DNA of 34,864 bases, taken from contig CALVQV010000007.1 in NCBI GenBank assembly GCA_944358325.1, positions 1 through 34,864 of the forward strand, written 5' to 3'. The stretch comes from an uncultured Bacilli bacterium. Lineage in GTDB: Bacteria > Bacillota_I > Bacilli_A > RF39 > UBA660. Positions within the stretch are counted from its first letter, which is position 1, and each line of letters begins with the position of its first letter. The notes under the pieces are model-generated. The model was not told the DNA's origin and did no database searches. It worked only from the letters and a program-made list of their open reading frames with translations. Positions 1-34,864 of this stretch are shown here, in pieces. The translations under genes were made by a program, and so were the position numbers.

Positions 1-71
1 AATAGATAATATTATATAGTAAATTAAATAAGTTCCAAACTTACTCATTTACTAATCTACATTATACGTGA

Positions 72-77
72 TATAAT
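72..77 (+). promoter_or_regulatory. -10 box of the first glucosaminidase-like gene
   Basis: TATAAT sits about 25 bases before the ATG at 103. The -35 region (about 49-54, TTACTA) is weak. An AGAGGTGGA ribosome binding site lies at 92-100. Confidence 0.5.
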
Positions 78-102
78 CTTGCCTTGTGTGAAGAGGTGGA
101 GT

Positions 103-720
103 ATGAATAAAAAAATAGTAAATTTATGTGTATGTGGTTTTTTATTAACTTGTAGTTCTGATCAAAAATTTGTATATCAAAAAAGTCTAGTTCAGAGAGA
201 GTCTTTTATGGAAAAAAGTATTTTGGGAGTAGATAAGTTAGATAAAGATAAAATAAAGACTAAGGAAATAATTCCTTTAGATAAGGAATTATTAAAAAGT
301 GATGAAATAAAATTATTTGGAACAGATTTAAATTATAAGCAAATTGTTGAGCAAATAGATAATTCTTTAAATTCATCTTTAAATGGATATGGAGATGTAT
401 TTGTTGATAAAGCATTAGAATATGATGTAGATCCATATTTAGCAGTATCTATTATGTTACATGAAACAGGTTGTGCTTGGACATGCAGTAGTTTAGTTAG
501 AAATAATAACAATATTGGTGGTATGCGTGGTAATGGCGATTATTATACTTTTAGTAGTTTAGAAGAAGGAATAGATGCATATTATCGTAATTTATCTAAT
601 AATTATGTTTCTAAGGGATTAGATACACCAGAAGAAATGGTATACAAATACACAGGTTTTAATAATGATAATTGGTTAAGTAAAGTTAAATCTTATATTA
701 AGACAATAAAATCAAAATAA
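103..720 (+). CDS. Exported glucosaminidase/lysozyme-like protein (paralogue 1)
   Basis: 205 aa. The ATG at 103 is chosen because AGAGGTGGA lies just before it; an upstream in-frame TTG at 79 has no such site. The N-terminus is hydrophobic (about residues 5-17) and ends in Leu-Leu-Thr-Cys, so it may be a signal peptide or an imperfect lipobox. A charged linker (about 30-75) leads to a C-terminal domain with the HETG motif (Glu121 as candidate catalytic acid) and an N-N-I-G-G-M motif, typical of glucosaminidase/lysozyme-fold peptidoglycan hydrolases. Cys124 and Cys128 (CAWTC) may form a disulfide. The C-terminal domain closely matches the protein encoded at 4246-4854, and both proteins end in IKSK. 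The likely role is cleavage of cell-wall glycan outside the membrane. Substrate is unknown; it could also be a non-catalytic wall-binding relative. Confidence 0.75.
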   Translation: MNKKIVNLCVCGFLLTCSSDQKFVYQKSLVQRESFMEKSILGVDKLDKDKIKTKEIIPLDKELLKSDEIKLFGTDLNYKQIVEQIDNSLNSSLNGYGDVFVDKALEYDVDPYLAVSIMLHETGCAWTCSSLVRNNNNIGGMRGNGDYYTFSSLEEGIDAYYRNLSNNYVSKGLDTPEEMVYKYTGFNNDNWLSKVKSYIKTIKSK

Positions 721-742
721 TGAGAAGTCATTATTTTTTTTG
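715..742 (+). terminator. Intrinsic terminator
   Basis: Stem 715-723/728-736 (AAATAATGA with TCATTATTT), four-base loop, followed by a T run. It overlaps the stop codon of the preceding gene. Confidence 0.8.
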
Positions 743-764
743 TTGTTAATTGTTAATAATTTGG

Positions 765-793
765 TTCAAGTTTTTAATAATAAATGTTATAAT
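765..793 (+). promoter_or_regulatory. SigA-type promoter for the SDR-superoxide reductase operon
   Basis: -35 TTCAAG (765-770), 17-base spacer, -10 TATAAT (788-793). The ribosome binding site AAAGGT follows at 801-806. Confidence 0.6.
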
Positions 794-816
794 GGTATAG
801 AAAGGTAGATGATAAA

Positions 817-1599
817 ATGAATTTAGAAAATAAAGTTGCTGTTGTTACTGGCGGTGCTATGGGAAATGGTTTAGGTATCGTTAAAGTATTTTTGAAATAT
901 GGTGCTGATGTTGTTATTCTTGATTATAGTGATGAATTAGCTGATACTTTAAAAGAATTAAATAATCCTAAAGTAAGTGGATATAAAGTTGACATTCGTG
1001 ATAAAAGAATGGTAGACGCTGTTATTAATGATGTGCTTGCAAAAAAAGGTAAAATTGATATTTTAATTAATAATGCCGGAGTAGCTAAATTAGAACGTTT
1101 TGTTGATATGCAAGATGATGTTCGTGATTTTCATTTAGATATTAATATAAAAGGTAGTTGGAATGTAACTAAAGCTGTTGTACCTAATATGATTAAAAAT
1201 CATTATGGTAAAATTGTTAATTTATCTAGTGTTACTGGCCCAATAGTAGCAGATGCAGGGGAAGTAGCCTATGCTACAACTAAAGCAGCTTTATTAGGTT
1301 TTACTAAAGCATTAGCTATGGAATTAGTTAAAGATGGTATTAATGTTAATGCTATTATGCCTGGATATATTATGACACCAATGGTAGAAGGCATTGCTAA
1401 AGATACAGATGCAAGTAATCCAGATAGTGTTGTTAAAGGAATTGCTGATGGTATTCCAATGGGAAGATTAGGAACTATTGAAGAATTAGGTGAATTAGCA
1501 GCTTTCTTAGCAAGTGATAATTCTAGTTATATAACAGGACAAGGAATTGTTATAGATGGGGCATCTACTTTACCAGAAACAAGAAGTGTGGGGGTGTAA
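817..1599 (+). CDS. SDR-family NAD(P)-dependent oxidoreductase (FabG/UcpA-like)
   Basis: 260 aa, the usual length of a classical short-chain dehydrogenase. Visible elements are the Rossmann glycine motif TGGAMGNGLG (11-20), Asp36 at the end of the second strand (suggests NAD preference), NNAG (85-88), the catalytic Ser at about 138, Tyr152 and Lys156 (YATTK), and a C-terminal ITGQGIVIDGA stretch typical of FabG-like enzymes. It probably reduces or oxidises a carbonyl/alcohol substrate in the cytosol; the substrate cannot be read from sequence. The superoxide reductase gene begins two bases after its stop, so the two are one operon, which hints at a redox-stress context rather than fatty-acid synthesis. 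Confidence 0.85.
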   Translation: MNLENKVAVVTGGAMGNGLGIVKVFLKYGADVVILDYSDELADTLKELNNPKVSGYKVDIRDKRMVDAVINDVLAKKGKIDILINNAGVAKLERFVDMQDDVRDFHLDINIKGSWNVTKAVVPNMIKNHYGKIVNLSSVTGPIVADAGEVAYATTKAALLGFTKALAMELVKDGINVNAIMPGYIMTPMVEGIAKDTDASNPDSVVKGIADGIPMGRLGTIEELGELAAFLASDNSSYITGQGIVIDGASTLPETRSVGV

Positions 1600-1601
1600 T
1601 T

Positions 1602-1970
1602 ATGCAAAAATTTTATGTATGTAAACATTGTGGAAATATTATTAAATATGCTAATAATTCTGGAGTAAAGGTTATTTGTTGTGGAGAAGTTATGGAAGAA
1701 TTAACTCCTAATACTGTTGATGCGGCAGTTGAAAAACACATTCCAGAAGTAGAAAAAGATAATAATAAAGTAATTATTAAGATAGGTAGTATTGAACATC
1801 CAATGACAGAAGAACATTATATTAAATGGATTAGTGTTACTACTACTAAAAGAGTATTAGAGTATGAATTAAAACCTAATACAAAACCTGAAGTTATTTT
1901 TAATTTAGATGATGAAGAAATTTTAGAAGTTTTTGCTTATTGTAATTTACATGGCTTATGGAAGAAGTAA
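1602..1970 (+). CDS. dfx: Desulfoferrodoxin (superoxide reductase)
   Basis: 122 aa, full length for a two-iron superoxide reductase. The N-terminal desulforedoxin-like centre has Cys7, Cys10, Cys26 and Cys27 (CxxC...CC). The catalytic Fe(His)4(Cys) centre is supported by His46 (EKHIPEV), His66 (EHPM), His72 (EHYIKWI), Cys114 and His117 (YCNLHGLW). Family knowledge: reduces superoxide to hydrogen peroxide without releasing oxygen, using rubredoxin-like donors, in anaerobes and microaerophiles. It is translated from the SDR operon with only two bases between genes. The presence of this enzyme supports an anaerobic host exposed to occasional oxygen. Confidence 0.95.
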   Translation: MQKFYVCKHCGNIIKYANNSGVKVICCGEVMEELTPNTVDAAVEKHIPEVEKDNNKVIIKIGSIEHPMTEEHYIKWISVTTTKRVLEYELKPNTKPEVIFNLDDEEILEVFAYCNLHGLWKK

Positions 1971-1986
1971 AAACTTCTTTTTTTTA
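1962..1986 (+). terminator. Intrinsic terminator of the SDR-dfx operon
   Basis: AAGAAGT (1962-1968), loop AAAA, ACTTCTT (1973-1979), then a T run. The stem includes the dfx stop codon. Confidence 0.85.
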
Positions 1987-1992
1987 ATATTT

Positions 1993-2019
1993 TTAGCACT
2001 CTCTATTGACAAGTGCTAA
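1993..2019 (+). promoter_or_regulatory. CIRCE operator (HrcA-binding site)
   Basis: TTAGCACTC (1993-2001), nine-base spacer, AAGTGCTAA (2011-2019). The consensus is TTAGCACTC-N9-GAGTGCTAA, so only one base differs. The element covers the -35 box of the following promoter, so HrcA binding would block transcription until heat stress. Confidence 0.93.
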
Positions 2020-2033
2020 AAAGAGAGTATAAT
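2006..2033 (+). promoter_or_regulatory. SigA promoter of clpB
   Basis: Consensus -35 TTGACA (2006-2011), 16-base spacer, consensus -10 TATAAT (2028-2033). The -35 lies inside the CIRCE spacer and right arm. The predicted start near 2040 leaves a leader of only about 14 bases holding the ribosome binding site. Confidence 0.9.
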
Positions 2034-2053
2034 GATTGTAAGAGGTGATAAAA

Positions 2054-4156
2054 ATGTATAATGTTAATAACAATGAAGAAGAAGATGTACTTGTTAAATA
2101 TGGCAGAAATATCAATGATGCTGTTAAAGCTCGTAAAGTAGATCCTGTTATTGGCCGCGATGAAGAAATTCGTGATATAACACGTATTTTATCCCGTAAA
2201 ACAAAGAATAATCCAGTACTTATTGGTGAACCTGGAGTTGGTAAAACAGCTATTGTAGAAGGTTTAGCACTTCGTATTGTAAAGGGTGATGTTCCTAATA
2301 GTTTAAAGGATAAAGAAGTTTGGGAATTAGATATGGCTGCTTTAATAGCTGGTGCTAAATATCGTGGAGAGTTTGAAGAAAGATTAAAAAAAGTACTAAA
2401 TAAGATTAAAGAATCTGAAGGTAAAATTATTATGTTTATTGATGAAATTCACATGATAGTTGGTAGTGGTGCTGTTGAAGGAGCAATGGATACTTCTAAT
2501 ATTTTAAAACCAATGCTTGCACGTGGTGAAATTCATGTAATAGGTGCTACTACTTTAAATGAATATCGTAAGTATATTGAAAAAGATGGTGCTTTAGAAA
2601 GACGTTTTCAAAAGATTATTGTTCATGAACCAACAGTAGAAGATACTATAACTATACTTCGTGGTTTAAAAGAACGTTTCGAAATTCATCATGGTGTTTC
2701 TATTGAAGATAAAGCTTTGATTGCAGCAGCAACTTTGTCTAATCGATATATAACTGATCGTTTCTTGCCAGACAAGGCTATTGATTTAATTGATGAAGCG
2801 TGTGCTACAATACGTGTTCAAATGGATTCTGTTCCAACAAGTTTAGATACATTAACACGTGAAATAATGCGTCTAGAAATAGAACGAGAAGCTATAAAAA
2901 AAGAAAAAGATGAACTTACTAAAAAACGTTTAGAAAGTATTGAAGAAACTTTAACTAATTTAAAAAATCAAGAGAAAGAATTAACAGAAGCTTGGAATAA
3001 AGAAAAAGATTTAAATATTAATATTAAAAATAAGAAAGAAGAACTAGATAAAGCTCGCTTTAACTTAGATCAAGCTGAAAATAATTATGATTTAGAAACA
3101 GCAGCTAGATTACGTCATGGTGTTATTCCAACCCTTGAAAAAGAATTAGAAGAATTAAAAAAACAAAGTGAAAATACACTTTTAAGTGATATCGTAACTA
3201 GTGAAGATATCGCGACTGTTATATCTAAATGGACAAATATTCCTATTTCTAAACTAATGAGTGGCGAAAAAGAAAAACTTTTAAATTTAGAAGATAATTT
3301 GAAATTACGTGTTAAAGGCCAAGATGAGGCTTTGAAACTTATTAGTGAAGCAATTATAAAATCGCGTAGTGGTATAAAAGACCCTAATCGTCCAATTGGT
3401 TCATTTATGTTCTTAGGACCTACTGGTGTAGGTAAAACAGAAGTAGCTCGTAGTTTAGCGTATGAATTATTTGATGATGAACATCATATGGTACGTATTG
3501 ATATGAGTGAATATATGGAAAAATTTTCAGTGTCACGTTTAATTGGATCTCCTCCAGGTTATGTTGGCTATGAAGAAGGTGGACAATTAACAGAGGCAGT
3601 ACGTCGTAATCCATATAGTATTGTTTTATTTGATGAAATTGAAAAAGCCCATCCAGAAGTATTAAACTTATTATTACAAATACTTGATGATGGTCGTGTA
3701 ACCGATTCAAATGGTCGAACAGTTGATTTTAAAAATACAATTATTATAATGACCTCTAACTTAGGTAGTGAACATATTTTAGATGGTGAAAGTGATAAAG
3801 TAGTAAAAGAATTACATAATTACTTTAGACCAGAATTTATAAATCGTATTGATGAAATTATTATTTTTAATAAATTAACTAAAGATGTAATTGGTGAAAT
3901 ATTAAAGAAAATCATAGGTGAAATTGAAGATCGTTTAATTGATTTAAATGTTAAAATTAAGCTAAGTGAAGAGGCATTTAATTATTTTATTAATAATGGT
4001 TATGATGAAGCATTTGGTGCCCGTCCGCTTAAAAGATTAGTTAGTAAAACACTAGAAGTTTTACTTGCTAAAAAATTAATTAATAATGAAGTAAAATATG
4101 GAGATACTATAAATGTCGCATATAATAAAGATAGAGATAGTATTTATATAGCATAA
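2054..4156 (+). CDS. clpB: ClpB-type AAA+ disaggregase lacking the N-terminal domain
   Basis: 700 aa against about 860 for full ClpB. The ATG at 2054 is preferred over the in-frame GTG at 2045, which is part of the AGAGGTG ribosome binding site. The protein opens with a short acidic tail and then enters AAA-1 directly ([20 protein letters not shown], matching ClpB from about residue 155), so the Clp_N repeat domain is absent. Walker A1 GEPGVGKT is at 58-65, Walker B1 MFIDEIH at about 130. The long coiled-coil M domain (about 250-370) separates ClpB from ClpC/ClpA. Walker A2 GPTGVGKT is at 455-462, Walker B2 LFDEIEKAH follows, then the D2 small domain. ClpB works with DnaK to dissolve protein aggregates and is not a protease partner. 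CIRCE control agrees with a heat-shock role. Confidence 0.93.
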
Positions 4157-4185
4157 GGAAGTAGTAATAATCTACTTCCTTTTGT
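4155..4185 (+). terminator. Intrinsic terminator of clpB
   Basis: AAGGAAGTAG (4155-4164), seven-base loop, CTACTTCCTT (4172-4181), short T run. Confidence 0.8.
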
Positions 4186-4189
4186 CAAT

Positions 4190-4218
4190 TTTACAACTAT
4201 TTTTATATATGGTATAAT
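4190..4218 (+). promoter_or_regulatory. SigA-type promoter of the second glucosaminidase-like gene
   Basis: -35 TTTACA (4190-4195), 17-base spacer, -10 TATAAT (4213-4218). Confidence 0.75.
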
Positions 4219-4245
4219 GATTAGGTCGCTTGAAAGAGGTAGATT

Positions 4246-4854
4246 ATGAAGAAGAGAATTATCTATGGTTTACTTATAGCGCTTTTAATAGTTGTTATAT
4301 GTATCTGTGGAGATAAAGTGATAAAAAAACCAGAAGCTGTTATTGCTTCATCAGAACTTCAAGAAGCTAATAAAAAAGAAAGCGAAGAGATTATAGAACC
4401 TGTAGCAGAAGTAGAAGAAATAGAAGAAGAACCATTATATTATGGTTTAACTTATGATGCTTTAGTTGAACAAATAAATAAATCACTAAATTCAACAGTT
4501 AGTGGATATGGTGAAGTATTTGTTAGTAAATCACTTGAATTAGGTGTAGATCCATATTTAGCTGTAGCTATTATGTTACATGAAACTGGATGTATGTGGG
4601 ATTGCAGTAATTTAGTTAAAAAATGTAATAATGTTGGTGGAATGAAAAGTGGTTCATATTGTTCTGGAAGTTCTTATGGTAAATTTAATACTTTAGAAGA
4701 CGGTATTAATGCTTATATTGAAAATTTATATAGAAATTATGTATCACAAGGATTAAACACTCCTGAGTTAATGCAAAGAAAATATACGGGGTATAGTAAT
4801 AGTTCATGGAGTAGTAAGGTTAATAACTATATTAATATAATTAAATCAAAATAA
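4246..4854 (+). CDS. Membrane-anchored glucosaminidase/lysozyme-like protein (paralogue 2)
   Basis: 202 aa. A GAAAGAGGT ribosome binding site precedes the ATG. Residues 5-21 form an uncleaved-looking signal anchor, followed by an acidic linker rich in Glu (about 38-63). The C-terminal domain (about 68-202) has HETG with Glu113 as candidate catalytic acid and N-N-V-G-G-M. It matches the domain of the protein at 103-720 almost throughout, including the Cys116/Cys120 pair (CMWDC), and carries two extra cysteines (KKCNN, SYCSG). The likely role is peptidoglycan hydrolysis at the outer membrane face. The paralogue pair looks like a duplication now separated by the SDR-dfx-clpB genes. Confidence 0.75.
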   Translation: MKKRIIYGLLIALLIVVICICGDKVIKKPEAVIASSELQEANKKESEEIIEPVAEVEEIEEEPLYYGLTYDALVEQINKSLNSTVSGYGEVFVSKSLELGVDPYLAVAIMLHETGCMWDCSNLVKKCNNVGGMKSGSYCSGSSYGKFNTLEDGINAYIENLYRNYVSQGLNTPELMQRKYTGYSNSSWSSKVNNYINIIKSK

Positions 4855-4876
4855 CGGTTTGTCTGTTATTTTTTTA
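4850..4876 (+). terminator. Weak intrinsic terminator
   Basis: AATAAC (4850-4855) pairs with GTTATT (4865-4870), nine-base loop, T run. It overlaps the stop codon. Confidence 0.5.
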
Positions 4877-4895
4877 TATCAAATTAAAATTGTGT

Positions 4896-4901
4896 TATAA
4901 T
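4896..4901 (+). promoter_or_regulatory. -10 box very close to the next start codon
   Basis: TATAAT at 4896-4901. Transcription would start near 4908, only about ten bases before the ATG at 4918, and no Shine-Dalgarno site lies between. Confidence 0.5.
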
Positions 4902-4917
4902 TAAAATGCTGAATATT

Positions 4918-5400
4918 ATGAATAATAAAGAATATGTTATACACGTTGACTTGGAAGAAAAACAAGATTTATATGATGAATATAATTGGAATATTTTAAA
5001 TGATAAATTAGCTAATTATATTGATAAGCAAATTTCGAAAAGTAGATTTAGAGATAAAATTATTATTGAAATTAGTGCTGGTTTTATGTTGCCTAAAGAA
5101 AAAGAAAAAATGCGTAATTGTATAATTAGTCATTATAAAGATGTATTAATTGAGATAAATTTTTACGAAAAATCAAATAATATTAAAAAAATAATGTTAT
5201 TTCTTTTAGGTGTTATTTTTTTAATTTTATCTAATAGTTTAGTAGGTACTATTAATAAGGTATTTGTAGAATTATTAAATATTGCAGGGTGGGTTGCAAT
5301 ATGGGAAATTGTTTATATAGTTTTATTTACGGATAATGAACGAAAATTTAAACGCTTACGAGCACGTCAATTAATTAAATCAAAAATAACTTTTAAATAA
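4918..5400 (+). CDS. Hypothetical protein with two membrane segments
   Basis: 160 aa when read from ATG 4918; another in-frame ATG at 4906 would lie at or before the predicted transcription start. I do not recognise the family. Residues 1-95 are a soluble, mixed-charge domain with alternating helix and strand character (EYVIHVDLEEK, KIIIEISAG). Two hydrophobic segments follow (about 95-110 and 118-138), then a short Arg/Lys-rich tail (RKFKRLRARQLIKSK), which would place the N-domain and tail in the cytosol. The gene converges on the cyclophilin gene with a shared terminator between them. The lack of a ribosome binding site suggests a leaderless or near-leaderless message. Confidence 0.7.
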   Translation: MNNKEYVIHVDLEEKQDLYDEYNWNILNDKLANYIDKQISKSRFRDKIIIEISAGFMLPKEKEKMRNCIISHYKDVLIEINFYEKSNNIKKIMLFLLGVIFLILSNSLVGTINKVFVELLNIAGWVAIWEIVYIVLFTDNERKFKRLRARQLIKSKITFK

Positions 5401-5426
5401 AAAACTGAACAAATTTGTTCAGTTTT
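5401..5426. terminator. Bidirectional terminator between convergent genes
   Basis: AAAACTGAACA (5401-5411) and TGTTCAGTTTT (5416-5426) form an 11-bp stem with a four-base loop, with T-rich flanks on both strands. Confidence 0.85.
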
Positions 5427-6018
5427 CAATTACTTTAATACTAGAAATAATAGGTTGATTTTCTTTAGCAACTGTTTCGCCATCATCTTCTACTTTTGTA
5501 TTTTCAACAATTTTATCAACAACTTCTATTCCTTCAATAACATGACCGAATGCAGCATAATTACCATCTAATCCTGTTGAATCTTCATGGACGATAAAGA
5601 ATTGAGAAGAAGCGCTATTATTTTCTTGACCTCTAGCCATTGAAATAGTACCACGCACATGAGAGATAGAATTTTCTACCCCATTATTAGCGAATTCTCC
5701 TTTAATTTTTTTGCTAGAACCACCAGTTCCATTACCATTAGGATCGCCACCTTGTATCATAAAACCATCCACAACGCGATGAAAAGTTAATCCATCATAG
5801 AAACCATCATTAACTAAATTAATAAAATTAGTTACGGTAATAGGGGCAACGTCAGCATCTAATTCAAGTTTCATTTTCCCATAATCTTTAACATCTATTT
5901 CTACATAATGTTTTCCTTCTAAATATTCTGGTTGATTAGTAAAAATAAAAAGACTTCCTAACAATATAACAATCAAGCCTATTAATAATAAAGTTTTTGC
6001 TTTGCTTTGCTCATTCAT
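5419..6018 (-). CDS. Membrane-anchored cyclophilin-type peptidyl-prolyl isomerase
   Basis: 199 aa. The start at 6018 follows AAAGGTGAT; an in-frame TTG at 6033 overlaps that site. Residues 8-27 are a signal anchor, and the linker leads to a complete cyclophilin domain (about 38-199). Visible active-site elements are FHRVVDGFMIQGG (Phe79, His80, Arg81, Phe86, Gln89) and the segment ISMARGQENNSASSQFFI. The family catalyses cis-trans isomerisation of Xaa-Pro bonds. Here the anchor suggests folding of exported or wall proteins at the outer membrane face. It is a single gene, divergent from the small membrane-protein gene at 6122. Confidence 0.92.
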   Translation of the reverse strand: MNEQSKAKTLLLIGLIVILLGSLFIFTNQPEYLEGKHYVEIDVKDYGKMKLELDADVAPITVTNFINLVNDGFYDGLTFHRVVDGFMIQGGDPNGNGTGGSSKKIKGEFANNGVENSISHVRGTISMARGQENNSASSQFFIVHEDSTGLDGNYAAFGHVIEGIEVVDKIVENTKVEDDGETVAKENQPIISSIKVIEN

Positions 6019-6050
6019 AATATCACCTTTCAATAATTAATACCTAAATA

Positions 6051-6056
6051 ATTATA
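6051..6056 (-). promoter_or_regulatory. -10 box of the cyclophilin gene
   Basis: TATAAT read on the minus strand, about 33 bases before the start codon. The -35 at 17-base spacing is a poor TTTATC. Confidence 0.45.
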
Positions 6057-6121
6057 ACATATTTTCTTAGATTGATAAAATGAAATTTATGTGATAAACT
6101 TTTATTAGTGGAAGTGATAAA

Positions 6122-6289
6122 ATGAAACATAATTTAAAAGTTTTATTGATTATGAATAGTATAGCATTAATTTTTTTAATAATTGCTTTATTATTATTTA
6201 ATGATCTTAGTTTTACTTTTATAGGACTTGCTATTATTTTAATTAGCTTATCACTTGGTTATTATTTAAGAACAAAAGAAAAAGAGTAA
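6122..6289 (+). CDS. Small two-helix membrane protein
   Basis: 55 aa: starts MKHNLKVLLIMNSIALIF and ends with a basic/acidic tail TKEKE. A GGAAGTGATAAA sequence just before the ATG can serve as ribosome binding site. Two hydrophobic segments (about 7-26 and 31-48) are joined by a short NDLS turn. A hairpin terminator follows directly. No family is recognised; such short membrane proteins are common and poorly annotated. It sits divergent from the cyclophilin gene and just before the DUF368 gene, which seems to have its own promoter. Confidence 0.6.
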   Translation: MKHNLKVLLIMNSIALIFLIIALLLFNDLSFTFIGLAIILISLSLGYYLRTKEKE

Positions 6290-6310
6290 TATTTTCTCTT
6301 TTTTTTTATA
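6279..6310 (+). terminator. Intrinsic terminator
   Basis: AAAAAGAG (6279-6286) pairs with CTCTTTTT (6296-6303), nine-base loop, long T run. Confidence 0.7.
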
Positions 6311-6319
6311 TAGTTTAAT

Positions 6320-7096
6320 ATGAAACTATTTTTAAAAGGTATTATAATTGGTATTGGTAAAATTATTCCTGGAGTAAGCGGAGGCTTTTTAGCCATTATT
6401 TTAGGTGTTTATGAACAAGCTCTTAACAAAATACTAAATCCATTTAAAAAAGATAATTTTAAATACTTATTTATATTAGGAAGTGGTATATTAATAAGTA
6501 TTTTGTTTGGAAGTAATCTCATTTTAACACTTTTAAATAAATACTATTTAATGATTATGCTACTTTTTATAGGATTAATTATCGGTGGAACATTTGAATT
6601 GAAACAAAAAATTGGTGAAATTAAAATTTTATCATTTTTATTAGGTTTAATTTTATTATTTGTAACCTATTTTTTTAAGAGTAATACTGCTAATATTTCT
6701 TTTATAGGATTATTTTTAGTAGGTATTGTTGAAGCAGCAACAATTATAGTTCCTGGTGTAAGTGGAACAGCAGTATTAATGATTTTAGGATATTATTATC
6801 CATTGATGAATGCAATAAGTGAAATTTCTCTTTGGCACAATTTAATAAATAATTTTAATTTACTATGGCCCTTTATTATTGGAGTATTGATAGGTTTTTA
6901 TTTATTTACTTATTTAATGAATTATTTATTAGAAACAAGATATGATAATGTTTATAGTTTTATAATGGGAATCAGCATAAGTAGTATAATATTATTATTT
7001 TTGGAAACATTTAAGCAAACATATTTATTAAATGAGATAGTAATAGGATTATTTTTATTAATTATTGGATATAAAATAAGTAAAAAATGCATATAA
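6320..7096 (+). CDS. popT: DUF368 membrane protein, probable undecaprenyl-phosphate translocase
   Basis: 258 aa polytopic membrane protein. The N-terminal signature GKIIPGVSGGFLAIILGVYE (about 13-32) and the related internal IIVPGVSGTAVLMILGYYY (about 141-159) are the two inverted-repeat motifs typical of DUF368. Family knowledge: DUF368 (PopT) and DedA (UptA) proteins recycle undecaprenyl phosphate across the membrane for cell-wall synthesis. No Shine-Dalgarno site is visible. A TATAGT hexamer at 6309-6314 would start transcription at or next to the A of the ATG, so a leaderless mRNA is likely. The preceding terminator argues against co-transcription with the small upstream gene. The next gene starts 17 bases downstream and is probably co-transcribed. 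Confidence 0.88.
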   Translation: MKLFLKGIIIGIGKIIPGVSGGFLAIILGVYEQALNKILNPFKKDNFKYLFILGSGILISILFGSNLILTLLNKYYLMIMLLFIGLIIGGTFELKQKIGEIKILSFLLGLILLFVTYFFKSNTANISFIGLFLVGIVEAATIIVPGVSGTAVLMILGYYYPLMNAISEISLWHNLINNFNLLWPFIIGVLIGFYLFTYLMNYLLETRYDNVYSFIMGISISSIILLFLETFKQTYLLNEIVIGLFLLIIGYKISKKCI

Positions 7097-7113
7097 TTTG
7101 ATGAGGTGTTATA

Positions 7114-7410
7114 ATGAATAATAAGCTTCCTAAAGTATTTCAAAATAATATAGGTAATGTTCAAAATAATGTTAAAGTATATCATGAAGGAAGAACTACT
7201 GAAGTTTTTGATAATGTTGATGTTAATGATGTTATAGATAATCTATTTAATTCGCCTAATCATGTGTATAAAACATCTGTTATGGTTAAAACCAAAAAAG
7301 GAGTTTTTAATTATGATGTTATTGGTAGAACAAGAGATAGTTTAATTACTATTGATAATCAAAAAATACAAATTAGTGATATTGAAAGTATCAAAATAAA
7401 AGGACTTTAA
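7114..7410 (+). CDS. Hypothetical small protein
   Basis: 98 aa, start preceded by GATGAGGTG. No family is recognised. The N-terminal part (1-50) is polar and Asn/Val-rich; the C-terminal part (about 52-96) alternates hydrophobic and polar residues (TSVMVKTKKGVFNYDV, SLITIDNQKIQISDIESIKI), which suggests a small beta-barrel like those in some spore coat or germination proteins. The DUF368 gene ends 17 bases upstream. The gene converges on a CotY/CotZ-type coat gene, so a spore function is possible but unproven. Confidence 0.65.
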   Translation: MNNKLPKVFQNNIGNVQNNVKVYHEGRTTEVFDNVDVNDVIDNLFNSPNHVYKTSVMVKTKKGVFNYDVIGRTRDSLITIDNQKIQISDIESIKIKGL

Positions 7411-7420
7411 AGTCCTTTTT
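7399..7420. terminator. Bidirectional terminator
   Basis: AAAGGACT (7399-7406), loop TTAA, AGTCCTTT (7411-7418), T-rich on the plus side. It separates the convergent genes on each side. Confidence 0.85.
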
Positions 7421-7823
7421 ATATACATTCAACGTATGTATCTTGTAAGCATCTTAAACAGCATAAGCAATCTAAATCCATTGTAAAAAATGAATTTGTA
7501 GCTGTAAATGTGCCATCTTGTTCTGTTAATACTCTAAATGTAGCACAATTACCATCTACTTTTTCAACTCTAAATACATTAGATGTTGTTTGTTCTGTAG
7601 CATCTTTACTTACAGGCATTTGCCAAGCTGTTCCATTACCACAACAAGTATATAACATTACAGGACGTGTATTGCAATTTAAAACTGTTTGATTGCAACC
7701 TAAAAAGCCTCTATCACATGTATCTAGAACATTTCCAGAACATTCAGAGTTTCTTTGAAGGATATTTATAACTTCAAGTATTTCGGCAACACAACTTGTA
7801 TTTTTATTTTTTTTGTCACACAT
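7419..7823 (-). CDS. Spore coat protein of the CotY/CotZ family
   Basis: 134 aa with 14 cysteines. Recognisable family signatures are the FRVEKVDGNCATFRVL segment and the MDLDCLCCLRCL segment near the C-terminus; the Bacillus subtilis crust proteins CotY and CotZ carry closely similar stretches. These proteins assemble into disulfide-linked sheets in the outermost spore layer. The N-terminus is polar, with no signal peptide, as expected for a mother-cell protein. GGGTGG lies shortly before the start at 7823. No clear SigA promoter is visible, consistent with mother-cell sigma control, but I could not identify a SigE or SigK site. Confidence 0.88.
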   Translation of the reverse strand: MCDKKNKNTSCVAEILEVINILQRNSECSGNVLDTCDRGFLGCNQTVLNCNTRPVMLYTCCGNGTAWQMPVSKDATEQTTSNVFRVEKVDGNCATFRVLTEQDGTFTATNSFFTMDLDCLCCLRCLQDTYVECI

Positions 7824-7915
7824 TTATAATCCACCCCTTTTTATTTTCTAGTATAGTTTATTCAGTTGTGAATAAATGGTGTAGGTAAATGTGTGTTTCA
7901 GTAAATAAAAAAATA

Positions 7916-8608
7916 TCATTTAAGATATTTTTTTATTCTGTCTTTTAAACGTAATTTTTTGATTTTGATATTAGGAATTTTAATATCTGGATATGCTAGT
8001 AGTAATCTTCTGGAAAAAATAGACTGATTAAAAATAATTTCTTTAACACGTCTACTTATTTCATCACTAATATCACTACGTACTTTGTTAACAACTAAAC
8101 GCATTTTTTTAATAATAACAAATGAGCAAATGTTATCAATAATATATATTATTAATATAAAACTGCTTGTAAAGAAAATAAATGGTCTAGGCACATAACT
8201 TAATAGATTTTCAATTATTGGTTGAAAAACTAATAATACAAGTACACCACCTAAACCAAATAATATTGAATTTTTTAAACAAATACGTCCTTCAAGATTA
8301 AATTTTTGTGTGGAATAATCCCACCATCTAGCGTTAAAAAACTTTTCCATTAACCAACTAGTAAAATATTCTAAGATGGAACAAATTAATAATGCCATTC
8401 CAAAAATAATAAAAGGATCATTTTTATATTTTGTAAGCGTTAAAATAATTATAAGAGCACCCCAACCATATATTGGACAATAAGGTCCAATTAAAAAGCC
8501 TCTATTAACAATCTTTTTTTGTTTAAATGAACAAAGACATGTTTCCATTAACCATCCTAATATAGAATAGATAATAAAAATTAAAAAATAATACATAAAA
8601 TGATACAT
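7916..8608 (-). CDS. CmpB-type (ABC_trans_CmpB) membrane protein
   Basis: 230 aa with about five hydrophobic segments. Motifs RGFLIGPYCPIYGWGA and WDYSTQKFNLEGRICL are characteristic of the family usually annotated as putative ABC transporter permease (CmpB). The C-terminal 60 residues are basic and cytosolic. No ATPase of the ABC type lies nearby. The ATG overlaps the stop codon of the P-type ATPase gene by one base (TAATG), so translation is coupled. Biochemical role is unknown; the link with a cation pump suggests ion homeostasis or pump accessory function. Confidence 0.82.
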   Translation of the reverse strand: MYHFMYYFLIFIIYSILGWLMETCLCSFKQKKIVNRGFLIGPYCPIYGWGALIIILTLTKYKNDPFIIFGMALLICSILEYFTSWLMEKFFNARWWDYSTQKFNLEGRICLKNSILFGLGGVLVLLVFQPIIENLLSYVPRPFIFFTSSFILIIYIIDNICSFVIIKKMRLVVNKVRSDISDEISRRVKEIIFNQSIFSRRLLLAYPDIKIPNIKIKKLRLKDRIKKYLK

Positions 8609-11247
8609 TATTGTTTCCTCATTTCTTTACGTCTAATAAATTTATATATTTCACTAATAAATAATAATGGTAAACATATTATAAACATACTTAATATTTC
8701 TATTAGTGATAGTGGTTCAGTATCAAGTATATGACTTAAAGAAGGAATTTGTGTTACTGATAGATGTAATATTAAGACAATTATTACTCCTAAAACTATA
8801 AAAAAATTATTTTTAATCGGTATCTTAAATACGGATATAGATTCACTTCTACAGTTAAATGCATGAATATTTTGCATAAATACCATGGCCATTAAAATAT
8901 AAGTACGTGCATGATGTAATGGAATATTAGCATAATTTATTAGATAATACCATAATAAGAAAATAATTGTACCAATAGTTATACCAGCAATTAAAGTTTC
9001 AGTAATTAAGTATTTATCAAAAATGGATTCTTTTGGATTACGTGGTTTGCGTAGCATAACACCAGGTTCACCTTTTTCACTTGCCAAAGCTACATCTTGA
9101 ATACCATCAGTAACTAAATTTAACCATAATAATTGAATAGCAAGTAGAGGCATTTCCATATCAAGCATAATTGCCATAATAAAGAATAATACTTCAGCAA
9201 TACCACAAGAAATCAATAAATTGATAACCTTACGAATATTATCATAAGCATATCTTCCTTCTTCTACACCGGCAACAATTGATAAGAAACTATCATCTGT
9301 TATAATCATAGAACCAGTTTCTTTAGCAACATCAGTTCCACTTCCCATAGCTATACCTATATTACTAGCACGCATTGCTGGAGCATCATTAACACCATCA
9401 CCAGTAACGGCGACAAACTCTCCATTTCTCTTAAGAGAATTTACAATTTCTAATTTTTGATGTGGTGTAACACGTGCAAAAACTTTGGTTTTATTAACAA
9501 ATTCATCAAAACTTTTTTCACCTTTATCTAAATATTCATCTATATCTGTACCAGTAGCAATTTCATTCATATCATTAACAATATTTAAGTCTTTTGCAAT
9601 GGCATATGCAGTTAGAGTATGGTCACCAGTAATAATAATAACTTTGATACCAGCTTTTTTGCAAGTTTCAACTGCATCTTTTGCCTCAATTCTAATAGGA
9701 TCTAGGAAAGAAATTAATGCAATAAAGGTCATATTTTCTAACTTTTCGTCATTAGAACAATTTTCTTTAGCAGCAACAGCTAAAACACGATATCCAGCTT
9801 TCGCTAATTTTTCATTTTCGGCAATTATTTTGTCTTTATTTATTTTTTCTACACCATTTTTAGTATACATATTATTACACATATCTAGAATTACTTCAAC
9901 AGAACCTTTAGCTGTTATAATAACATTTTTGTCATTAGTTTGATATGTAATTGCAGAATATTTATTTTCTGATTCATAAGGAATAGATGACAAAATTTTT
10001 AAATTTTCTTTTTGATATTTTATTTTTTCAGAAAGTGCTAGTAAGGCAATATCCATAGCATCTCCTGTATGTTCCCATTTTCCGTTTTCTTTATATAGTG
10101 AAGCCTCATTATTAATAGTAACATATTGTGCTAATTTATTAAAAAAAGTTGAATTGTCGATATTATTTATTTCTCCATCATTGTTGTATCCTGTTCCACT
10201 TACTTCATAACGACTACCATCAGCTAATACTATATTTTTTACTGTTTGTTCGTTTAGAGTAAGAGTTCCTGTTTTATCACTTGCAATAACAGTACAACTT
10301 CCTAGTGCTTCTACTGCATTTAATTTTCTTACAATAACATTTCTTTTTGCCATACGATTTGTTGCAATGGATAAAGCAATAGTTAGAGAAACAGGTAAGC
10401 CTTCGGGAATAGCAGAAACGGATAATGCTACCACAACAAAAAATATTTCACGTGGAGCATAACCTTTAATATATAAAATAAAAGATAATATAATTGCTGC
10501 AATAACAATAATTGTTGCAATTTGTTTTGTAAAACGTTCCATTCTTAAAACTAAAGGTGTTTTAGTAGAATCTGTTTTAATAACTTTATTAGCAATAGAA
10601 CCTATTTCAGTATGTTCACCAATTTTTGTAACTATTGCTTTGGCACGTCCAGTTAAAACTGTTGAACCAGCAAATAACATATTGATTTGATCAGAAGTTT
10701 TAATATTTTCTTTAAGAATTGTATTATCTTTTTGAGCAGCAATAGATTCACCAGTCAAAAATGCTTCATCTACTGTTAAATTAGAACATTCTATAATGCG
10801 CATATCTGCTCCGACTTTATGACCAGGTTCTAAAAAAACGATATCTCCTGGAACTAATTCTTTAGAATCAATTTCCTCTTTATGACCATTTCTTAAAACT
10901 ATTACTTTAACTGTTACCATATTTTGTAAACTGATAGCACTTTTTTCGGCACGCCATTCTTGAAATGTTCCTAAAACGGCATCACATAAAATTACTAGAA
11001 CAATAAAAATACCATCAACGATTTCACCAATACCAAACGATATAATAGCTGTAACTAATAGAATAATAACAATTAAATCTTTAAATTGACTAAGAAATAC
11101 ATTAAAAACAGTTTTGGGCTTAGCTTTAGGCAATTCATTAAAACCATATTTGTTTCTATTGTAAATTACTTCATTATGGCTAAGTCCATTTTCACTACTA
11201 TTGAACTCTAAATATATATCTTCTACTTTTTTATTATGAAAACTCAT
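8608..11247 (-). CDS. Calcium-type P-type ATPase (PMCA/SERCA-like)
   Basis: 879 aa, full length for P2-type ATPases. Order: N-terminal cation-ATPase domain (1-60), M1-M2, actuator domain with TGES (165-168), M4 with PEGLP (281-285), phosphorylation site DKTGT (Asp324), nucleotide domain, hinge GDGVNDAP, M5-M10. M6 carries NLVTDG with the Asn, Thr and Asp used in calcium sites. M5 reads SCGIAE, so the site-I Asn of SERCA is Gly here, pointing to a single-site PMCA-like pump. It exports Ca2+ (possibly Mn2+) from the cytosol at the expense of ATP. A TAGGTGAT ribosome binding site precedes the ATG at 11247. It is the first gene of a two-gene operon with the CmpB-like protein. Confidence 0.93.
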   Translation of the reverse strand: MSFHNKKVEDIYLEFNSSENGLSHNEVIYNRNKYGFNELPKAKPKTVFNVFLSQFKDLIVIILLVTAIISFGIGEIVDGIFIVLVILCDAVLGTFQEWRAEKSAISLQNMVTVKVIVLRNGHKEEIDSKELVPGDIVFLEPGHKVGADMRIIECSNLTVDEAFLTGESIAAQKDNTILKENIKTSDQINMLFAGSTVLTGRAKAIVTKIGEHTEIGSIANKVIKTDSTKTPLVLRMERFTKQIATIIVIAAIILSFILYIKGYAPREIFFVVVALSVSAIPEGLPVSLTIALSIATNRMAKRNVIVRKLNAVEALGSCTVIASDKTGTLTLNEQTVKNIVLADGSRYEVSGTGYNNDGEINNIDNSTFFNKLAQYVTINNEASLYKENGKWEHTGDAMDIALLALSEKIKYQKENLKILSSIPYESENKYSAITYQTNDKNVIITAKGSVEVILDMCNNMYTKNGVEKINKDKIIAENEKLAKAGYRVLAVAAKENCSNDEKLENMTFIALISFLDPIRIEAKDAVETCKKAGIKVIIITGDHTLTAYAIAKDLNIVNDMNEIATGTDIDEYLDKGEKSFDEFVNKTKVFARVTPHQKLEIVNSLKRNGEFVAVTGDGVNDAPAMRASNIGIAMGSGTDVAKETGSMIITDDSFLSIVAGVEEGRYAYDNIRKVINLLISCGIAEVLFFIMAIMLDMEMPLLAIQLLWLNLVTDGIQDVALASEKGEPGVMLRKPRNPKESIFDKYLITETLIAGITIGTIIFLLWYYLINYANIPLHHARTYILMAMVFMQNIHAFNCRSESISVFKIPIKNNFFIVLGVIIVLILHLSVTQIPSLSHILDTEPLSLIEILSMFIICLPLLFISEIYKFIRRKEMRKQ

Positions 11248-11263
11248 ATTATCACCTATAATA

Positions 11264-11292
11264 ATTTTAACTTGTTTTCTATTTTTTGTCTA
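11264..11292 (-). promoter_or_regulatory. Candidate promoter of the P-type ATPase operon
   Basis: On the minus strand: -35 TAGACA (11292-11287), 17-base spacer, -10 TAAAAT (11269-11264). The predicted leader is very short. The same intergenic region must also hold the trpS promoter. Confidence 0.4.
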
Positions 11293-11335
11293 CCTTCATT
11301 TCTGTTTTTATGTTATTATATAAACAGGTGATATT

Positions 11336-12352
11336 ATGAAGAAAACTATTGTAACAGGTGATAGACCTACCGGTAAAATGCATATTGGTCATTATTTTGG
11401 ATCTTTACAAAATCGTGTAGAGATGCAAAAAGATTATGATACTTACATTTTAATTGCTGACGTTCAGGCATTAACAGATAATTTTCAAGATCCAGAAAAA
11501 ATTCGTAAAAATGTAAAAGAACTAGTGTTGGATTATTTAGGAGCAGGAATAGATCCAAATATTGCTAATATATATATTCAATCAATGATTCCCGAAATTG
11601 CGGAATTAACAGTTTACTTTTCTAATTTAGTTACTGTTTCTCGTTTATATCGAAATCCTACTACTAAATTTGAAGCGAGTCAAAAAAAGGAATTATTTGG
11701 TGATGAAGGTAGTTCATTAACATATGGTTTTTTAGGTTATCCTGTTAGCCAAGCAGCAGATATATTAGCGCTTGGAGGAGATATTGTGCCTGTTGGTGAA
11801 GATCAAATACCTCATATTGAACAAACTAGGGAAATAGCTCGCAAATTCAATAATACTTATGGTGAAACATTTGTTGAGCCTGAATATGTACTAAGTAAAA
11901 ATCCTCGCATAAAAGGTTTAGATGGTAATGATAAAATGAGTAAGAGTTTGGGGAATGCAATATATTTAGCTGATAGTAAAGAAGAAATTTCTAAGAAAAT
12001 TATGTCTGCAATAACAGATCCAAATAAAATTAAAAAAGATGATCCTGCTAACCCAGATATTTGCATGGTTTATTATTATCATAAGTTAGTAACACCAACT
12101 GAACAAACTAAGAAAATATGTAGTGAATGTAAGTGTGGAAGCCGTGGATGTGTTGCTTGTAAAAAAGAACTTATTGAAAGTATGGTTAACTATTTAAAAC
12201 CAATTCAAGATAGAAGAAAATATTATGAAGAACGTCCAGAAGAAGTTGAAAAAATATTAAAACAAGGAACTTTGAAAGCTCAACAAAGAGCTAAACAAGT
12301 TATGCAAAAAGTACGTAAAAATATGCAAATAGATTATTTTAAAGAAGATTAA
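11336..12352 (+). CDS. trpS: Tryptophanyl-tRNA synthetase
   Basis: 338 aa class I synthetase. The HIGH motif is HIGHYFG (from residue 16) and the KMSKS motif DKMSKS lies at about 198-203. TGDRPTGKMHIGH and the ADVQALTDN stretch are typical of TrpRS. A cysteine-rich insert near residue 262-276 (CSECKCGSRGCVACKKE) is present; it may bind metal. AGGTG precedes the start. It charges tRNA-Trp with tryptophan in the cytosol. No T-box leader is present: the gap to the divergent ATPase gene is only 88 bases, unlike asnS in this window. Confidence 0.96.
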   Translation: MKKTIVTGDRPTGKMHIGHYFGSLQNRVEMQKDYDTYILIADVQALTDNFQDPEKIRKNVKELVLDYLGAGIDPNIANIYIQSMIPEIAELTVYFSNLVTVSRLYRNPTTKFEASQKKELFGDEGSSLTYGFLGYPVSQAADILALGGDIVPVGEDQIPHIEQTREIARKFNNTYGETFVEPEYVLSKNPRIKGLDGNDKMSKSLGNAIYLADSKEEISKKIMSAITDPNKIKKDDPANPDICMVYYYHKLVTPTEQTKKICSECKCGSRGCVACKKELIESMVNYLKPIQDRRKYYEERPEEVEKILKQGTLKAQQRAKQVMQKVRKNMQIDYFKED

Positions 12353-12366
12353 TTCTTCTTTTTTTT
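12341..12366 (+). terminator. Intrinsic terminator of trpS
   Basis: AAAGAAGA (12341-12348), five-base loop, TCTTCTTT (12354-12361), T run. Confidence 0.85.
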
Positions 12367-12402
12367 GAAGGATTTTTTAAATATATGCAGTATATATAAT
12401 AT

Positions 12403-13881
12403 ATGAACGATTATTTAGATAATATATTTGAAGACATCAAATTAGATGAAAATCAAAAAAAAGCAATTTTAGATGAAAATAAATATCAAATGATTATAGC
12501 CGGAGCAGGGAGTGGTAAAACAACAACAATGGCAGCCAAAGTAAAATATTTGGTTGATATTAAAAAAATTAATCCTCAGAATATTCTTTTAATATCATTT
12601 ACTAATAAAGCAGTTCAAGAATTAAAGGATAAAATAGAAAATGAATTTGGAATTAATGCTAATATATGTACTTTTCATAAATTAGCATTGTCTATTTTAA
12701 AAGATGCTGGAGTTAGCTATAAAATAATAAGTGATAATTCATTAATTTTTAAACAATTTTTAATAGATTACATAAATCTTAATGGAAAAAACAAATTATA
12801 TAAAATAGTAAATAATTATGTTAATAGAAAAGCTTTGAAAGAAGAAAAACTTGATGTAGAAAAATTTTTAAAATTAAAATTGGTTATTGATCAATTTAAT
12901 TATTTTTATTGTGGTCAAAATTTAAAAATTAATAAAAAGCAGCAAAGATTTATATTATTTGCTAAACAATATAAACAATATTTAGAAAAATATATGGACA
13001 CCAATAAATTAATTGATTTTGATACAATGATTTTTAAAGCAACTGAACAAATAGATAATTGTACTTTGAAGTATCAGTATGTCATTGTTGACGAGTATCA
13101 AGATATATCTAAAGAGAGATATGAATTATTAAAAAAAATGGTTTTAAAAATGGAAAGTAATTTGACTGTAGTAGGGGATGATTGGCAAGCAATATTTGCT
13201 TTTGCAGGCTCAAGAGTTGATCTTTTTATGCACTTTCAAGATGATATGGGTGCTAGTTGTAATAAAATAGTTAATACATATAGAAATAGTCAAGAATTAA
13301 TAAATATTGCTGGTAATTTTATTATGAAAGATGAAAAGCAAATAAAGAAGGAATTAAAAAGTAACAAACACTTGGATAATCCGATTAAACTAATTAAATA
13401 TACAAATGATTGGGATAAAGCTGATATATTATTTAATTTAGTTAAATATATAATTACAAATAATAAAAAACAAACAATCTTATTATTAGGAAGGTATAAA
13501 TTTGATATTGAATTTTTAAAACATAGTGAGTTATTTAATATCATTGATGATGATAAAATATATATTGAAAAATTAAATATTACACTTCCTTATTTAACTG
13601 TTCATTCTGCTAAAGGATTAGGTTTTGATCAAGTTATTATTTTGAACATGACTAATGGCGAATTTGGTTTTCCTAGCAATAAACAAGATGACAAAATAAT
13701 AAAATTAATTAAGCAAAACGACGCGACAGAAGAAAGAAGACTTTTTTATGTTGCTTTGACGAGAACTAAAAATTATGTTTATTTGCTTGTTCCTAGAAAT
13801 AAAGTATCGCCATTTATTAATGAAATAAGAAAAATGAATGGTGTATCAGAAATTTTAAAAAAAGATTTCAAAGTGAATTAA
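12403..13881 (+). CDS. Short UvrD/HelD-like superfamily 1 helicase
   Basis: 492 aa, compared with about 700 for PcrA/UvrD. All core SF1 motifs are visible: Walker A AGAGSGKT (33-40), motif Ia SFTNKAVQEL, Ib CTFHKLAL, motif II VIVDEYQD, motif III VVGDDWQAIFAFAGS, motif IV NTYRNSQEL, motif V VHSAKGLGFDQVI, motif VI ALTRTKNYVYLL. The GDDWQAI wording resembles E. coli helicase IV (HelD) more than PcrA. Much of the 1B/2B insertions and the C-terminal extension appear reduced. Likely an ATP-driven 3'-5' DNA helicase in repair or recombination. There is no Shine-Dalgarno site; TATATAAT ends three bases before the ATG, so the message may be leaderless. Confidence 0.88.
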   Translation: MNDYLDNIFEDIKLDENQKKAILDENKYQMIIAGAGSGKTTTMAAKVKYLVDIKKINPQNILLISFTNKAVQELKDKIENEFGINANICTFHKLALSILKDAGVSYKIISDNSLIFKQFLIDYINLNGKNKLYKIVNNYVNRKALKEEKLDVEKFLKLKLVIDQFNYFYCGQNLKINKKQQRFILFAKQYKQYLEKYMDTNKLIDFDTMIFKATEQIDNCTLKYQYVIVDEYQDISKERYELLKKMVLKMESNLTVVGDDWQAIFAFAGSRVDLFMHFQDDMGASCNKIVNTYRNSQELINIAGNFIMKDEKQIKKELKSNKHLDNPIKLIKYTNDWDKADILFNLVKYIITNNKKQTILLLGRYKFDIEFLKHSELFNIIDDDKIYIEKLNITLPYLTVHSAKGLGFDQVIILNMTNGEFGFPSNKQDDKIIKLIKQNDATEERRLFYVALTRTKNYVYLLVPRNKVSPFINEIRKMNGVSEILKKDFKVN

Positions 13882-13898
13882 ATTTAACTGAGTTAAAA

Positions 13899-13932
13899 AA
13901 ATCCTTCATTACAAGAACGTAACAAAGGATTT
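13899..13932. terminator. Bidirectional hairpin between convergent genes
   Basis: AAATCCTT (13899-13906) pairs with AAGGATTT (13925-13932), 18-base loop, A/T runs on both sides. Confidence 0.6.
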
Positions 13933-13941
13933 AAATTTTAG

Positions 13942-15255
13942 CTATTTTATTTCTTTTATATTGTCTTTAGTATAAATTTTTCTCGTTATAACATTAGTAT
14001 TTCTTTTCTTAAATTCAGTATTTAAATATTCATAATAAGTCCCGGGAGAAATAATTCCATTAATAGCAATAACATTTTTACCAAGACTTCCTAAGATATA
14101 TTCGGCAATCATGACGCAATTAGTTTTAAAAATAAAAAATTTTTTATGTGGTCCTTTAGTAATTTTAAAGAATTTTGCATCTGCTAATTTATATATATCA
14201 CTAGAAATATCATGGTAATTTCCAGCTTCTATTTTTCCCATTTCATATAATTGTAAATCAGGATAATAGGGTATAGTGTTTTCGGAAATTAATTTTTTAA
14301 TTATTTCATGAGCTTTTTTCTTTTGAGTATTTGTAAGTTTAATACCAAATTCGATTAAATAACGATTTTGAATAGTTACTTCATATTCCATATATTCTTT
14401 TTTATTAGCAACAGCTATTACTCCATCACCAATAGAATCAAAAAGAATTCTGGAATGTCTATCGTAATTACCAAAAGAGTAAACTTTATTATCCATAGCA
14501 ATTTCAACATGTCCAAATGCTGCAGATCCTTTATTTGCTAAATGAATAATAACAAATATATCTGGTTCATCATTACTTTTTGAAACAAAAAAGTCATTAT
14601 TATTTTGTTCCACTTTAACCATCTCATTGACTGCTTTAATTAAAAAATGTGGTATAAATGCGGTAGCTAAAACAGGAAGTGGAATACGAATTGCTTTTTT
14701 TATTTTTTCACTTGTTCTTTTAGGCATTATTTCTGATATATAATCGCTTATATATATAATACCTAGAAAAACAAAATAAATTCCTAATATTAACCCTGCA
14801 TAATCTAAGTTTTCATATGGTTTAATAATTAATAATAAAGCTAATAAAAAACTTATAACAAATTCTATATATATTCTAAATTTTCCTTTTATATTGCCGA
14901 TTTTATATATGTAACAATTAATTAAATTCAAAATAGCATTGCACAAAAAATATAAACCAAAGCAGAATACAATAGTTTTAATAAAAAAAGTTATGTTATT
15001 TATAGCAAATAATCCAAAGAAGACGTCAATAACTGTTTTTATAAATTGTTGAATATATTTTTCTTTTTCTTTTTTTAATAAAATAATTAATAATTGCAAA
15101 ATTCCTACAATGATAAATCCGTAGGAAACAATTATAATTAATAATTTAAAAAGTTGTTTACTAGAAACTATAGATATTGTTCCAGTTATTAAGAAAAAAA
15201 GCCCACTACACAATAAAAAGAACAAATTAATATGTTTTTTTAACAAATTTATCAC
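13942..15255 (-). CDS. DUF308-like membrane domain fused to a permuted papain-like domain
   Basis: 437 aa. Residues 10-175 contain about six hydrophobic segments with the pattern of HdeD/DUF308 repeats (e.g. LFFLITGTISIV, LILGIYFVFLGIIYI). A basic linker (about 178-190) is followed by a soluble domain (about 230-425). It has FGHVEIA with His249 and, 131 residues later, NCVMIAEYIL with Cys380. His-before-Cys order is that of circularly permuted NlpC/P60-type folds (LRAT, YiiX, DUF4105-like). The region around VYSFGNYD would supply further pocket residues. I infer a membrane-tethered amidase, peptidase or acyltransferase; substrate and side of the membrane are unknown. It stands alone with its own terminator; AGGTGAT lies before the start. 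Confidence 0.7.
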   Translation of the reverse strand: MINLLKKHINLFFLLCSGLFFLITGTISIVSSKQLFKLLIIIVSYGFIIVGILQLLIILLKKEKEKYIQQFIKTVIDVFFGLFAINNITFFIKTIVFCFGLYFLCNAILNLINCYIYKIGNIKGKFRIYIEFVISFLLALLLIIKPYENLDYAGLILGIYFVFLGIIYISDYISEIMPKRTSEKIKKAIRIPLPVLATAFIPHFLIKAVNEMVKVEQNNNDFFVSKSNDEPDIFVIIHLANKGSAAFGHVEIAMDNKVYSFGNYDRHSRILFDSIGDGVIAVANKKEYMEYEVTIQNRYLIEFGIKLTNTQKKKAHEIIKKLISENTIPYYPDLQLYEMGKIEAGNYHDISSDIYKLADAKFFKITKGPHKKFFIFKTNCVMIAEYILGSLGKNVIAINGIISPGTYYEYLNTEFKKRNTNVITRKIYTKDNIKEIK

Positions 15256-15304
15256 CTACAATTGAATTATACTATAAAAACATTTGAAAAAATAGTGAAA
15301 ATTG

Positions 15305-15333
15305 TTGAATTATGTATTTATTTTGGTTATAAT
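15305..15333 (+). promoter_or_regulatory. SigA-type promoter
   Basis: -35 TTGAAT (15305-15310), 17-base spacer, -10 TATAAT (15328-15333), just before the gene at 15360. Confidence 0.75.
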
Positions 15334-15359
15334 TAATTATGATAAAGGAGTTAGATAAT

Positions 15360-16073
15360 ATGGAAAAGATAACTATATTGAATCCACATAGAGATTCTTT
15401 CGAAGTAGATGTATTACGTTATTTTGTTATGGGTGATGCTAATATTCTACTATATACTTTAAATGAATCTGATGAAGATGGTAATGTAAGATTATATGTA
15501 ACTAAAATTGTAAATGGATTAACACAGGCTTTAACTGATGAAGAATGGACTTTGGTAAAAGCAAGCATTAGGACAATAGTAAGCGAAAATAGAGAAGGGA
15601 AACCATTAACTGTTAGAGATTTAAACTATAAGGAAATAGAAGGTGTAGTAGTTGAGCATTTGAAAGTTTTTAAATTGGCTGGCGAAGTTTTAGAAGACTT
15701 AGGTGCTAATAAAAAGAAATATGAAGAACCACAAGCTCCTTCCGTTTTACCAGTTTCTCCAGTGGATGCTGTATATACACCAAGTTATATTAGCCCACAA
15801 GTTAGTGTTCAACCTCAAAATATTGAACTTCCAAAAATTGAACCACAAGTTCCAGTTCAACCACAAATTCCTGTAGCTAATACTGAAATGCATTCAAATC
15901 CTACAGTAGAACAACCAGTTTCTGTTGATTATAAAGCTATGTATGAAGAAATTGAAAAAGAAAAGAAAAAATTAGAAGAAGAACTTTTTGATCTTCAAAG
16001 TCAAACATTATCTTATCAAATTAAGTATGATCAAATAAAGAAAATACTTGAAGGAGGAAATATTGATAAATAA
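15360..16073 (+). CDS. Hypothetical protein with Pro-rich linker and C-terminal coiled coil
   Basis: 237 aa. ATG 15360 is used because AAAGGAG (15343-15349) precedes it; the upstream in-frame ATG at 15339 overlaps that site. Residues 1-115 form a compact mixed alpha/beta domain (FVMGDANILLYTLNESDEDG, LYVTKIV) somewhat like DUF1292-type small domains. Residues 120-195 are rich in Pro, Gln and Val with repeated PQVPVQPQ-like units. Residues 200-235 are strongly coiled-coil (YEEIEKEKKKLEEELFDLQS). No signal peptide or membrane segment. The layout suggests a cytosolic adaptor or scaffold; function unknown. Confidence 0.75.
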   Translation: MEKITILNPHRDSFEVDVLRYFVMGDANILLYTLNESDEDGNVRLYVTKIVNGLTQALTDEEWTLVKASIRTIVSENREGKPLTVRDLNYKEIEGVVVEHLKVFKLAGEVLEDLGANKKKYEEPQAPSVLPVSPVDAVYTPSYISPQVSVQPQNIELPKIEPQVPVQPQIPVANTEMHSNPTVEQPVSVDYKAMYEEIEKEKKKLEEELFDLQSQTLSYQIKYDQIKKILEGGNIDK

Positions 16074-16096
16074 GCACTATAAAGTGCTTTTTTTAT
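16072..16096 (+). terminator. Intrinsic terminator
   Basis: AAGCACT (16072-16078), loop ATAA, AGTGCTT (16083-16089), T run. Confidence 0.85.
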
Positions 16097-16132
16097 TTTT
16101 AATGCATAATATTTTTTGAGGTGGCAATAAAT

Positions 16133-16996
16133 ATGAGAAATGCTTTATATTATAATTATGGAATTAGCATTTCTGATATACATAAAAATAATTTTTATCA
16201 TTATTTTTTTTATAATGAAGAAAAATATATAATTATACAACATGATTTAATTTATAAAGATTTAGAAAAAAAATATTATATGAGTCAATATCTTTATAAA
16301 AATGGTGTAAAAGTTAATACAATAATTAAAACAAACAAAGATAAGTTGGAGTTTATATATGATGAACATAAATATGTATTAATGAAAATTAATTATGATA
16401 CTACAATAAATATGATAAGATTAGATGATATTATTAATTTTAATAATATTGGAATTTGGTATAGGGATGAAAACCAATATTTTAAAATATGGAGTGATAA
16501 AATTGATTATATTGAATATCAAGTTAGTGAAATGGGAAAAGAATATGAATATATAAGGGATAGTATTTCATATTTTATAGGTATTGCAGAAAATGCTATT
16601 TCATTAAGTAAAAATATATTGGTAAATATTTATTGTATTTCACATATAAAATTTAGTTTAGAACCATTTGAATTTTATAATCCTTTAAATTTTATGGTTG
16701 ATGTTAGAATTAGAGATATTGCTGAATATTTTAAGAAATTAATTCTTGAAGAGAAATTTAATTTAGTATTATTTTTTAGTGGAATAGAAGGATTAAGTAA
16801 AAATGAAGTATCATTACTTTATATTCGTATGCTTTTTCCTAATTACTATTTTGATTTAATAGAAGAATGCTTATTAGATGAAAAAAATGATTATAAGATA
16901 AAAGATATAATTAAAAATGTTCCTTATTTTGAAAAACAGATGGTTGACATATATAGTTTATTAGATTATTTACCATATATAGAATGGATAAAATAG
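16133..16996 (+). CDS. Degenerate kinase-like protein, possibly spore coat (CotS/YutH type)
   Basis: 287 aa. ATG 16133 is chosen; an in-frame GTG at 16121 is part of the GAGGTGG ribosome binding site. The N-lobe-like part (KYIIIQHDLIYKDLEKKYYM, then VNTIIKT and YVLMKI) and the later segment ISHIKFSLEPFEFYNPLNFM followed by VRIRDIAEYFK recall aminoglycoside-kinase-fold coat proteins such as CotS and YutH. The usual HxD catalytic loop appears as SHIKFS, without the Asp, so catalysis is doubtful. There is no signal peptide. It is a single gene between terminators. Assignment rests on pattern only and is tentative; a plain hypothetical protein is the alternative. Confidence 0.5.
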   Translation: MRNALYYNYGISISDIHKNNFYHYFFYNEEKYIIIQHDLIYKDLEKKYYMSQYLYKNGVKVNTIIKTNKDKLEFIYDEHKYVLMKINYDTTINMIRLDDIINFNNIGIWYRDENQYFKIWSDKIDYIEYQVSEMGKEYEYIRDSISYFIGIAENAISLSKNILVNIYCISHIKFSLEPFEFYNPLNFMVDVRIRDIAEYFKKLILEEKFNLVLFFSGIEGLSKNEVSLLYIRMLFPNYYFDLIEECLLDEKNDYKIKDIIKNVPYFEKQMVDIYSLLDYLPYIEWIK

Positions 16997-17216
16997 GTAT
17001 AAAAAAACACATATAAGCTTTACCAAAATATTTTAATATGCTAATACTTTATGTGTCAAATTTTGTAAATATATGTAAATAATACTATAATTGTTGCTTA
17101 TAAAGAATAATTCTTAGATATTAGTATTTTGTTTGTATGATAATTAAAAGATAATTTATCATGTATTTTTTAACTTTTGATATAAATTTTTATTTTTATT
17201 AATGTAAAATTAAATA
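16997..17216. other. Intergenic region, no gene seen
   Basis: 220 bases between the 3' ends of two convergent genes. A loose long-range hairpin (ACACATA near 17009 with TATGTGT near 17051) may serve as terminator. Nothing else is supported. Confidence 0.5.
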
Positions 17217-17444
17217 CTAATTTATGTTTATAACTTCTTTAACTTGTGGAACTTCTTCTTTAATTGCTGTTTCTATTCCATCTTTTAATGTAAAATCTAG
17301 CATCTGACAATTTGCGCAGGCACCTGATAATTTTACATATACGATGTTATTTTCGTATTTTATATATTCTAAATTTCCACCATCCATGATTAAGAAAGGT
17401 TTTAATTTTTCAATGACTTCAATAATTTTTTGTTCTTCATTCAT
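17217..17444 (-). CDS. NifU C-terminal-domain Fe-S scaffold protein
   Basis: 75 aa, essentially one NifU C-terminal domain. The signature GACANCQML gives the CxxC pair Cys43 and Cys46; FLIMDGGNLEYI is also typical. Start at 17444 is preceded by TGGTGAT. These proteins hold a [4Fe-4S] cluster, often as a dimer, and pass it to apo-proteins in the cytosol. Likely clients nearby are the ferredoxin and the Fe-S methyltransferase, though this is only inference. Single gene, divergent from the S1-domain gene. Confidence 0.92.
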   Translation of the reverse strand: MNEEQKIIEVIEKLKPFLIMDGGNLEYIKYENNIVYVKLSGACANCQMLDFTLKDGIETAIKEEVPQVKEVININ

Positions 17445-17516
17445 ATTAATCACCAAAAAGTATTATACATTATTATCTTTAATGCGTAAACTCTTTTTTT
17501 ATTTTAATATTTATGT

Positions 17517-17522
17517 TATAAT
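17517..17522 (+). promoter_or_regulatory. -10 box of the S1-domain gene
   Basis: TATAAT, about 18 bases before the start codon, with a poor T-rich -35. GAGGTG follows as ribosome binding site. Confidence 0.5.
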
Positions 17523-17539
17523 GTCAATGAGGTGTAACC

Positions 17540-17902
17540 ATGACAAAATATGAAAAAGGAAGGATTGTTAAAGGAACGGTTACAGGGATTGAATCATACG
17601 GCGTTTTTGTTTCACTTGATGAATATTATAGTGGTTTGATTCATATTTCAGAAATTTCACATGGATTTGTGCGAAATATTAATGATTTTGTTAATATTGG
17701 TGATGTTATTTATGTGAAAATTATTGATGTTGATGAAGAACAAAGTCATTTGAAGTTAAGTATTAAGGATATTGTATATAGACAAAACAAACGTATAAGA
17801 AAGAAAAAAATAAAGGAAACTAGTTTAGGCTTTACTACTTTATCTTGTAAATTACCTGTGTGGATTGAAGAAAAAATAAAAAAAACAACAAAAAATCAAT
17901 AA
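17540..17902 (+). CDS. cvfD: S1 RNA-binding domain protein (CvfD/YugI/GSP13-like)
   Basis: 120 aa. One S1 domain covers residues 6-77 (GRIVKGTVTGIESYGVFVSL, GLIHISEIS, LKLSIKD). A basic linker RQNKRIRKKKIKE and a C-terminal LGFTTLSCKLPVWIEEKI complete the architecture, which matches single-S1 proteins such as B. subtilis YugI and pneumococcal CvfD. These bind RNA and/or ribosomes and act as post-transcriptional regulators in stress. Ribosome binding site ATGAGGTG. The tRNA promoter begins six bases after its stop, with no clear terminator between, so some read-through into the tRNA operon is possible. Confidence 0.88.
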   Translation: MTKYEKGRIVKGTVTGIESYGVFVSLDEYYSGLIHISEISHGFVRNINDFVNIGDVIYVKIIDVDEEQSHLKLSIKDIVYRQNKRIRKKKIKETSLGFTTLSCKLPVWIEEKIKKTTKNQ

Positions 17903-17907
17903 TTGTG

Positions 17908-17936
17908 TTGACAAAAAAAACTATAAATGTTATAGT
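17908..17936 (+). promoter_or_regulatory. Promoter of the first tRNA unit
   Basis: -35 TTGACA (17908-17913), 17-base spacer, -10 TATAGT (17931-17936), just before tRNA-Val. Confidence 0.88.
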
Positions 17937-17953
17937 TAAATACGTCTACATGC

Positions 17954-18030
17954 GGGAGATTAGCTCAGTTGGTTAGAGCACCTGCCTTACAAGCAGGGGG
18001 TCATAGGTTCGAGTCCTATATCTCCCACCA
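17954..18030 (+). tRNA. tRNA-Val(TAC)
   Basis: 77 nt. Acceptor GGGAGAT/ATCTCCC, D arm GCTC/GAGC, anticodon stem CCTGC/GCAGG with anticodon TAC, T arm ATAGG-TTCGAGT-CCTAT, CCA encoded. Confidence 0.98.
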
Positions 18031-18037
18031 TTTATTT

Positions 18038-18113
<76 letters not shown>

Positions 18114-18117
18114 GTTT

Positions 18118-18201
18118 GGAGGGGTAGCGAAGTGGCCAAACGCGGCAGACTGTAAATCTGTTCCTTCGGGTTCGATGGTTCAAATCCATCTCCCTCCACC
18201 A
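18118..18201 (+). tRNA. tRNA-Tyr(GTA)
   Basis: 84 nt with a long variable arm (TCCTTCGGG region). Anticodon GTA in the loop CTGTAAA, CCA encoded. Confidence 0.98.
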
Positions 18202-18213
18202 CTTTAGTTTTAT

Positions 18214-18289
18214 TGCCTCGTAGCCAAGCGGTAAGGCACCACACTTTGACTGTGGCATTGCGCTAGTTCGAATCTAGCCGAGGCAGCCA
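18214..18289 (+). tRNA. tRNA-Gln(TTG)
   Basis: 76 nt. Acceptor TGCCTCG/CGAGGCA (U1-A72, typical for Gln), anticodon TTG, CCA encoded. Confidence 0.98.
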
Positions 18290-18304
18290 TTTTTTAAATT
18301 ATAT

Positions 18305-18380
18305 GTCCTGTTAGCTCAGCAGGTAGAGCATTTGACTTTTAATCAAAGGGTCACAGATTCGAATTCTGTACAGGACACCA
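18305..18380 (+). tRNA. tRNA-Lys(TTT)
   Basis: 76 nt. Acceptor GTCCTGT/ACAGGAC, anticodon TTT, CCA encoded. Last tRNA of the first unit. Confidence 0.98.
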
Positions 18381-18388
18381 TTGTAAAT

Positions 18389-18416
18389 AAAATCCTTAGT
18401 TTTAAGGATTTTTTAT
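18389..18416 (+). terminator. Terminator of the first tRNA unit
   Basis: AATCCTTA (18391-18398), loop GTTT, TAAGGATT (18403-18410), T run. Confidence 0.9.
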
Positions 18417-18458
18417 TATAGATAAATATATAAAAGTTTAAAAAATATTAAAAAATAC

Positions 18459-18487
18459 TTGTCAAATTGCATAAAATAATGTATACT
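18459..18487 (+). promoter_or_regulatory. Promoter of the second tRNA unit
   Basis: -35 TTGTCA (18459-18464), 17-base spacer, -10 TATACT (18482-18487). Confidence 0.85.
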
Positions 18488-18537
18488 TTTAATTGTCTAA
18501 CTGATTTTATTGTAATTTGTTAGAAATATTGAATTAT

Positions 18538-18626
18538 GCCTGAGTGGCGGAATAGGTAGACGCACAGGACTTAAAATCCTGCGAGGGTTATACCTCATGC
18601 CGGTTCAAGTCCGGCCTTAGGCACCA
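18538..18626 (+). tRNA. tRNA-Leu(TAA)
   Basis: 89 nt class II tRNA with long variable arm (CGAGGGTTATACCTCAT). Anticodon TAA, acceptor GCCTGAG/CTTAGGC, CCA encoded. Confidence 0.98.
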
Positions 18627-18631
18627 TTTAT

Positions 18632-18722
18632 GGAGAAATACCCAAGTCTGGTTGAAGGGACCGGTCTTGAAAACCGGGAGGTCGGAAACGGCGCGGGGGT
18701 TCGAATCCCTCTTTCTCCGCCA
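18632..18722 (+). tRNA. tRNA-Ser(TGA)
   Basis: 91 nt class II tRNA with long variable arm. Anticodon TGA in the loop CTTGAAA, acceptor GGAGAAA/TTTCTCC, discriminator G, CCA encoded. Confidence 0.98.
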
Positions 18723-18740
18723 TTAATTTTATTTTGATAT

Positions 18741-18817
<77 letters not shown>

Positions 18818-18820
18818 TTT

Positions 18821-18896
18821 GGTCCCGTAGTGTAGCGGTTATCACGTCTGCCTGTCACGCAGAAGATCGCCGGTCCGAATCCGGTCGGGACCGCCA
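18821..18896 (+). tRNA. tRNA-Asp(GTC)
   Basis: 76 nt. Acceptor GGTCCCG/CGGGACC, anticodon GTC, discriminator G, CCA encoded. The T loop reads TCCGAAT, so position 55 is C rather than the near-universal T (pseudouridine 55). Confidence 0.97.
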
Positions 18897-18904
18897 TTAT
18901 TTTT

Positions 18905-18980
18905 GGCTCTGTAGCTCAGTCGGTAGAGCAAGGGACTGAAAATCCCTGTGTCGATGGTTCGATTCCATTCGGAGCCACCA
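18905..18980 (+). tRNA. tRNA-Phe(GAA)
   Basis: 76 nt. Acceptor GGCTCTG/CGGAGCC, anticodon GAA, CCA encoded. Confidence 0.98.
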
Positions 18981-18993
18981 TATTTATGTTTTT

Positions 18994-19070
18994 GCGCTCT
19001 TAGCTCAATTGGATAGAGCGTTAGACTACGGATCTAAAGGTTAGGGGTTCGACTCCCTTAGAGCGCACCA
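18994..19070 (+). tRNA. tRNA-Arg(ACG)
   Basis: 77 nt. Acceptor GCGCTCT/AGAGCGC, anticodon ACG (A34 expected to become inosine by TadA), CCA encoded. Confidence 0.98.
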
Positions 19071-19073
19071 TTT

Positions 19074-19150
19074 CGGGAAATAGCACAACTTGGTAGTGCA
19101 CTTGGTTTGGGACCAAGGGGTTGCAGGTTCAAATCCTGTTTTCCCGACCA
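19074..19150 (+). tRNA. tRNA-Pro(TGG)
   Basis: 77 nt. Acceptor CGGGAAA/TTTCCCG, anticodon TGG, CCA encoded. Last of the second unit. Confidence 0.98.
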
Positions 19151-19165
19151 TTTTTTGTGTGCAAC

Positions 19166-19181
19166 CCCTTGGCAACAAGGG
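19166..19181 (+). other. Small GNRA-type hairpin after tRNA-Pro
   Basis: CCCTTG, loop GCAA, CAAGGG. No T run follows, so it is not a terminator by itself; it may mark the 3' processing region of the tRNA transcript. Confidence 0.5.
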
Positions 19182-19190
19182 ATATGATAT

Positions 19191-19229
19191 AAAATAAAAA
19201 CTGATAATTCTGTTATCAGTTTTTATTTT
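19191..19229. terminator. Strong bidirectional terminator
   Basis: A perfect 17-bp stem (19191-19207 with 19213-19229, core CTGATAA/TTATCAG) and loop TTCTG, with A/T arms that act as T runs in both directions. It ends the tRNA unit and the convergent nuclease gene. Confidence 0.92.
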
Positions 19230-20008
19230 ACTATCTTTTCAAATAATTTGTCCAAATATTTTTCTTCAATTCTAAAACTTGTTCCGTGGTCATAAATTTG
19301 TCCTTTTTTTGGACCGCTTTTATATGTACCTATATTAAATACTACTTTTATTTTGCCTTCTTCAATTAGCATTAAAAAATTCTTAAAATTTTTTAATTTG
19401 TAAAAATTAATGTTTTCATATTTTACTATTTCTGTTTTATCCATAATTTTGCTTTTTGCTTTAACTAATGCTAAATAATTTAATTTTTTGTTTAATCTTT
19501 CTTTTAAATTTTCAAAATCCCAATAAGATTTTTTATCAATATTTCCATTAATTGTATCTATTATGTATAAATAAATCCTTTCGTTTTTATAATCTACATT
19601 TAATTTATATGCAAATCTTGTGCCAATATTTTGATATTTGTTCGCCCATATATCACCCATTAATCTTTTATTGTTTTTATATTCTTTATCAGGATATCCA
19701 TAATTTTTTAATATTCTTTTATTTTCTGATAATTCTTCTCCTTTTAAACACATACAAAATAATGTTATAAATTTATCATTTCTTTTTGTTTTGATTTCTA
19801 TTCCTTTATAATCTGGTGCATCATTAAAGTCTTCTTTTTTTCCTATTAATGATTCAAAAGTATATCCTAAATTTGTTGGGCCTTTTCGCATTTCTTTTAT
19901 CCACCCTTTTTTCTTTATAATTAAAAATTTTTCATTTAAATCGTCTATATTGTTTTTGATATCCATATCTTTTAAATTCCTTTCTATTTCTATATAAATA
20001 TTCTCCAT
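19223..20008 (-). CDS. MvaI/BcnI-family restriction endonuclease, orphan
   Basis: 261 aa. The motif GPTNLGYTFESLIG with Glu52, followed by PDYKGIEIKTKR with Asp66, Glu71 and Lys73, is a PD-(D/E)xK active site of the MvaI/BcnI type; GWIKEMRKG upstream and YDHGTSFRI near the C-terminus also fit this family. Known members cleave short GC-centred sites (CCWGG, CCSGG) as monomers. No DNA methyltransferase lies within the window, which is unusual for a type II enzyme. It may be an orphan, a nicking or repair nuclease like MutH, or protected by a modification gene elsewhere. The gene is flanked by tRNA genes on both sides and is very AT-rich, which suggests horizontal acquisition. Confidence 0.82.
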   Translation of the reverse strand: MENIYIEIERNLKDMDIKNNIDDLNEKFLIIKKKGWIKEMRKGPTNLGYTFESLIGKKEDFNDAPDYKGIEIKTKRNDKFITLFCMCLKGEELSENKRILKNYGYPDKEYKNNKRLMGDIWANKYQNIGTRFAYKLNVDYKNERIYLYIIDTINGNIDKKSYWDFENLKERLNKKLNYLALVKAKSKIMDKTEIVKYENINFYKLKNFKNFLMLIEEGKIKVVFNIGTYKSGPKKGQIYDHGTSFRIEEKYLDKLFEKIVK

Positions 20009-20044
20009 AAATTATTAAAAATCCTTTAAAAATTTTAAAATTAG

Positions 20045-20073
20045 TTGAAAAAAAATCAATATTAAAATATACT
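20045..20073 (+). promoter_or_regulatory. SigA-type promoter of the HD-domain gene
   Basis: -35 TTGAAA (20045-20050), 17-base spacer, -10 TATACT (20068-20073). AGGAGG follows as ribosome binding site. Confidence 0.75.
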
Positions 20074-20097
20074 ATATATGATAGGAGGAATGTTTAA

Positions 20098-20577
20098 ATG
20101 GATAAAACCTATTTTGAAATTGTAAAACCTATTTTATTACATCCTGAATTTCAACGTAGAAAAAAATTTATGCATCATGAAAATGAAAGTGTATATGATC
20201 ATTGTTTAAGTGTTTCAATATTGTCATATAAAATAGCAAAAAAGATAGGTGCAAATGAAAAAGATGCTGCTATTGCTGGGTTATTACATGATTTTTATTT
20301 AAATCCATGGCAAGAATCAAATAAGAAATCGCCTTTTTTTAAGCAACATGGTTTTACACATGCTAAAGAAGCAAGCCATAATGCAAAAAAATGGTTTCCT
20401 AAATATATTAATGAGGAAATAGAAGATGCAATTTCTAAACACATGTTTCCCCTTAATCCTAGTCTTCCTAAATGTAAAATAAGTTATTGTGTAACAATTG
20501 CTGATAAAATAATTTCTTGCAAGGTTTTATTTTATCCATTAGCTTGGCCAAAATATTTAGGTTTAAAAAAAGTATAA
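20098..20577 (+). CDS. HD-domain phosphohydrolase
   Basis: 159 aa. Metal ligands of an HD domain are visible: H in YDHCLSVS (His35), LLHD (His64, Asp65), HGFTHAKEA (His84, His88) and a downstream Asp in IADK. Such proteins hydrolyse nucleotides or other phosphoesters in the cytosol. The segment HDFYLNPW is a common variant in Bacillota HD proteins. An AGGAGG site lies before the ATG. It is divergently placed from the orphan nuclease (89 bases between starts) and ends about 115 bases before tRNA-Ala. Substrate is not predictable. Confidence 0.82.
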   Translation: MDKTYFEIVKPILLHPEFQRRKKFMHHENESVYDHCLSVSILSYKIAKKIGANEKDAAIAGLLHDFYLNPWQESNKKSPFFKQHGFTHAKEASHNAKKWFPKYINEEIEDAISKHMFPLNPSLPKCKISYCVTIADKIISCKVLFYPLAWPKYLGLKKV

Positions 20578-20642
20578 ATATAATTAAAATCTTTAATTTT
20601 TTCAATATTGCTTATTTAATTTCATTATTTTATAAAAAAAAC

Positions 20643-20671
20643 TTGCGTTTATATAAATTATATGTTATTAT
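20643..20671 (+). promoter_or_regulatory. Promoter of tRNA-Ala
   Basis: -35 TTGCGT (20643-20648), 17-base spacer, -10 TATTAT (20666-20671), 21 bases before the tRNA. Confidence 0.65.
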
Positions 20672-20692
20672 TATTATGCGTTTTGAAAAAAC

Positions 20693-20769
20693 GGGGAATT
20701 AGCTCAGTTGGCTAGAGCACCTGCCTTGCACGCAGGGGGTCAAGGGTTCGAGTCCCTTATTCTCCACCA
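20693..20769 (+). tRNA. tRNA-Ala(TGC)
   Basis: 77 nt. Acceptor GGGGAAT/ATTCTCC with the G3-U70 identity pair, anticodon TGC, CCA encoded. It stands alone with its own promoter and terminator. Confidence 0.98.
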
Positions 20770-20780
20770 TATTGAATTAT

Positions 20781-20808
20781 AACGAATTGATAAATTCGTT
20801 TTTTTTTG
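20781..20808 (+). terminator. Terminator of tRNA-Ala
   Basis: AACGAATT (20781-20788), loop GATA, AATTCGTT (20793-20800), T run. Confidence 0.9.
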
Positions 20809-20866
20809 TTTATATAATATAAATATATAATTTCTTGACATTGAATAATATTATAGTGGTGATAAT

Positions 20867-21076
20867 ATGTTATTACGTATTATAATTTTTTTATTGGGAT
20901 TTGCTCTTACATTAATTGGTTTTATATATATATTTATTTATTTAAATTTATTAACAATAGGGTATAATTTTTCTACTTATGTTAAATTTATTAGTGGAAG
21001 AATAGAATGTTGGTATTTTTTTATTGGGTTAGTATTAATTTTATCTTCTATTTTTATGTTAAGGAGGAAAGAATAA
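20867..21076 (+). CDS. Small two-helix membrane protein
   Basis: 69 aa with two hydrophobic segments (about 4-30 and 48-64) and a basic end RRKE. GTGGTGAT lies before the ATG. The TAA stop overlaps the ATG of the following gene by one base, so the two are translationally coupled. No family recognised. A TTGACA at 20835-20840 is present but no well-spaced -10 box could be placed. Confidence 0.65.
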   Translation: MLLRIIIFLLGFALTLIGFIYIFIYLNLLTIGYNFSTYVKFISGRIECWYFFIGLVLILSSIFMLRRKE

Positions 21077-21699
21077 TGAATTATATTTATGATATTCTTT
21101 TAAATTTAAATAAAAAAGTATATGATTTTTATGATTGGAATGAGGATGATAAAGTTGTACATATAAAAAAAGCTCCAATTTATACAGTGGATAGTCAATT
21201 TATTTATAATATTACAAATAATGATATAATAATTTCTAAGCATTTTTTGGAACAAATATATAAAAAGACTGAAATATATATAAATGGAAGTGTGAAAACA
21301 ATAAATTATTTAGCAATATTTAGTGATGGTAATAATTGTATTGCAATAAAATTTAATAAACGCGGATTAAATGCTAAAAAAAGCAAATTTTTAATTGATG
21401 AAGATATAGATATTAATAATTTATCTAGTCATTTTCGTAAAAAAATAATAAGTTATAAGATTATAAACATCAATAATAAAAAACTTAATACAACAAGAAT
21501 GCAAAGAAAATGTTATTTTAACATATTTAATATTATGAAAAATATAGATAATAAAAGTCAAATTAAATATTTAAATTATGAATTGTTTAGTATAAAAAGT
21601 GATAGTAAGCAAATCTTAATAAATAACATTAAAAAAAATTTTAATAGGGATTATTTAAAAATTTATGATTTTTTAAAATTAATTGGTACTTCAAAATAA
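21076..21699 (+). CDS. Hypothetical protein resembling DUF3603
   Basis: 207 aa, starting at the ATG that overlaps the upstream stop codon; AAGGAGGAAAGAA precedes it. The opening MNYIYDILLNLNKK-x-YDFYDW and the HIKKAPIY segment look like the DUF3603 group of Bacillota proteins as I recall it. No membrane segment or signal is present. The second half is rich in Lys, Asn and Ile and contains KLNTTRMQRK. Function unknown. It forms a two-gene unit with the small membrane protein upstream. Confidence 0.6.
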   Translation: MNYIYDILLNLNKKVYDFYDWNEDDKVVHIKKAPIYTVDSQFIYNITNNDIIISKHFLEQIYKKTEIYINGSVKTINYLAIFSDGNNCIAIKFNKRGLNAKKSKFLIDEDIDINNLSSHFRKKIISYKIININNKKLNTTRMQRKCYFNIFNIMKNIDNKSQIKYLNYELFSIKSDSKQILINNIKKNFNRDYLKIYDFLKLIGTSK

Positions 21700-21711
21700 A
21701 TATGCTATACT
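21683..21711 (+). promoter_or_regulatory. SigA-type promoter
   Basis: -35 TTGGTA (21683-21688), 17-base spacer, -10 TATACT (21706-21711). The -35 overlaps the end of the preceding gene. Confidence 0.65.
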
Positions 21712-21733
21712 ATAATAAAGAGGTAGTATATTT

Positions 21734-22252
21734 ATGCAGTTAATTCAAAATGATGATTATTTTAAATCAATTTGTAATAATGATCAACAATTTGTTTATA
21801 CAATGCAAGATTATAGTATTAAATTAGATAATTATAATGATATTCCAAATCATATGGCTATTTATGATTTAAGGATTGGAAATAAATGGTATTTAGAATT
21901 TGATTATTTTCCTTTAAAAAGTGACAACAATTTACTTTTAGTAAAAGAAGTAAGAATTTTTAAAAATGGCGAAAGTGGTAAATGTTTTGTATATGAATAT
22001 TCTGATAATCAAGAATATGAAACGCAAAAAAGAATTAAAGCAATTTACTTATTTATTGGTAAAACTAATGGTTATGAACGTTATGACGCAATTTATGATA
22101 ATGGAAATTATCGTTTAATTGATTGTTATGGAAATATTTATAATGATACACTTGATGTTCCATTTTTTTCTAAGTTAATAGAAAAATGTGAAATTTTAAA
22201 TAATCCTAATTTAAAAAATAGAGATAGGGTTAAGATATATAAAAGAAAATAG
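21734..22252 (+). CDS. Hypothetical protein
   Basis: 172 aa, acidic/aromatic, with AGAGGT ten bases before the ATG. No signal peptide or membrane segment. The composition is rich in Tyr, Asn and Asp. Short strand-like segments such as WYLEFDYFPL and LLLVKEVRIF alternate with polar loops, and later YERYDAIYDNGNYRLIDCYG suggests a beta-rich fold. I do not recognise a family. It is a single gene, ending about 50 bases before the asnS T-box promoter. Confidence 0.65.
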   Translation: MQLIQNDDYFKSICNNDQQFVYTMQDYSIKLDNYNDIPNHMAIYDLRIGNKWYLEFDYFPLKSDNNLLLVKEVRIFKNGESGKCFVYEYSDNQEYETQKRIKAIYLFIGKTNGYERYDAIYDNGNYRLIDCYGNIYNDTLDVPFFSKLIEKCEILNNPNLKNRDRVKIYKRK

Positions 22253-22298
22253 ATATATAAATTAAAGATACTTTGTGTAGGAAAATTTGATAATTTAT

Positions 22299-22327
22299 TT
22301 GCAATTATAAAAAGATATGTGTATAAT
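22299..22327 (+). promoter_or_regulatory. Promoter of the asnS leader
   Basis: -35 TTGCAA (22299-22304), 17-base spacer, -10 TATAAT (22322-22327). Confidence 0.8.
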
Positions 22328-22333
22328 AATAGT

Positions 22334-22556
22334 TATCAAATGCAGAGATAATAGAGAAGTAAAATAAGAAACTGATTTAAAGCGAACTACGATGGTGAGA
22401 GGTAGTATTAAAGACTTATTTGAATAACACTATTTAGCAGCTTACTGAAATAATAGTAGGATAAGCCGGTTTATTACCGTTAATAATAGAAAGATGTCAG
22501 TTATGATAAGAAGGGTGGTACCGCGTTTTGCCCCTTTGCTTCATAACTTTTTTTAT
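22334..22556 (+). promoter_or_regulatory. T-box riboswitch controlling asnS, Asn specifier
   Basis: The T-box motif AAGGGTGGTACCGCG is at 22511-22525. Stem I is visible: AAATAAG pairs with CTTATTT, the distal hairpin ACTAC/GTAGT carries the GATGGTGAGAG loop, and an AGTA...GAA loop-E pair lies beside the specifier AAC at 22426-22428, an Asn codon matching asnS. The terminator stem AGTTATGA (22499-22506)/TCATAACT (22541-22548) plus T run overlaps the T-box antiterminator. Uncharged tRNA-Asn should stabilise the antiterminator and allow asnS expression. Confidence 0.93.
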
Positions 22557-22572
22557 TTATAGGGAGGTTTTT

Positions 22573-23946
22573 ATGGAAATTAAGGAATTATATCAAAATT
22601 TAAATGAAAATATGAATAAAAAAGTAGCTTTAAAGGGATGGATTCGTAATCATCGAAAACAAAAAGAATTTGGATTTATAGATTTTAGTGATGGAACATC
22701 TTTTAAAACTATACAAATTGTTTACGACAATAAATTGACAGAATTTGATGAAATACAAAAATTAAGGGTTGGTTCTTCTATAGAAGTTAATGGTATTGTT
22801 GTTCCTTCTCCAGCTCAAGGTCAACAATTTGAAATACAGGCTCAAGAAATCAAACTATTAGGAGATTGTTCTGAAGATTATCCTATTCAACCAAAAAGAC
22901 ATACAAGAGAGTTTCTAAGAGAACAAGCTTATCTTCGTCCTAGAACAAATTTATTTCAAGCTGTTTTTAGAGTTAGAAGTGTAGCAGCTTATGCTATTCA
23001 TAATTATTTTCAACAAAGGGGTTATGTATATTTTCATGCACCATTAATTACGGCTAGTGACTGTGAAGGTGCTGGTGAAATGTTTCAAGTAACAACACTT
23101 GATTTAGATAAAATAGCTAAGGATAAAAAAGTTGATTATACAAAAGATTTCTTTTGTAAACCTGCATCTTTAACTGTTTCTGGTCAATTAGAAGCTGAGA
23201 GCTTTGCTTTAGCTTTTAATAAAGTCTATACTTTTGGACCAACTTTTAGAGCGGAAAATTCTAATACTAAAACTCATGCTAGTGAATTTTGGATGATTGA
23301 ACCAGAAATAGCTTTTTGTGACTTAGAAGGATTAATGGAAATAGAAGAAGATATGTTAAAAAATATCATAAAAGAAGTTATGGATAAATGTCCTGATGAA
23401 ATAGAGTTTTTTGATAAATTTGTTGAAAAAGGTTTAAAAGAAAAATTATCTAGTGTCGTAAATAGTAAAGCTGTTAAAATTGATCATAAAGATGCAGTTG
23501 ATTTGTTGTTGAAAGCAGATGTCAAATTTGAAAATTTACCAAAACAAGGAGAAGATTTAGCTACTGAGCATGAGAAATATTTAACAAATTATTTCAATAG
23601 CCCAGTCTTTGTAACAAATTGGCCAAAGGATATAAAAGCATTTTATATGCGTTTAAATGATGATAATGAAACTGTAGCTGCCGTTGATTTGTTAGTTCCA
23701 GGTGCTGGAGAATTGATGGGTGGATCACAACGTGAAGAAAGATATGATTATTTAGAAAAAAGAATGAATGAAATGAATGTTCCTACTTGTGGTATGGAAT
23801 GGTATATGAATTTACGTAAATATGGTGGATGTGTTCATTCAGGATTTGGTATGGGATTTGAGAGACTGTTAATTTATTTAACTGGGGTTGAAAATATTAG
23901 GGATGTAATTCCATTCCCACGAACACCAGGTAATTGTGAATTTTAA
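22573..23946 (+). CDS. asnS: Asparaginyl-tRNA synthetase
   Basis: 457 aa. ATG 22573 follows AGGGAGG; an in-frame ATG at 22528 lies inside the leader and is rejected. Residues 17-105 form the OB-fold anticodon-binding domain (VALKGWIRNHRKQKEFGFID). The class IIb catalytic core follows, with motif 2 FRAENSNTKTHASEFWMIEPE and motif 3 GFGMGFERLLIYLTG; the ending IPFPRTPGNCEF is diagnostic for AsnRS. It charges tRNA-Asn with asparagine. Controlled by the T-box leader. Confidence 0.97.
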   Translation: MEIKELYQNLNENMNKKVALKGWIRNHRKQKEFGFIDFSDGTSFKTIQIVYDNKLTEFDEIQKLRVGSSIEVNGIVVPSPAQGQQFEIQAQEIKLLGDCSEDYPIQPKRHTREFLREQAYLRPRTNLFQAVFRVRSVAAYAIHNYFQQRGYVYFHAPLITASDCEGAGEMFQVTTLDLDKIAKDKKVDYTKDFFCKPASLTVSGQLEAESFALAFNKVYTFGPTFRAENSNTKTHASEFWMIEPEIAFCDLEGLMEIEEDMLKNIIKEVMDKCPDEIEFFDKFVEKGLKEKLSSVVNSKAVKIDHKDAVDLLLKADVKFENLPKQGEDLATEHEKYLTNYFNSPVFVTNWPKDIKAFYMRLNDDNETVAAVDLLVPGAGELMGGSQREERYDYLEKRMNEMNVPTCGMEWYMNLRKYGGCVHSGFGMGFERLLIYLTGVENIRDVIPFPRTPGNCEF

Positions 23947-23996
23947 TATATATTTGTAGATAACATTTATAATTGTTGTATTGGAAAATTTAAATT

Positions 23997-24029
23997 AAGG
24001 AAATGAAAGGAATTTATTTCCTTTTTTTG
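23997..24029 (+). terminator. Intrinsic terminator after asnS
   Basis: AAGGAAAT (23997-24004), 11-base loop, ATTTCCTT (24016-24023), T run. Confidence 0.75.
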
Positions 24030-24073
24030 TATAATTTTTTTTAAGTTATTCAAAATATTAATAGGAGGAAAAA

Positions 24074-24622
24074 ATGAAAAAATTATATTTGTTATTTGTT
24101 TTTGTGTTTTTATTTACAGGGTGTTCATTTGGTAAAGATTTAATGAATACACCAACACGCAAAGTAGAAGAATTTTTTTCTAAATATCAAACTTTACATA
24201 ATGATGTTTTAGATGATTTAGATGATTTAGTTAAAGAAGAAGAAAAGTTTAATGGTGAACAAAGAGAAAAATATAAAGAAATTTTTAAAAAACATTATGA
24301 AAATTTAAAATATGATATCAAAGATGAAGTGATAGACGGTAATAAAGCAACAGTAGAAGTAGAAATTGAAGTTAATGATTATTCTAGAGCTTTAGCACGT
24401 GCAGAGGCATATATGAATGATAATCCTGATGAATTTAAAGATGAAAATGGTGAGTATGATCAATCAAGATTTATTGATTATGAATTGGCTCAGTTAGAAA
24501 AAGTAAATGAAACAATTATATATACACTTAGTTTAAATTTAACTAAGAAAAATGATGAATGGAAATTAGAACCTTTAACTAGTATTCAACAAGAAAAACT
24601 TAATGGTATATATGTTTATTAA
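24074..24622 (+). CDS. Lipoprotein of unknown function
   Basis: 182 aa, ATAGGAGG before the ATG. The signal peptide ends in the lipobox LFTG-Cys17, so the mature protein should be lipidated on the outer membrane face. The remainder starts with a Pro/Arg-containing PTRKVEEFFSKYQ helix and contains an NTF2-like/DUF5105-like pattern (YKEIFKKHYENLKYDIKDE, then ATVEVEIEVNDYSRA and TLSLNLTKKNDEWKLEPL), often seen in Bacillota lipoproteins. The ligand is unknown. Single gene between terminators. Confidence 0.78.
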   Translation: MKKLYLLFVFVFLFTGCSFGKDLMNTPTRKVEEFFSKYQTLHNDVLDDLDDLVKEEEKFNGEQREKYKEIFKKHYENLKYDIKDEVIDGNKATVEVEIEVNDYSRALARAEAYMNDNPDEFKDENGEYDQSRFIDYELAQLEKVNETIIYTLSLNLTKKNDEWKLEPLTSIQQEKLNGIYVY

Positions 24623-24649
24623 ATTAATGATAATTAAAGAATAAGTAAG

Positions 24650-24680
24650 AGACAAGTAGGTATAAACTTGTCTTTTTTTC
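24650..24680 (+). terminator. Intrinsic terminator
   Basis: AGACAAGT (24650-24657), eight-base loop, ACTTGTCT (24666-24673), T run. Confidence 0.85.
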
Positions 24681-24701
24681 ATATCATTGAATAGGTGGAA
24701 T

Positions 24702-25787
24702 ATGAAAAAGATAATTGTTTTAATGAGTTTGTTATTTTTATTTTTTCCTTATCATGTAAAAGCTATTAGTGCTGAGTGTGTAATTGTTATGGATCAAGAT
24801 AGTGGTCGCGTTTTATATGAACATAATTCTGATAGAATTAGGAGTGTTGCTTCAATTTCAAAAATTATGACAGGTATTTTAGCTATTGAAAGTGGTAAAT
24901 TAAATGAAGTAGTCACGGTTGATGAAGTAATAAAAGATGCTTATGGTTCTGGTATTTACATAAAAGTTGGTGAGCAAATTAAGTTAAAAGATTTAGTTTA
25001 TGGTCTTATGTTGCGTAGTGGAAATGATGCAGCTTTGATGATTGCTAAATATGTAGCAGGTAGTGTTTCTGATTTTGTTAGTTTAATGAATCAAAAGGCA
25101 GCTGAAATTGGCATGAATAAAACAACTTTTAATAATCCAAGTGGTTTAGATGAAGAAGATGCTGGTAATTTAAGTACAGCTTATGATATGGCCATTTTAA
25201 CGAGTTATGCAATGAAAAATGATATTTATCGTGAGATTACAAGTACTAAGAAACACACAGTTAAAACTAATATGAATACTTATTCATGGACTAATAAAAA
25301 TAAGATGCTATCTATTTATCCATATGTAACAGGCGGAAAAACGGGTTATACTGATAATGCTAAAAGAACATTAGTTTCTACAGCTACTAAAGATGATACA
25401 AATTTAGTAATTGTAACGCTTAATGATGGAAATGATTTTTTAGATCATAAGGCACTTTATATGCAATATTTTAATATATATAAAACTTATGATATTTTAG
25501 TTCCTGGTAATATTGATATTTTAAATGAAACTTATTATCGCAATTATGATATTTATATTAAAGATGAATTTAAATATATTTTGGATGATAAAGAAAAAGA
25601 TAATATTTTGCTTAAGTTTGAAATTAAAAAGTTAAAAAATTACAAAGATGGTGATGCTATTGGCAAAGTACATGTTTTTTTGGAAAAAGAAGAATTATTT
25701 ACAACTGATTTATATATAAAAAATCCAAATCCAACCAAACCGGGTTTATTAAAAATTATTATAGATTGGTTTAAAAATTTATGGTAA
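24702..25787 (+). CDS. dacB: D-alanyl-D-alanine carboxypeptidase, sporulation type
   Basis: 361 aa. ATG 24702 follows TAGGTGGA. Signal peptide 1-21 with likely cleavage after VKA. Peptidase S11 motifs: SISK (Ser51 nucleophile, Lys54), SGN (106-108), KTG (213-215 in GGKTGYT). A C-terminal beta domain and an amphipathic end LLKIIIDWFKNLW anchor it at the membrane. It removes the terminal D-Ala of peptidoglycan stem peptides. It is first in a dacB-spmA-spmB operon, as in B. subtilis, where DacB tunes cortex cross-linking in the forespore; this context favours DacB over the vegetative DacA. It overlaps spmA by seven bases. Confidence 0.9.
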   Translation: MKKIIVLMSLLFLFFPYHVKAISAECVIVMDQDSGRVLYEHNSDRIRSVASISKIMTGILAIESGKLNEVVTVDEVIKDAYGSGIYIKVGEQIKLKDLVYGLMLRSGNDAALMIAKYVAGSVSDFVSLMNQKAAEIGMNKTTFNNPSGLDEEDAGNLSTAYDMAILTSYAMKNDIYREITSTKKHTVKTNMNTYSWTNKNKMLSIYPYVTGGKTGYTDNAKRTLVSTATKDDTNLVIVTLNDGNDFLDHKALYMQYFNIYKTYDILVPGNIDILNETYYRNYDIYIKDEFKYILDDKEKDNILLKFEIKKLKNYKDGDAIGKVHVFLEKEELFTTDLYIKNPNPTKPGLLKIIIDWFKNLW

Positions 25788-26359
25788 ATATTATTTGGGG
25801 AATATTCATTATTGTTGGTAGTATTTATGCTATAGTAATGGGAAAGGCTGAAGTTTTAAATAATACTATTTTAGAAAGTGCTAAAGATAGTTTGGAAATG
25901 TTGTTTAAAATTTTTCCTGTTATGGCATTGTGGTTAGGAATAATGAATATAGCTAGTGTTAGTGGTTTGTTAAAGAAGATTAGTGATAAATTAAGTAAAG
26001 TATTAAGAGTTCTTTTTCCTGATATTCCTAAAGGTCATGAATCGCTTAGTTTAATTGCATCAAATATTGTTATTAATATGTTTGGTCTTGGAAGCGCAGC
26101 GACACCATTTGGTTTAAAAGCAATGGAAAAGTTACAAGAATTAAATCATAAAAAGGATACTGCTAGTAGGAGTATGATTACTTTTTTAGTTATTAATACT
26201 AGTGGTGTTACTATTGTTCCAACAACTGTTATTTCTCTTAGAATGATGTATGGTAGTTTAAATCCTACGGAAATTCTTTTAGCTAGTTTATTAGCAACCG
26301 CTATTTCCACTACTGTAGGTATTATTATAGATAGGTGGTTAGCACGTAGATATGGTTAG
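25781..26359 (+). CDS. spmA: Spore maturation protein A
   Basis: 192 aa polytopic membrane protein of the nucleoside-recognition (Gate) family. Landmarks: MVNIIWGIFIIVGSIYAI start, SAKDSLEMLFKIFPVMALWLG, GLGSAATPFGLKAMEKLQELN and SGVTIVPTTVISLR. The ATG lies inside the end of dacB (ATGGTAA), so translation is coupled. SpmA and SpmB are needed for full spore core dehydration and heat resistance in bacilli and clostridia. It overlaps spmB by eight bases. Confidence 0.95.
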   Translation: MVNIIWGIFIIVGSIYAIVMGKAEVLNNTILESAKDSLEMLFKIFPVMALWLGIMNIASVSGLLKKISDKLSKVLRVLFPDIPKGHESLSLIASNIVINMFGLGSAATPFGLKAMEKLQELNHKKDTASRSMITFLVINTSGVTIVPTTVISLRMMYGSLNPTEILLASLLATAISTTVGIIIDRWLARRYG

Positions 26360-26870
26360 TGTTATATCAAATTTGATTATTCCTTTAATGGTATTATTGG
26401 TTATTCTTTATGGATTGTTTAAAAAAGTTGATATATATGATGCTTTTGTTGATGGAGCGAAAGATAGTTTTGATATGATTGCCAAAATTTTTCCTTGTAT
26501 TTTAGGAATGTTATTGGGTGTCAATATATTGTTAAATAGTGGTTTGTTAGATTATATTTTTAATTTACTTAGACCTGTTTTATCTTTTCCGGTTGAAGTT
26601 TTACCTATGATATTTTTAAGACCTATTTCTGGAACTACTACTTTGGCTATTTTAAATGATTTATTAGCTAATTATGGTCCTGATAGTTTTATTGGACGAT
26701 TAGCTTCGGTTATTCAAGGCGCTACAGATACGACACTTTATGTTTTAACACTTTATTTTGGCAGTGTAGGTATTAAAAAAATACGTTATTCTTTATGGGC
26801 AGGATTAGCTGCTGATGTTGCCGGAATTGTTTCAGCTATAATTTTGGTAGGCTTGTTTTTTGGTAATTAG
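26352..26870 (+). CDS. spmB: Spore maturation protein B
   Basis: 172 aa polytopic membrane protein, homologous in design to SpmA (YDAFVDGAKDSFDMIAKIFPC parallels its SAKDSLEMLFKIFPV). Landmarks are RPISGTTTLAILNDLLANYG, a short stretch IQGATDTTLYVLTLYFGSVG and the closing glycine/leucine-rich helix. It overlaps the end of spmA by eight bases and probably acts as its partner in the forespore or mother-cell membrane. Confidence 0.95.
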   Translation: MVSVISNLIIPLMVLLVILYGLFKKVDIYDAFVDGAKDSFDMIAKIFPCILGMLLGVNILLNSGLLDYIFNLLRPVLSFPVEVLPMIFLRPISGTTTLAILNDLLANYGPDSFIGRLASVIQGATDTTLYVLTLYFGSVGIKKIRYSLWAGLAADVAGIVSAIILVGLFFGN

Positions 26871-26881
26871 TTGTGTATAAT
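26853..26881 (+). promoter_or_regulatory. Candidate vegetative promoter for rluB
   Basis: -35 TTGTTT (26853-26858), 17-base spacer, -10 TATAAT (26876-26881), inside and just after the end of spmB. It would let rluB be expressed outside sporulation. Confidence 0.55.
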
Positions 26882-26892
26882 TAACACTGGTG

Positions 26893-27612
26893 ATGGATGT
26901 GGAAAGATTACAAAAAGTTATAGCTAATAGTGGTTATTGTTCAAGAAGAAAAGCAGAAGATGAAATTTTAAAAGGTAATGTTAGTGTTAATGGCGAAATT
27001 ATAAAAGAGATGGGATATAAAGTAAATTCTAATGATGTTATTATTGTTAATGGTGTTAAGTTAGATAAAAGTGAAAAAGTTTATGTTTTATTAAATAAGC
27101 CACGTGGTGTTATTACTAGTGTAAGTGATGATAAGGAACGTAAAACAGTTGTTGATTTGGTTCAAATTGATACACGTATATATCCGGTTGGTCGTTTAGA
27201 TTATGATACTACTGGTGCTTTGTTGCTTACTAATGATGGTGAACTTACTAATTTATTGACACATCCTAAAAATCATATTCCTAAGGTGTATATGGCAAAA
27301 GTTGAAGGAATCATCACTGGTAAAGAGATTCATGAACTTGAAAAAGGTGTTGTTATAGATGGTAAGAGAACTATGCCAGCTAAAGTAAAATTGCGCAAGC
27401 TAGATAAAGATAAGAAAGTCTCTATGGTTGAGTTAACTATTTTTGAAGGAAGAAATCATCAAGTTAAGAAAATGTTTTTAAAAATTGGTTTTCCTGTTAT
27501 TAAATTGAAAAGAGAGAAAATTGCTTTTTTAAATGTTAAAAATTTAAATTCTGGTGAGTATCGTTATCTTAATCCAAAAGAAGTTAAGCAATTATATAGT
27601 TTAACTAAATAG
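26893..27612 (+). CDS. rluB: Ribosomal large-subunit pseudouridine synthase B
   Basis: 239 aa. N-terminal S4 domain (MDVERLQKVIANSGYCSRRK) and a catalytic domain with GRLDYDTTGALLLTNDG, where Asp103 is the catalytic Asp, plus GRNHQVKKM near the end. RluB-type enzymes convert a uridine near position 2605 of 23S rRNA into pseudouridine. The gene follows spmB directly, as in B. subtilis. ATG 26893 is preferred to the GTG at 26890. Confidence 0.93.
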   Translation: MDVERLQKVIANSGYCSRRKAEDEILKGNVSVNGEIIKEMGYKVNSNDVIIVNGVKLDKSEKVYVLLNKPRGVITSVSDDKERKTVVDLVQIDTRIYPVGRLDYDTTGALLLTNDGELTNLLTHPKNHIPKVYMAKVEGIITGKEIHELEKGVVIDGKRTMPAKVKLRKLDKDKKVSMVELTIFEGRNHQVKKMFLKIGFPVIKLKREKIAFLNVKNLNSGEYRYLNPKEVKQLYSLTK

Positions 27613-27639
27613 TTATTTGTATAATTATTAATTAAATTA

Positions 27640-27672
27640 AAAGCACTAACAATTAGTTAGTGCTTTATTTTT
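27640..27672. terminator. Bidirectional terminator
   Basis: AAAGCACTAAC (27640-27650), loop AATTA, GTTAGTGCTTT (27656-27666), T-rich flanks. It serves rluB and the convergent ferredoxin gene. Confidence 0.9.
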
Positions 27673-27883
27673 ATTTATTTTCTACTTGAATAGCTTGTAC
27701 TGGACAGTTTTCTTTGGCATCAGTAGCTGTTTCTTTAATTTCATCTGGTAATTTTTCCATGTCATTATTTTCTTCTTTAGCTACTGCTAATCCTTCATCA
27801 TTAATTTCAAATACATCTGGACAGATTGCTTGACAGGCACCACATCCAATACATATATCTTTATTTACTTCAATTTTTTGCAT
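27671..27883 (-). CDS. fer: Single-cluster [4Fe-4S] ferredoxin
   Basis: 70 aa. The start at 27883 follows AAAGGAGG; longer versions have no ribosome binding site. Cluster ligands are Cys11, Cys14, Cys17 (CIGCGAC) and Cys60 (NCPVQAI); the extra Cys21 (ICPDVF) occurs in Thermotoga-type ferredoxins, where it can pair with another residue or stay free. The body is acidic, as expected for an electron carrier. It probably serves anaerobic redox enzymes; its partner is not in the window. Confidence 0.93.
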   Translation of the reverse strand: MQKIEVNKDICIGCGACQAICPDVFEINDEGLAVAKEENNDMEKLPDEIKETATDAKENCPVQAIQVENK

Positions 27884-27962
27884 ATATATTCCTCCTTTAT
27901 TTATTATAAAAAAAAAGATATAAAAAGGCAATAAATATATTTAAGGTTTTTACAAAGTATGT

Positions 27963-27974
27963 TATAATTATAAT
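27963..27974 (+). promoter_or_regulatory. Tandem -10 hexamers
   Basis: Two TATAAT hexamers in direct succession (27963-27968 and 27969-27974), directly before the AGAGGTG ribosome binding site. A TTTACA at 27949-27954 is too close for a standard spacer, so the -35 is unclear. Confidence 0.45.
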
Positions 27975-27987
27975 AGAGGTGACGCAT

Positions 27988-28794
27988 ATGAATAGTCGAA
28001 TGGAGCGACATTATGAATTAGAAGATTCGAATAATAGTAAGCGTACATTACGTAATCAACAATTATATAAAACTATTTATGAGGATATGGAATATACTAA
28101 TGTTGAAGGTATTACTTCAATTGGTAGAACAAATGATATTAATATTTCACAAATCCAAGAGTTGTTAAAAAGTAGAGAAGAATATAAACGTGAACGTGAA
28201 AATGATATAAAAGTTGATAATCATTTAATAGATATTGAGGAAGAAGAAGAAAAAAATTACGATATTAAAGATATTTTATCACGAGCTAAGAGTAAGAGAA
28301 CAACTACAGATGATAAGAAAAGAAGTCTTGATAATGAAAAATATAATATTTTAAAAAAGATAGATACGTCAAAACAAAATACATATAAGAGTATTAAAGA
28401 TATTGAGGCAGAGGAAAAAGAGTTAAAAGATCTTTTACAAACTCTTACTAATACAGCTATGCTTAAAAAAATTGATGATAAAGATTTATCAATTGACTTA
28501 TTTGATGATTTGAAGGGAAAGACAAATACTATCGCAACTAGTACGAGTATTAGATCTGTTATTAGTAAAGCTAAAGAAGATTATCAAAAAGAAGAAGATG
28601 AAGATACTGAAAATTTAGAAATAGATAGATCTTTTTATACTAATAGTTCGGGTTTAAAATCAAAAGATTTTGATGATTTACAAGAAGTTAGTAAAGCAAT
28701 GCGTAAAAATAATATTTTGATTGTTATAGTGTTAATTGTTTTATTTGCTATATTATTATTTTTAGGTATTTATTTTGGAATGAAGGCTTTTTAA
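27988..28794 (+). CDS. Tail-anchored, charged, mostly disordered protein
   Basis: 268 aa. ATG 27988 is chosen; the in-frame GTG at 27979 lies in the ribosome binding site. Residues 1-235 are highly charged and low in hydrophobics, with Asp/Glu and Lys/Arg-rich stretches (IDIEEEEEKNYDIKDILSRAK, EKELKDLLQTLTN) and probable coiled coils. The C-terminus holds one membrane segment (about 240-265, NILIVIVLIVLFAILLFLGI), so the N-terminal part would face the cytosol. The layout recalls membrane-tethered division or cytoskeleton adaptors, but I recognise no family. Confidence 0.72.
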   Translation: MNSRMERHYELEDSNNSKRTLRNQQLYKTIYEDMEYTNVEGITSIGRTNDINISQIQELLKSREEYKRERENDIKVDNHLIDIEEEEEKNYDIKDILSRAKSKRTTTDDKKRSLDNEKYNILKKIDTSKQNTYKSIKDIEAEEKELKDLLQTLTNTAMLKKIDDKDLSIDLFDDLKGKTNTIATSTSIRSVISKAKEDYQKEEDEDTENLEIDRSFYTNSSGLKSKDFDDLQEVSKAMRKNNILIVIVLIVLFAILLFLGIYFGMKAF

Positions 28795-28806
28795 TGATAG
28801 TTTATT

Positions 28807-28840
28807 AATAAAACCAAGCGTTTGCTTGGTTTTATTTTAT
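28807..28840. terminator. Strong bidirectional terminator
   Basis: A perfect 13-bp stem (28807-28819 with 28824-28836, core CCAAGC/GCTTGG) and loop GTTT, with A/T arms on both sides. Confidence 0.9.
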
Positions 28841-28849
28841 AGATAAATT

Positions 28850-29377
28850 TTATGATTGCATTTTTTTATAACCTACAAATATGACATCTTGTTTGTAAGT
28901 TATTATTGGTAAGTAAATATTTTTATTTTGTTTTAATTCTTTATAAGTTATTGTTTTAATTTTTTTACTTTTTAGAGTTGTGCTTGGTGTTGTAAATGGC
29001 GCTAGTTGTTTATATTTATTTATGATGTCTGGGATGTTTTTTGCTAATACAATATTTACATTGTCTTTAATATTTATAATATTTAGGAAATTTATTAAGT
29101 CATCATATTTTATATTTTCGTTTATGATGATTGTAGTTAAGTGATCAAAGTATAGTTTTTGGCTAGCTTGATTATTTAAATTATCATACATATCTTTATA
29201 GTTATTACCTTGACTACTTATTGTATCTACATAGGAATCTTTTTCGTTTGGAACGATATAAATACATGTTAAGTTGTTGTCTATGTATAAGCTTGTAACG
29301 ATGATTTCATTATTTATATCATTTGTACAACCTGTAATTAATATTGTTATAATCATTATTAAAATAATTTTTTTCAT
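28850..29377 (-). CDS. gerC: Short GerC-like germination lipoprotein
   Basis: 175 aa, less than half the usual 370-400 for Ger(x)C subunits. Signal peptide with lipobox LITG-Cys17, so the protein is expected on the outer surface of the spore inner membrane. The body resembles the first GerC domain (EIIVTSLYIDNN, SQKLYFDHLTTIIINENI, NVNIVLAKN). The second and third domains are absent, and the reading frame ends cleanly with no visible frameshift remnant before the terminator. It overlaps gerA by four bases (ATGA). GGGGGAT serves as ribosome binding site. It probably acts with GerA in a reduced receptor. Confidence 0.75.
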   Translation of the reverse strand: MKKIILIMIITILITGCTNDINNEIIVTSLYIDNNLTCIYIVPNEKDSYVDTISSQGNNYKDMYDNLNNQASQKLYFDHLTTIIINENIKYDDLINFLNIINIKDNVNIVLAKNIPDIINKYKQLAPFTTPSTTLKSKKIKTITYKELKQNKNIYLPIITYKQDVIFVGYKKMQS

Positions 29378-30648
29378 TTTATCCCCCAAAAGTAGTTACT
29401 TTTTAATGTAGATAGACTGTTTAGATGAATAAATAAAATTATTGATGTAATAAATATTCCGGTTATTCCTAAAAAAGATGATGCAAATATAAAGATGTAA
29501 CGCCATGTTCTTAAGCCGTTGATAAAGTCAATGTCTGAAAATAGTAAGCTAGATATTGATGTTATGGCTACGATGATAACGGCAATAGGGGAAGCGATAC
29601 CTGCTGATACGGCAGCGTCTCCTAAGATTAGTCCTCCTACGATACTTAAGGAACTTCCCATTTTTGATGGTACTCTTATATCACCTTCGCGTAATATTTC
29701 AAACAATGTTACTAGTGTTAGGATTTCTACAATAATAGAAAATGGCAACATTCTGACTTGTCCAGATAGTGATATTAATAGTTGTAGGGGAATGATGTCT
29801 TTGTTGTATGTTGTTACAGCGATATACATGGCAGGTGTGTAAAGGGTAATAATGAAGGCGAAGAAACGAATAATTTTAGTAAATATAGAGTTTATTGTTA
29901 ATTCGTATTTGTCTTCGGGATTATTAAAAAATTCAAAGAAAGAGAAAGGAAGAATGAGGGCGAAGGGAGAGTTTTCCACAATAATTGCAATTCTTCCTTT
30001 TAATAAGTTAATGCATGTTAAGTCTGGTCTTTCTGTTGATAGTACTTTAGGAAATGTACAAAATTCTTGATTTAGTGATTTACGTATGTACCCACTATCA
30101 ATGATGCTATCGATTTTGATGTTTTTAATTTTTTGTTCGAGCATTTTAAGTTTGTTTTTATCTACAAGATTATTCATGTAGATAATTGATACATTAGTGT
30201 TTGTTTGTTTACCAATTGTATATGTGTTGATAGTTAGTTCTTCATTTTTTATTCTTTTACGAATTAAACCAATATTATTTAAATAGTTTTCATTGAAACT
30301 ATCTTTTGGACCTCTTATGACTGTTTCGCCACTTGATTCGCTTATGCTTCTATCTAAATATAATCTTGTTTCAATAGCGAGTAATTTATTGTTATATATA
30401 ACGATGGCAAAGCCACATGTTAAATAGTATGGTGTATCTTTAATTTGTATTTCGATAGTGTTTACATTGGGAATAAAGTTTTTTAAATCGTTGTGTTCAT
30501 AGTTGTTAATAATGTTTTTAATTAAGACATCGCTTATAGTGAGACTATTAGTGATACTTTCTAGATATATAATGTTAATGTTATTTTTGAGTGTGCGAAT
30601 TTTTAGGTCGCTTGTGTTGTGCATTAGTTTTTTTATTTGTTCAATCAT
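29374..30648 (-). CDS. gerA: GerA-type spore germinant receptor A subunit
   Basis: 424 aa. ATG 30648 follows CTGGTGAT. A soluble N-terminal region (about 1-220) contains NTNVSIIYMNNLVDK and IIDSGYIRKSLN. The membrane domain (about 230-420) has the conserved signature GRIAIIVENSPFALILPFSFFEFF and LREGDIRVPSKMGSSLSIVGGLILGDAAVSAGIASP. In B. subtilis the A subunits form nutrient-gated ion channels that trigger germination. The following gene is a short GerC and there is no gene for a B (amino-acid permease-like) subunit. The last codon overlaps the GerC start (ATGA). The N-terminal cytosolic part is shorter than in B. subtilis GerAA (482 aa). Confidence 0.92.
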   Translation of the reverse strand: MIEQIKKLMHNTSDLKIRTLKNNINIIYLESITNSLTISDVLIKNIINNYEHNDLKNFIPNVNTIEIQIKDTPYYLTCGFAIVIYNNKLLAIETRLYLDRSISESSGETVIRGPKDSFNENYLNNIGLIRKRIKNEELTINTYTIGKQTNTNVSIIYMNNLVDKNKLKMLEQKIKNIKIDSIIDSGYIRKSLNQEFCTFPKVLSTERPDLTCINLLKGRIAIIVENSPFALILPFSFFEFFNNPEDKYELTINSIFTKIIRFFAFIITLYTPAMYIAVTTYNKDIIPLQLLISLSGQVRMLPFSIIVEILTLVTLFEILREGDIRVPSKMGSSLSIVGGLILGDAAVSAGIASPIAVIIVAITSISSLLFSDIDFINGLRTWRYIFIFASSFLGITGIFITSIILFIHLNSLSTLKSNYFWGIK

Positions 30649-30682
30649 ATAATCACCAGTATTAGTATTAACCACAATATGG

Positions 30683-30688
30683 TATAAT
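30683..30688 (+). promoter_or_regulatory. -10 box of the methyltransferase gene
   Basis: TATAAT, 15 bases before the ATG at 30704. The -35 is poor. GGTGAG lies between as ribosome binding site. Confidence 0.5.
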
Positions 30689-30703
30689 ATTTATGGTGAG
30701 TTT

Positions 30704-31927
30704 ATGAAAACAGGAGATGTTTTAACAGTTGATATTATTTCTTTAGATCATTTTGGACGAGGTATTGCGAAAAAAGATAATTTTATTTTTTTTGTTTCTA
30801 ATGCTCTTCCTTTGGAAATTGTGGATATTAAAGTTGTGAAAGTTAAAAAGAATATTATAGAAGCAGAGGTATGTAAGTATCTAAAAAAGAGTTCGGATCG
30901 TGTTGTAGTTAGTTGTCCTTTTTATGAAGAGTGTGGTGGTTGTGATTTACTACATTTAAATTATAATAAGCAATTAGACTATAAACAAAATAAAGTTAAA
31001 GAGATTATGCGTAAATTTGCAAATTTAGATGGTGATAAAGTTAAAGATATTAAGCATGCAAATAATTGTCATTATCGTAATAAAGTTATTTTTAAAGTTG
31101 ATGATAAGATTGGTTTTTATAAAAAGAAGAGTAATGATATAGTAGAGGTTAAAGAGTGTTATATTAGTGATGAAAGAATTAATAAGGTTATTTCTTTAAT
31201 TAGGGATACTAGTAATATTAAAGAGATTATGGTTCGTGCTAGTAAGTATACTAATGATTTAATGATGGTTGTTGATGGTGTTTTAAGTAGGGAAGATTTA
31301 AATTTTTTAAAAGAGTATGTGACTAGTATTTATGTTAAAGAAAATAATAAGTTAAGAAATATTTATGGTCACGATGCTTGTTATGAAAAGTTAGGAAATT
31401 ATGTTTACAAAATATTACCAGATGCTTTTTTTCAAGTTAATACTGATTGTGCGAAGTTGATGTATGATCAAGTTAAAGAGTATTTAAGTTTAGATATAAA
31501 TGATGTTGTGTTAGATTTATATTGTGGAACAGGAAGCATTGGTATTTATATAAGTGATGTTCCTAAAAAAGTTTTAGGAATTGAGGTTAATCGTGATGCG
31601 ATTACGAGTGCTTTAGAAAATGCGAAAATAAATGAAGTAAGTAATATTGATTTTATTTGTGATAAGGTTGAAAATGTTGTTAATAAGTTAGATTATATAC
31701 CAAATAAAATAGTTGTTGATCCACCACGTAGTGGTCTTGATGGTAAAACAGTTAGTTATTTAAATGATAGTGGTGCTGATATAATTGTTTATGTTTCTTG
31801 TGATCCTGTTACTTTGGCACGTGATTTAAAATTATTAGACAATTATGAAGTTATAGAAATAACACCATTTGATATGTTTAGTAATACTTATCATGTGGAA
31901 TGTGTGTGCTTACTAAACTTGCGTTAA
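30704..31927 (+). CDS. rlmCD: 23S rRNA (uracil-C5)-methyltransferase, RlmCD/RumA type
   Basis: 407 aa. An N-terminal TRAM domain (about 1-58) is followed by a [4Fe-4S] cluster motif with Cys71, Cys77, Cys80 and Cys152. The SAM-binding motif is DLYCGTGSIGIYI; the catalytic loop VDPPRSGLDG and the nucleophile in VSCDPVTLARDL are typical of TrmA/RlmC/RlmD enzymes. Gram-positive members usually methylate U747 and U1939 (E. coli numbering) of 23S rRNA with one enzyme. Divergent from gerA with 55 bases between starts. Confidence 0.93.
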   Translation: MKTGDVLTVDIISLDHFGRGIAKKDNFIFFVSNALPLEIVDIKVVKVKKNIIEAEVCKYLKKSSDRVVVSCPFYEECGGCDLLHLNYNKQLDYKQNKVKEIMRKFANLDGDKVKDIKHANNCHYRNKVIFKVDDKIGFYKKKSNDIVEVKECYISDERINKVISLIRDTSNIKEIMVRASKYTNDLMMVVDGVLSREDLNFLKEYVTSIYVKENNKLRNIYGHDACYEKLGNYVYKILPDAFFQVNTDCAKLMYDQVKEYLSLDINDVVLDLYCGTGSIGIYISDVPKKVLGIEVNRDAITSALENAKINEVSNIDFICDKVENVVNKLDYIPNKIVVDPPRSGLDGKTVSYLNDSGADIIVYVSCDPVTLARDLKLLDNYEVIEITPFDMFSNTYHVECVCLLNLR

Positions 31928-32419
31928 ACCTTTATAAAATAAGGGAAAATCAACTATACATAGGGTATTAAAAAAAGTCAAAAAAATAGAAAATAATAGC
32001 AGATTTTTAAGAAAAAAACACGAAAAAATATGATAGGGTGTTTTAGTAGTATATGTTTCCACATACAAGGTTTAGTGGTATTGGTTGACTAATACAATAA
32101 TATAATTTAAAGTATAATTTTATTTAATGGATAATGGAGTTATCGTTACTCAAAAGAGAAAAATAAAGATAGTCGATTATGAATTAAAAATAATTATAAA
32201 AGTTTTAGAAGTATATTCTTCGTTTGCACCGAGGTGTTGAAAGATAGTAAAGAACACTTCAAAATATCACTGTCAAAGTTAGAAGATTTATTTACAACGA
32301 AGAAGATATAATTGATACTAATTAGAAAAATCATTTGCTTATAAAATGGATTGGATTCAATGAAATGTTAGGGAAAAACTATTGCTTTTGAAACTTCCCA
32401 CAACTTGGAGGTAAGTTAA

Positions 32420-32458
32420 ATGAAAGTGCTTCAATTACTAGTAAAAAAACGAACATAG
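32420..32458 (+). CDS. Possible 12-codon leader peptide or ORF fragment
   Basis: MKVLQLLVKKRT, with a good GGAGG (32407-32411) eight bases before the ATG. It lies 180 bases before the gene at 32600. It may be a true small ORF or a remnant of a decayed gene. Confidence 0.25.
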   Translation: MKVLQLLVKKRT

Positions 32459-32547
32459 TTTAACTCAAGTGAGAATATTTATAAGAATAACTGAATTGAT
32501 ATTGAAATTGTTAGAATTAGTTGATATAAAAATTGGATTTAAAAATA

Positions 32548-32556
32548 TGATATAAT
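32548..32556 (+). promoter_or_regulatory. Extended -10 promoter of the gene at 32600
   Basis: TGATATAAT contains TGn followed by TATAAT (32551-32556), an extended -10; no good -35 is needed or seen. Confidence 0.55.
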
Positions 32557-32599
32557 GTTATTAAATAATGATGTGTTGATATCTAGGAGGATTAATAAT

Positions 32600-33559
32600 A
32601 TGTTTAATACAAATTATATAAAAACAATTATTACAAAGTTTTTAAAGGCATCTGATAAAACTTTGAGACAAAATATGCAATTACAACAATTATATGACTC
32701 AAATGATTATTATGAAATGCTTATGCTATTACAAGAATATAATTTATCTCAAACGATGCCTTTTTTAGCATGTGGTATGAGTTGCTATTTTAACAATCAA
32801 GTTAATGAAAATGGATTGTCAAACTTAAAACTTTCTGATCAAGATATTGAAGACGCAAAATTTATTGCTTCATGTTTTGGAAAATTAATAAACTATTCTG
32901 ATAATAATTTATCAACTTTATATACAACACTTTTAGGGACAACTGAATTTAATTATGGTATGCAAACTTTTCCAGCAGGAATTTTTGAAGATGTTTTTCA
33001 ATGTTCTCCAGATCATAGTTTACCAATTCCACCTATTGTTGGTGAAAGTGAATCAGATTATTATTGTAGAGTTTTAGATTATCAAATTTCTCAATTTGGT
33101 AACTTCCCATTAGAAAAAAGAAATGAAGCATTAAATAGAGCAAAAAGATTATCAAATAATTTCTGTAAAGGTAAAAATAGAATTTACTTAATACCATTTG
33201 AAAATGTATTAAGTAATAAGGCAAGTTTTGGTGATGTTAAGGGATTAAGAGATGGAAAACTGAGTGGTGAAGAGCTGAAGTTAAAATTAGATAAATTGTA
33301 TAGTTTTGAACAATTACTACAAGCATTTGATGTTTCCATTAATAATGGAATTAATTTTTATGTTGATCCTAATATGACAAGTGAATATGGAATTGCAATA
33401 TATGGAAATATTGCTAGTAAAGGTACATCTTTTTTTGAAATTGATCGACTATATAATATAGTTCAAAGAAAAGTTAGAAATATGGGATATATTGATGGTG
33501 ATATCATACCTAATGATTTAGATTTAAGTATACAGGAAAATAACAGACTAAAAAAATAA
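32600..33559 (+). CDS. Hypothetical protein
   Basis: 319 aa. ATG 32600 follows TAGGAGG; upstream in-frame starts lie at or before the -10 box. No membrane segment or signal peptide. The N-terminal 60 residues look helical (KTIITKFLKASDKTLRQ, LYDSNDYYEMLMLLQEY), followed by Leu/Asp/Asn-rich mixed secondary structure and, in the C-terminal part, INFYVDPNMTSEYGIAIYGN and FFEIDRLYNIVQRKVRN, strands that could belong to a ligand-binding or nuclease-like fold. No catalytic motif is evident. I do not recognise the family. It is flanked on both sides by long AT-rich gaps, which suggests an accessory gene. Confidence 0.7.
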   Translation: MFNTNYIKTIITKFLKASDKTLRQNMQLQQLYDSNDYYEMLMLLQEYNLSQTMPFLACGMSCYFNNQVNENGLSNLKLSDQDIEDAKFIASCFGKLINYSDNNLSTLYTTLLGTTEFNYGMQTFPAGIFEDVFQCSPDHSLPIPPIVGESESDYYCRVLDYQISQFGNFPLEKRNEALNRAKRLSNNFCKGKNRIYLIPFENVLSNKASFGDVKGLRDGKLSGEELKLKLDKLYSFEQLLQAFDVSINNGINFYVDPNMTSEYGIAIYGNIASKGTSFFEIDRLYNIVQRKVRNMGYIDGDIIPNDLDLSIQENNRLKK

Positions 33560-33944
33560 GCCTAATGTCAATTAAGAATAATAGTGTTGTATCTTAATTG
33601 TTTAGTATAATATGACGTATACAATGTATCAACTTTTTTGTTGTTAATTTTAATCTTTAAAATTAGTTTTAAAAAATAATATTAGAGTTGGATTAGAAGT
33701 AAAATAGTAAACTATACATAACACACATTATACTATATTATAATGTGTATTATGAAGTAGTCAGTTATACCAATACATATTAAAAATAACTAGTCATAAT
33801 ATACAAACAAGGCATGTGGAAAATGTATGTTTACTTAATTTAAAAAAATTTGAAGATTAAAATTAATTTTATTTTTTAATTTTTTAAAAAGTAGTATAAT
33901 GGGTTTATAAATTAGTATTTACAACTATAGAATGAGATGATTTT
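33560..33944. other. Intergenic region with inverted repeats
   Basis: 385 bases, no gene. CAATTAAGA (33569-33577)/TCTTAATTG (33592-33600) is a 9-bp hairpin just after the preceding stop, probably a terminator though the T run is poor. ACACATTATA (33723-33732)/TATAATGTGT (33739-33748) is a perfect 10-bp inverted repeat with six-base spacer and no T run. The promoter of the next gene has TATAAT at 33895-33900. Confidence 0.6.
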
Positions 33945-34493
33945 ATGAATTTAAAAGATATATATGGAATGTTTTTTGGATCATTTGATAGAGATAATGT
34001 AGATCCTGTAATTTTATCAGAACGTGGTTTTGCTTTGGTTAATGGTAAAGAGATAGTTTTTGATAAAGAATACCATTATCAAAATTTACAAGATGTTGTA
34101 AGAGAAGTTTATCTACAAGAATTTTTGGATATTTGTAAAAAATGTGATAATGATTCAATGGAGTACATTAAGTATTTGATGAAAAAAGATGTGATAATTT
34201 TTTTAAATTATTCTTTAGCGCATCTAGATGAATATAAAGTTGATCCATCTTTGATTTATGATGGTATTGGTTTTTTATTTATGCAAAAGGAAATAACTGA
34301 ACTTAATTTAAATGAACAAGAACATTTATTTAAATATATGAATGATTTTAAAAGAATGAAAAGTGTAGATGTTAAGGTTACATCATTTAATAATAAAGGT
34401 AAGTTTGTTAAGAAAAATTACGATTTTGTTGATCTTGAAAAGTATCTAGCGCTAAATGGATTTAAGTTGGAAAATGATGTTAAAAGTTTATAG
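33945..34493 (+). CDS. Hypothetical protein
   Basis: 182 aa, mostly helical and charged, with a GAGATGATT stretch before the ATG as ribosome binding site. Residues 1-45 contain a GFALVNGKEIVFDKEYHYQ stretch; the middle is a helical bundle-like region (EVYLQEFLDICKKCDNDSMEY, IIFLNYSLAHLDEYK). The C-terminal part (TSFNNKGKFVKKNYDFVDLEKYL) is beta then helix. No membrane segments. I do not recognise a family. The next gene follows 31 bases later in the same direction. Confidence 0.68.
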   Translation: MNLKDIYGMFFGSFDRDNVDPVILSERGFALVNGKEIVFDKEYHYQNLQDVVREVYLQEFLDICKKCDNDSMEYIKYLMKKDVIIFLNYSLAHLDEYKVDPSLIYDGIGFLFMQKEITELNLNEQEHLFKYMNDFKRMKSVDVKVTSFNNKGKFVKKNYDFVDLEKYLALNGFKLENDVKSL

Positions 34494-34524
34494 TATATGC
34501 ATAAGATATATTGTGAGGTAATTT

Positions 34525-34779
34525 ATGAATGAAGTTAATAATAAGTATAAGATAGATAGTTTTATAAGTAATTCTAATTTGTTAATTACAGAACGCGAAG
34601 CTTTTGTTTTAAATAAACATAGTATCAATTATAATAGTTGTTCTAATTTAGAGAGTTTATTATTTATGATTGAGGGTTATTTAAATACATATGAGTTAAG
34701 TGATAATGAGTATGATGAATTAGATATGGTTTCTAAAAATATTAGTGAGAGAAATTATTATAATTATACAAATAAATAG
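34525..34779 (+). CDS. Hypothetical small protein
   Basis: 84 aa, with TGTGAGG before the ATG. It is acidic and rich in Asn, Ser and Tyr. The central part ITEREAFVLNKHSINYNSCSN looks like a short helix pair; the rest is polar. Probably co-transcribed with the gene at 33945, since only 31 bases separate them and no terminator is seen. No family recognised. Confidence 0.6.
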   Translation: MNEVNNKYKIDSFISNSNLLITEREAFVLNKHSINYNSCSNLESLLFMIEGYLNTYELSDNEYDELDMVSKNISERNYYNYTNK

Positions 34780-34864
34780 AAGAAAAATGATACTAGTACC
34801 TGTCAAGTACTCACTAAATAAAAAGATTAATTAATTAATTAATTTGAATATTTGAGTCGATACT
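34780..34864. other. Intergenic tail of the window
   Basis: 85 bases with a TTAA-based short repeat (TTAATTAATTAATTAA near 34828-34843). No clear terminator or gene. Confidence 0.5.

Follow-up and report, generated by a model that had tools for sequence, protein, structure and literature searches.

A two-gene GerA-GerC unit with a single-domain GerC and no detectable B subunit in the Bacilli order RF39

The window analyzed here, a stretch of 34,864 nucleotides from the draft genome of an uncultured Bacilli bacterium of the order RF39, encodes a germinant receptor-like unit of only two genes: a GerA-type A subunit and, directly downstream, a lipoprotein that comprises just the first domain of GerC. 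In current models, B is both the nutrient sensor and the subunit on which the stability of A and C depends, and a conserved A-C pair without B departs from that. At roughly even confidence, we read the pair as a reduced but functional, B-independent ion channel of the spore membrane with a stub lipoprotein, derived from an A-C-B receptor.

Results

The gerA gene (29374..30648, minus strand) encodes 424 aa, of which residues 4-422 matched PF03323 in a Pfam search (E 9.6e-125); the score of 417 bits (cut-off 27) extends over profile positions 2-439 of 466, the whole family domain. The N-domain of the structural model has the GerK3A/GerIA fold, with Foldseek matches to the solved A-subunit N-domains 9prb (E 6e-15) and 6o59 (E 1.7e-13), and the acidic pore-helix positions (E308, E321 and D323) are retained in the alignment. 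The protein groups with the receptor clade in a tree, far from the SpoVAF clade, which ruled out a SpoVAF identity. Among 32 aligned proteins, the PYLxP tail conserved at the GerA C-terminus is absent only from those of the window's own genome (G000) and the other genome of the genus (G001). A membrane helix of GerA starts with a VPFP motif, whose first residues are nearly always VPF in proteins from A-C-B operons, and LPF or LFV in the three B-less GerA proteins; the fourth position is Ser, Thr and Ser in G000, G001 and the relative G002, respectively. This position aligns with P326 of B. subtilis GerAA, numbered on a sequence checked against the published positions 299, 302 and 326. Ser or Thr at this site is not diagnostic as a hallmark of B-less receptors, Ser being found also in the A-C-B operons of G005, G019 and G026. 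Replacing P326 in B. subtilis is hypermorphic (PMC13170314).

An ATGA overlap joins the gerA frame to that of the GerC stub (28850..29377, minus strand, 175 aa), and both are real open frames. The stub has a lipobox cysteine (Cys17) and matches PF25198 (Spore_GerAC_N; E 7.7e-9, profile positions 3-100 of 176), and profile-profile alignment with hhalign placed its residues 1-164 on residues 5-201 of the ~395 in full-length family GerC (probability 98%, E 1e-13). Its TIGR02887 score is 35.8 bits, below the cut-off of 163 for full-length, three-domain proteins. PF05504, the C-terminal domain of GerC, had no match in the window's genome, and this domain was likewise not found in G001. The structural model (pLDDT 85) has two long strands at its end, so that the chain appears to end between domains and not within one. 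Foldseek searches with this model found nothing significant in the PDB and missed GerBC (3n54), which a sequence profile of the family GerC proteins did detect (E 2e-37). Just 55 bp lie between the gerC stop codon and the convergent gene that follows, leaving no trace of B or of the missing part of GerC at the site; this spacing, together with the same gene length in the sister genome, ruled out a frameshifted full-length GerC or a pseudogene. The first-pass annotation had described a two-gene unit with an ATGA overlap and a GerC holding only its first domain, and these searches bear out both descriptions.

The same annotation had placed a strong terminator after the unit. A terminator-like hairpin does lie between the unit and the convergent gene (28807..28836, minus strand; 13 bp), with a fold energy of -16.4 kcal/mol that is 8 s.d. 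below shuffles (z -8.1), albeit just outside the interval given for the unit (28850-30648); a simple terminator scan did not have it among its hits. Because it is nearly palindromic, the hairpin is probably bidirectional and could serve both the two-gene unit and the 271-aa convergent gene on its other side. At the opposite end, alignment of the regions upstream of gerA in G000, G001 and G002 outlined a divergent promoter region (30649..30703, minus strand) with a sigma-G-like pattern in all three, making a sigma-G-like promoter plausible when judged by the sigma-G consensus.

The other genome of the genus (96% complete), also from an uncultured Bacilli bacterium, contains the same unit on contig CALVXF010000017.1, an independent assembly in which gerA (424 aa) and gerC (175 aa) stand in the same order among the same neighbors. 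A full-length, frameshifted GerC in close relatives, named in the first-pass annotation as grounds for doubt, was thus not found; GerC in G001 has the same length and no frameshift. The two species share 80% identity in GerA and 62% in GerC, both ungapped, and the translational overlap is preserved. Synonymous divergence (dS) between them is saturated for gerA and 1.83 for gerC, with dN of 0.117 and 0.267, respectively; dN/dS of gerC, ~0.15, is similar to that of flanking genes. As both genes are intact and unchanged in length despite so much synonymous change, these comparisons indicate purifying selection on gerA and gerC and, the sister species having retained the same pair, the pared-down unit is probably working rather than broken.

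The genus is sampled by these two genomes, that of the window being a 1.08 Mb draft of 83 contigs, 76.7% complete. Neither had a match to PF03845 (GerB/Spore_permease). A second search used a profile of 20 B proteins from the family, sensitive enough to pick up the shortened B of G018 (E 4e-46); it gave one weak, short match to an FtsW/SpoVE-like protein in G000, nothing in G001, and only a DedA-like protein in G002. The lack of B proposed in the first pass therefore held up in the genome-wide search, and the B gene elsewhere that could have overturned it was not detected in G000 or G001 by these two profile methods. The reach of both methods is limited in one respect: a diverged multi-helix B-like gene lies directly upstream of A and C in G038 and G040, where PF03845 misses it and the family profile scores it below zero. 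These two genomes, B-less by Pfam, were ruled out as such by this gene, and absence of B in Pfam searches alone is accordingly not proof of absence; a B as diverged as theirs would escape the family profile. No multi-helix B-like gene of this type flanks the window's unit. The two loci (L086 1791-5213 in G040 and L088 2756-6094 in G038) are deep-branching B-A-C operons.

GerA is present in 32 of the 36 family relatives searched, and B adjoins A and C in 29 of those 32 (short in G018). B is absent from G001 and G002, and the contig of G024 ends inside C. Since a standard A-C-B operon is usual in the other genera of this family, the two-gene unit is a derived reduction of that operon and not a primitive minimal receptor. 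In the GerA tree, the genus of the window falls within the A-C-B clade; its branch is long, which can mean relaxed or changed function. At the syntenic site in G002 (L072 5824-7281), gerA stands alone; GerC and B have no match anywhere in that genome (92% complete), in which SpoVA and a CwlJ/SleB-type hydrolase are present. G002 is the sister of the genus with moderate support (82/90) in one GerA tree and is unresolved in another, so that B was lost either once or twice. L130 was dropped as a case of gerA alone, as its gerC runs off the contig. At L147 (6403-7586), GerC is split in two frames (205 + 157 aa) with B intact, by sequencing error or a recent break.

Half-length GerC (188-193 aa) also occurs together with a shortened B (256-271 aa) in G018 (L071 5117-7852), L138 (4992-7775) and L150 (4992-7773), in all of which the receptor genes overlap or are adjacent. 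A single origin of short GerC was rejected when all short-GerC rows were held together (p-AU 1.4e-4), and on this evidence the half-length GerC of these three arose independently of the window's reduction. That loss of GerC domains 2-3 accompanies loss or shortening of B in both lineages suggests that these domains serve B. G007 and G014 have SpoVA genes and no GerA, and G014 contains a GerC remnant with two in-frame stops (G014:C1:181617-181913).

SpoVAC/AEb and a CwlJ/SleB-type hydrolase (Hydrolase_2) are retained in G000, G001 and G002; in G000, SpoVAC/AEb lie on another contig (C5), and gerA is not in a spoVA operon. The window itself, from a genome of ~1.1 Mb (77% complete), also encodes a CotZ-like spore coat protein (7419-7823, minus strand; PF10612, E 6e-16), a DacF-like protein and a Gate-domain gene pair read as SpmA/SpmB from order and size. 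With SpoVA, hydrolase, CotZ-like, DacF-like and SpmA/SpmB-like genes all kept, spores are probably still made, and the order RF39 is predicted to form spores (PMC10868615). Replacement by Csp-type sensing, as in Clostridioides difficile, was ruled out by the lack of any match to PF00082 (S8-family Csp proteins) in G000, G001 and G002. PF11085 (FigP/YqhR) had no match in G000 or G001, and none either in class relatives that have SpoVAF, so that this search says little about a FigP partner. The window further contains an MvaI/BcnI-family restriction endonuclease (19223-20008, minus strand; PF15515, E 2e-41), beside which no methyltransferase was noticed among the neighboring ORFs, and two similar secreted glucosaminidase-like proteins (79-720 and 4246-4854) around a three-gene block.

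Discussion

GerAB is the L-alanine sensor of B. subtilis and is required there for the stability of A and C (PMC8617281); GerA and SpoVAF/FigP complexes are inner-membrane ion channels (PMC11841064). In the pair described here, GerA would oligomerise in the spore inner membrane and form a cation pore, with the lipidated GerC stub on the outer face of GerA and stabilising it. Pore opening would release ions and lead, through SpoVA, to Ca-DPA release and then to action of the CwlJ/SleB-type cortex hydrolase. Lacking B, the pore would have no APC-type nutrient pocket to open it. Since what has gone is the subunit known to sense nutrients, gating may depend on something else; the trigger would most likely be another cue, such as ions, DPA or the state of the membrane, or else an unrelated partner, by analogy with SpoVAF, a B-less paralogue that is likewise not itself nutrient-gated. 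Only tentatively do we go as far as a receptor made of a GerA channel and a single-domain GerC and triggered without B, whose gating, free of an APC-type nutrient pocket, would have arisen when B and two GerC domains were deleted.

A B-independent channel is favored because of the gene content, conservation in the genus, selection, the retained SpoVA and hydrolase genes, and the published orphan GerA proteins. The same genes, lengths and neighbors in G001, the pore residues kept, the failure of two profile methods to find B, the position of GerA in the receptor clade and the retention of gerA alone in G002 all argue for it. Against it stand the long GerA branch, the 77% completeness of the window's genome, the two-genome sample of the genus and the possibility of a diverged B escaping the profile, as well as the instability of A and C without B in B. 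subtilis (PMC8617281). That instability also speaks for a sensor in trans, be it a B-like protein that has diverged strongly or some other membrane protein encoded elsewhere in the genome, which would bind the germinant and gate GerA. We regard such a sensor as possible but doubtful: B diverges fast in the class, as the B of G038 and G040 missed by both profiles illustrates, and work cited in PMC5935672 has B acting from a separate locus in B. megaterium, where gerB is monocistronic; however, the family profile, which detects even the short B of G018, found only FtsW/SpoVE-like and DedA-like matches in G000, G001 and G002, B adjoins A and C in every other relative inspected, and such a sensor would not explain why GerC lost domains 2-3.

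The alternative of slow decay, in which A and the C stub, left behind after deletion of B and half of C, linger before complete loss, would fit the long GerA branch and the family-wide erosion (gerA alone in G002, SpoVA without GerA in G007 and G014, the GerC remnant of G014 with its two stops). It is nonetheless unlikely, as both genes are intact and ungapped across saturated dS, gerC has a dN/dS like that of flanking genes, and the pore residues and translational overlap are preserved. The pair might instead serve spore formation rather than germination, for example in forespore ion or DPA balance. Sporulation efficiency appeared to be affected when the orphan gerXAO was lost (PMC5935672), and spore-maturation genes (dacF-like, spmA/spmB-like) are nearby in the window, but an spmAB neighborhood is common to GerA and SpoVAF loci of other Bacilli, and we think this role quite improbable. 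That B and the remainder of gerC were lost in assembly or annotation of a draft metagenome is conceivable for a genome in 83 contigs, yet hardly credible given a contig continuous across the site and the identical architecture, at 80% and 62% protein identity, in the independently assembled CALVXF010000017.1.

The graded series of A-C, A alone (in a relative) and A-C-B (in many) lets one ask what opens a Ger channel. It also bears on the role of GerC domains 2-3, lost as B was lost or shrank in two independent lineages, and on how bacteria with small genomes wake their spores.

Like B. subtilis GerAA/GerAB/GerAC, the window's unit has an A subunit with PF03323 and a C lipoprotein directly downstream with an overlap, and it is nested in the A-C-B clade; unlike that receptor, it has no B, its C is domain 1 of 3, and its A lacks the conserved C-terminal tail. 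The G018, L138 and L150 receptors share a GerC that ends at the same domain boundary, but keep a shortened B and the GerA tail. As with SpoVAF/FigP of B. subtilis, an A-type channel (predicted here) occurs without a B subunit; in contrast to SpoVAF, the window's GerA lies outside the SpoVAF clade and the spoVA operon and has a GerC partner. The clostridial orphan GerA proteins (GerXAO of Clostridium botulinum group II; gerAA of C. perfringens) likewise lie apart from a B gene, and for germination such an orphan can be indispensable (PMC5935672). Those genes coexist with full Ger clusters. The window's gerA, by contrast, retains a GerC stub beside it, and its genome contains no further Ger cluster that includes a B gene. 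Precedent thus exists in the orphan GerA proteins; a conserved B-less A-C pair is an unusual natural experiment.
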